A stretch of DNA of 42,668 bases from Lentisphaeria bacterium (GTDB lineage: Bacteria > Verrucomicrobiota > Lentisphaeria > Victivallales > UBA1829): assembly GCA_017963105.1 (NCBI GenBank), contig JAGCTY010000058.1, forward strand, positions 1 through 42,668, in the 5' to 3' direction. Below are positions 1-42,668 of this stretch, in pieces; position 1 is the first letter of the stretch, and every line of letters begins with the position of its first letter. Below the pieces are notes generated by a model. That model saw nothing but the letters and a program-made list of their open reading frames with translations. It made no database searches and was not told the origin of the DNA. A program made the translations under genes and the position numbers.

Positions 1-108
1 ATCATTGAAAATTACAAAAACAGGATGTATATTCTTGACCAACTCGTGAACTACGAAGTCAATGTCGAATCAGTCATGGAACGGAATTCCCATTCCATGA
101 CTCGTTGA
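1..108 (+). CDS. 3' end of an unidentified plus-strand gene (partial)
   Basis: The first reading frame is open from the window edge to a TGA at 106-108 and gives 35 residues ending in SHSMTR. The composition is AT-rich like the island to its right, and it converges on the methyltransferase gene that ends at 242. The fragment is too short to identify. A restriction- or repair-type gene would fit the neighbourhood, but nothing in these residues shows it. The 133 bases between 109 and 241 show no convincing gene. Confidence 0.45.
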   Translation: MIENYKNRMYILDQLVNYEVNVESVMERNSHSMTR

Positions 109-241
109 CAAATGCCAGCTCCGGACAGATGGCCTTATTTTTCCTCAACACCCTTTGTGCCACTACCTAAAAATGGCTTCATGACTTACTTAAAACACGC
201 GTTTCTCGACAAAAAAGAGTTGAAGTTCTGCATGCTAAAAC

Positions 242-1831
242 TTATTGTCTTTCCCACGCTGGAACAAGAGCCCACATTCCTGACTTTGAGTAAGGATGAT
301 CCATTCTCCCAATTTTCAACTCATTAAGAATAGCTATGGCAACAAAAGCATTATATGATCCCATTGGAAAATCCGAAGGAAAGCTGATTTGCAAATTGCG
401 TTCAGATACGATTTCCTGTTGCCGGAACAGTTCTACCGCTTTCATAATAGAATCTATTTCAATACAGTACCGTTCTCTTTGACATGTATAATAAATCTTA
501 TTGGTTTCATGTCCTTTTATGTAAATGTGTTCTTCAGCAGAATAAGGAAACATATAATGCGATGACATATAAACAACAATCATCCTACGCAATTCCTTAT
601 TAGATGGAAGAACTGTCAGAACTTTGGTTGAGGAGAGATGCTCTTCTTCAGAGAAAAGATACTCTGTATCCGCTACTTCATAGGGTATACCCGCAAAAGT
701 CTTTAAGATATGCTCAAAAATTATTTTTGCTCCCAACGTCGGAACAGCCATTCCTATTTGTTTCCGGACCTTTTCCGTAGTGCCTTTGAAAACGAAATCG
801 TCTGGGAACGTCTGTATTCTCGCTTTTTCTCTATTTGTTAAAGATCTGTGTTCACACCAGTGATAAACATGTGTCCCGCCGCCGCCACTCCCAGTAATCG
901 TGTATGCTGGGCGGTTCGCTTGGAGACGCTTATAAATGTGGCTCATTTTCGCACGTTTGCAATGTAACATGGAGTTTTCAATCATCTCTTTAATCTCAAC
1001 ATCAGATTTGTTGGAAAACTCGGATTCATACCATGATACTTTTTGGAGAACACTACGGCGATCTTGTTCAGACATAGCCAGCAATTCTTCTAAAAACCAA
1101 GCATTTTTCCATGGAGGAGTCAGCTTCAGACGATTAACGACTGTTGCATCCATGCGCTGATGCTCCATATTTGCAGCGTTCTCTGGAATATTACGCAAAG
1201 CTTCTTCCGCGGTTTTATACTGGCTGGGATCCGGTGTTGTCTGACGGGGAACTTGAAATTTTAAGCCTAAATCTGATCTGATTCCGACAATAATAAATCT
1301 GTGGCGATACTGTGGTACGCCATATTCCTCAAAACGATACAAATTAGCTGTGATAGTATAGCCCATACCTGCATGCTTCAGATCTTTCAGTATTTTCTGA
1401 AAAGCTTTTCCTCCATCTGCAGAATTGATTCCACTAACGTTTTCTGCAACAAACCAAAGAGGATTTGTCTGTTCTATGACACGGACTCCGGCCCGATACA
1501 AAGACCCATATTTCCCCCCCAATCCGGTTTGGTCTCCAACGAGACTGAAATCATTGCAGGGAAACCCGAAAGCTAAAGCATTGATATCCTTTTGTTCGGG
1601 AGTCATATTCTCTACGAACTCCGTAGCATCGACACAAATACCTTCGCCGCCGAAACGTGCGGCTACATTGTCCTGGTATGTTCTAATCGCATCCGGATCC
1701 TTGTCAACTCCCCAAACATGTCTTATGTTGTAAACTGTGCCGTCAACCCCTCTGATCGGATGTTCCCCGGCCAGTCCTGCCCCAAGCGCCATTCCTCCGG
1801 GACCGCAAAAAAGCTCTCCAAGCCGGAACAT
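242..1831 (-). CDS. DNA (cytosine-5) methyltransferase with C-terminal extension
   Basis: This enzyme transfers a methyl group from S-adenosylmethionine to carbon 5 of cytosine in a specific DNA site. Motif I is at residues 7-14 (LFCGPGGM). The catalytic Pro-Cys is at 91-92 (GFPCNDFS), the ENV motif at 130-132 (AENVSGI) and the QxRxR motif at 174-178 (QYRHR). The late motifs are at 332-348 (NREKARIQTFPDDF) and 360-375 (GMAVPTLGAKIIFEHI). All catalytic residues are present. About 150 residues (roughly 380-529) follow the last conserved motif, which is long for a Dcm-type enzyme and may be an interaction domain. It is the last gene of a four-gene operon, starting one base after the stop of its upstream neighbour. 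In this context it probably protects the host DNA while the partner genes act on unmodified DNA. The AT-rich composition suggests transfer. Confidence 0.95.
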   Translation of the reverse strand: MFRLGELFCGPGGMALGAGLAGEHPIRGVDGTVYNIRHVWGVDKDPDAIRTYQDNVAARFGGEGICVDATEFVENMTPEQKDINALAFGFPCNDFSLVGDQTGLGGKYGSLYRAGVRVIEQTNPLWFVAENVSGINSADGGKAFQKILKDLKHAGMGYTITANLYRFEEYGVPQYRHRFIIVGIRSDLGLKFQVPRQTTPDPSQYKTAEEALRNIPENAANMEHQRMDATVVNRLKLTPPWKNAWFLEELLAMSEQDRRSVLQKVSWYESEFSNKSDVEIKEMIENSMLHCKRAKMSHIYKRLQANRPAYTITGSGGGGTHVYHWCEHRSLTNREKARIQTFPDDFVFKGTTEKVRKQIGMAVPTLGAKIIFEHILKTFAGIPYEVADTEYLFSEEEHLSSTKVLTVLPSNKELRRMIVVYMSSHYMFPYSAEEHIYIKGHETNKIYYTCQRERYCIEIDSIMKAVELFRQQEIVSERNLQISFPSDFPMGSYNAFVAIAILNELKIGRMDHPYSKSGMWALVPAWERQ

Positions 1832-1832
1832 A

Positions 1833-2600
1833 TTATCCTCGCAACATGCTTCTTATGAAAGCATCTATTTTATTTCTCAGAACAGTCTTATCCATCGTAT
1901 CCAGAAAATATGTTCCGCCAAGACGATTGATATACTTTCCAAGTTCTTGAATGACCTTGCGTCCGCCGTGTTCCCGAATTTCTGACATATAAACAGCCAA
2001 CACTTCAAGACAAATTCTTAACATTTGCGAGCTCTTTCCAAAAGTGCGTTCCAGCAAAGCTGCCTGTGTGTCCTGATACTCCAAAAGCGTTTTGGTTAAA
2101 GCAAAGGGATCCTGCGTATTGTGTGGATCATACGTCAAGTTACCAAACCACCACAGTCTCGCAATTCCGTTTCGGATTAAGGATCGGCTGTTTCCATCAG
2201 AAGATAAAAAATAGCGGTCTTTTATTTGATTAATCCTTTTTTGAAGATTGCTACTCAACTCGTCAGAAGCCTCGTCAGTATAGTCTTTTTCCCAGCGGAC
2301 ACGCATATAGTTCCAATACTCTATATGTGTTAAATGAGTCCAAAGCCTTTGGTCCATTGCCTGTTGCGGAGTTAAAACCATTAAGGCCGGGTACAATAAT
2401 TTAACATTTTCAAAATCGTTTTCCGCCTTAGGTGATTCGATCAGTTTCGGGAGAGAAACATCTATTCCAGTTTCCGCATCAAAGGGTTCGTCGAAAAACT
2501 CATCAAGCCATGAGGCTTCGTTGGTATAGCGCTGGATGTTTTCCCCGATCTTGCTCTGAAGACGTTCACAAGGGGTTGTTAAAAGATATTTTAATTTCAT
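1833..2600 (-). CDS. DUF6339-like protein of the methyltransferase operon
   Basis: The protein has 255 residues. It starts at ATG 2600, which overlaps the upstream stop as ATGA (2597-2600), with GGAGAAGAAG just upstream. The longer frame to 2630 has an arginine run and no ribosome site and is rejected. There is no signal peptide or membrane segment, so it should be cytoplasmic. From memory of the family, the signatures RLWTHLTHIEYWNYMRVRW (about residues 90-110) and RNGIARLWWFGNLTYD (about 140-155) resemble DUF6339, a family of unknown activity found beside DNA methyltransferases. No nuclease, helicase or ATPase motif is visible. It is translationally coupled to the gene before it and is followed after one base by the methyltransferase, so the products are probably made in fixed proportion and may form a complex. 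The family assignment is by eye and needs a profile search. Confidence 0.7.
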   Translation of the reverse strand: MKLKYLLTTPCERLQSKIGENIQRYTNEASWLDEFFDEPFDAETGIDVSLPKLIESPKAENDFENVKLLYPALMVLTPQQAMDQRLWTHLTHIEYWNYMRVRWEKDYTDEASDELSSNLQKRINQIKDRYFLSSDGNSRSLIRNGIARLWWFGNLTYDPHNTQDPFALTKTLLEYQDTQAALLERTFGKSSQMLRICLEVLAVYMSEIREHGGRKVIQELGKYINRLGGTYFLDTMDKTVLRNKIDAFIRSMLRG

Positions 2601-3481
2601 TCTTCTTCTCCTTCGCCAGGACGATTCCATTTGTTCATAACTTCGTCAACACACCGGGTTATTGGCGCGTCAAGCAATCTCTGAGCAAGTGCAAATGGCG
2701 ACTGTTTTCTTTCACGAATATCATTTGCAAGGTCTAAGCTATCCGCTTTGGCTTTAATTGCCCCGAACCATTTATAAAGCCCGTATTCCTCCTCATAATC
2801 TTGCCACTCGCTTATGATAGAGACCAAAATCGGAAGAAAGATAACATTCTCGAGCGTTGTTGTTGGGGTATTCTTTTTTGCTTTTTGGAGTATCATATAT
2901 TTGTCATAAACAACTCTTGAAATTTTAACTTGAATTTTGTCGCTATGCCAATTAATGACCGTCAGCGGTTCATTTTGCTTCATATCATCATCCGCGACGA
3001 TTGAAATAAAAGAATCGATTTTTTGGAGAGAGTCATACTCTTTCTCCGCAATAAAACTATAAGTGTCAGAGACAGCTAAGATGTCTCCACATTCAATGTC
3101 AAAAGCGGCGTTACCGTAATCTGAATGCTGAGAAGTATTTTGATAATGCAACTGTTGTGTGGCAGAAACAATGAGAGTTAGATCTACATGCCCGGACAAT
3201 TCCTCGGTCGGAATCTCAATTGTTTCATCGAAAGATGCAATCTCTTTTGCCTTGCGATAAAAGTTTGCTGTACAGCAAACAAAAACAAATATTTTGGCTT
3301 TTCCGTCTTTAATTAGACTTTCAATTGTCTCATTTTTGAATGTGGCATGGATGTCTATCACATACTTGTTTGCTTCAGGTCTGATATTACCATCAGAACA
3401 AACAAAATCGAAAACACCCTCAACATCGTCATATCCAGGACGAAGAACCGGATGAAGATAGGATTTGTCAATTAAGTTCAT
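2597..3481 (-). CDS. Unknown protein of the ATPase/methyltransferase operon
   Basis: This 294-residue protein is not recognised. It starts at ATG 3481, 14 bases inside the end of the upstream ATPase gene, and its stop overlaps the next start (ATGA, 2597-2600). It has no signal peptide and no clear transmembrane helix. The N-terminal two thirds alternates short hydrophobic strands with charged turns (for example DLTLIVSATQQLHY and KIFVFVCCTANFYRKAKE), which suggests a beta-rich fold. The C-terminal third is helical and charged (ISEWQDYEEEYGLYKWFGAI, then a region ending in an acidic GEGEEE tail). No PD-(D/E)XK, HNH or other nuclease motif stands out. Its position between the ATPase and the DUF6339-like gene, with overlaps on both sides, suggests a structural or target-recognition partner in one complex. 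Confidence 0.75.
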   Translation of the reverse strand: MNLIDKSYLHPVLRPGYDDVEGVFDFVCSDGNIRPEANKYVIDIHATFKNETIESLIKDGKAKIFVFVCCTANFYRKAKEIASFDETIEIPTEELSGHVDLTLIVSATQQLHYQNTSQHSDYGNAAFDIECGDILAVSDTYSFIAEKEYDSLQKIDSFISIVADDDMKQNEPLTVINWHSDKIQVKISRVVYDKYMILQKAKKNTPTTTLENVIFLPILVSIISEWQDYEEEYGLYKWFGAIKAKADSLDLANDIRERKQSPFALAQRLLDAPITRCVDEVMNKWNRPGEGEEE

Positions 3482-5399
3482 AACCGATCACCTCTACTGA
3501 AAAATGTTCACTGTCTCGTGTTTTTGCATATATTTTGGACGTTGTGTCGGGACTTATCGAAATATGAACAATCTTTCCATTCTGCACAGAAAGCTCACAG
3601 GCATCGGTCCTCGCCGCAGTTATTTCAAGTTCTTCCGAGTCCTCTTCTCCCGAGGCCAGGAGCAATAGATCCCCATGGAACTCTTTGTGTGTTTTCAAGA
3701 TCAGGACATACTCATCTTTCTGTACAAAGCCCCTTGTAACGAACTTGATTTTTCTTGCACTGCCGATTTTTCTGCTTCCGGGAGCGCCGCCGTCTTCTCC
3801 GTTTGGAACGGGATCTATACTTTTTTCTCCATTATGCCCATGACCTTGAGGCGGGTTGACAACACTGTTCCCCTCGCCGTTTTCTCCATTCTCTTCGGTT
3901 TCTCCGTCATATGATGCTGGCGGTGGAACATCGGTAAATCGTTTTTGTTTTGTAGCAACGATCTTGGAGACTTTTATTTTTTTGATCGAAGACGTAAATC
4001 CATTGTGGTTCTTTTCCGTGTCTTCCTCTTGTGCCTCGTTTCCCGAAGGTGTGCTATCTTTGGGAGGATCAGGATTATTAAAAAGTCTTCCGACATCCTC
4101 CAGGTCGGTTTCACCCGTATAAATCTTCCCTGCTTGTTCAAGGATTTTATTCTTAACCCACCTTTTGAATGCACTAAGGACTTCTTTCCGTCCGCGCTCA
4201 GACAATGTGTTGTCATCACCATTCGATCTTCCTGAATCCCATCTGTTATGTTCCGGTGGCTCCATGTTTTTCAGAATCCTGTTTCCTTCTGGAGAAAGAC
4301 AAGAAAAAAGACCAACAAAACCAATCCCCTCCAGCCCCCATTTGCTGGAAATAGATTGTATTTTCATTCTGCTCGCCCGCGTACATACGAGTTCCGGTCT
4401 GGCATCGTCTGTCAATAAAAAGTAGAGTTCACACTCCCCCAGTCTACCGACTTTTTCCTTCGCATATACTTTATCAGAACTTTCCATACACTGCATAAAC
4501 ATTTTCAGGCCTTCATCTTTCGCCATATATTCCGCCAAGTTATCTTTCGTAATATCTTCATTGCCAATAATAAAACAAATCTTCCCGAAATAAATAGCTG
4601 GCCAGAAGTTTTCCAAAACTGCATGTTTTAATTTTGCCTGCATCGTTATCAGGTCATAGCCTTCCATATAACTGAAAGCCAACACAAAAATAGATGTTCC
4701 GGATTTTTCCTTTTCCCGGCAAAACAATTTAGGAATTCTTTCATGGTCACGGATGCTCAGAATTTCAGTTCCGTCTTCCTCTATATCTCCATAATATCCG
4801 ATTCCCTGAGTCTCTTTCCCCTCTTGGTCCAGGTGAGTCATATTATAACAAACACCGCGGAAAGCATAATCTCCTTCTGGTGTAAGCGAAGAATAAAACA
4901 CCGTTCGCCACGCAGAAACTGCAAATGGTGCACTTTTCCCAATACCAAATCCTCCAGCATTTTCAACACTTTTATTGCATTCCCCAGCTGACATCACCAG
5001 CGCATGCCACGCGCTTCCTCGTTCTTTATCCTCTCCGTGAAGTCCAGTGGTATTGTAGTCGGAAATCTCAAGAACTGGAATTTTCTCCTGATCAAAAAAC
5101 TCAAGTGCTTTGTTACTGAATTTGTACTCCTGTGAGTCTTCGTGATTCCAATACTCTTTGCAATGGATAAACGCCTCCCGAAGGTCATTAATTCCCGGGA
5201 TATTATCTTTGGGAATCTCGTGAAACCTGAAAACCAGTTTAGCCGGAGCCTCTCCAATTCTAGCATCCAAGGAATTCTGAGCACATTCCCTTGCCAGTTT
5301 GCCCCATGGATCAGATTTGAATGTTTCGATCCCGGCATTATTTAAGCCGGAACTGCAACCGCCATTGAGACGAGGAAATTTAAAACAAGCATTACCCAT
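3468..5399 (-). CDS. GHKL-type (MutL/MORC-like) ATPase, first gene of the island operon
   Basis: This 643-residue protein binds and probably hydrolyses ATP in a GHKL fold. The N-box is at 38-46 (ECAQNSLDA). The second motif is DYNTTG at 114-119 and the glycine-rich lid is GGFGIGKSA at 149-157, followed by PFAVSAWRTVFYSS. A middle domain runs to about residue 450. It is followed by an acidic, Gly/Asn/Pro-rich, probably disordered stretch (about 455-560) and a C-terminal domain of about 90 residues. The start is ATG 5399 with AAGGGA eight bases upstream; a TTG two codons earlier is less likely. GHKL ATPases of the MutL/MORC type are known to occur in restriction-modification-like operons with cytosine methyltransferases (work of Iyer, Abhiman and Aravind). 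By analogy this ATPase would clamp or move on DNA, or act as the switch of the system. That role is inferred. Confidence 0.85.
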   Translation of the reverse strand: MGNACFKFPRLNGGCSSGLNNAGIETFKSDPWGKLARECAQNSLDARIGEAPAKLVFRFHEIPKDNIPGINDLREAFIHCKEYWNHEDSQEYKFSNKALEFFDQEKIPVLEISDYNTTGLHGEDKERGSAWHALVMSAGECNKSVENAGGFGIGKSAPFAVSAWRTVFYSSLTPEGDYAFRGVCYNMTHLDQEGKETQGIGYYGDIEEDGTEILSIRDHERIPKLFCREKEKSGTSIFVLAFSYMEGYDLITMQAKLKHAVLENFWPAIYFGKICFIIGNEDITKDNLAEYMAKDEGLKMFMQCMESSDKVYAKEKVGRLGECELYFLLTDDARPELVCTRASRMKIQSISSKWGLEGIGFVGLFSCLSPEGNRILKNMEPPEHNRWDSGRSNGDDNTLSERGRKEVLSAFKRWVKNKILEQAGKIYTGETDLEDVGRLFNNPDPPKDSTPSGNEAQEEDTEKNHNGFTSSIKKIKVSKIVATKQKRFTDVPPPASYDGETEENGENGEGNSVVNPPQGHGHNGEKSIDPVPNGEDGGAPGSRKIGSARKIKFVTRGFVQKDEYVLILKTHKEFHGDLLLLASGEEDSEELEITAARTDACELSVQNGKIVHISISPDTTSKIYAKTRDSEHFSVEVIGYELN

Positions 5400-5472
5400 A
5401 ATCAAGTCCCTTTCAATGTTCTGTCCTCTAGAAATGGACTGCTTTCCAGTTGTATTAATTGTTTTTATGAAT

Positions 5473-5500
5473 ACTATAGCAGGCTTTATCTAGTTGTCAA
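5473..5500 (-). promoter_or_regulatory. Sigma70 promoter of the island operon
   Basis: Read on the minus strand, a perfect -35 TTGACA (plus positions 5495-5500) is followed after 16 bases by TATAGT (5473-5478). This is about 70 bases before the ATPase start codon and should drive all four genes. No operator-like inverted repeat overlaps it. Confidence 0.75.
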
Positions 5501-5803
5501 GTCAGATTCCAAGAAAAAGATTTAGAAGGATGTCTGTTCGGGATATATAAGTGAGATAAATAAGATTGAAAAGATGACCGATGAATGTCCCTTCGGGGGT
5601 CGCTACGCTCCTCGGTGGCCTCGCTTGCGCTCGGCGACAAATTAACTGACCGCGAGACGCGGAAGGACAAGTCCTTCACTGCGGTTGTGCTTGGCTCCGC
5701 TCAAGCACGTAGGACGCGTCCGGGGCGCGAACAGAGGAGTCTTTTTTTGATGTGGAGACTTGTTTCCCTCATTGTCCCCTGTCATGCGCTGGGCGGAAAG
5801 GAA
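5501..5803. repeat. Palindrome-rich noncoding segment at the island boundary
   Basis: No gene is supported here. Between 5580 and 5740 three inverted repeats occur close together. GAAGGAC pairs with GTCCTTC (5662-5668 with 5671-5677, two-base loop). GTGCTTG pairs with CAAGCAC (5687-5693 with 5702-5708). GGACGCGTCC (5712-5721) is a perfect 10-base palindrome. A preceding stretch (about 5598-5640) repeats a CGCT(A/T)(C/G)CGCTC-like pattern. The segment lies exactly where base composition changes from the AT-rich island to the GC-rich chromosome, so it may be a mobile-element remnant, an insertion scar or a REP-like element. No transposase or target duplication was seen. Confidence 0.5.
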
Positions 5804-6334
5804 TCAGGGTTCGCTTTCGCTCAGGATGCAGATGTCGGGGAGGTTGCGGTAGAGTTCGTCGGAGTCCATGCCGCAGCCGACGAGGTATTGCGGCGGGGCG
5901 CGGAATCCGAACCAGTCGGGCTTCGCTTTCTTCTGTTCGGGCGGGATGTCCTTGTCGATCAGGACGCAGGTTCGGCAGGAGGCGGCGCCGTCCGCCAGGA
6001 TCATTTTCCGGAGTTCGGCGAGCGTAAACCCTGTGTCGAGAATGTCGTCGATCAGGAGGACATGGCGGTCCTTCACGTCGAGTTTCAGGCGGCCTCGCAT
6101 CGTAAGCTGTCCGGTCGAAGCATGGTGCACGTAGGAGCCGGCGGGGAGGGAATCCACGCGCACGGGCAGATCGACATGGCGCAACAGGTCGGCGGCGAAG
6201 AAGAATCCGCCGTTCATGATGATGACGGCGGTGAGTTCCTTCCCGGCGTAGGCGCGGAAGATGTCGGCGGCAAGTTCCTCGACGCGGCGGAGGATCGTCT
6301 GCGCGTCGTAAAGAGTGGTGAGTTTGACGGGCAT
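5804..6334 (-). CDS. hpt: Hypoxanthine phosphoribosyltransferase
   Basis: This 176-residue cytoplasmic enzyme would convert hypoxanthine (and probably guanine) plus PRPP to IMP or GMP in purine salvage. The PRPP-binding signature HVLLIDDILDTGFT is in the middle. The upstream family motif VIIMNGGFFFAADLL and the C-terminal DWFGFRAP...YLVGCGMD region with its Asp-rich end are also present. Length matches the family. The start is ATG 6334 (MPVKLTTLYD); an open frame continues upstream to 6577 but runs antisense-like through rfaE2. It is eight bases downstream of rfaE2 and is the last gene of the lon-lolA-tadE-rfaE2-hpt operon. No clear rho-independent terminator follows it. The link to the envelope genes upstream is probably positional only. 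Confidence 0.93.
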   Translation of the reverse strand: MPVKLTTLYDAQTILRRVEELAADIFRAYAGKELTAVIIMNGGFFFAADLLRHVDLPVRVDSLPAGSYVHHASTGQLTMRGRLKLDVKDRHVLLIDDILDTGFTLAELRKMILADGAASCRTCVLIDKDIPPEQKKAKPDWFGFRAPPQYLVGCGMDSDELYRNLPDICILSESEP

Positions 6335-6342
6335 CGGGGGGA

Positions 6343-6855
6343 TCAGGCTCCTTTTTCGGCGGCTTTTTTGAGGGTTCCCGTGGTGGAATAGCCGGGGACA
6401 AACGAAATGAAACGGATTTCGGATTTGGCGTCGAGCAGCGCGGCGCGTTCGGAGGGGTCGAGGGATTCGACCGTGTAGTCGCCGCCCTTCGCATAAACGT
6501 CGGGTTTCAGCGCGGCGAGCTCGCGGTCGCAGCGGGACGAACGGAAAATGACCACGCCGTCGACGAACTCCAGGCACGCCAGCAGGAACGCGCGGTCGGA
6601 TTCCTGATTGACGGGGCGCGTCGAGCCCTTCAGCGCGCGGACGGAATCGTCGCTGTTGATGAGTACGAAAAGCGCGTCAGCAAGGGAGCGCGCCTGCATG
6701 AGGTATTCGGCGTGTCCGCGGTGGAGCAGGTCGAAACAGCCGTTCGTGACGGCGAGTCTGCGGCCTTCGGCGGCGAGCTTATTGCGGGCCTCGACGGCCT
6801 GTTCCAGCGTCATGACTTTGGCATGGGGATCGTTCAAATCATTCACCTCTTTCAT
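6343..6855 (-). CDS. rfaE2: D-glycero-beta-D-manno-heptose 1-phosphate adenylyltransferase (RfaE2/HldE C-domain type)
   Basis: This 170-residue protein would transfer AMP from ATP to heptose-1-phosphate, giving ADP-heptose for lipopolysaccharide inner core synthesis. The nucleotidyltransferase signature TNGCFDLLHRGH lies at 37-48, with the HxGH motif at 45-48. The later family regions VLINSDDSVRALKG and KPDVYAKGGDYTVE are also present. It is the stand-alone C-terminal half of HldE, without the sugar-kinase domain, which must be encoded elsewhere. The start ATG (6853-6855) lies 17 bases inside the end of the upstream TadE-like gene. Its presence implies an outer membrane with heptose-containing LPS. 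Confidence 0.93.
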   Translation of the reverse strand: MKEVNDLNDPHAKVMTLEQAVEARNKLAAEGRRLAVTNGCFDLLHRGHAEYLMQARSLADALFVLINSDDSVRALKGSTRPVNQESDRAFLLACLEFVDGVVIFRSSRCDRELAALKPDVYAKGGDYTVESLDPSERAALLDAKSEIRFISFVPGYSTTGTLKKAAEKGA

Positions 6856-7435
6856 CGGAAAGGTCCTTGTGGGCCGGCATGAAAACGGTATCCTCGACCC
6901 GGGTATTCCCGACGCCGAAGAGCCAGCGGACGGCGGATTCGAGCGAGCCGATGTTGTGGTCGCGGAGCGAATTCGTGGTTCGGGTGTCGCCGGAGGCCAG
7001 GCTCGCGGCGTTCACGAACATGTTGGCGTCCTGGAGCGAGGCGAAATCGCTGCCGAGGGTCGAGGAGGACGGCGGATTCGTGAGGACCACCTCGCCGGAG
7101 TTGTCGGTCAGCTGGCCTTTGAACAGCGCGCCGTCGCCCGCGGAACCGAGCACGGGATGGTCGTCCGTCGTGAACGGGATCTCGTCCGTGCCGTAGTCCC
7201 AGTAGCGGATGCTTTCGCCGCCCTGCGAGGAAACGCCGCTCGAACTCTTCCGGTCGGCCTCCTCGCGGGCGCGTATGAGCATCGTCACGCGGTCCGAGCT
7301 GAGCGCGGCGACCAGCAGGAAGCCGATGAACGCGGCCAGGATCGCGACGAGCGAGACCGTGAGCTCGGCGAAAGCCTGACCGGATTCGCCGCGCCGCAGT
7401 CCGCGCCTCATGGTCCCGACCGTACGGAAGCTCAT
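6839..7435 (-). CDS. TadE-like pseudopilin-type membrane protein
   Basis: This 198-residue protein has a basic N-terminus followed by GESGQAFAELTVSLVAILAA and one hydrophobic helix (about residues 22-47), the layout of TadE/TadG-type proteins. Glu24 sits where the conserved Glu of prepilin-like helices is expected. The rest is a soluble, probably extracytoplasmic region rich in Ser, Gly, Asp and Asn with no further known motif. Its start overlaps the stop of the LolA-like gene (ATGA, 7432-7435) and its end overlaps rfaE2. No Tad assembly ATPase, platform or prepilin peptidase gene is in the window, so its partners are unknown. The family call rests on the N-terminal helix. Confidence 0.7.
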   Translation of the reverse strand: MSFRTVGTMRRGLRRGESGQAFAELTVSLVAILAAFIGFLLVAALSSDRVTMLIRAREEADRKSSSGVSSQGGESIRYWDYGTDEIPFTTDDHPVLGSAGDGALFKGQLTDNSGEVVLTNPPSSSTLGSDFASLQDANMFVNAASLASGDTRTTNSLRDHNIGSLESAVRWLFGVGNTRVEDTVFMPAHKDLSDERGE

Positions 7436-8349
7436 TTTCTGTCTTCCTTGTCCGTGGTTTTATCCTTGCCGGCATCCGCGTCCGCCGCCGGTGCGGAAGC
7501 CGCGGGCGTTTCGTCGTCCTTCGAGAGGAAGAGGTCGAGGGGAGCCTTCGCCTCCTCCACGCGTCCGGCGTCGCGCTTGTCGAACTCGACGCGGGTGCGC
7601 CAATCCTGGCCGAACAGGAAAAGCTCCTGCACGACGTAGAAATCGTTTTCCTTCTTGACGCCGCCGAGCTCAAGCTCGCGGTACGGCTTCGTCCTGTCGT
7701 CCGGGAGCGTGCGGAACCAGTGCGCTTTCAGCGGGAAGAAGTATTCCGTGCTCAGCCAGACGCGCACATAGTCGTTCTCGCCGCCCTTCAGCACGAACAC
7801 GCGGCAGTCGATCATCTTCACGCTCTCCGGCTTCTCCTCGCGCACCAGGTCGCGGTAAAGGAACCCGAGCGTGAGGTCGGACGGCATGATGCCGTACAGG
7901 GAAAGGCGCGTCCTGTCCTTGTCCGGGACGTCGGTCTCCTGCGTGAAGACGGGCGGCGTGTCGAACGTCTGCCCCAGCTCGTAGTATTCGTTTCCGGCGA
8001 ACACGAGCTGCGCGATCACGCGTTTCGGGGTGAAACGGATGCCGACGCGGATCGTGTCCTTGACCGCGCTGGACCCGCTGCGGCGGTGCGTGGCGGTCCC
8101 CTCCATCTTCGCCCAGGATTCGCCGGCGGGGGCGCGGCGCGCCATGCGGAGGAAGGCTTCGGCGGAAATTTTCGCGGGGTCCTGCTCCGCGGCCTCGGGG
8201 AAGAGCGCCTGAAGGACCTCGGCGGGAAGCTCCTTCTGCGGTTCGGACTGCTTCGGCGCGGATTCGTCTGCGGCGCACGCGAACGACGCGGCCGCCAGAC
8301 ACAGCAGGGAACAAAGGATCAAACGGGGAGAAATATGGATCATGGTCAT
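7432..8349 (-). CDS. Secreted LolA-like (outer-membrane lipoprotein-sorting type) protein
   Basis: This 305-residue protein has a clear signal peptide (about residues 1-26, ending FACAADES). A mature domain of about 220 residues follows, with strands such as DTIRVGIRFTPKRVIAQLVF, YVRVWLSTEYFFPLKAHWF and FYVVQELFLFGQDWRTRVEF. This pattern resembles LolA/LppX-fold proteins, which carry lipids or lipoproteins across the periplasm. The C-terminus is an Ala/Asp/Lys-rich tail. Its start overlaps the lon stop (8346-8349, ATGA). An alternative in-frame ATG lies six bases in (8343). The fold assignment is tentative. The tight link to the TadE-like gene suggests a joint role at the envelope. Confidence 0.65.
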   Translation of the reverse strand: MTMIHISPRLILCSLLCLAAASFACAADESAPKQSEPQKELPAEVLQALFPEAAEQDPAKISAEAFLRMARRAPAGESWAKMEGTATHRRSGSSAVKDTIRVGIRFTPKRVIAQLVFAGNEYYELGQTFDTPPVFTQETDVPDKDRTRLSLYGIMPSDLTLGFLYRDLVREEKPESVKMIDCRVFVLKGGENDYVRVWLSTEYFFPLKAHWFRTLPDDRTKPYRELELGGVKKENDFYVVQELFLFGQDWRTRVEFDKRDAGRVEEAKAPLDLFLSKDDETPAASAPAADADAGKDKTTDKEDRK

Positions 8350-11300
8350 TTTCCTTTCTTTGCCGGGGGCGCGGCGTTTTTGCGCGGCGTCTTCTTCTCC
8401 GGGACACCGGCCTCCGTCCGCACGGCGGACGAGACTCTGACCCGGAGTTTCGGCGTTTTCGCGGGGCGGAAGTTCTTCGGGGCGGCCTTGCGTGCGAGCT
8501 TTTTACGGGCCGGGGCCGCGACGGACGGTTCCGTCTTCACGGGGGAGTTCAGGGAGATCACCGGAACGTCGTCGTTTTCGTTCGCGGTAACGATTTTCAC
8601 ATCGAGATGAAGCTTCTCCGATGCCCTGAACGACTTTGCGGGAGCGGGTTTCTGAGGTTCGGGCAGGGAATGCTGTTCGGGCGCCTTGAGCGGGAGCTGG
8701 CCGACCGTGAACGAGGCGTTCGGGGTTTTCCCGTAATTCACGACCAGTGTCGGCATCCTGAACTCGAACTGCGGCACGGGATGCGGTTCCGGCCTCTTTT
8801 CCTCCGGCTTCTTCTCTGCGGCGGGCGCGGATTCCGGCTTCTTCTCCGCGGCGGGCGCGGATTCCGGCTTCTTCGCCTCAGGGGCGGCCGTTTTTTCATC
8901 CGGCTTTGCCTCGGGCTGAGCGGGCTTCGCTGGTTCCGCGGACTGGGCGGCCGGTTTTTCCTCCGGCTTTGCCTCGGGCTGAGCGGGCTTCGAGGGTTCC
9001 GCGGGCCGGGCGGTCGGTTTTTCCTCTCCGGGCTTCCGTCCTTCGGACTTTTCCGCCTCAGGGGCAATCGGTTTTTCCTCCGGTTTGGATTCGGACCCGG
9101 AATCCGCATCCTTCGCCGTTTTCTTCTCCTCGGGTTCGACCTTCTGGAAAAGATAGTCGTCGTACTCGTAAAATTCGTCTCTGGTTTTCTCGGCGCGCTT
9201 CGGGACGTACGGTTTGACGTTCTTCGGCATCGCGATCTTCAGCACCTCGTCGATGGTGCGGACGAAGTGGAACGTGATCCTGCTGCGGACCTCCTGCGGG
9301 ACGTCCTCCATGTCCTTCTCGTTGTCAGCCGGCAGCACGACATCGCGGATCCCGGCCCGAAGCGCGGCGATCACCTTCTCGCGGACGCCTCCGATGGGCG
9401 TGACCTTGCCGCTGAGCGTGATCTCGCCGGTCATGGAGAGGCGCGGACGGACGGGCTTGCCGGTGAGGAGCGAAACGAGGGCGGTGGTGAGCGTGACGCC
9501 CGCGGAGGGGCCGTCCTTCGGCGTGGCGCCGTCCGGCACATGGATATGGAAATCGTTTTCCTTGAAAAGCTTCTGATTGATGCCGAGCTCTTTTGCGTGT
9601 CCGCGCACATAGCTGAACGCCGCGAGCGCGCTTTCCTTCATGACGTCGCCGAGCGAACCGGTGAGCTTCAGATCGCCGCGGCCGGGCATTTTTGCGGCCT
9701 CGACCTCCAGCGTGGTGCCGCCGTAGCTGGTCCAGGCCATGCCGGTCACGATGCCGACGCGCGGGATGTTCTCGCTCTCGTCGCTGGTGAACTTGCGCGG
9801 GCCGAGCAGCTCGCGGACCAGCGCGTCGTCCACGACGACCGGTTTCTCAGGCGGCTGCCCGCCGTTCTTCTCCACGAACCTGCGGACGAGTTTGCGGCAG
9901 ACCGAGGCGATCGTGCGTTCCAGGTTGCGCACGCCGGCCTCCATGGTGTAGTGCTCGATGATCTCGAAGGCGGCGCTATGCTTGAAGCGGACGAACGAGT
10001 TGTCGAGTCCGTTTTCCACCATCTGGCGCGGGATGAGGTAGCGTTTCGCGATCTGCTCCTTTTCGAGCGCGGTGTAGCCGGGCAGGCGGATGATCTCCAT
10101 GCGGTCGAGCAGCGGACGCGGGATGGTCTCCAGCACGTTCGCGGTCGCGATGAACATGACTTTGCTGAGGTCATAGTCCACCTCGAGGTAATGGTCGTTG
10201 AACGCCTTGTTCTGCTCCGGGTCGAGCACCTCGAGCAGGGCGGACGCCGGATCGCCCTTGTAGTCGCTGCCGAGCTTGTCGAGTTCATCCAGCATGAACA
10301 CCGGGTTGACCGTCCCGGCGCGTTTCATACCCTGGATGATGCGTCCGGGGAGCGCGCCGATGTACGTGCGGCGGTGTCCGCGGATCTCGGCCTCGTCGCG
10401 GATGCCGCCGAGCGACATGCGGACGAACTTGCGGTTGAGGGAGACGGCGATGGAGCGTCCGAGCGAGGTCTTGCCGACGCCGGGCGGCCCGATGAAGCAG
10501 ATGATCGGCGACTTGCTGTTCTTCTTGAGCTGGTGGACGGCGAGGAATTCGAGGATACGCTCCTTCACGTCCTTCAGGCCGTAGTGGTCGGCGTCGAGCA
10601 CCGAGGCCGCCACTTGCACGTCGGCGCGCTCCTCGGTCGCCTGCGTCCAGGGGACGCTGAGCAGCCAGTCGATGTAGGTGTAGGAGATATTGTACTCCGG
10701 CGAGGAGGACGGCACCATATTGAGGCGTTCGAGTTCCTTCGTGACGACCTTGTACGGGGCCTCCGGGAGGTTCAGTTTTTCGATGCGTTCCGAGATCGCG
10801 ACCACGTCGGGGTTGCGGTTGTCCTCGCCGAGCTCCTCGCGGATCTGCCTGAGCTGTTCGCGCAGGAAGAACTCGCGCTGCTGCTTCGACATGGCGTCGT
10901 GGACCTGCCGCTGGATTTCGGAGCCGAGGCGCAGGACCTCGAGCTCGCGGTTGAGCAGGATCGTCAGGAAATGCAGGCGGTCCTGGAGCTTCAGCGAAGT
11001 GAGCAGGACGACCTTCTCCGCGAACGTGATGTTGAGCGTGTCGGCGATCACGTCCGCGATACGCGAATTATCCGTCATGTTGAGCACGGCGATCTTCAGC
11101 TCCTCCGGGAAATTCGGCGCGAACGAGATGACCTCCTGGAACTGCTTGGTCGCATTGCGGACCATCGCGGCCGTCTCCACGGAGGAATCCGGGGCGTCGG
11201 AAAGCCGGTGCACCTTCATGACCATGTACGGCTTGCCCGGCACAAGCGCCATGAAGCGGCAACGCGCGATGCCGCGCACGAGCACGCGCACCGTGCCGTC

Positions 11301-11717
11301 CGGGAATTTCAACGTCTTCACAATGCGCGCGAGCGCACCGACGGAGGCGATCCTGCGGTTGTTGAGCAGGAACGAATTGGTGTTCGGATCGAACGCCTTG
11401 CCCTTGATCAGGCCGCGCATGGATTCGTCGTCCGGCACCTCGGGGAACAGCGCGATCATGCGGTCGCCGGACGATGCGGCGTCCATCATCGAAATCATGC
11501 CGGGATCGTTCAGGACGAGGGGCGTGAGGGCATGCGGGAACACCACGATCCCGCCCAGGATGAGGGCGGGCGCGTCCACGATGCGCTCGACGGGGGAATC
11601 GTTCCTTGACTGATCATTTCCGTTTTCTCCTGAAACCGTAATGCTGAGCGGAGCAAAGGCCCCTTGGTCCTTCGCATCCTTGAATTCCATGTTCTGATTG
11701 TCTTTGTCGTCTTTCAT
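8346..11717 (-). CDS. lon: ATP-dependent Lon protease with a long C-terminal tail
   Basis: This 1123-residue protein is a LonA-type protease that unfolds and degrades damaged and regulatory proteins in the cytoplasm. The N-terminal LON substrate domain covers about 45-250. The AAA+ module follows, with Walker [10 protein letters not shown] (Lys416) and Walker [10 protein letters not shown]. The protease domain has catalytic Ser738 in GPSAG and Lys781 in GGVREK, 43 residues apart as in E. coli Lon. The family normally ends near residue 840. Here more than 280 residues follow, dominated by Pro, Glu, Lys and Ala with tandem repeats such as [10 protein letters not shown]. The start is ATG 11717 with AGGAAGG upstream; the open frame to 13475 lies antisense to another gene. 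It heads a five-gene operon and is translationally coupled to the LolA-like gene. Confidence 0.96.
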
Positions 11718-11758
11718 TGGGTCCCTTCCTGGCGGGCTTTGATGCCCCGCCGATACAT

Positions 11759-11787
11759 AATGTAACGCGTCAACGCGCGTTTCGCAA
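11759..11787 (-). promoter_or_regulatory. Probable promoter of the lon operon
   Basis: On the minus strand TTGCGA (plus positions 11782-11787) is followed after 17 bases by TACATT (11759-11764). The -10 region lies in an 11-base inverted repeat, TACATAATGTA (11754-11764), that could bind a regulator. No heat-shock CIRCE element was seen. Confidence 0.45.
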
Positions 11788-11960
11788 GTGGAAAAAGCTT
11801 TTTTGTGCCCGCTTTCGCATATTTTTCGGGAAAGACGCTGACATGCGGTGCGGTCCGGCGGAAAAAACGCGCACAGCCGCCGCGGATACCTTGAAAAAAC
11901 GGATTCCGCATGTACAGTATTAGATTGCCATTTTTCAGTGATTCCGGAGAGTATTTCGCC

Positions 11961-13937
11961 ATGCCGAACGAGGAGACAACCACACGCAGCGCCATGACCG
12001 CCGCCGCGTTTTTTTTCCTGGCCGTCCTGATGGTCTGCCCGGGGATGCTCCTCTGCGTGCCCTCCTGGTCGTTCCGGTTCTTCGAAACGGGGACGATCGT
12101 GCTCGCCGCGGCAGGCGCTGCCCTGCTCTTTCCGCAGCGGGTCATGGCGGCTTACGACCATCTTCCGCGCGGTCTGCTCATCGCCGCGGGCGTCCTGCTC
12201 GGCATTGGGGTATGGCACGGGGTCCGTCACGCGGGCCAGTACAACGCGGCGGAAATGGGCGAGCTTTTCCTCTCGGTCGCCGTGCCGTTCTGCGTGTGCG
12301 TATTCGCCCGCGAGCTCAAACGGCTTCTTCCGTGGTATCTGACGCTCCTCTGGCTGATCGACGTCGTGCTCGGGTTCGTCCAGTATTACGGGTTGCACTG
12401 GTTCCTTTTCGGACTGCCGGGGAACATCAACTGGAACGCCGCGCTCCTCGCCGTCACCGCACCGTTCGCGATCCTGACGGCATGGAAATGGTGTCCATCC
12501 GAGGATAATTGGAATGCGAACGCCCTCTGGCGCAACGGGTCTCTCCTCCTCGTCGCAGGCTTGACGGTCTGGCAGATCGCGCTGACGGACTCGCGCGGCA
12601 CGATCCTGGGCATCGCGACCGCCGGAGCGCTGTGGGTGTTTCTGAAGCTGGGACACCGGGGACGCCGCCTGACGCTCTTCGCCGTGCTGACGGCAGCCAT
12701 CGTCGGATCGCTGTGGTTCGCATTCTTCATTCCGCATGATCGCATCCTCAACGAGCTCGCGCGCGACGAACGCGTCTTCTTGGCCAACACGACCATGAGC
12801 ATGATCGCGGAGCAGCCGGAAATCGGGTTCGGCGCACCTTCGTTCGAGCAGGAATATCTTGCCTTCCGCCGCCCGGAGTTCTTTTCCATGCGCCACTCCG
12901 CCGTACGCATCGACCATCCGCACAACCATCTGCTGTACATTGCGGCGGGATCCGGCATCCTCGGGCTGCTCTGCTGGCTTTATCTTGTGCTGGAGCCCAT
13001 GTATTTCGCTGCGAAACGCATCGCCGGCGAAACCTATGTCTGCACGGGTGAAAACATCGAGTTGAAGTTGGAGTTCTGGGAATTTCAGAACTGCGGAATG
13101 GACGACGAAACGAGGCTTTCGCTGCTGTGCCTCGCCGGACTGCTCGTCCACGCGCAGTTCGACCTTGTGCTCTTCCGCTGGCCGACCAACCTCATCGCGA
13201 TGATCTTCCTTGGATTGCTCATCCACGAACGTGAAGGCGCTCCCGCCCCCTTCTGGCGGCCGCCCGCGTTCCTGAGGCGCTTCCGCTGGGAATTCCTGAA
13301 GCAGCTTGAACGGAGCCGTTCCCCCGAACACCGCCGCACGGGACGCCTGATCCGCCCCGCCCTCTTTTCGCTCGGAGTCGTCCTGCTCGGCACGGCTCTT
13401 TTCTTCGCATTCGCGAACCTGGCGGCGGAATCGCTCGCCTGGCATGCGGACAACGTCGCGCTGGAAGGCAGGCACGACGACGCGTCCCGGCTCTACTTCA
13501 TGGCGGCATCCATGCCCGGCTCAAGCTTGCCGCTCATGTCCCGCGCGCTCAACCACGCCTCGATTCACGATACGGTGCACGCCCCTCGCTATTACGCCAT
13601 GTTCGCCGCCAGCAGCACGCCCGACTTCGGCTACGTCAACGACTATCTCGCGCGGGCCTGCGTGCTCGGCGGGCATCCGGCTGACGCCATTCCCTTCCTC
13701 AAACGCGCCATGGCCCTCCGCCCGCGGTCCGTCCTGCCGCTCCTTATGCTCATGGACGTCTACGAACGCCTCGGCAGCCGTGGCGCGGTCGACGCCGTGC
13801 GGGAACGCCTCGCCCGGCTCATGGAGTACCGGCGTCTTGAGCCGGAAGACCTCGACACCATTTACAACGATCAGGAACTGGATCTGCATACGTGGTTCAG
13901 GCGCGACCCGGTTCTTATGAAGGAGAACAACCTATGA
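11961..13937 (+). CDS. O-antigen ligase-like polytopic membrane protein with C-terminal TPR-like region
   Basis: This 658-residue inner-membrane protein has about ten hydrophobic segments in the first 400 residues and a further helix near 475. The family signature region DHPHNHLLYIAAGSG lies in a periplasmic loop, as in the Wzy/WaaL ligase superfamily, which moves glycan chains to lipid A core or proteins. After the last helix, helical repeats (LAWHADNVALEGRHDDASRL, ADAIPFLKRAMALRPRSVLP) resemble TPRs. The start ATG 11961 has GGAGAG nine bases upstream; the earlier ATG 11910 has no ribosome site. A possible promoter is TTGAAA (11891-11896), 16 bases, TACAGT (11913-11918). Its stop overlaps the murD start (ATGA). 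Which acceptor it uses cannot be told. Confidence 0.8.
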   Translation: MPNEETTTRSAMTAAAFFFLAVLMVCPGMLLCVPSWSFRFFETGTIVLAAAGAALLFPQRVMAAYDHLPRGLLIAAGVLLGIGVWHGVRHAGQYNAAEMGELFLSVAVPFCVCVFARELKRLLPWYLTLLWLIDVVLGFVQYYGLHWFLFGLPGNINWNAALLAVTAPFAILTAWKWCPSEDNWNANALWRNGSLLLVAGLTVWQIALTDSRGTILGIATAGALWVFLKLGHRGRRLTLFAVLTAAIVGSLWFAFFIPHDRILNELARDERVFLANTTMSMIAEQPEIGFGAPSFEQEYLAFRRPEFFSMRHSAVRIDHPHNHLLYIAAGSGILGLLCWLYLVLEPMYFAAKRIAGETYVCTGENIELKLEFWEFQNCGMDDETRLSLLCLAGLLVHAQFDLVLFRWPTNLIAMIFLGLLIHEREGAPAPFWRPPAFLRRFRWEFLKQLERSRSPEHRRTGRLIRPALFSLGVVLLGTALFFAFANLAAESLAWHADNVALEGRHDDASRLYFMAASMPGSSLPLMSRALNHASIHDTVHAPRYYAMFAASSTPDFGYVNDYLARACVLGGHPADAIPFLKRAMALRPRSVLPLLMLMDVYERLGSRGAVDAVRERLARLMEYRRLEPEDLDTIYNDQELDLHTWFRRDPVLMKENNL

Positions 13938-15325
13938 CCAGTGAATTCGGCGGAATGACCCTCGTCGCCGGGTGCGGCGTCAGCGGTCGAGCCGCCGCCA
14001 GGCTCGCCGCCCGCCTCGGCATCCCGTTCGCCCTGCTCGACGAGCAGGACAACGACTCCCTGCGGGCGTTCGCCGCCTCCCTCCCCCAACCGCCCGGGGC
14101 CGTCTACTTCGGATTCCGCGCGCAGGACGCCCTGCCCCGCTTCGACCGTATCGTCCTGAGCCCGGGATTCCGCGCCGGGAACCCCGTCCGCGCGAAACTC
14201 GCGGAAAGCTCCGGCCGCCTCGTCGGCGAACTGGAATTCGCGCTCGGATCCTGCGGGAAACCGTTCGTCGGCATCACCGGGACCAACGGGAAAACGACTA
14301 CGACCGAACTGACCGCCGAGCTGTTCCGCGCAGCCGGAGTCCGGGCGTGCGCCTGTGGCAACAACGGCTACGCCATGAGCGACGCCGCAATCGACTGCCT
14401 CGACGGCAAGCTCGACCTCCCCGTCGTCGAGATCAGCTCGTTCCAGCTTGAGACCATGCCCGTGCCGCATCCGGCGGCCGCCGCGGTCCTGAACCTGGCG
14501 TCGGACCACATCGACCGGCACGGCAGCATGGAGGCGTACGCCGCCGCGAAGTTCAAACTGCTCGGCGACCCCGCCGCCGTCTGCGTGGTGAACTCGCTTA
14601 TCCTCGACCGATTCAAGCCCGCGGCCGAACAAAAGTTCTACACGTTTTCGGCAAACCTGCCCGCCGACTTCACAGTGCGGGATGGCGTTCTGGTTTTTCG
14701 CGGGAAGGGCATTATCCCCGTTGATAAACTCGTTCTGCAAGGCATCCACAATTTGGAGAACGCGCTCGCGGCGCTCGCGCTCCTGACCTCAGTGCAGGGC
14801 GAGGACGCCGTGTTCGATCCCGCCGTCATCGATTCCCTCGCGAAATTCGAGTCCGGCCCGCACAGGCTGGAGCGGTTCCTGACCGCGGGCGGCGTGCAGT
14901 ACATCAACGATTCGAAGGCGACGAATCCGCACGCGGTGAACGCCGCGCTGGCGGCCGTCGGAGGGGACCGCAACGTGGTCATCCTGCTCGGCGGACTGGA
15001 CAAGGACATGGATTTCGAGGAGCTTGCGCCGAGCCTGAAGCATCTCAAACACGCCATCGTCTTCGGTTCGTGCGGACAGAAGATCGCCGCATACCTCGAA
15101 AAAAATGCCGTGCCGTTCTCCCTGTGCACGACGTTCCCGGAAGCCGTCGAAAAGGCGGTCGCCGCCGCGTCGTCCGGCGACGTGGTGCTGCTGTCGCCCG
15201 CAACCGCCAGCATGGACATGTTCCGCGACTACCGGGACCGCGGCGACCAGTTCAAGGCTTTCTGCCGGAAATTTGCGGCGCAGGGGGATACCGGCATGGA
15301 ACAAACCGCGAAACCGCGTGTCTAA
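13934..15325 (+). CDS. murD: UDP-N-acetylmuramoylalanine--D-glutamate ligase
   Basis: This 463-residue cytoplasmic enzyme adds D-glutamate to UDP-MurNAc-L-alanine in peptidoglycan precursor synthesis. The N-terminal Rossmann-like domain begins VAGCGVSGRAAARLAARLG. The ATP-binding loop is GITGTNGKTTTTEL (Lys120). Further Mur-ligase motifs are ISSFQLETM, NLASDHIDRHGSMEAYAAAK and the C-terminal NDSKATNPHAVNAAL. Length fits the family. The start is ATG 13934, overlapping the stop of the membrane protein gene by four bases, with AGGAGAA upstream. It lies outside the usual mra/mur cluster; no other mur gene is seen nearby. The 157 bases after it hold no gene. Confidence 0.96.
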   Translation: MTSEFGGMTLVAGCGVSGRAAARLAARLGIPFALLDEQDNDSLRAFAASLPQPPGAVYFGFRAQDALPRFDRIVLSPGFRAGNPVRAKLAESSGRLVGELEFALGSCGKPFVGITGTNGKTTTTELTAELFRAAGVRACACGNNGYAMSDAAIDCLDGKLDLPVVEISSFQLETMPVPHPAAAAVLNLASDHIDRHGSMEAYAAAKFKLLGDPAAVCVVNSLILDRFKPAAEQKFYTFSANLPADFTVRDGVLVFRGKGIIPVDKLVLQGIHNLENALAALALLTSVQGEDAVFDPAVIDSLAKFESGPHRLERFLTAGGVQYINDSKATNPHAVNAALAAVGGDRNVVILLGGLDKDMDFEELAPSLKHLKHAIVFGSCGQKIAAYLEKNAVPFSLCTTFPEAVEKAVAAASSGDVVLLSPATASMDMFRDYRDRGDQFKAFCRKFAAQGDTGMEQTAKPRV

Positions 15326-15482
15326 AGGGGTTGACGCCGGACGTCTTTGCGGCCGCCGGCCGGGTCCGGTCCCCAGTCCGGGACGGATGAAAGCCGGCCG
15401 CACGAAGGATTGTCCGGGCGTCGAATCATCTGAAAACAACAATGGAACGGCGGCGGGAACCGCCTGAAGGAAGCACTGCGTC

Positions 15483-17747
15483 ATGTCATTTCTCAGCGGC
15501 AGCATATTGTGGAATTTACTTTGGATCATACCATTGATCCTCGTTCTGGCCATCGCGGGCGGCGTCCGCCGGAACAAACTCCTGCGCAAGATGTTCGGCA
15601 CGGACGAACGCGCCGCCCGGTTCTCCAACGCCTCGCCCGGCAAACGCGTCTTCCGCGTCATCCTGCTCACGCTCGTCGTGCTGCTCCTGGCCGTCGCCGC
15701 CGCCCGTCCGTCCTGGGGCAAACAGCTCATGCACGACACCAGCACCGGACGCGACCTGCTCATCTTGTTCGACGTCTCGAAAAGCATGCTCTCGGACGAC
15801 GTGAAGCCGAGCCGCATGGACCATGCGAAATGGCTCGTGCGCGAAATCGTGAAGAAGAATCCGGGCGACAGGTTCGGCCTGATCGCGTTCGCGGGCGAGT
15901 CCTTCCTGGTCTGCCCGCTGACCGTGGACCGGGCGAGCTTCATCCAGCTCGTGGACGACCTCGACGTCGACACGATCCCGGTCGGCGGCACCAACGTCCA
16001 GCTCGCGCTTGAGGAAGCCGTCAAGGCGTTCGAAGGCGCGCAGGGCACACACAAGGCCGTCGTCCTCGTGACCGACGGCGATGAGCTTACCGGACGCGGC
16101 GCATCCGTCGTCGGCGACCTCGCCAAGGCGGAAATCCCGGTCTTCGCGGTCGGCGTCGGCGATCCGTCGAACCCGGCGGTCATCCGCGTGAAGGACGAGG
16201 ACGGCAAGTTCCGAATCCTCACGGACCGCGACGGCAATCCGGTCAAAAGCCCGCTCAACGAACCGCAGCTGACCGAACTCGCCCGCCGCACCGGCGGCAT
16301 CTACGTCCGCTCCACCGCCGCGTATAGCGGCATCGACGAGCTCGAAACACGTATCAGAATGCTCGACCGCAAGGAAAGCGAAAACGCCGTTTCCTCGTTC
16401 CGCCCCATCGAACGCCCCGCCTACCCGCTCACCGCCGCGATCATCCTGCTCGCGCTCTTCTTCTGCGTTTCCGAAACGCGCCCGCGCTCTGTTCAGATGA
16501 TCTTCGCCCTCGCCGCGCTTCTGCTTTTTGCCGCGCCGATCGAAACCCGCGCGCAGACCGCGGCGGCTCCCGCCCGAATTCCGCAGACGCAGGCCGCCGA
16601 GCCCGCGGACGGCGAAACAGCCGAAGAGGAGCCCGCGGCGGAGCCCGTCAGATCGGCCTCCGAGCTTTTCAACAGCGGCCTGGATCAGCAGCAGATCGAG
16701 CACGACGATGAAAAGGCCCGTACGTTCTATGAACGTGCCATCGCCGCGTCCGAAAAGGAACCGCTCGTGCGCGCTTCGTCGTACCAGAACATCGGCGTGA
16801 TCTCACATATCGAGGCGCGTTCCAGCTTGGAGGGTGCGATCGGGAAGCTTCAGGCGCAGGACCTCAATTCCGCCGAAAAAGCCGTAGAAGAGGCCATGAC
16901 CAGGCTGAACCGGGCAGAGGAGCTTTACCGCGAAAGCATGCGTTCCTCCGCGGGCGACGCGTCCGTCGTCCGCAACCAGCAGATCCTTCTCGCCGACCGC
17001 AAACAGGCCGAGGAGATGAAGAAACAGATCGAAGACCTGAAGAAACTCATGGAGCAGGCGCGCCAGCAGACGCAGGACGCGCACGACCAGCAGCAGCAGG
17101 AAAATCAGCAGGACCAGCAGCAGGACCAGCAGCAGGATCAGCAGCAGGATCAGCAGCAGTCCGATGGACAGCAGGATCAGCAGAACCAGCAGCTGGACCA
17201 GCAGCAGGATCAACAGCAGGACCAGCAGCAGTCCGATGGACAGCAGGATCAGCAGCAGTCCGCGCAGGATATGACCAGGCAGGCCGAAGAAACCGTCTCC
17301 GAGCTGGAACAGAAGGCGTCCGAAATGAATCAGGAACGTCAGCGGCAGGCCGCGCAGCAGGCGCGCGAAGAGCTTCAGAAAGCCCGCGAGGAACAGGATC
17401 AGGGCAACGGCGAAAAAGCCGAGGAGCACCTGAAGAACGCGCTCGACACTCTGAACCGGAATCAGCAGGACCAGCAGAACGACCAGGGCGACCGGGATCA
17501 GCAGGACCAGCAGAACGAACAGGGCGGCGAGGACCAGGAACAGGGCGAACCGGAAGAACGGCAACAGCAGCAGGGCGAACAGGGCCAGTCGAGCGAACAG
17601 GAACCTCAGGGCGACCTGGGCGACATGGAGAAACAACAGGCGGAAGCCATTCTCGATATGATGTCGAAAGACGAGCTTGACTACAAGGACGCCAACCAGA
17701 CGCGGCGTCCGGCCCGCATGAACAACCGTGTGGAAAAGGACTGGTAA
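15483..17747 (+). CDS. BatB-type VWA membrane protein fused to a TPR and Gln/Asp-repeat region
   Basis: This 754-residue protein starts with two membrane helices (about 7-27 and 57-75). A von Willebrand A domain follows with an intact metal-binding site: DVSKS at 97-101, GGTN, and VTDGDE. Two more helices lie near 320-350. Then come a proline/glutamate-rich linker, a TPR-like region (about 395-460, ASELFNSGLDQQQIEHDDEK) and a long polar stretch. Residues about 534-597 are a tandem Gln-Gln-Asp-Gln repeat, and a second Gln-rich block lies near 660-715. BatB and BatC of the Bat (aerotolerance) cluster are usually separate; here both are in one chain. The ribosome site GAAGGA precedes ATG 15483. 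It is followed directly by the BatD-BatE gene, so the products probably form one envelope complex. The real function of Bat proteins is unsettled. Confidence 0.85.
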   Translation: MSFLSGSILWNLLWIIPLILVLAIAGGVRRNKLLRKMFGTDERAARFSNASPGKRVFRVILLTLVVLLLAVAAARPSWGKQLMHDTSTGRDLLILFDVSKSMLSDDVKPSRMDHAKWLVREIVKKNPGDRFGLIAFAGESFLVCPLTVDRASFIQLVDDLDVDTIPVGGTNVQLALEEAVKAFEGAQGTHKAVVLVTDGDELTGRGASVVGDLAKAEIPVFAVGVGDPSNPAVIRVKDEDGKFRILTDRDGNPVKSPLNEPQLTELARRTGGIYVRSTAAYSGIDELETRIRMLDRKESENAVSSFRPIERPAYPLTAAIILLALFFCVSETRPRSVQMIFALAALLLFAAPIETRAQTAAAPARIPQTQAAEPADGETAEEEPAAEPVRSASELFNSGLDQQQIEHDDEKARTFYERAIAASEKEPLVRASSYQNIGVISHIEARSSLEGAIGKLQAQDLNSAEKAVEEAMTRLNRAEELYRESMRSSAGDASVVRNQQILLADRKQAEEMKKQIEDLKKLMEQARQQTQDAHDQQQQENQQDQQQDQQQDQQQDQQQSDGQQDQQNQQLDQQQDQQQDQQQSDGQQDQQQSAQDMTRQAEETVSELEQKASEMNQERQRQAAQQAREELQKAREEQDQGNGEKAEEHLKNALDTLNRNQQDQQNDQGDRDQQDQQNEQGGEDQEQGEPEERQQQQGEQGQSSEQEPQGDLGDMEKQQAEAILDMMSKDELDYKDANQTRRPARMNNRVEKDW
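17083..17275 (+). repeat. 12-base tandem repeat (CAG CAG GAY CAG) inside the VWA gene
   Basis: Short CAG-rich units coding for QQDQ follow one another, with two longer copies that include SDGQQDQQ. The frame is kept throughout. Such a tract is prone to copy-number change by slippage, so its length may differ between strains. Confidence 0.85.
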
Positions 17748-17751
17748 CACC

Positions 17752-20358
17752 ATGCTGAACAGAACGATAATCCCCCGACTCGCCGCATTTTTCCTCTTTC
17801 TTTTGACGTTCGCCGCCACGGCCGCAGACCTGAAAGTATCCGTCCAGCCGCGGAACATCACTGTCGGCATGCGCGGATACGTCGAGATTTCCGCCGAGAA
17901 CGTGAGCCGGCTCCAGATCAACCGGACGCCGGGCCGCGTTTCCGGGCTGGAATGGAACAGCGGCATCTCCAGCGGCTCCAGCATGTCCATCGTCAACGGC
18001 GTGACCTCGTCGAAGTACACGCTCCGCATCCCGTTCACGGCCCGGGAGGAAGGCGAATTCACGATCCCGTCGTTCGAGGTAATCGTGAACGGCAACGCGC
18101 GCCAGCCGGAGAAGACCGACCCGGTCAAAATCAGGATTTCCGCCATGCCGAAAATCGACCCGGCGCAGGCGAACTCCAACGAGCCGGTCTACGCCCGCAT
18201 GACGTTCCCCGGCGTCGCGGAGGACAGTACGCCGTCGTTCTGGGTCGGCGAGGAGATTCCGCTCCAGCTGTCCATTTTCGTACGCACACCCTACGAGCTC
18301 CGCCTCGCGAACTACCCGGAGATCAAGTCGGTCAACGGCAAGATGTCGATCCGGTTCCACGATTTCCGCAAGATCAATCCGGAAGCGCCGAATTTCGAGT
18401 CCGTCTCCAGCCACAACCAGCGCCTCGGGAACATCCCGTACACCGTGTACGACTTCGACACGAAATTCCGTGCGCTCGCTCCCGGCGAACTCCAGCTCGT
18501 CGCCGACACCGCCGCCGTCCTGCTCGATGAACGTGATTTCTTCTCCGCGTTCACCTCGACCCGGCAGACCATCCGCGGCGCATCCCCGACCATCACGATC
18601 AAGCCGCTCCCGGCAGCGCCCGCCGACGCCCCGTTCGTCGGCCTCATCGGCAAATGGGCCCCGGAAGCGTCGCTTTCGCCCGGCCCGTACCGCATCGGGG
18701 AGCCTCTGAGCCTGAAGGTCAATTTCACGGGAGAGGACCAGACCGAAATGCTGAACATGCCGAGGATCGAGCCGGAGCATTTCCGCGCATATCCGCCGGA
18801 GACCACGGAAACGGCGTCCGGCGTCTCCGTAAGCTGCATCCTCATCCCGCTTGAGGCGGGCGAACAGACCATTTCCTTCAACTGCTCCACGTTCGATCCC
18901 GCGTCCGGCCAGTACGTGCCCTTCCGCTTCCATGAGACTGTCAAGGTGGACAAGGCCGCGTCCGGCGGCATGGCGGCGATCCCGGCGGGCGCGGCGGTCG
19001 TGAACGCCGATCCCGACCTGACCGCGCACGGTGCGGCGCCCGCACCGGAAAGCATCCTGTATCTGCACGACGAGGACGACGGCGGACGCGTGGCGATCCC
19101 GCTGGCCGTGAACGCGCTCTGGATTTCGCTCGGCCTGCTCCTCGCCGGACTCACATACGCCGGCGGAAGCGCGACCGCGGCCGCGCGGAAACGTTCCCTC
19201 GAATCCGACCCGTCCGCCCGCCGTCGCATCGACGCCCGGGCCCGCAGAGGCAAACTGGCCGCCGCCATCGAGAAGACGCCGCCGCAGGACCTGCCGGACA
19301 AAGTCGGCGCCGACCTGACCGCATTCTTCAACGACATGCTGGACCTGCCGCCCGGCACCGCGCTGGGCGAGACCGCGTCCCGCGTGAAGGAAACCGCGCC
19401 GGAACTCGGCCGCCAGCTCGAAGACCTGGCGAACATCGCGTGGATGCCTTCGCTCCGCGACCAGCTCAACGAAAAGTTCCGCAAACAGCTCGCGTCCGCC
19501 GTCCGGAAGTTCGGCGCGATCGCAGTCGCGCTCATCCTGGGTGCGTTCTGCCTCGCGCTGCCCGCGTCCGCCGCCGAGGGGGAATCCGTTCCCGCGGAGC
19601 CGCCCGCCGTCGAAGAAACGTCCGCGGCGCTCCCGAAGACGTCGGACGAGGCGAAGACCGCCTACGACGCCGGCCAGTTCCGGCAGGCGCTGGACTACTA
19701 CGCATCGAAGATCGACCCGCGGGACGTCTCGCCCGCGCTGCTCTACAACATGGGCAACTGCTTCTACCAGCTCGGAGACTACCCGCGCGCCCTGGTCTGC
19801 TACGAACGCGCCCACTACCTCCAGCCGCGCGATTCGGACATCACCGGCAACCTGGAGCTGACGCGCCGGAAACTGCTTCTGCCGCCGAAATACCGCGTGG
19901 AATCGCCCGCGGACTTCATGCTCGCCGCACGCGACTTCCTGCGCATGGACGAATGGCTCGTGGCCTGCGCCTGCGGCCTCACGCTCCTGATGATCTCGCT
20001 CGGGATGTTCTTCCAGCGCCACTCGAACCTGTGGCAATGGCCGTTCTACGTCGGAATCGTGGTCGTCGTGATCTGCGCGGCCGCGCTCATCGCGAAGGTA
20101 GCCGCCGACGATCCGGCGCGCGAGGCCGTCGTGATCGTCCGCAATACGCCCCTGTACAGCCTGCCGTCCGCCGAGTCCGGGCGCGTGGAGCAGTACCTGA
20201 AACCCGGCACGGAGGTCTCCATCGAGGAAAACCGTATGGACTGGGTGCGCGTGCGGCTGGAAAACAACGATGAAGGCTGGGTGCGCGGTGCGAACCTGGC
20301 GCTTCTGTGGAGCAATTCGCCCGGCGACCTGGCGGCGCACACCGACGCCGCGCCGTAA
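17752..20358 (+). CDS. BatD-BatE fusion (oxygen-tolerance-type membrane protein with TPR and SH3-like domains)
   Basis: This 868-residue protein has a signal peptide (MLNRTIIPRLAAFFLFLLTFAA region). The beta-rich BatD ectodomain begins with DLKVSVQPRNITVGMRGYVE. A membrane helix follows near 455-475, then a soluble helical segment and a second helix near 590-605. The BatE part has TPRs (KTAYDAGQFRQALDYYASKI, ALLYNMGNCFYQLGDYPRAL), two more membrane helices and a C-terminal SH3b-like domain (EAVVIVRNTPLYSLPSAESG to NNDEGWVRGANLALLW). ATG 17752 is chosen because the signal peptide starts there and AAGGA lies upstream; a GTG at 17728 is in the same frame. It begins four bases after the VWA gene stop. 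A BatD-BatE fusion is unusual and suggests the complex is built from fewer, larger chains here. Confidence 0.85.
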   Translation: MLNRTIIPRLAAFFLFLLTFAATAADLKVSVQPRNITVGMRGYVEISAENVSRLQINRTPGRVSGLEWNSGISSGSSMSIVNGVTSSKYTLRIPFTAREEGEFTIPSFEVIVNGNARQPEKTDPVKIRISAMPKIDPAQANSNEPVYARMTFPGVAEDSTPSFWVGEEIPLQLSIFVRTPYELRLANYPEIKSVNGKMSIRFHDFRKINPEAPNFESVSSHNQRLGNIPYTVYDFDTKFRALAPGELQLVADTAAVLLDERDFFSAFTSTRQTIRGASPTITIKPLPAAPADAPFVGLIGKWAPEASLSPGPYRIGEPLSLKVNFTGEDQTEMLNMPRIEPEHFRAYPPETTETASGVSVSCILIPLEAGEQTISFNCSTFDPASGQYVPFRFHETVKVDKAASGGMAAIPAGAAVVNADPDLTAHGAAPAPESILYLHDEDDGGRVAIPLAVNALWISLGLLLAGLTYAGGSATAAARKRSLESDPSARRRIDARARRGKLAAAIEKTPPQDLPDKVGADLTAFFNDMLDLPPGTALGETASRVKETAPELGRQLEDLANIAWMPSLRDQLNEKFRKQLASAVRKFGAIAVALILGAFCLALPASAAEGESVPAEPPAVEETSAALPKTSDEAKTAYDAGQFRQALDYYASKIDPRDVSPALLYNMGNCFYQLGDYPRALVCYERAHYLQPRDSDITGNLELTRRKLLLPPKYRVESPADFMLAARDFLRMDEWLVACACGLTLLMISLGMFFQRHSNLWQWPFYVGIVVVVICAAALIAKVAADDPAREAVVIVRNTPLYSLPSAESGRVEQYLKPGTEVSIEENRMDWVRVRLENNDEGWVRGANLALLWSNSPGDLAAHTDAAP

Positions 20359-20401
20359 GCCCGGCCGGGCTGTCAATAATGCCCAAAAAAGGAGGGGGTA
20401 T

Positions 20402-21070
20402 ATGAAACGCATCTTGTTGTCCGTCGTGCTGACGCTTGTCTGCACCGTCCTGGCCGCCGCGCCGGCGTCCGATTTCGTGATCCGGCTGCTCAACGGCGTC
20501 ACGCTCGAAAACGCCACCGTCGAAAACATGTCCGGGTCCCGTTTCATCGTGACCGGACGCCTGCCGGACGGAAGCACCACCACGAAGACCGTCAGCTTTT
20601 CCGACCTCACTCCGGAATCGCGCGACGCCCTGATGTGGCAGATGCGCGACCGCCTGATGCTCGATTCGAAGCCCGGCTGGTTCTTCTCCGGTCCCGCGGT
20701 CGCGGGCAACGACCTCCCGCCTGCCCAAAGCTCCGGCGGCGGCATCCTCGTGCCCGCCGACTCCCCGATCGTGCTCCCGGGGTCTCCCGGACGCATCTCC
20801 CTCACGTCCATCACGGAGCTGACCAACGGCACGCTCGGCTGGGCGGCTTCATGGGACGGCGGATTCGTGGCGCAGCCGCAGCAGTTCGGGCGCATCTATG
20901 TGTACGGGGTGATGCTGCTCCAGGGGGCCACGTGGTTCGGGAATGTCTATCCCACGGTCCGGACCATCTGGTGGAAAGGAAACTATTTCCCGTGTTTCGC
21001 TACCACGCCCGAGTTCGCGAAACGCATCAACGCCATGACGAAGGAAAGCGGCGCCGAAATGATGCAATGA
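20402..21070 (+). CDS. Small secreted protein of unknown function
   Basis: This 222-residue protein has a signal peptide (MKRILLSVVLTLVCTVLAAA) and a strong ribosome site, GGAGGGGG, just upstream of ATG 20402. The N-terminal part (FVIRLLNGVTLENATVENMS, then ...TTKTVSFSDLTPESRDALMW) looks like a short beta module that handles a polymer or peptide. The C-terminal part is rich in aromatic residues (YPTVRTIWWKGNYFPCFA). The family is not recognised. It is 43 bases after the BatD-BatE gene, so it is probably the last gene of that operon and may act with those proteins in the periplasm. Confidence 0.8.
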   Translation: MKRILLSVVLTLVCTVLAAAPASDFVIRLLNGVTLENATVENMSGSRFIVTGRLPDGSTTTKTVSFSDLTPESRDALMWQMRDRLMLDSKPGWFFSGPAVAGNDLPPAQSSGGGILVPADSPIVLPGSPGRISLTSITELTNGTLGWAASWDGGFVAQPQQFGRIYVYGVMLLQGATWFGNVYPTVRTIWWKGNYFPCFATTPEFAKRINAMTKESGAEMMQ

Positions 21071-21106
21071 GTTTTTCTGCGTGAATTCACGTTCAGAAGC
21101 GATTTT
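21071..21106 (+). terminator. Possible terminator after the Bat operon
   Basis: A hairpin around the 12-base palindrome CGTGAATTCACG, extended by TTCTG and CAGAA, is followed by GCGATTTTTAA. The T run is short and interrupted, so termination may be partial. Confidence 0.4.
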
Positions 21107-21200
21107 TAACGTTACAAACGTTTCTTTCTCGAAAAAAGGCTTGATTTTCATTTAAAAGAGAGGAAAGTATCTTGAAAACGGCTTGATTTTATGCTATATT
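21107..21200 (+). promoter_or_regulatory. GH95 gene promoter with candidate upstream operator
   Basis: A good sigma70 promoter lies at TTGAAA (21172-21177), 17 bases, TATATT (21195-21200), 46 bases before the start codon. Upstream, two copies of the palindrome AACGTT are separated by ACA (about 21107-21121). CG-centred palindromes like this are typical of LacI-family operators, so sugar-dependent control is plausible. Such a regulator is not in the window. Confidence 0.6.
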
Positions 21201-21245
21201 CCCCTTGAAACCCAAACACAACCTCATGTTTCAAGGAGAATCATT

Positions 21246-24200
21246 ATGAAACGCTTCCTGCTCTGTTCGGCTATGATGGCCTTCGCCGCGCTCTCGTCCG
21301 TCGCGGCGGAACCCTCGCTGCCCCTTTCCACGCCCGTCGGACGTCTGCTCTCGACTCCGCACGAAATGACCATCGCCATCACGGCCGAAAGCGCCGACTG
21401 GACCGGCACCCTGCTGCATCAGCAGGGCGGAAACTGCGGATTCTCCGTTGCCGCAGGCGGTGGCGGACGCGGCGGATTCGGAGGTGGATTCGGAGGCGGT
21501 CGTCCCGGTGGCGGCGGCCCCGGCGGAGGCTGGGGCCAGCAGCCCGCACAGCAGGGCGGCATCCGTGTGAACGGCGTGCAGGGCGCGGCGCAGATCGACA
21601 CCTCGAACCTGCCGAAGGACAAGCCCGTGAAGCTCGTCATCGTGGCGAGCCAGAAGGAACACCGTTTCGAGGCGTACGCGAACGGCGAACGCATCGCGCA
21701 GGGCCGTGCGAACAACGTGATCGGTGAACCCACGTGGCGCGCAATGACCATCGGCGCGGACGGCAACGGCAACAGCAAGTTCAACGGCCGGATCGACTAC
21801 GTGGCCCTGTGGGACCGCGCGCTCTCCGCCGACGAAATTGCGAAACTCTACGCCTCTTCCGACGATGCCGCCGGGTTCACCGACGCCAAGGCCAGCTATT
21901 CATGGGACCTCAAGGCCGCCAAGCCCATCACCGGCGGCGTACCCCTCTTTCCCGTCCGCGGCGTGAACGTCTCCAGCGACGCCACCGCCCCCGCCGAACC
22001 GCTTACCCTCTGGTACAAGCGCGTGCCCGGCCAGTGGACCGACATGCTCCCGATCGGCAACGGTCACATGGGCGCCATGATCGCCGGACGCCCCGAACAC
22101 GAATACCTCATCCTGAACGAGGACACGATCTGGGCGGGCGGCCCGTACGACCACCTGAACCCGGACGCCACCCCGGAAAAGCTCGCGCAGATGCGCCAGC
22201 TCATTTTCGACGGCAGGGCCGACCAGGCAGGAAACATCGCGAACAGCAGCTTCATCTCCCGTCCCAGCGCCGAAATGGCGTACTCAGTGGCGGGCGCCCT
22301 CGGGCTTGAGCAGAACACCGGCGACGGCGACGTGACCGGCTACATCCACAGCTTGAACATCCGCGAGGCCGTCGCGCAGACCAAGTTCACCCGCAACGGC
22401 GTGACCTACACCCGCGAATACTTCGCCAGCTATCCGGACCGCGTGCTAGCCGTCCGCCTGACTGCCGACAAGCCCGCCAGCATCACGGTTTCCACGTTCC
22501 TCGGCACCGCGCAGGACCTCCAGGCCGTGAAGACCGACGGCAACACCATGACCCTCACCGGCCGCGCCATCGACTACAACGGCATCCCGGGCGCGACGAA
22601 ATTCCAGATGACCGGCCGCGTGTTCAACAAGGGCGGCAAGCTCTCCGCGAACGCGCGCGGCATCGACGTGGAAAAGGCCGACTCCGTGGTCATCCTGGTC
22701 GACATCGAGTCCGCGTTCAAGGCGTACAACGATGTTTCCGGCGACCCCGCGAAGCGCATCGACGACGTCTTCAAGAAGTTCGCCTCCGTCGACTACGAGG
22801 CCCTGAAAAAGGCCCACATTGCAGACTACCGCAAGCTCTTCGACCGCGTGACCTTCGACCTCGGCGGCTCCCCGTCCGACCTCCCGACCGACCAGCGCCT
22901 CGCCGCCCGCAACCAGCGCGGCAACCAGCTCGACCCCGACCTGGCGTCCCTCTACTTCCAGTTCGGCCGCTACCTGCTGATCGCCAGCTCGCGCCCCGGC
23001 AGCCAGCCCGCCAACCTCCAGGGCATCTGGAGCGAAGAGGTGAACGTGCCGTGGCAGAGCAAGTACACGATCAACATCAACGCGGAAATGAACTACTGGC
23101 CCGCCGAGACCGCGAACCTCTCCGAATGCCATGAGCCGCTCTTCGACATGATCCACGAGATGGTCCCGAACGGCAAGAAGGCCGCGAAGAAGCTCTACAA
23201 CGTCGACAACGGCTGGGTGGCGCACCACAACACCGACCTCTGGCGCCAGTGCGGCCCGATCGACTTCTCGCCCACCGGCATGTGGCCCATGGGCGGCGCC
23301 TGGCTCTGCCTCCACTTCTGGGACCACTACGAGTTCACGCGCAACCTCGACGACCTCCGCAAGCACTACCCGGTCATGAAGGAATCCGTGAAGTTCTACC
23401 TCGACTTCCTCCAGCCCGATCCCAAGCACGGCGGCGTCCTCGTCACCATCCCGTCCTACTCGCCCGAACAGGGCGGCCTCTGCGCCTCCCCGACCATGGA
23501 CACCGGCATCCTGACCGCGCTCTTCAAGGCGACCATCGAGAGCTCGAAGCTCCTCGATGACGACCCCGAATTCCGCGCGAAGATGGAAGCCGCCATGAAG
23601 AAGTTCCCGCCGTTCACCATCGGCACCTGGGGACAGCTCCGCGAGTGGCAGGACGACATGCCGGACGACAACCCGAACAACAAGCACCGCCACGTTTCCC
23701 ACCTCTTCACCGTGTTCCCCGGCAACGTGATCCGCGCCAGCGACACCGATCTCTTCAACGCGGCGAAAGTTTCCCTGAACGCCCGTGGCGACGACGCCAC
23801 CGGCTGGAGCATGGGCTGGAAGATCAACCTGTGGGCGCGCCTCCTCGACGGCGACCGCGCCTGGCGGCTGGTCGGCAACCTCATCAGCCCCTCGCGCACC
23901 TACAACAACCTCTTCGACGCGCATCCGCCGTTCCAGATCGACGGCAACTTCGGCGGTGCAGCCGGCATGATCGAGATCCTGCTCCAGTCGCAGGAGACCA
24001 CCGCCGACGGCAAGACCATCATCGACATCCTGCCCTGCCTCCCGAAGGCGCTCCCGAAAGGCAACATCTCCGGCCTGAAGGCCCGCGGCAACGCCACGGT
24101 CGCCATCCAGTGGGACAACGGCACGCTCGGCAAGGCCGTGATCTCCGACCTCACCGGAATCCCGCTCGCCGCCCGCTACAACGGCAAGATCGTCGACCTC

Positions 24201-24248
24201 ACCGGCAAGAAGGGCTCGGTCGAACTGACCGCCGCCAGCTTCAAGTAA
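21246..24248 (+). CDS. GH95 family alpha-L-fucosidase-type enzyme with LamG-like N-terminal domain
   Basis: This 1000-residue secreted enzyme should release alpha-linked L-fucose (or L-galactose) from glycans. The signal peptide is MKRFLLCSAMMAFAALSSVA. A LamG/concanavalin-like domain covers about 30-230 (ALWDRALSADEIAKLYAS) and contains a Gly-rich insertion at about 72-105. The GH95 part starts near 255 (LTLWYKRVPGQWTDMLPIGN). Candidate catalytic residues are Asn610 and Asn612 in TININAEMNYW, Glu741 in SYSPEQG and Asp899 in FQIDGNFGG; these motifs appear to match the known GH95 active site. The start ATG 21246 has AAGGAG upstream. The gene has its own promoter and a terminator behind it. Codon choice is strongly biased to C- and G-ending codons, as in highly expressed genes. 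The GH3 enzyme next to it probably acts on the same glycans. Confidence 0.93.
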   Translation: MKRFLLCSAMMAFAALSSVAAEPSLPLSTPVGRLLSTPHEMTIAITAESADWTGTLLHQQGGNCGFSVAAGGGGRGGFGGGFGGGRPGGGGPGGGWGQQPAQQGGIRVNGVQGAAQIDTSNLPKDKPVKLVIVASQKEHRFEAYANGERIAQGRANNVIGEPTWRAMTIGADGNGNSKFNGRIDYVALWDRALSADEIAKLYASSDDAAGFTDAKASYSWDLKAAKPITGGVPLFPVRGVNVSSDATAPAEPLTLWYKRVPGQWTDMLPIGNGHMGAMIAGRPEHEYLILNEDTIWAGGPYDHLNPDATPEKLAQMRQLIFDGRADQAGNIANSSFISRPSAEMAYSVAGALGLEQNTGDGDVTGYIHSLNIREAVAQTKFTRNGVTYTREYFASYPDRVLAVRLTADKPASITVSTFLGTAQDLQAVKTDGNTMTLTGRAIDYNGIPGATKFQMTGRVFNKGGKLSANARGIDVEKADSVVILVDIESAFKAYNDVSGDPAKRIDDVFKKFASVDYEALKKAHIADYRKLFDRVTFDLGGSPSDLPTDQRLAARNQRGNQLDPDLASLYFQFGRYLLIASSRPGSQPANLQGIWSEEVNVPWQSKYTININAEMNYWPAETANLSECHEPLFDMIHEMVPNGKKAAKKLYNVDNGWVAHHNTDLWRQCGPIDFSPTGMWPMGGAWLCLHFWDHYEFTRNLDDLRKHYPVMKESVKFYLDFLQPDPKHGGVLVTIPSYSPEQGGLCASPTMDTGILTALFKATIESSKLLDDDPEFRAKMEAAMKKFPPFTIGTWGQLREWQDDMPDDNPNNKHRHVSHLFTVFPGNVIRASDTDLFNAAKVSLNARGDDATGWSMGWKINLWARLLDGDRAWRLVGNLISPSRTYNNLFDAHPPFQIDGNFGGAAGMIEILLQSQETTADGKTIIDILPCLPKALPKGNISGLKARGNATVAIQWDNGTLGKAVISDLTGIPLAARYNGKIVDLTGKKGSVELTAASFK

Positions 24249-24262
24249 GCCTGTACGGACAT

Positions 24263-24296
24263 CCGGCTGTCTCCCTCAACGGGGCAGCCGGTTTTT
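24263..24296 (+). terminator. Rho-independent terminator after the GH95 gene
   Basis: CCGGCTG (24263-24269) pairs with CAGCCGG (24285-24291), extended inside by CC with GG, and is followed by TTTTT (24292-24296). No clear promoter is visible in the 54 bases between it and the GH3 start, so the GH3 gene may depend on readthrough. Confidence 0.8.
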
Positions 24297-24350
24297 CATC
24301 CGACTGAAATCCTCCATGATCAACCCCCTTTTCCAATGGAAGGAACCAAT

Positions 24351-27300
24351 ATGAAATTCCACATCCCGTTCCTCAGGCTCAAGGCAGTCGCCGGCGCCTC
24401 ATGCGCCGCAGCAGCCGCTTTGATCTCCGTCCAGGCGTTCGCCGCCGTGAACCCCGCCGTGCAGCAGTACGCACGCCGCGCCGCCGCGGAGGGTATCGTA
24501 CTGCTCAAGAACGACAACAACGCGCTCCCGCTCGGGCAGAACGGACCCCAGCCCGTCGCGTTCTTCGGCGTCACGCAGATCCAGACCTTCCTGGTCGGCT
24601 ACGGCTCCGGCGGCGACGTGAAGCCGCCGTACCGCGTCACGCTCGCCGACGCCCTTGCGAAGACCGACAAGATCGTGCCGGACAAGGAACTCTTCGACAC
24701 CTACACGGCGTGGGCGAAGGCGAATCCGCTCCGCGCGGGCGGCTGGGGCAACTGGCCGTTCTACGCACCCGAAATGCCCATCACCGCCGAACAGATCCAG
24801 GCTGCGGCCAAGCGCACAGACACCGCCGTGCTCATGATCGGGCGCGCCGCGGGCGAGGACCGCGAATGCAGGCTCGAACCCGGCAGCTACTACCTCACCG
24901 ACGCAGAGAAGTTCCTCCTCAAGGAAGTCACCGGCGCGTTCAAGAAGACCGTCGTGCTACTGAACGTGGGCAACGTGATCGACATGGCCTGGGTCAAGGA
25001 CTACAAGATCGACGCCCTGATGTACGTCTGGCAGGGCGGCATGGAGACCGGCGACGCCATCGTGTCCGTGCTGACCGGCGAGGAAACGCCCTCCGGAAAG
25101 CTCGCGTCCGCCATCGCGGAAACCTACCAGGACTACCCGTCGTCATCGAGCTTCGGCAACCGCGAATTCAACAACTACACCGAGGATATCTACGTCGGCT
25201 ACCGCTACTTCGAGACGTTCGCCCCGGAAAAGGTCCTGTATCCCTTCGGATTCGGCCTCAGCTACACCATGTTCGATATCTCCGGCGTGACCGCGAACTC
25301 CGCCAACCTCGCGAAGGACGGCGTGACCGTCAAGGCCACCGTGAAGAACACCGGCAACAAATACTCCGGCCGTGAAGTCGTGCAGGTCTACTGCGGCGCG
25401 CCGCAGGGCAAGCTCGGCAAGCCCGCGAAAGTCCTCGTGGCATACGCGAAGACGAATTTGCTCGCTCCCGGCGAATCCCAGACGTTCACGTTCACGATCC
25501 CGGCAAAGGATTTCGCCTCGTTCGACGACGGCGGCGCGACCGGGCATCAGGCCGCTTGGGTCCTCGAACCCGGCAAATACACGTTCTATGTCGGGAACAG
25601 CAGCCGCATGGCGAAGGATTCCGGCAGCATCGAGCTCGGCGAACTCGCCGTGATCGAACAGCTCGAGCCCGCCCTCGCCATCGCCTCGGAAAGCGTCGCG
25701 TTCGACCGCATGAAGGCCGTCGAACAGGGCGGCAAGCTCGTCGCCGGCACGGAACGCGTCCCGGTCTCGAACGTCGACCTCCCCGCCCGCGTGAAGGAAC
25801 GCCTCCCGAAGGCCGTGCCGGAAACCGGCGACAAGGGCATCAAGCTCATCGACGTGAAGCTGGGCAAAAATACGCTCGACGAGTTCGTCGCCCAGCTCAC
25901 GCCGACCGAGATCGAAACGCTCCTCCGCGGCGACGGCGGCATGGGCAGCCCGCTCGGACCCGCCGGCAACGCCTCCGTCTTCGGCGGCACGCTCCAGAGC
26001 GTCCGCGACAAGGGCGTCCCGCCCATCGCGACCTGCGACGGCCCCTCCGGCCTGCGCCTCTCCGCGAATGCCTCGCTCCTGCCCATCGGCTCCCTGCTCG
26101 CCTGCACCTGGAACAACGACCTGATCGAGGCGATGTACTACCAGGTCGGCCTGGAGATGGAAATGAGCGGCGTCGACTGCATCCTCGGCCCCGGCATGAA
26201 CATCCACCGCAACCCGCTCTGCGGCCGCAACTTCGAGTATTACTCCGAAGACCCGCTCCTCACCGGCCTCATGGCCGCCTACATGACGCGCGGCATCCAG
26301 AAGGCCGGCGCGTCCACCGTGCCGAAGCACTTCGCCCTGAACAACCAGGAGACCAACCGCAACGCCAACGACTCGCGCTGCTCCGAGCGCGCTCTCCGCG
26401 AGATCTATCTCCGGGCGTTCGAAATCTGCGTGAAGGCCGGCAAGCCCTACAACATCATGGGCAGCTACAACAAGGTCAACAGCTTCTGGAACTACTACAA
26501 CTACGACCTCGACACCACCATCCTGCGCGGCCAGTGGGGCTGGACCGGCTCCCTCATGACCGACTGGTGGGCGCGCGAAGGCGCGTCCGACGCGCTCCAC
26601 GTCCGCAACAACGCGTGGCGCGTGCGCTCGCAGATGGACGTGCTCATGCCCGGCGACGGCCCCGCCCGCGGCAAGGACAACTCCCTGCTCGAATCCTACA
26701 ACCAGTGGGTCGCTGCGGGCCGTCCGGACGACATTACGGCGGGCATCACGCTCGGCGAAATGCAGCGCAGCACGAAGAACGTGCTGAACTTCGTGATGAA
26801 CTCGCGCACGTTCCGCAAGGAGCACAATCTGCCGAACACCTACCAGCCCGGCGAAGACTGGTTTGCAGTGAGCTCGGACGCCAAATCCGACGTTCCGCAG
26901 GCCGCGGACGTCGCCGTGAACAGCGGAAAGTCCGGCGCTGAACTCAAGAACGCCCCGACCGACATCACGGTCAACGGCGAGAAGATCGGGTTCAATCCCG
27001 CCGTGACGGCGTACTATCTCCCCGGCGTCGACTTCGCGACCGCGAAGATCGAGGTCGTGACACCCGCCGGAGTCGAAAAGAAGATCACCGGCGACAACAC
27101 CGTGAAGGTCGCGACCATCCGCACGGGCTCCGGCGCTGACGCCCGCGAATACACGATCGACTTCAATGCGGTCAGCAACGGACGCCCCGTCGGCGTCATC
27201 GAACTCGACAAGATCGAGATCCCGACTATGGGGTTCATGTCGCTCATGGCGGCCGAAAGCACAATATTCCTCTCGCAGGGACTCCGCACGAAAGACTCGC

Positions 27301-27686
27301 AGGGGCTCCGCACGGAAGACTCGCAGAGAGAACTTAGCGGCAGTCAAAACGGTGTGCCGATAAAGGACTCGGACCATGCCATTTTCAATGCCACGGTCGG
27401 CAGTGTGGCGCGTTATGCGGTCCATTGCACTAAGGACGGCAAGTACGCGGTTTCCCTGCGCGTGGCGAGCGGCCAGGCGAACACGCTGGCGCAGCTCGCA
27501 ATCGAGCTGTACCTCGACGGCGAGATCGCGGCGACGTTCAACGCGACTTCCACCGGCGGCGATCAGAACTGGATCGACACGAAGTCCTATCCGGTCGAGT
27601 TCAAGCAGGGCTTCCACACGCTCGAACTCCGCTGGAAATCCGACGGGCTCAACGTGAGCCGCATCAACCTGACATCGGTGAAGTGA
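24351..27686 (+). CDS. Circularly permuted GH3 beta-glycosidase with C-terminal CBM-like domain
   Basis: This 1111-residue secreted enzyme of glycoside hydrolase family 3 has the two catalytic halves in reverse order. After a signal peptide, the alpha/beta sandwich domain comes first (residues about 35-260: AAAEGIVLLKNDNNALPLG, GRAAGEDREC). The FnIII-like domain follows (about 300-410), and only then the TIM barrel (about 480-850) with KHFALNNQETNRN and the nucleophile Asp738 in SLMTDWW. Known examples of this reversed layout include rumen beta-glucosidases from Butyrivibrio and Ruminococcus. An Ig-like segment, a linker with a short tandem repeat, and a CBM6-like domain end the protein. The start is ATG 24351 with AAGGA upstream. 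The substrate is not clear from sequence; beta-glucoside or beta-xyloside exposed after fucose removal would fit. Confidence 0.92.
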   Translation: MKFHIPFLRLKAVAGASCAAAAALISVQAFAAVNPAVQQYARRAAAEGIVLLKNDNNALPLGQNGPQPVAFFGVTQIQTFLVGYGSGGDVKPPYRVTLADALAKTDKIVPDKELFDTYTAWAKANPLRAGGWGNWPFYAPEMPITAEQIQAAAKRTDTAVLMIGRAAGEDRECRLEPGSYYLTDAEKFLLKEVTGAFKKTVVLLNVGNVIDMAWVKDYKIDALMYVWQGGMETGDAIVSVLTGEETPSGKLASAIAETYQDYPSSSSFGNREFNNYTEDIYVGYRYFETFAPEKVLYPFGFGLSYTMFDISGVTANSANLAKDGVTVKATVKNTGNKYSGREVVQVYCGAPQGKLGKPAKVLVAYAKTNLLAPGESQTFTFTIPAKDFASFDDGGATGHQAAWVLEPGKYTFYVGNSSRMAKDSGSIELGELAVIEQLEPALAIASESVAFDRMKAVEQGGKLVAGTERVPVSNVDLPARVKERLPKAVPETGDKGIKLIDVKLGKNTLDEFVAQLTPTEIETLLRGDGGMGSPLGPAGNASVFGGTLQSVRDKGVPPIATCDGPSGLRLSANASLLPIGSLLACTWNNDLIEAMYYQVGLEMEMSGVDCILGPGMNIHRNPLCGRNFEYYSEDPLLTGLMAAYMTRGIQKAGASTVPKHFALNNQETNRNANDSRCSERALREIYLRAFEICVKAGKPYNIMGSYNKVNSFWNYYNYDLDTTILRGQWGWTGSLMTDWWAREGASDALHVRNNAWRVRSQMDVLMPGDGPARGKDNSLLESYNQWVAAGRPDDITAGITLGEMQRSTKNVLNFVMNSRTFRKEHNLPNTYQPGEDWFAVSSDAKSDVPQAADVAVNSGKSGAELKNAPTDITVNGEKIGFNPAVTAYYLPGVDFATAKIEVVTPAGVEKKITGDNTVKVATIRTGSGADAREYTIDFNAVSNGRPVGVIELDKIEIPTMGFMSLMAAESTIFLSQGLRTKDSQGLRTEDSQRELSGSQNGVPIKDSDHAIFNATVGSVARYAVHCTKDGKYAVSLRVASGQANTLAQLAIELYLDGEIAATFNATSTGGDQNWIDTKSYPVEFKQGFHTLELRWKSDGLNVSRINLTSVK
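27272..27326 (+). repeat. 24-base tandem repeat inside the GH3 linker
   Basis: Two copies of a 24-base unit (27272-27295 and 27296-27319) differ at two positions and are followed by a partial third copy (CTCGCAG). They code for SQGLRTKD and SQGLRTED, in frame, between the Ig-like and CBM-like domains. Confidence 0.85.
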
Positions 27687-27700
27687 TCCAAATTCAAATC

Positions 27701-27768
27701 AAGCTCAAATCCGGGCGCGCCTTCCATGAAAAGAAGGCGCGCCCGTTTTGTACGTTCATTTTGAGCTT
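27701..27768 (+). terminator. Strong terminator between the convergent GH3 and lipoprotein genes
   Basis: A perfect 12-base stem, GGGCGCGCCTTC (27713-27724) with GAAGGCGCGCCC (27733-27744), has an eight-base loop and is followed by GTTTTG on the plus strand. An outer pair, AAGCTCAAAT with ATTTTGAGCTT, extends the structure. It may also slow transcription from the minus side. Confidence 0.85.
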
Positions 27769-28216
27769 ACAGGAATCCGCAGGACAGCACACACGTCTCG
27801 TCGTCGACGTTCCCGGTCACGAGGCGGAACAGCATGTCCTGTTCGACCTCGTCCCCGTCCGTGGTGTCGCGTTCGAACTCCACACGCCAGATCAGGTTCC
27901 GCACCGCGGGCGTGTCCAGTTCAAGGACGTAATCATAGTCCCTGATCTTTCCGAGCGTGTCGCGCCAGTTGCCGCATGAGGTCCTGAAGTCCTTCTCGGT
28001 CATCTTCGACTGAAGCGGGCCGGGGATATTCTTCCTCAGCTTCGCGAAATCCTCGTCGCGGAACGATGCGAGGATGTTGTTCCCCAGCTCCACGGACCGC
28101 GCCAGTTCGGCATCGTCCGGGTCGACCAGGTTGAACTCGTCCTTTTCGACGACCACGCACGCGGCGAGGGAAAGCGAGCAGAAAAGCCCCAATACGGCAC
28201 AAACGATCTGTTTCAT
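27767..28216 (-). CDS. Small lipoprotein downstream of the first secretin pair
   Basis: This 149-residue protein has a lipoprotein signal peptide with lipobox LAAC (Cys20), so it is probably anchored in the outer membrane or on the periplasmic face of the inner membrane. The mature domain has FRDEDFAKLRKNIPG, MTEKDFRTSCGNWRDTLGKI and strands YDYVLELDTPAVRNLIWRVE and DEVEQDMLFRLVTG, a compact alpha/beta pattern like small DUF4019/NTF2-like lipoproteins. No family is claimed. The ribosome site GGAAAGGG precedes its ATG. It is 20 bases behind the second secretin-like gene and shares its promoter. A pilotin-like helper for secretin assembly is one possible role, by position only. The second secretin pair in the window has no such neighbour. 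Confidence 0.75.
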   Translation of the reverse strand: MKQIVCAVLGLFCSLSLAACVVVEKDEFNLVDPDDAELARSVELGNNILASFRDEDFAKLRKNIPGPLQSKMTEKDFRTSCGNWRDTLGKIRDYDYVLELDTPAVRNLIWRVEFERDTTDGDEVEQDMLFRLVTGNVDDETCVLSCGFL

Positions 28217-28236
28217 ACGTCAAACCCTTTCCGCGT

Positions 28237-29997
28237 TCAGATTTGAGGTTGCGGTACATCCGCCGGGATGTTCTGCGCGGGCATGACGGGGACCGCCATC
28301 GGCGCACCGCGCGTCTCTGCCTTCGAGGTGTTCCTGAGGTCGGGCTTGTCGGCGGGCGAATCCCATTCGCACTGCGCCATCACGACCAGCTCCGTGTGCT
28401 TGACCGAATTGGAAACCGAGCTGAAGAGATAGCCGAGCACGGGGATGTCCATGAGCCACGGCACGCCCGTGCGCGACTCGACTTCCTCCTGCTTCGTGAG
28501 GCCGCCGATCACGAACGTGTCCTTGCCGTGCGGCAGGCTGACGACCTGCTTCACCACGCCGCCGTTCGAAACGCGCGGCGCGCCGTTGGACTGGAATCCG
28601 AGCAGGCTGGTGTTGGAGAGCGTGATGTCGAAGCGCGTTTCCTCGAGGTTGACGGAGACGTTGTTCACGGTCATGGTGAATCCGAAACCGGTGAACGCCT
28701 TGATCTCCTGCGCCTCGCCCTTGCCGACCGGGAGCGGGTCGCCCTTGTCGAACACCTTGTTGATGATCTGCGAAAGCAGCTGGTACGGGCCGACGCCCAT
28801 GTCCGGCGTGGCCTGCGCCTTCGAAACGGCGGCGGAATCGTCGGAGTAGAGCAGCTGCGTGGTGCGCGCGAACGTGGCGCCCTCGGCGGCGTTGCGGATG
28901 CAGAGTTCGCCGGTGTGCAGGACCTTCGCCTTGCCGCGCGATTCCAGGAAGTCGATGTAGCGCGTGTTCCACTTCGGGTTGAAGTTGAAGTAGCTGGTGC
29001 GCTCGGAGCCATAGGCGGCGACCGGACCGACGCCGCCGCTGTACACGGACGACCAGTTGTTGCGGTAGCGCCCGCCGACGGAGAAGAAGTCCGCGCCCTC
29101 GTTGTTCTTCCAGCCCTGGAAGTCGATGCCGATGCGGTCGTCGTTTTCGGTGTCGAGCTCGTAGACCTTGATCTTCAGGCGGACCTGCGGGACCGGGACA
29201 TCGAACTTGGAGAGCATGTGCGCGATGTTGTCGCAGGAGTAGTTGCAGACGTCGAAGATGAGCCAGTTCAGGTCCGGATCGTACGCGACCAGGTCCATGC
29301 CCTGCCACACCTCCGACGCGTCGTTGATGTTCATGCCGACGTTTTCGATGAGCGGCATCAGGTTGCGCGCGGGCACGAATTTCGGCATGTAGATGTACAT
29401 CTGGTAGCCGTAGTTCAGCGCGCCGAGCGTGGGGTCGTCGAGCGTGGCGACCAGCGTGTCGATGCCGATGCCGTTCTCGTTGTCGCTGAAGCGGTACTCC
29501 TCGGCGCTCACGATGAGCAGCCCGGTGCCGTCGGCGTACTTCAGGCATTCGACGGCGGTGTTGCTGCCGAGCTGGACGGGCGGCGTGTAGCCGGGCTGGG
29601 CGTTTGCGGAGCCGAGCTCGACGGAACTTTCCGTGGCGAGGAACGGCGGCGCGGCGGTGTTCGACGGGTACTGCTGCTGGAGCATGGTGTTGCCGACGCG
29701 CTTGGTCTGGACCATCTGGCGCAGATAGTCGCGAAACTCATACGGGTCGACGTGCTGGAGCAGATAGGTCTTCGTGACCACGCGCGGGTCGTTGTTGTCG
29801 CGGATGAAATGCACGACCTTCGTGCCGGAATCCACGTTCACGTTCAGGCGGGCGACGATCCGCGTGGCGTCGTATCCGCCGGTGTTGTTGAAGTTGGAGT
29901 CGCGCGGGACGCCGGGCAGATCGGCGGCGTGCATGTTCAAATTCAGCAGGAACGCTGAGGCTGTCGCGAGAAAAGCAATGAGTTTGAATTGTTTCAT
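28237..29997 (-). CDS. Secretin-like protein, B member of pair 1
   Basis: This 586-residue protein has a signal peptide (MKQFKLIAFLATASAFLLNL region). N-terminal ring-like segments follow (RVVTKTYLLQHVDPYEFRDY; LLIVSAEEYRFSDN). The C-terminal domain resembles a secretin channel, with DTFVIGGLTKQEEV and the closing motif GVPWLMDIPVLGYLFS followed by TELVVMAQCEW. Secretins form outer-membrane rings for type II/III secretion, type IV pili or phage export. The segment IDFQGWKNNEGADFFSVGGR and FNFNPKWNTRYIDFLESRGK are shared with the B protein of pair 2. The ATG 29997 overlaps the stop of the A gene (ATGA, 29994-29997), so the two are translated together. No secretion ATPase or platform gene is nearby, so the exported cargo is unknown. 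Confidence 0.85.
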   Translation of the reverse strand: MKQFKLIAFLATASAFLLNLNMHAADLPGVPRDSNFNNTGGYDATRIVARLNVNVDSGTKVVHFIRDNNDPRVVTKTYLLQHVDPYEFRDYLRQMVQTKRVGNTMLQQQYPSNTAAPPFLATESSVELGSANAQPGYTPPVQLGSNTAVECLKYADGTGLLIVSAEEYRFSDNENGIGIDTLVATLDDPTLGALNYGYQMYIYMPKFVPARNLMPLIENVGMNINDASEVWQGMDLVAYDPDLNWLIFDVCNYSCDNIAHMLSKFDVPVPQVRLKIKVYELDTENDDRIGIDFQGWKNNEGADFFSVGGRYRNNWSSVYSGGVGPVAAYGSERTSYFNFNPKWNTRYIDFLESRGKAKVLHTGELCIRNAAEGATFARTTQLLYSDDSAAVSKAQATPDMGVGPYQLLSQIINKVFDKGDPLPVGKGEAQEIKAFTGFGFTMTVNNVSVNLEETRFDITLSNTSLLGFQSNGAPRVSNGGVVKQVVSLPHGKDTFVIGGLTKQEEVESRTGVPWLMDIPVLGYLFSSVSNSVKHTELVVMAQCEWDSPADKPDLRNTSKAETRGAPMAVPVMPAQNIPADVPQPQI

Positions 29998-31472
29998 TGT
30001 ACGGCTCCTTCCGCTTTTTCGACTTTCTTCAGTTCGCCGGTCTCGAAATCCAGCGTCTCGGGATGCGCGGTATCCAGCATCTTCGCCGTCACGGTGAGGT
30101 ACACGCGGGTCGTCTCGCGGTTGGTCGTGACGGTGCCGAAGACGTATTTGAGGATCGGAATGCGGCAGAGCCACGGGATGCCGATGGTCTGTTCCACCTC
30201 CTGCTCCTTGTCCCACTGGCCGAGCACGATCTCCTCGTTCAGCGGGATCAGGGCGTCGCTCGCGATCTCGCTGGTCTCGATCAGCTCCGTGCCGTCGCCC
30301 GCGCGCTCGACCGCGTTCGCGGCCTGCACGGCGTAGCCGAAGAACAGCGTGCCGTTCATGTCCGTGTACGTCCCCGGTTCATAGTTGTTCACGGAAAACG
30401 CCTCGCTCGCGGGGTATCCCGCCTGGGATTCGCCGTAGTGGAGGTTGACGAGCGGGCTGTTCACCTGCAGGAAGACCTGCGAGAATCCGGGCGGCAGGTT
30501 GAGCTGGTCGCCGACCACGCTCATGGCGTCGTTGTCGCTCTTCACGATGTTCTGAAGCTGCGGATTGAACTGGAGCGAATAGCTCTCCGTGTCGGAGTTC
30601 GCCACGGTCAGAGACGCGGTGTCCGTGACCTTCGCGTCGCCGCGCTGCGCGAGAAGCCGGATGAAGCTCGCGTCGAACTGGGGCGCGGCGAGGAATCCGC
30701 CGACCGGCCCGGTGATGGTGTTCAGCGCGGCGGTCCCGGCGGACGTCACGTTGATGACGTCGAATCCGACCTGAAAAATGTTCATGCCGGGCCCGTTTTT
30801 CCACGCCAGGTACTCGATCCCGAGGTCGCGGAACGTGCTTTCGCGGACCTCGTAGAGCTGGAAGGTGAGCGTGATCTGCGGCGCTGGGCGGTCGAGATAG
30901 CCGAGGAACTGGTACACGTACTGCGTGTTCGAGCTGTTGTCCTTCCAGTAGATCTGGTTGGAGTTGCGGTCCCAGGCGTACACGCTGCTGTACACGCCTT
31001 CGCCGATCTGCGAGTCGACCAGCACGTTCAGCAGCGCCTGCCCGGAACGGTATTTCGGGCGGTAGACGGCGCGCGTGATGCCGGTCCCCTTCACGATGTC
31101 GCCGGGGACTTTGCCGTCGATAAGGACATTTCGGTCAGCCTTCGCGATGAAGTCGTCCACGTACGGCATCATCTCGACGGGGCACGTCACGGTGAGCATT
31201 TGGGCGTTGTCCGCGCCGTACTCCACGCAGTTCACGGTGGAGTTCATGTTGTAGCGCATCACGATGCCCATCACGAACGGCGTGATGTCGTTGGCCTGGA
31301 TATATTTCAGGCGGTAGATCTTCGACACCATGTAGTCCTGGGCGTCGTCCTGCACGAATCGCAGGGTCTGGGTCGTGGCGTCGTCCGTGTTGCCGGCCGC
31401 GGTCTGTCCGGACAAAGCCGGAGACAGAACGGCGAGCGCGAGCAGCGGAATCAGCCGGGCTGTTTTGAGCAT
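29994..31472 (-). CDS. Secretin-like protein, A member of pair 1
   Basis: This 492-residue protein has a signal peptide (MLKTARLIPLLALAVLSPAL). An N1-like ring segment, SKIYRLKYIQANDITPFVMG, is followed by a second small domain (AQMLTVTCPVEMMPYVDDFI). The central part holds the hallmark RDLGIEYLAWKNGPGMNIFQ. The secretin-type end is EEIVLGQWDKEQEVEQTIGI, then PWLCRIPILKYVFGTVTTN and TRVYLTVTAKML. It is clearly paralogous to the A protein of pair 2 and more distantly related to both B proteins. The ribosome site AAGGAGGGAACC lies directly before ATG 31472; the longer frame from 31499 lacks one. It is the first gene of an A-B-lipoprotein operon. Confidence 0.85.
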   Translation of the reverse strand: MLKTARLIPLLALAVLSPALSGQTAAGNTDDATTQTLRFVQDDAQDYMVSKIYRLKYIQANDITPFVMGIVMRYNMNSTVNCVEYGADNAQMLTVTCPVEMMPYVDDFIAKADRNVLIDGKVPGDIVKGTGITRAVYRPKYRSGQALLNVLVDSQIGEGVYSSVYAWDRNSNQIYWKDNSSNTQYVYQFLGYLDRPAPQITLTFQLYEVRESTFRDLGIEYLAWKNGPGMNIFQVGFDVINVTSAGTAALNTITGPVGGFLAAPQFDASFIRLLAQRGDAKVTDTASLTVANSDTESYSLQFNPQLQNIVKSDNDAMSVVGDQLNLPPGFSQVFLQVNSPLVNLHYGESQAGYPASEAFSVNNYEPGTYTDMNGTLFFGYAVQAANAVERAGDGTELIETSEIASDALIPLNEEIVLGQWDKEQEVEQTIGIPWLCRIPILKYVFGTVTTNRETTRVYLTVTAKMLDTAHPETLDFETGELKKVEKAEGAVQ

Positions 31473-31552
31473 GGTTCCCTCCTTCTGGTTTTTGGGCATC
31501 CCTTTTCGTTTCTTGTCATGCGGGTGGTTCCGATGAAAAACCGCACACCGTT

Positions 31553-31580
31553 AATATACCGCGGATCCCGCCATTTTCAA
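31553..31580 (-). promoter_or_regulatory. Promoter of secretin operon 1
   Basis: On the minus strand TTGAAA (plus positions 31575-31580) is followed after 16 bases by TATATT (31553-31558), about 80 bases before the A gene. A partial inverted repeat CGCGCGAAA...TTTGCGCGCG lies directly upstream (about 31581-31603). Confidence 0.7.
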
Positions 31581-31603
31581 CGCGCGAAACTATTTGCGCG
31601 CGA

Positions 31604-31796
31604 AAGGATAACAGCGGAAAATCACGACAATCGGAGTGCGAGGGGGGCGAAGTGGACACCTCTGGCCCGTTTCTGTCCCGGGCAACCTGAAAAAAAATCA
31701 AAAACACATCGGTTCCTGCAATCATCGCCACGGCGCGATCTTTTTTCTTTTTTTTCGGTTCGCGGTCTTTAAAAAGACCGTTTGGAATGCTATATT
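31604..31796 (+). promoter_or_regulatory. Intergenic region with oxidoreductase promoter and overlapping palindrome
   Basis: No gene is seen between the two divergent operons. A -10 box TATATT lies at 31791-31796. The weak -35 (TTTAAA, 31768-31773) sits in the middle of a near-perfect hairpin, CGGTCTTT (31763-31770) with AAAGACCG (31773-31780). A repressor or activator bound there would control the oxidoreductase gene. A T-rich run (31738-31757) precedes it. Confidence 0.5.
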
Positions 31797-31890
31797 GATT
31801 CACAGGAAAGCCGTTGATGCGAAAAACGGCCCGGAACATACGATCCCGACCTCAAAATGAGCAAACAAACAACCCCGTCGTGAGGAACCT

Positions 31891-32847
31891 ATGAAAATTG
31901 CTGTCTGTGGAGCCGGAGCCGCCGGCGCCTACGCCGCAAAACGCCTTCGCCTCAATCTTCCCGAAGCCGAAATCCTGCTCTTCGACGCCGCGCCCGTCGG
32001 GTTCTACGCAAAAATGCGCCTCCCCGAATACCTGGCCGGCACACTCCCCCGTGAAAAGCTCATCCTCTCCTCGCCCGAACAAATGGCGGACTGGGGCGTG
32101 GAGCTTCACCTCGGAGAACCGGTGACGACCGTTTCCCCCGCCTCGCACACGCTCACAACCGTCGCCGGGGAATATGCCTGGGACGTGCTCGTCCTGGCCA
32201 TCGGCGCGCACGCGTTCGTGCCGCCCATCCCCGGACTGGCAGCGAGTTCGCGCGTACATGTCCTCCGCGAACTCCCGGACGCCGATGCCCTGGTCTCGCT
32301 GTGCGAACCGGGAAAAAGCGCCGCAGTCATCGGCGGCGGTCTGCTCGGACTGGAAGCCGCCTGGTCGCTCCACAAGCGCGGGCTCGCGGTGTCCGTCATC
32401 GAGACCGCGCCGCGTCTGCTCCCGCTCCAAATGAACGAAGAGGAATCCGCCGTCCTGCTGTCCAACTTCACGAACGCCGGGTTCAATGTTTACACCGGGG
32501 CCGCGGTCGAAAGTTTCGACGATGCTTCCGCCCAGCTCTTCCTCAAGGACGGCACTGCCGTCCCCGCCTCGCTCGTGCTTGTCTCCGCCGGGATCCGTGC
32601 AAACCTCGAACTCGCGAAGAATGCCGGGTTGACCTGCAACCGGGGGATCGTCGTGGACGCCGCTCTCCGGACGTCCGCGCCGGACGTGTACGCAGTCGGG
32701 GACTGCGCCGAGCTGAACGGCGTGATCACCGGGCTCTGGCTCGCCTCGAAAGACCAGGGTGAAGCCGTCGCCGACATCATCGCGGGAAAGATCGCCTCCA
32801 TGCCCCCGAAAACCTACCGCCCCAAACCAAAACTCCCGGCTTTTTGA
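31891..32847 (+). CDS. FAD-dependent pyridine nucleotide oxidoreductase (rubredoxin/nitrite reductase-like)
   Basis: This 318-residue cytoplasmic flavoprotein would move electrons from NAD(P)H through FAD to a small redox partner. The FAD-binding GxGxxG is at residues 7-12 (CGAGAAGAYAAKRL). The NAD-binding Rossmann motif is AAVIGGGLLGLEAAW near 145-158, and the C-terminal FAD motif is VYAVGDCAEL. There is no CxxC redox pair and no C-terminal dimerisation domain, so it is a short member like rubredoxin or NirB-type reductases. The ribosome site GAGGAA is close to the ATG. The following CYTH gene starts 53 bases later on the same strand. The electron acceptor is unknown; oxygen or peroxide detoxification in an anaerobe is one possibility. 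Confidence 0.88.
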   Translation: MKIAVCGAGAAGAYAAKRLRLNLPEAEILLFDAAPVGFYAKMRLPEYLAGTLPREKLILSSPEQMADWGVELHLGEPVTTVSPASHTLTTVAGEYAWDVLVLAIGAHAFVPPIPGLAASSRVHVLRELPDADALVSLCEPGKSAAVIGGGLLGLEAAWSLHKRGLAVSVIETAPRLLPLQMNEEESAVLLSNFTNAGFNVYTGAAVESFDDASAQLFLKDGTAVPASLVLVSAGIRANLELAKNAGLTCNRGIVVDAALRTSAPDVYAVGDCAELNGVITGLWLASKDQGEAVADIIAGKIASMPPKTYRPKPKLPAF

Positions 32848-32900
32848 GTTCAAATCCGTTTTCGTTTCATTCTCCCGTCCCCAGCAGAAAAGACTCCCCC

Positions 32901-33386
32901 ATGCATCTTGAAATCGAACGTAAATTCCTCGTCAAAGACCTTTCCTGGAAAGAATCCGCAACCTCGTCCAAAGACTTTCAGCAGGGTTATTTTCCCACGG
33001 GCGACGGCGTGACGGTCCGCGCCCGCATCGCGGGCGACAAGGCCCGGCTTACGATCAAAGGCCCGATCAACGACATTTCCCGCGCCGAATTCGAATACCC
33101 CGTCCCGCTCGCAGACGCAATCGCATTCCTCACCGATTTCTGCATCAAACCCGTCATCCTGAAACGCCGCTGGTATGTGCCGTTCGGCGAGTTCACCTGG
33201 GAAATCGACGAGTTCGCCGGAAAAAACGAAGGCCTGATCGTCGCGGAAGTCGAGCTTGACGCCCCCGACCGCGAGTTCCCCGTCCCCCCCTGGCTCGGAC
33301 GCGAGGTCACCCACGAGTCCAGGTTCCGCAACTCCCGCCTCGTCCGGCATCCGTTCTGCGAATGGACCGACGAGGAAAAACGTTGA
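32901..33386 (+). CDS. CYTH domain protein (triphosphate tunnel metalloenzyme)
   Basis: This 161-residue protein begins with the family hallmark LEIERKFLVKD, the ExExK motif that opens the beta-tunnel. Later basic and acidic strands (GVTVRARIAGDKARLTIKGP, FTWEIDEFAGKNEGLIVAEV) complete the tunnel. Enzymes of this type hydrolyse inorganic triphosphate or thiamine triphosphate with Mg or Mn ions. Length matches short bacterial members. ATG 32901 is chosen because the protein starts directly with the motif; the frame is open to a TTG at 32844 but those residues are not family-like. It follows the oxidoreductase gene and is probably co-transcribed with it. Confidence 0.92.
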   Translation: MHLEIERKFLVKDLSWKESATSSKDFQQGYFPTGDGVTVRARIAGDKARLTIKGPINDISRAEFEYPVPLADAIAFLTDFCIKPVILKRRWYVPFGEFTWEIDEFAGKNEGLIVAEVELDAPDREFPVPPWLGREVTHESRFRNSRLVRHPFCEWTDEEKR

Positions 33387-33463
33387 GAGTTTACGTTTTG
33401 AGGAGACGGAAATCCTGATGCCGCGTTTTCCCACGCCGGCACGGGATACCACACAGGACAAAT

Positions 33464-34369
33464 TCAGCGGCCATTCCCGCGGGGGATGCGGTGTGCGCCC
33501 GGCGCGACCGGGATCGAATCGTTTTTCGACGGGGAGGTGATTTGCCTCGCGGCGGCGCCGGGGATGCGGTGCTGACTCGCCGAAACCGGAATCTGCGCAT
33601 TGCTTCCCGGAAACTCGATTTGCCTCGCGGCGGCGCCGGGGATGCGGTGCTGGTCCGGCACCACGGGAATCGTATTGTCCGAGGATTTCGGGCGGACGGT
33701 CTTCTGTGTGCGGGAGCCGCCGCGCTCGCCACCGCCGTCAACGACGATCCCGCCGCCCGGCCGCGGTCCGGGCCCCGGACGGAACGGGCCGTCGGGAGGA
33801 GGCGGAGGGGGAATCCATCCGGGCGGTTCAGGCGGACGCGGACCGCGCCGCCCCCAGAACCATGCGTCGGAATAATAGAACCATCCTTTGTAATACGGCA
33901 CATAGTCGCCGAAAAAGAACGCGTAGTAGAACGGGGGATGCGAGTCGTCATCCTCCGCAATCGTCGCGGGAACGGCTGCGGCCACGGCCGGTTCGGCCTC
34001 TTTCTGTACGTTTTCCGCAACGGCAGCTTCCGGCGCATCGGTGTCCGCATCGGGGACGACAACGTCCGGCAGGGTGACGGTCGGCCTGACCGTAACGACC
34101 CGGGGTCCGGAGGAATTCGCGGCCGACGGCACGGCCTTGCCTGAAACGGCGCGTTCCACGGGCGAGGAAAGGACCGGAGATGGGGACGGGTCCACGACTG
34201 TCCGCAGCAGATTCACGAGGTCCGCAACGCCAAGCAGGTCGACTTCTTCCTCCTCCGGGGACAGGCTCGTCTGCGAAAATGCCGCCGGGGCGAGAAAAAC
34301 GGCGGCGAACAGGAAGGCGGCAACGCCGCGGACGCGCACAAACGCCGATAAACCGTCGAGTATTCTCAT
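33464..34369 (-). CDS. Secreted repeat-containing protein of unknown function
   Basis: This 301-residue protein has a signal peptide (about residues 1-30, VRGVAAFLFAAVFLAPAAFS). An acidic Pro/Val/Ala-rich region follows, then an aromatic stretch (FYYAFFFGDYVPYYKGWFYY, about 145-170) and a Pro/Gly-rich part. The C-terminus has three copies of a repeat of about 26 residues with the core IPV...HRIPGAAARQI; the last copy is shortened to HRIPRGNGR. The start ATG 34369 has GGAG upstream; the frame to 34420 would add residues before the signal peptide. No enzyme family is recognised. Low complexity and repeats suggest a surface or envelope structural protein. It stands alone on its strand behind a strong promoter. 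Confidence 0.75.
   Translation of the reverse strand: MRILDGLSAFVRVRGVAAFLFAAVFLAPAAFSQTSLSPEEEEVDLLGVADLVNLLRTVVDPSPSPVLSSPVERAVSGKAVPSAANSSGPRVVTVRPTVTLPDVVVPDADTDAPEAAVAENVQKEAEPAVAAAVPATIAEDDDSHPPFYYAFFFGDYVPYYKGWFYYSDAWFWGRRGPRPPEPPGWIPPPPPPDGPFRPGPGPRPGGGIVVDGGGERGGSRTQKTVRPKSSDNTIPVVPDQHRIPGAAARQIEFPGSNAQIPVSASQHRIPGAAARQITSPSKNDSIPVAPGAHRIPRGNGR
33477..33652 (-). repeat. 78-base-spaced repeats in the 3' end of the secreted repeat protein
   Basis: A perfect 36-base identity occurs at 33539-33574 and 33617-33652, 78 bases (26 codons) apart. A partial third copy lies near 33477-33500. Perfect identity at the DNA level points to recent duplication. Confidence 0.85.
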
Positions 34370-34425
34370 GCCTGACTCCGCCTCCTTCCGTATGCAAATT
34401 CCGATTCCGGTCGCAACCAACAGTT

Positions 34426-34453
34426 ATAATAGCATAAAAAAAGCGTTTGTCAA
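34426..34453 (-). promoter_or_regulatory. Strong promoter of the secreted repeat protein gene
   Basis: On the minus strand TTGACA (plus positions 34448-34453) is followed after 16 bases by TATTAT (34426-34431). On the plus strand the same -35 site reads TTGTCA and is followed 15 bases later by a consensus TATAAT (34468-34473), so a divergent promoter may overlap. Confidence 0.7.
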
Positions 34454-34473
34454 GCGGAATGCGCTGCTATAAT

Positions 34474-34593
34474 CGTTGACAATGATGGAATTGAGAGCGG
34501 CCCGGCGACGGGAAACGCGTATATCGGAAGCATGGCGCGGGGCCGCCCCGCCCGCGGGAAGCACGTCGCCGCGGGCAGGAGTCCGGCACGATC
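34474..34593 (+). other. GC-rich hairpin cluster, possible small RNA or 3' structure
   Basis: No protein gene is supported. Two strong hairpins follow one another: GCGGGG with CCCCGC near 34535-34550, and CCCGCGG with CCGCGGG near 34551-34576. They lie downstream of the possible plus-strand TATAAT. They could equally be the 3' structure of the DUF1847 operon, which ends at 34594 on the other strand. There is no good U-tract in either direction directly behind the hairpins. Confidence 0.3.
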
Positions 34594-35328
34594 TTACTTT
34601 TTCTTTTTCCCGGCTTTTTGTTTTTTCGCGGCTTCCTCGGCCTCGACCGCCTCTTTGCGCGGCTCGGGGAAGGTCTTCTCGTCCAGTACGCGCTTGTAGT
34701 AGAACTTCGCGGTGTAGAGCGCGGCGGCTGGGTTATGCCCGAGCACGCGGTCTTTCACGATGAACGTGGTGACCGGGGCCTTGCTGTGGCGCGTGAAGAT
34801 CGCGTCGTGTCCGACGCACAGCCCGACCAGCACGTTGAGCTCCGCGCCCCACTCGTTGAGGATCTGCGCCTGAAGCGCCGGGTTGCAGCAGGATTCGTTG
34901 CAGCCGGGGCAGACCTTCAGGCCGTCGGGCAGCCCGATGTCACACTTGTCGACCGCTCCGACCTTGCAGATCACGGTCTTCGTCTCGATCCCGGCGGTGC
35001 GGACGATCTGAGCATAAAGAGAGGCTTCGTCGAGCAGGCCGATGCAGCTGGCGATGCCGAGCTTCTTCACGCCGAGCTTCTTGGCAAACCGGATGGTCTC
35101 TTCCAAACGGGTCAGGCGTCCGTAGTATTCGCCCTCGATCTCGGCGGCGGCGCGTGCGATGCGTCCATCCAGCGAATTGGAGCTGTACAGCTTTTTCGTC
35201 TGCTCGACGGCGCCCTTGTACTGTTCCGTGAGGCAGAAAGAGGGATATTGTTTTTCTTTGCGGTAGCAGTTCCGCACGGAACATTCGGAGCAGCTGAGGC
35301 TGCATGGTTGTTTCTTGGTCTTGGGCAT
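34594..35328 (-). CDS. DUF1847 Cys-rich (putative metal-binding) protein
   Basis: This 244-residue cytoplasmic protein has an N-terminal Cys cluster (CSLSCSECSVRNCYRKEKQY). Further Cys-rich sites are IASCIGLLDEA and KVCPGCNESCCNPALQAQIL, and a LVGLCVGHDAIFTRHSKAPV segment follows. This matches my recollection of DUF1847, a family common in anaerobes and thought to bind metal through its cysteines. The C-terminus is a Lys/Glu/Ala tail. Its ATG has AGGAGA upstream and is 54 bases behind the ABC ATPase gene, so it is probably the fourth gene of the importer operon. A role in handling the imported compound or its metal is inferred from position only. Confidence 0.85.
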   Translation of the reverse strand: MPKTKKQPCSLSCSECSVRNCYRKEKQYPSFCLTEQYKGAVEQTKKLYSSNSLDGRIARAAAEIEGEYYGRLTRLEETIRFAKKLGVKKLGIASCIGLLDEASLYAQIVRTAGIETKTVICKVGAVDKCDIGLPDGLKVCPGCNESCCNPALQAQILNEWGAELNVLVGLCVGHDAIFTRHSKAPVTTFIVKDRVLGHNPAAALYTAKFYYKRVLDEKTFPEPRKEAVEAEEAAKKQKAGKKKK

Positions 35329-35382
35329 GATCAGGGTCTCCTGAATTGAATGTGTTCAAGATTTAAGCGGGACGAAGGGGGG

Positions 35383-36186
35383 TCAGATGCCGTTTCCGGA
35401 GTGGAACGAGTCTTTCAAGTTCAGTTTTTCGTTCATGTCGGCGCGGTAGATGTCCATGATCCTCCGCTGGAGCGAAATGACGGATTCGTTTTCGAAGAGC
35501 TTTTCCCTGGGAAGCTGGCGGGAGACGGGGTTCTGTTCCAGCGCGATGACGCGTCCGGGCGAACTGCCGAGCACGGCGATCTCCGTCCCGAGGTACAGCG
35601 CCTCGTCGACGTCGTGCGTGACGAATACCACGGTACGGGCTCCGCGCGAATCCCGGTGAAGCTCCCGGACCAGGTCCTGGAGCATCGCCCGGTTCACGGG
35701 GTCGAGCGCGCCGAACGGCTCGTCCATGAGCAGGATTCTGCTCGGGACAGCAATGGCGCGGGCGATGGCGGCGCGCTGGCGCATGCCGCCGGAAAGCGCC
35801 GCCGGGTACTGGTTGAACACGCTGCCGAGCCCGACCATTTCCAGGTAGGATTCCGCCAGGTTGCGGATTTCCGCCTTGCTCTTCTGCGGGAAGGATGCCG
35901 ACAGCGCGAGAATCAGGTTCTTCCCTGTGGTCATCCAGGGGAAAAGCGAGTAGTCCTGAAACACCACGGAGCACGCCGGTTCCGGGCCGTCGACCGCTTT
36001 GCCGTCCACGAGGACGTCCCCGGAGGTCGGTTTCAGCAACCCGGCGATCGTCCGCAGGAGCGTGGACTTGCCGCAGCCGGACTGTCCGAGCAGGCAGAGG
36101 AACGCGCCGTCATGGACGGTGAGGTTGATCCGGTCCAGAATGGTTTTGCCGTGGAACGCCACGGATAAATCCTTGCACGCAATCAT
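35383..36186 (-). CDS. ABC transporter ATP-binding protein (NitT/TauT family)
   Basis: This 267-residue protein is the cytoplasmic motor of an ABC importer. Walker A is GQSGCGKS (34-41), the Q-loop is SVVFQDYSLFPWMT, the signature is LSGGMRQRAAIARA, Walker B is ILLMDEPFGALD and the H-loop is VFVTHDVDEAL. All residues needed for ATP hydrolysis are present. The start is ATG 36186, which overlaps the permease stop (ATGA, 36183-36186). Similarity in layout to the nitrate/taurine/alkanesulfonate importers is clear from the neighbouring permease and binding protein. Confidence 0.95.
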   Translation of the reverse strand: MIACKDLSVAFHGKTILDRINLTVHDGAFLCLLGQSGCGKSTLLRTIAGLLKPTSGDVLVDGKAVDGPEPACSVVFQDYSLFPWMTTGKNLILALSASFPQKSKAEIRNLAESYLEMVGLGSVFNQYPAALSGGMRQRAAIARAIAVPSRILLMDEPFGALDPVNRAMLQDLVRELHRDSRGARTVVFVTHDVDEALYLGTEIAVLGSSPGRVIALEQNPVSRQLPREKLFENESVISLQRRIMDIYRADMNEKLNLKDSFHSGNGI

Positions 36187-37073
36187 TCTCTGACCTCCTT
36201 GTAGCGCAGGATGCGCTTTTCGATCCGCTTGAACCCGGCGGAGATCGCCGTGATCACAAGCCCGATGAAGATGATGCCGACGATGACTCTGGCGTAGTCG
36301 CCGAAGTCGGCGCGGTCCTTCACGTACCACCCGAGCCCTTCCGTCGCGCCGATCAGCTCGGCGGCGGTCAGCAGCAGGAAGCTGAAAACGAGGCTCAGGG
36401 ACGCCCCGGTCAGGATCGACGGCATGGCGCCCGGAAGAAGCACGCGGAAGATGAACGTGCGGCGCTTCAGGTGGAGCATCCGGGCGGAGTCCAGCATGGT
36501 CTCCGGGATGTTCACGACGCCGGCGACGGTGTTCGCGAAGACCGGCCAGAACGCGCCGGACCAGATCACGAAGATCGAGGCGGCGCTGAAGCTCGGCAGC
36601 AGCCGGATGGCGTACGGGATGTACACGATCGGAGGAATCACGCTCAGGACCTTGCTGAACGGTTCCACGGCGTTGCGGAGGCGCGTGGAGCTGCCGACCA
36701 GCAGGCCGCCGGGGATCGCAGTCCCCAGCGACAGAAGGTACGCGGTCCCCAGCAGGTAGAGCGAGGAGAGCAGGCCGTGCGCCATGTCCTTCAGTTCGCC
36801 GAAGAACTGCCGCAGGACGGTTTCCGGGGCGGGGAAGTACACGGGATCAAGCAGCGGCCAGTCGGACGTGACCAGCTGCCACGCCAGCAAGAATCCTTCC
36901 AGGACAGCGGCCACGTCAATGATCGCGGTGCGGCGGGACTTGTCCCACACGAGGAGCGTCCGGACCAGGGCGGCGGCGGGGATCAGGACGCCCGCAGCGG
37001 CGATGAACCAGTCGTGTTTCCACACCGCCGCGGCGGCCAGGAGAATGAATTCGATGACGAGCAGTATCTTCAC
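36183..37073 (-). CDS. ABC transporter permease (NitT/TauT family)
   Basis: This 296-residue inner-membrane protein has about seven hydrophobic helices. The cytoplasmic coupling (EAA-like) region is SARMLHLKRRTFIFRVLLPG, followed by AMPSILTGASLSLVFSFLLL. The PAPETVLRQFFGELKDM segment before the core is typical of SsuC/TauC-type permeases. One extra N-terminal hydrophobic region (residues 1-45) is present. It lies between the lipoprotein and ATPase genes, 55 bases behind the former and overlapping the latter. Confidence 0.94.
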   Translation of the reverse strand: MKILLVIEFILLAAAAVWKHDWFIAAAGVLIPAAALVRTLLVWDKSRRTAIIDVAAVLEGFLLAWQLVTSDWPLLDPVYFPAPETVLRQFFGELKDMAHGLLSSLYLLGTAYLLSLGTAIPGGLLVGSSTRLRNAVEPFSKVLSVIPPIVYIPYAIRLLPSFSAASIFVIWSGAFWPVFANTVAGVVNIPETMLDSARMLHLKRRTFIFRVLLPGAMPSILTGASLSLVFSFLLLTAAELIGATEGLGWYVKDRADFGDYARVIVGIIFIGLVITAISAGFKRIEKRILRYKEVRE

Positions 37074-37128
37074 GATTCCACCTGAATTCGGATTTTTCGG
37101 TAATGATTCGAGGCTGAAAATACGTTCC

Positions 37129-38181
37129 TCAGTTGTTCGCCTTGAAGAAGGCGTCCATTTCTTTGTAGATGGGGTCGTCGGGATAGCGTTTCAGGACCTC
37201 GTCGAGGGCTTCCCGGTAGATCGTGGGGTCGATATGGTCGTCGATATGCACGTCGTTCTCCGGGAGGTAATCGATCTCCTTCATGGTCTCCCAGAAGTCG
37301 ACCGTGCCCTTCTTCAGCGGGTCGGGGTTGGACGTGAAGGTCCTGTTCGTGTAGGTGTCGGCCTTCAGCAGTTCAGGGTCCAGCTTGAACGCCTTCGCGA
37401 AGATCTGAATGGTCTCCGCCTCGTTCTCGCGGTAGAACTTGTATGCGCGGATCTCGGCGATGAGGTAGCGGCGGTAGATGTCGCGTTTCTTCTGAAGGTC
37501 CGGGGTATTGGCGATCAGGCGGCAGCAGGTATAGTCCGGCTGGAAGTCGGCGATATAGTTCGAGACTTCGAGGCCGAAGTTCTTCTTCGCGAGGGAGAAA
37601 TGGGGACTGAATACGATGCCTGCGTCCACGGCGCCCTTGTTCACGGCCTCCACGACGGCGCTCTGACCGCCGAATTCGATGATCTCCAGGTCCTTGTTCG
37701 GGTCGATCCCGGCCTTCTTCAGCGCGCCGCGGAAGATCACGTCGCCGGTGGAGAGTTTGCCGAGGCCGACCTTCTTGCCCTTGAAGTTGCTCAGGTCTTT
37801 GAACTTGTCGAGGTTCTCCGGCTTCACGATGATGGCCTGGCCGCCGATCATCATGCCGCCGAAAATCGTGAAGTCGACGCCGCGGGCGATGAACAGCAGC
37901 GGAGCCGCCGTGCCGAACGTGCCGACGTCAAGTTTCTGCGCCTGGACCGCAGAGCAGCCCTCGGCGGTCGTGTTGAACTGGAAGAGGTCGACGTCGAGGT
38001 TTTCCTCGTCGAAATAGCCCAGGTCCTTCGCGATGAAGTGAAGGCCGTGCGCGGGTTCGGCGAGGTAGCCGACGCGGACCTTGTCCTTGCCTGCTGCGTT
38101 TTCCTTGCCGCAGCCGGCGAGGAAGAAGGTCGAAAGGATCCCTGCGGCAAGCAGGGGGATGAGCGTATGTTTGATGTCCAT
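37129..38181 (-). CDS. ABC transporter substrate-binding lipoprotein (NMT1/SsuA-like)
   Basis: This 350-residue lipoprotein has a signal peptide ending in FFLAGC (lipobox). The mature part has the type II periplasmic-binding fold pattern of NMT1/SsuA/TauA proteins: VRVGYLAEPAHGLHFIAKDL, LDVGTFGTAAPLLFIARGVD and GKKVGLGKLSTGDVIFRGAL. It binds the transported solute outside the inner membrane. The start ATG 38181 has AAGGAG nine bases upstream; a TTG two codons earlier is less likely. It is the first gene of the importer operon. The ligand cannot be read from sequence; aliphatic sulfonates, nitrate-like anions and pyrimidine precursors are all carried by this family. Confidence 0.93.
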   Translation of the reverse strand: MDIKHTLIPLLAAGILSTFFLAGCGKENAAGKDKVRVGYLAEPAHGLHFIAKDLGYFDEENLDVDLFQFNTTAEGCSAVQAQKLDVGTFGTAAPLLFIARGVDFTIFGGMMIGGQAIIVKPENLDKFKDLSNFKGKKVGLGKLSTGDVIFRGALKKAGIDPNKDLEIIEFGGQSAVVEAVNKGAVDAGIVFSPHFSLAKKNFGLEVSNYIADFQPDYTCCRLIANTPDLQKKRDIYRRYLIAEIRAYKFYRENEAETIQIFAKAFKLDPELLKADTYTNRTFTSNPDPLKKGTVDFWETMKEIDYLPENDVHIDDHIDPTIYREALDEVLKRYPDDPIYKEMDAFFKANN

Positions 38182-38215
38182 GATCAATGTCTCCTTACAT
38201 GGTAGTGATTTTAGA

Positions 38216-38252
38216 TTGAAAGAAAGCCGCGGATGTTTGTCGCATCCGCGGC
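38216..38252 (-). terminator. Terminator of secretin operon 2
   Basis: On the minus strand a perfect 10-base stem, GCCGCGGATG with CATCCGCGGC (38226-38252), has a seven-base loop and is followed by TTTCTTTC. It lies just behind the last secretin gene and before the ABC importer operon, for which no good promoter is visible. Confidence 0.8.
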
Positions 38253-38275
38253 AGATGTGTTTGAATTACGCGGGA

Positions 38276-39898
38276 TTATTCGATCTTGCCGGAGTCGAGG
38301 CCGAACTGTTCGAACCCGAGGTTGGTGATCGGGTGTTCGATGCCGTGCGTCAGGCCGTCGTCGACCTCCTTCAGCTCGTCTTTGAGTTCCGCGGTGATGT
38401 TGTCGAACGGGGTGGCGAGTTCGGCGTGCACCGTGAGCACAAGCTCTGTCTCGCGGGCGGATTCGGATTCGGAGGAGAACGCCCAGCCGAGGATCGGGAT
38501 GTCCTTCAGGATCGGGAGGCCGGACACGCTGCGGACGATCTGCTTGCGCTTGATGCCGCCGATCACGAAGTCGCGGGCTTCGTAGCCGAGGTGGATTTCC
38601 GTCTCGAAACTGGACTCGCTGAGGCGCGGGGTGCCGTCGCTGTTCCAGCCGAGCAGGCTCACGCCGGAGACCTTCACGGGGAGGACGGACGCCTTGCCGG
38701 TCACGATCGGAGTGACTTCGAAGTTGAACTTGAAGCCCTGGGATGCCTTCGTGTTCTGGGCATTGCCGTGTTCGAGCGGGACATCGGCGCGGGCGGGCAG
38801 TTTCGGCTTGCCGTCGATCACGACGTCGCTGTTGATGGAGGTGTCCTTGATCGGATCCTCTTCCTCATAGAACAGGCCCGAGCCGACCGAAATTTCCGAT
38901 TTGCGGCGGTTTTTCGCCGTGATGGTGCCCTGCGTGACGACTTTCGCACGTCCGGTGGAGGTCAGGAAATCGAAGTACTTGGTGTTCCACTTCGGGTTGA
39001 AGTTGAAGAAGTCGGTGCGGCTGCTGTGGGAGCCGTTGATGCCGCCCGCGAAGGTGGTCGCCCAGTTGTTGCGGTAGCGGCCGCCGGCGGAGAAGAAGTC
39101 GACGCCGTCGTTGTTCTTCCAGCTCTGGAAGTCGACGCCGAGCTTGTCGTCATTCTCGGAGCTGATCTCGAGGAGCTGGTAGGACAGGCGGATTTCGGGC
39201 ATCGGCTTGTCATACTGTTCGAGCTGTTCCTTGATGGCGTTCCAGCTCCAGAAGGGAGCTGCGACGAACAACGCGTTCAGGCCGCCGTCGACGATCAGGT
39301 TATCCACGCCGTGCGTGAACTCGACGTCATTGCCGGACGCGCCGACGTTCTTCACCATTTCGCGGAGATTGGCGGCGGCATTCACCTTCGGGAAGTAGAT
39401 GAACCGCGCCTTGCCGCTGGTGTAGAGCATGCCGGGCTGGTCGAGCTCGGCGATGATCTCGTCGATGCTGTCGCCCTTGCCGTTGTTCTCGAACCGGTAG
39501 TCTTCGGCGGAGACCAGCACCACGCCGCGGCCGTCGTTGAACTTGACGGCGTCGACCTGGACCGGGCTTTGGTTGATCTGCACGCCCTTCACGACGTTCA
39601 GCAAATAGCCGCGGATCGCATAGGGACTGGCGTGTTTGAGCTCATAGAGCTTCGTGACGACGAAGGGGTCGGTGTTGCCGCGAACGAAATGGACCGCCTC
39701 GTCGGTGTCCTTCAGGTCCACGCGGATCTGCGTCTGGACCGTGCTGCTGCCGTAGCCCTCGGTCGGATTGTTGTTGCCGGCGTTCGTGCCGCCGGGGATG
39801 CCGCGCGGGATAACCTCAATGGTCTGGTCCTGGGCGGATATTGCGAGTGCCGAGGCGGAGATGGCGGCGGCGAGGAAGGATTTCAGAAAGATGTTCAT
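38276..39898 (-). CDS. Secretin-like protein, B member of pair 2
   Basis: This 540-residue protein has a signal peptide (MNIFLKSFLAAAISASALAI) and the same layout as the B protein of pair 1. The N-terminal ring segment is VVTKLYELKHASPYAIRGYL. The middle contains VDFQSWKNNDGVDFFSAGGR and FNFNPKWNTKYFDFLTSTGR, nearly identical to pair 1. The secretin end is RDFVIGGIKRKQIVRSVSGL, then PILKDIPILGWAFSSESES and TELVLTVHAELATP. A transporter ring in the outer membrane is expected. It begins 19 bases behind its A partner and is followed by a terminator, with no lipoprotein gene. The segment VNAAANLREMVKNVGASGND corresponds to the same region of the pair 1 protein (FVPARNLMPLIENVGMNIND). Confidence 0.86.
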   Translation of the reverse strand: MNIFLKSFLAAAISASALAISAQDQTIEVIPRGIPGGTNAGNNNPTEGYGSSTVQTQIRVDLKDTDEAVHFVRGNTDPFVVTKLYELKHASPYAIRGYLLNVVKGVQINQSPVQVDAVKFNDGRGVVLVSAEDYRFENNGKGDSIDEIIAELDQPGMLYTSGKARFIYFPKVNAAANLREMVKNVGASGNDVEFTHGVDNLIVDGGLNALFVAAPFWSWNAIKEQLEQYDKPMPEIRLSYQLLEISSENDDKLGVDFQSWKNNDGVDFFSAGGRYRNNWATTFAGGINGSHSSRTDFFNFNPKWNTKYFDFLTSTGRAKVVTQGTITAKNRRKSEISVGSGLFYEEEDPIKDTSINSDVVIDGKPKLPARADVPLEHGNAQNTKASQGFKFNFEVTPIVTGKASVLPVKVSGVSLLGWNSDGTPRLSESSFETEIHLGYEARDFVIGGIKRKQIVRSVSGLPILKDIPILGWAFSSESESARETELVLTVHAELATPFDNITAELKDELKEVDDGLTHGIEHPITNLGFEQFGLDSGKIE

Positions 39899-39917
39899 GG
39901 TTCACGTTCCTTTCTGC

Positions 39918-41468
39918 TCAGATGGTGCTGACGTTTGCATTTTTGCCGGGTTCGGCTTTTTCTTCCGCCGCGGCTTCTTCATCGGGATCGGGCACGGGGG
40001 CGGATTCGGTTTCAACAGGCACGATGTGGCCGTCCGGGTGGATGAGCGACGCTTCGGCGGTCACGACGATGTAGGTGCGCTCCTTGATGCTGGTGGTGGT
40101 GCCGAAGAGGTATTTCAGCACGGGGATCTTCACCAGGAACGGGATGCCGATGGTCTGCTCGACGTCGTTTTCCTTGATGTAGGAGGCGAGGAGCTTTTCG
40201 GTCTTGAACCCGAGGGTGAGCTCGCCGCCGACGGAACTGGAGTCGCCCAGTTCGTCGCCGCGGTTGCTGCGTTCCGTCACGCTCTTCGACGCGAGCTTGT
40301 ACGCGAACACCACGCCGCCGTTATTCTTCTCGTAGAACTCCTGCGAGGACGGGATTTCGCCCTTCGATTCGATCTCGTCCTCGGAGGCGCCGAAGCAGAT
40401 GACCGGGTTGATGACGGAGAGCGTGAGGCTGCTGTCGCCGCCGGTGACCACACTCGAACGGTCATCGTCGTCCTTCGTGATGTTTTCGTAGCCCGGGGTG
40501 AGCTGGGCGGTGTAAACTTTCGGGAGGTGCGTGTTCAGCGCGGGCAGTTCGTAGACCGGCGTGTTGATGAACGTCAGGTTCGCCTGCGCCGCCAACTTGG
40601 CGTTGCCGGACTGCTGGAGCACGCGGATGAAGCTCAGGTCGAACTTCGGCGCAGTGAAGAACCCGCCGTAGCCCCAGCCCGTAGAAAAGTCCTTCGTGAG
40701 GTCGACCAGCTGGGACACGCCGCCGATCACGTCGAAGACCGCCTCGGTAGAGAAGATCTTGCCGGTATCGAATCCGGCGCTGAAGATGTCGAGGCCGGGG
40801 CCGTTCTTCCATGCCAGGTAGTCCAGCCCGATGTCGCGCAGCTTGCTTTCGCGGATTTCATAGTATTTGAGGTGGAGCTCCACCTGGGGGAGCGGACGGT
40901 CCAGGTACTTGACCCAGGAGAGTGCCGCCAGCGCGGCGCCTTTGTCGTCTTTCCAGTAGATGGTGTTCGTGTCCTCGTTCAGGTACATCATCCCTTCGGG
41001 GGTCTTCAGCCCTTCGTTGATGATGCGGACGATGTCGGCGGCGGCGCGGTAGTTCGGGGTGTACGTGATGCGCGTGATGCCCGTGCCTTCGATGATGGAG
41101 CCGTTGGCGTCTTCCTTGCCCGGCTTGTCAAGCCCGGCGATCAGTTCGTCCACGTAGGGCAGGAAATCTTCGCCCGTCGAGACCAGAAGGTACTTCTTGT
41201 TGGTCTCGTAGTTGTTCACGCGTTCCACCTGCGAACGGTCGCTGTAGCGCTTGACCGCGGCGAGGATGAACGGGCGGATGTCCGTCGGCTTCGTGTATTT
41301 CAGCTCGTAGAGCTTGCTGGCGAAACGGACCTGCGCATCGTCCTGAAGCAGCTTGATGGTCCGGACTTCCTTCTCCGGTTCCTTTGCCGGTTCCTGCGCG
41401 GGCAGCAGCGACGCGCCCGCGATGCTTGCGCCCAGAAGGCGCGCGATCAGATGTTTATAGTTGGTCAT
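39918..41468 (-). CDS. Secretin-like protein, A member of pair 2
   Basis: This 516-residue protein has a signal peptide (about residues 1-24, ending LLPAQEPA) and is paralogous over its length to the A protein of pair 1. Shared blocks are ASKLYELKYTKPTDIRPFIL, TGITRITYTPNYR, NTIYWKDDKG and RDIGLDYLAWKNGPGLDIFS. The end is QTIGIPFLVKIPVLKYLFGT, followed by TYIVVTAEASLIHPDG. It ends in an acidic Glu/Ala/Pro tail. ATG 41468 has AGGAA upstream; the frame to 41552 adds Pro/Thr/His-rich residues before the signal peptide and is rejected. The promoter is about 310 bases upstream. Confidence 0.86.
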   Translation of the reverse strand: MTNYKHLIARLLGASIAGASLLPAQEPAKEPEKEVRTIKLLQDDAQVRFASKLYELKYTKPTDIRPFILAAVKRYSDRSQVERVNNYETNKKYLLVSTGEDFLPYVDELIAGLDKPGKEDANGSIIEGTGITRITYTPNYRAAADIVRIINEGLKTPEGMMYLNEDTNTIYWKDDKGAALAALSWVKYLDRPLPQVELHLKYYEIRESKLRDIGLDYLAWKNGPGLDIFSAGFDTGKIFSTEAVFDVIGGVSQLVDLTKDFSTGWGYGGFFTAPKFDLSFIRVLQQSGNAKLAAQANLTFINTPVYELPALNTHLPKVYTAQLTPGYENITKDDDDRSSVVTGGDSSLTLSVINPVICFGASEDEIESKGEIPSSQEFYEKNNGGVVFAYKLASKSVTERSNRGDELGDSSSVGGELTLGFKTEKLLASYIKENDVEQTIGIPFLVKIPVLKYLFGTTTSIKERTYIVVTAEASLIHPDGHIVPVETESAPVPDPDEEAAAEEKAEPGKNANVSTI

Positions 41469-41777
41469 GGATGGGGTTCCTGTGTTAGAGTGTTGGGGGG
41501 TTGTGTTTGTGGGGGGATGGTGCGTTATTCCGCGGCGAAACACGTGCAACATCGCATTCGGAGGACCATGAAGTCATAGAACACGGAGGGACGGGTTCTT
41601 TCGGGGAAGACGGGGGAGGGTGTGATTTCTTTGGTGAATTCTCCTTGGGCCTTGTGTTGTTGGGGGTGGATAAGTATGTGAAAGGCTACTGTTGTTTTCA
41701 AGATTCTGGCTTATATGCTACCAAATCGGTCGTATATAGTTTTCCAACACAAAAAAGAGTCGATATCTCTTCACGAT
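41469..41777 (-). other. Long untranslated leader of secretin operon 2
   Basis: About 310 transcribed bases precede the start codon, far longer than for operon 1 (about 75). No short reading frame with a ribosome site was found. A small hairpin (AAGAG...CTCTT) lies near 41754-41770. The last 60 bases are C-rich in the RNA, so the opposite DNA strand carries several runs of four to six G (41471-41520). No known riboswitch was recognised. Confidence 0.5.
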
Positions 41778-41783
41778 GCAATT

Positions 41784-41812
41784 AATATACCACCGAACTG
41801 ATCGTTTGTCAA
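41784..41812 (-). promoter_or_regulatory. Promoter of secretin operon 2
   Basis: On the minus strand a perfect TTGACA (plus positions 41807-41812) is followed after exactly 17 bases by TATATT (41784-41789). This is the best promoter match in the window. Confidence 0.8.
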
Positions 41813-42107
41813 GCAATTCACGACACAAAAGGTAGATTTTTATGAAAAAAGTTTCGTTTTGAGGGTATTCCGCGTGTGAATCACCGCCGGGTCACTACAA
41901 TTATGACACCTCACAAACACGCGCGGATGCGGGAGGGGACGAACTCCGGTTGGGGACATATTGAGGTAAAGCCCGAGGCAATCGAACGGCCGAATCTTTC
42001 ACAGAGGGAAACGGAGCGACGGCACGCAGTCCGAAAGAAAAAGGTACGAACGCGGATCGCGGAAACAACGGATCGGAACCTGCCCGGCCGCGCGGGCACA
42101 AAAAAAG
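41813..42107. other. Noncoding stretch between secretin operon 2 and tRNA-Lys
   Basis: No gene, known RNA or clear regulatory site was found. Open frames here lack ribosome sites and protein-like composition. A GC hairpin (GCCCGGCCGCGCGGGC) near 42081-42097 lies downstream of the tRNA, but its T run is on the wrong side for a standard terminator. Confidence 0.5.
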
Positions 42108-42180
42108 TGAGCTGGCAGGGACTCGAACCCTGGACCACCGCCTTAAAAGGGCGATGCTCTACCGACTGAGCTACCAGCCC
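42108..42180 (-). tRNA. tRNA-Lys (anticodon TTT)
   Basis: Read on the minus strand, the acceptor arm GGGCTGG pairs with CCAGCTC with one G-T pair. The D arm is GCTC/GAGC, the anticodon stem TCGCC/GGCGG holds loop CTTTTAA, and the T arm is CAGGG-TTCGAGT-CCCTG. The anticodon TTT (42145-42147) reads lysine AAA/AAG codons. The 3' CCA is not encoded. A probable promoter lies upstream: TTGCTT (42228-42233), 16 bases, TATTTT (42206-42211), minus strand. Confidence 0.96.
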
Positions 42181-42205
42181 ACGACAAAAAAACGTGAAAC
42201 GATAT

Positions 42206-42233
42206 AAAATACCACGTTTTTCCGAAAAAGCAA
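42206..42233 (-). promoter_or_regulatory. Probable tRNA-Lys promoter
   Basis: Minus-strand TTGCTT and TATTTT boxes are 16 bases apart and end about 25 bases before the mature tRNA. Confidence 0.5.
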
Positions 42234-42265
42234 ATGCAAAGAGAAAAAAAGCGGAAAAATCGCCG

Positions 42266-42350
42266 TTGTCCGTCTGCACGCGGAAGGGCTTATTCCGACC
42301 ACGATCAAAGCAAAGCATCTTCCCATTGTCCGTCTGTGCGCGGAAAGGGC
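42266..42350. repeat. Two direct repeats of about 24 bases, 60 bases apart
   Basis: TTGTCCGTCTG followed by a two-base variable step, then CGCGGAA and GGGC, occurs at 42266-42289 and again at 42326-42350. The copies differ at three positions. There are only two, and the spacer is not repeat-like, so this is not a CRISPR array. Confidence 0.7.
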
Positions 42351-42389
42351 GGTTGCCCCCCCCCGCGACTTGCCCGCGATGCCGGGAAT

Positions 42390-42441
42390 CCGCCGTTACG
42401 GAGACGATGATCCGGTTTTTCGGGAACGGCGGCGTTTTTTT
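42390..42441 (+). terminator. Orphan plus-strand terminator before guaB
   Basis: CCGCCGTT (42390-42397) pairs with AACGGCGG (42425-42432) and is followed by CG and seven T (42435-42441). No plus-strand gene precedes it after the tRNA, which is on the other strand. It implies a short upstream plus-strand transcript. Confidence 0.65.
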
Positions 42442-42472
42442 ATGAAAAAAACGTGCGTCGGAGCGGTTTGGA

Positions 42473-42506
42473 TTTGTAAAAAGAGAAAATCGCAGTATAT
42501 TATAAT
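42473..42506 (+). promoter_or_regulatory. Probable guaB promoter
   Basis: TTGTAA (42474-42479) is followed after 16 bases by TATATT (42496-42501), directly joined to a TATAAT (42501-42506). This is about 70 bases before the guaB start codon. Confidence 0.6.
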
Positions 42507-42577
42507 GGCAAATGGTATTGAAAAAACAGCCGTTGCCAAGTGCTGACGCGGCCCGGCGCAAATGATCGGAGCAGCTT

Positions 42578-42668
42578 ATGAGCAATCAAAACATCGACGC
42601 CTTCATGGCGAACTTCAAGTTCGAAAGCCTCACTTTCGACGACATCTCCCTCCTGACCCAGTATGCCG
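42578..42668 (+). CDS. guaB: IMP dehydrogenase, N-terminal fragment
   Basis: The gene starts at ATG 42578 with GGAG six bases upstream and runs off the window. The 30 visible residues contain FESLTFDDISLLTQYA, matching the conserved LTFDDVLL start of IMP dehydrogenases, which oxidise IMP to XMP in guanine nucleotide synthesis. The active-site part is beyond the edge, so the call rests on this motif alone. Confidence 0.8.
   Translation, partial: MSNQNIDAFMANFKFESLTFDDISLLTQYA

Follow-up and report, generated by a model that had tools for sequence, protein, structure and literature searches.

The window analysed here, by which we mean the whole stretch of 42,668 nucleotides, contains two operons that each encode two different secretins, which we call A and B. 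The features relevant to the argument are as follows.

27767-28216, minus strand: C1, a lipoprotein of only 149 aa with the lipobox LAAC, immediately downstream of B1 and of a family that adjoins A-B loci
28237-29997, minus strand: B1, the more canonical secretin (586 aa; PF00263 E=2.9e-17)
29994-31472, minus strand: A1, a divergent secretin (492 aa, from the ATG at 31472; PF00263 E=1.8e-9)
35383-36186, minus strand: ATPase of the ABC transporter below, read from the sequence (267 aa from MIACKDL)
36183-37073, minus strand: NitT/TauT-type ABC permease (PF00528, 1.2e-21)
37129-38181, minus strand: TauA/NMT1-type periplasmic substrate-binding protein (PF13379, 1.9e-18; PF09084, 4.9e-18), 94 bp after B2
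38276-39898, minus strand: B2, the more canonical secretin (540 aa; PF00263 E=4.9e-18 over positions 2-167 of 169)
39918-41468, minus strand: A2, a divergent secretin (516 aa; PF00263 E=1.1e-6, Secretin_N E=1.4e-5)
42107-42180, minus strand: tRNA-Lys(TTT), upstream of A2 and about 640 bp from its start

By their coordinates, the B1 start and the A1 stop overlap by 4 bases, and 19 bp separate A2 from B2. A2 is the first gene of an operon that runs through B2 into the ABC transporter, whose genes lie directly downstream of B2, between the two secretin pairs. The earlier note on this DNA, whose interval began at the edge of C1 (27767), had described open reading frames of 492/516 (A) and 586/540 (B) residues in this order and tightly spaced, and had matched A1 with A2 and B1 with B2. 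Both descriptions are borne out, with global alignments giving 39% identity for A1-A2 and 38% for B1-B2.

Secretin identity, pairing and inheritance

As the earlier note had supposed, both profile and fold identify A1, B1, A2 and B2 as genuine secretins. Each of the four passes the Pfam cut-off for PF00263 (27.5 bits), which disposes of the objection that a secretin domain might be lacking; they failed the NCBIfam equivalog tests for GspD, PilQ and SctC, scoring ~26-71 bits against cut-offs of 238-351. AlphaFold2 models of moderate confidence (pLDDT 68.8 for A1 and 69.5 for B2) place two alpha/beta periplasmic domains ahead of the secretin domain in A1, and in B2 too alpha/beta periplasmic domains precede it. 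Foldseek searches with these moderate-confidence models returned 48 matches for A1 and 42 for B2 at E<=0.001, which were secretins throughout and included GspD, ExeD, PulD, XcpQ, InvG, PilQ and pIV. Profile searches against the PDB concur with the secretin fold, the best PDB sequence match of the A profile being pIV.

The two operons of the window are both present as had been claimed, but they are not the full complement, since the source genome holds four A-B pairs: two in the window, A3-B3 on contig C72, and A4-B4 on contig C93, where the pair is cut by the contig end. The A proteins of this genome are 36-39% identical to A1 and its B proteins 35-40% identical to B1. Close relatives have about five pair types, with copy numbers of up to about five in this group of gut and rumen bacteria. 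We examined 80 named loci (Lentisphaeria or Victivallales according to their titles) and 80 from relatives, some genomes occurring in both sets, from which 92 non-redundant pairs were left after dropping A proteins more than 80% identical.

Pairing in the order Victivallales is strict. B was the next gene after A in 160 of 164 A calls, with the other four falling at contig ends or in a broken gene, and the gap between A and B was at most 100 bp in 89 of the 92 non-redundant pairs, 15 of which overlap. In a draw of 289 genomes from the phylum, A was found in 69 and B in 69, the listed genomes being identical for both, and all listed carriers but one belong to Victivallales, within which families f8 and f5 have no A-B pair. 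The single exception among the 289 (G284, contig 131) comes from a different family within the class, and could reflect transfer or contamination, or else be an outlier of the group.

Tree distances for A and B were correlated with r = 0.95 (mirrortree), against a maximum of 0.14 in 1000 permutations, and 37 of 44 strongly supported splits in the A tree were found again in the B tree. From this mirroring it follows that inheritance and duplication act on the pair as a whole. The pairing check proposed in the earlier note thus gave no sign of homologues that usually occur singly, and its picture of an ancient A/B split followed by duplication of whole pairs agrees with the trees.

A and B share the motif WKN(N/G)xG, as had been noticed from the window alone; it is present in 88 of 92 A and 87 of 92 B non-redundant proteins and absent from the two other secretins of the same genome that were checked. 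In the glycines that are canonical for the secretin domain, however, the two differ: B retains them and A has lost most. By column count, in an alignment whose column assignments rest on only four canonical secretins, the second gate-side glycine has a frequency of 0.02 in A and 0.74 in B, the GG pair 0.32/0.01 in A against 0.98/0.98 in B, and the LG glycine 0.02 in A against 0.95 in B. In T2SS secretins, glycine pivots flanking the central gate govern its opening and its watertightness (PMC10550240). The absence from A of glycines that B retains suggests a division of labour between the two proteins.

These observations bear on whether A and B might form two separate homo-oligomeric rings joined by co-transcription alone, a question of geometry that is compatible with any model of the cargo. 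In favour of separate rings, the secretins of solved structure to which A and B were matched assemble as homo-oligomers, and nothing points directly to an A-B interface. However, A and B are never found apart, their trees mirror one another and they differ in the glycines they keep, so that we regard separate rings as doubtful and favour a joint A-B complex.

Neighbouring genes

The order A-B-SBP-permease-ATPase of the A2-B2 operon is kept in four other loci (L119, L124, L133, L192), in which the ATPase homologues are also 267 aa long. A3-B3 is followed by FeoA-FeoB, as are pairs in L132, L134, L154 and L191; in L159 only FeoA is present. In several genera PstS-PstC-PstA lies downstream of B (L094, L097, L106, L138, L164, L181). 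In many loci A-B(-C) is flanked by a glutamate decarboxylase and antiporter or by an Orn/Lys/Arg decarboxylase and antiporter; the Victivallis vadensis type strain (L080) has the order decarboxylase - antiporter - A - B - C - antiporter - decarboxylase. Single cases comprise a polar amino-acid ABC system (L185) and another SBP-permease-ATPase system (L169). A 115-aa protein with no Pfam match (L095:4582-4929, with similar proteins in L100, L106 and L181) is encoded either immediately downstream of B or with PstS on one side and PstC on the other.

Chance proximity was rejected by comparing Pfam tallies for 136 same-strand operon neighbours with those for 128 genes in the flanks of those loci. 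AA_permease was counted 10 times among the neighbours, PstS-like substrate-binding proteins 8 times and ABC permeases 6 times, each against at most one among the flanking genes; the neighbours also included 9 decarboxylases, 3 FeoA, 2 FeoB and 2 NMT1, with no transporter class seen more than once in the flanks. Pooling five transporter classes gives 28 against at most 5 (Fisher p ~2e-5, in a test that treats neighbours as independent). At the level of pairs, A-B resembles a porin-like solute channel in its genetic linkage to a matching inner-membrane transporter, with 28 of the 92 non-redundant pairs linked in this way (acid 11, pst 10, feo 3, tau 2, paat 1, SBP-permease 1); the other 64 have no such transporter in view, in some cases because the contig ends. 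The linkages are clustered on the A tree, which shows 19 changes of label where the null minimum was 21, and the independent linkage events are therefore few, perhaps 6-8.

The lipoprotein family to which C1 belongs lies directly after B or directly before A in 44 of the loci in the first, named set and adjoins 33 of the 92 non-redundant pairs, about a third. Nine of 32 members weakly match DUF3887 (best E 1.4e-4), C1 itself giving no match, and searches of the PDB returned only insignificant matches, several of them to NTF2-like proteins. The possibility that C is a known pilotin was rejected, as no convincing match to PulS/AspS, PilF or InvH was obtained in Pfam, NCBIfam or the PDB; one member reached E 0.023 against InvH. 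One type of locus has the gene order C-A-B-MarR, with the MarR-family regulator directly after B (L116:788-1294, minus strand; similar genes in L141, L149, L161 and L184), and this regulator is likely an autoregulator.

Such loci could be taken to mean that A-B(-C) is an envelope or stress module called upon under particular conditions (acid, or limitation of phosphate or iron), which is co-regulated with the transporters but does not pass their solutes, acting for example by altering outer-membrane permeability or releasing stress proteins. The MarR-family regulator of the C-A-B type fits this idea, as do the many A-B-C operons that stand alone and the fact that acid-resistance genes are the commonest partner. 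However, what the diverse partners (Pst, Feo, Tau and amino-acid systems) have in common is solute transport and not any one stress, and we consider a stress module unlikely by comparison with a conduit for the transported solutes themselves.

The linkage to transporters also weighs on the proposal of the earlier note that A-B serves an undescribed export path. Its observation that no ATPase, platform protein or pilin is nearby was confirmed for the window, and in the loci that were read no secretion ATPase, platform protein or (pseudo)pilin accompanies the pairs. T2SS and type IV pilus components are encoded on other contigs, with dedicated secretins of their own, and A-B as a part of either system was rejected on locus anatomy. 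One type IV pilus locus (L030:6564-16973, minus strand) comprises PilM, PilN/O-like genes and two tandem long secretins of 891 and 971 aa. A phage origin was likewise rejected, the sole PHROG match of note being the generic pIV family, with no phage genes around the pairs.

A-B could nonetheless be the outer-membrane gate of a protein or filament export path, in the form of hetero- or nested rings, which shares a T2SS/T4P ATPase and platform encoded elsewhere. In favour of this, secretins have no known role other than that of export gates; the genome does encode ATPases and platform proteins of the T2SS and pilus types at other sites; and prepilin-like genes abound in these genomes, some of them near pairs. 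Set against this, the T2SS and T4P loci have their own secretins, and neighbourhoods across the order point to small-solute transporters and decarboxylases. In the loci read, no linked export gene favours an export path, which is not supported by these findings, and we judge it improbable beside a solute conduit.

Outer-membrane context and proposed function

Among ten genomes of the order surveyed for three families, a subset of those that form porins and receptors, none encodes a TonB-receptor barrel (PF00593), OprO/P (PF07396) or OprB (PF04966), and Omp85 is present in all ten. Two of the ten, from family f8, have neither those families nor A-B, which means that other outer-membrane channels must exist. 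In one locus (L065:5066-7767), ExbB, ExbD and a TonB-type protein lie directly before A-B, in an order whose sampled genomes are without the TonB-receptor barrel.

We propose that the two secretins act jointly as a gated conduit in the outer membrane, used by the small solutes of the linked transporter, and put the probability of this at about 0.5. Both proteins would be exported by Sec and would always act together, assisted in some cases by lipoprotein C, to make a gated conduit across the outer membrane. That conduit would serve the solutes of the adjoining inner-membrane system, whether amino acid/amine exchange coupled to a decarboxylase, phosphate, ferrous iron, NitT/TauT substrates or polar amino acids. 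After duplication of whole pairs, each copy would have come to be controlled by a different operon for uptake or exchange, and in these bacteria the pairs may take over some of the tasks usually performed by porins and TonB receptors.

Against a solute conduit stands the behaviour of canonical secretins, which let through folded proteins or filaments and have gates that exclude small molecules (PMC10550240). Pointing the same way as a solute channel is a lone 519-aa secretin in the same genome's MacAB-type operon (L031:5106-10291, minus strand), where TolC would be expected; the genes directly behind it encode an adaptor of the HlyD/MacA type, an ATPase read from the sequence as that of an ABC transporter, and a permease of the MacB/FtsX type. 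The broader proposition, that a diderm order without the tested porin and TonB-receptor families turned secretins into modular two-component (A+B) gated solute conduits, each wired to its own inner-membrane system, is one that we hold more tentatively.

To our knowledge, secretins have been regarded only as homo-oligomers that gate the export of proteins, pili and phages. If true, our reading would widen these roles to two different secretins acting as an inseparable pair in nutrient and acid-resistance operons, and would suggest a route of solute uptake for bacteria without common porins and TonB receptors. V. vadensis is cultured and carries a linked A-B operon, so the idea can be tested.

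Comparison with known systems

The literature searched on Lentisphaerae and Victivallis secretins and on secretin-porins, in which subscription journals were thinly covered, gave no description of such A-B pairs. The closest structural relatives are the T2SS secretins GspD/ExeD/PulD/XcpQ together with PilQ and InvG, which gave the best Foldseek and HMM matches and share with A and B the same fold of ring domains and a secretin domain. A-B operons differ from GspD, PilQ and InvG in having two different secretins per operon and no T2SS, T4P or T3SS partners, in carrying the WKN motif, and in an A protein without the gate and GG glycines. The pIV protein of filamentous phage is a short secretin like A and B, but the latter have no surrounding phage genes, occur as four chromosomal pairs and always have two partners. 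Within the PVC group, the Amuc_1098-type PilQ of Akkermansia, the most abundant outer-membrane protein there (PMC4960237), is also a secretin; it is, however, a 907-aa protein encoded by one gene in a pilus locus, and B scores <=31 bits against its cut-off of 750, with no match for A.

A functional precedent for the solute-conduit reading is found in the arginine:agmatine exchange operon aaxABC of Chlamydia, which has its own outer-membrane porin, AaxA (PMC2720952). There as here, and in the same superphylum, a decarboxylase, an antiporter and a dedicated outer-membrane protein are found in one operon, although the outer-membrane part is a porin in aaxABC and a secretin pair in our loci. AaxA presumably belongs to the OprB family (PF04966), which is absent from the sampled genomes. 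For phosphate, the porins OprO/OprP and PhoE are outer-membrane pores, formed by beta-barrel trimers, that are induced with the Pst phosphate system. PF07396 is absent in the ten sampled genomes, and A-B stands in that place beside pst in ten non-redundant loci.
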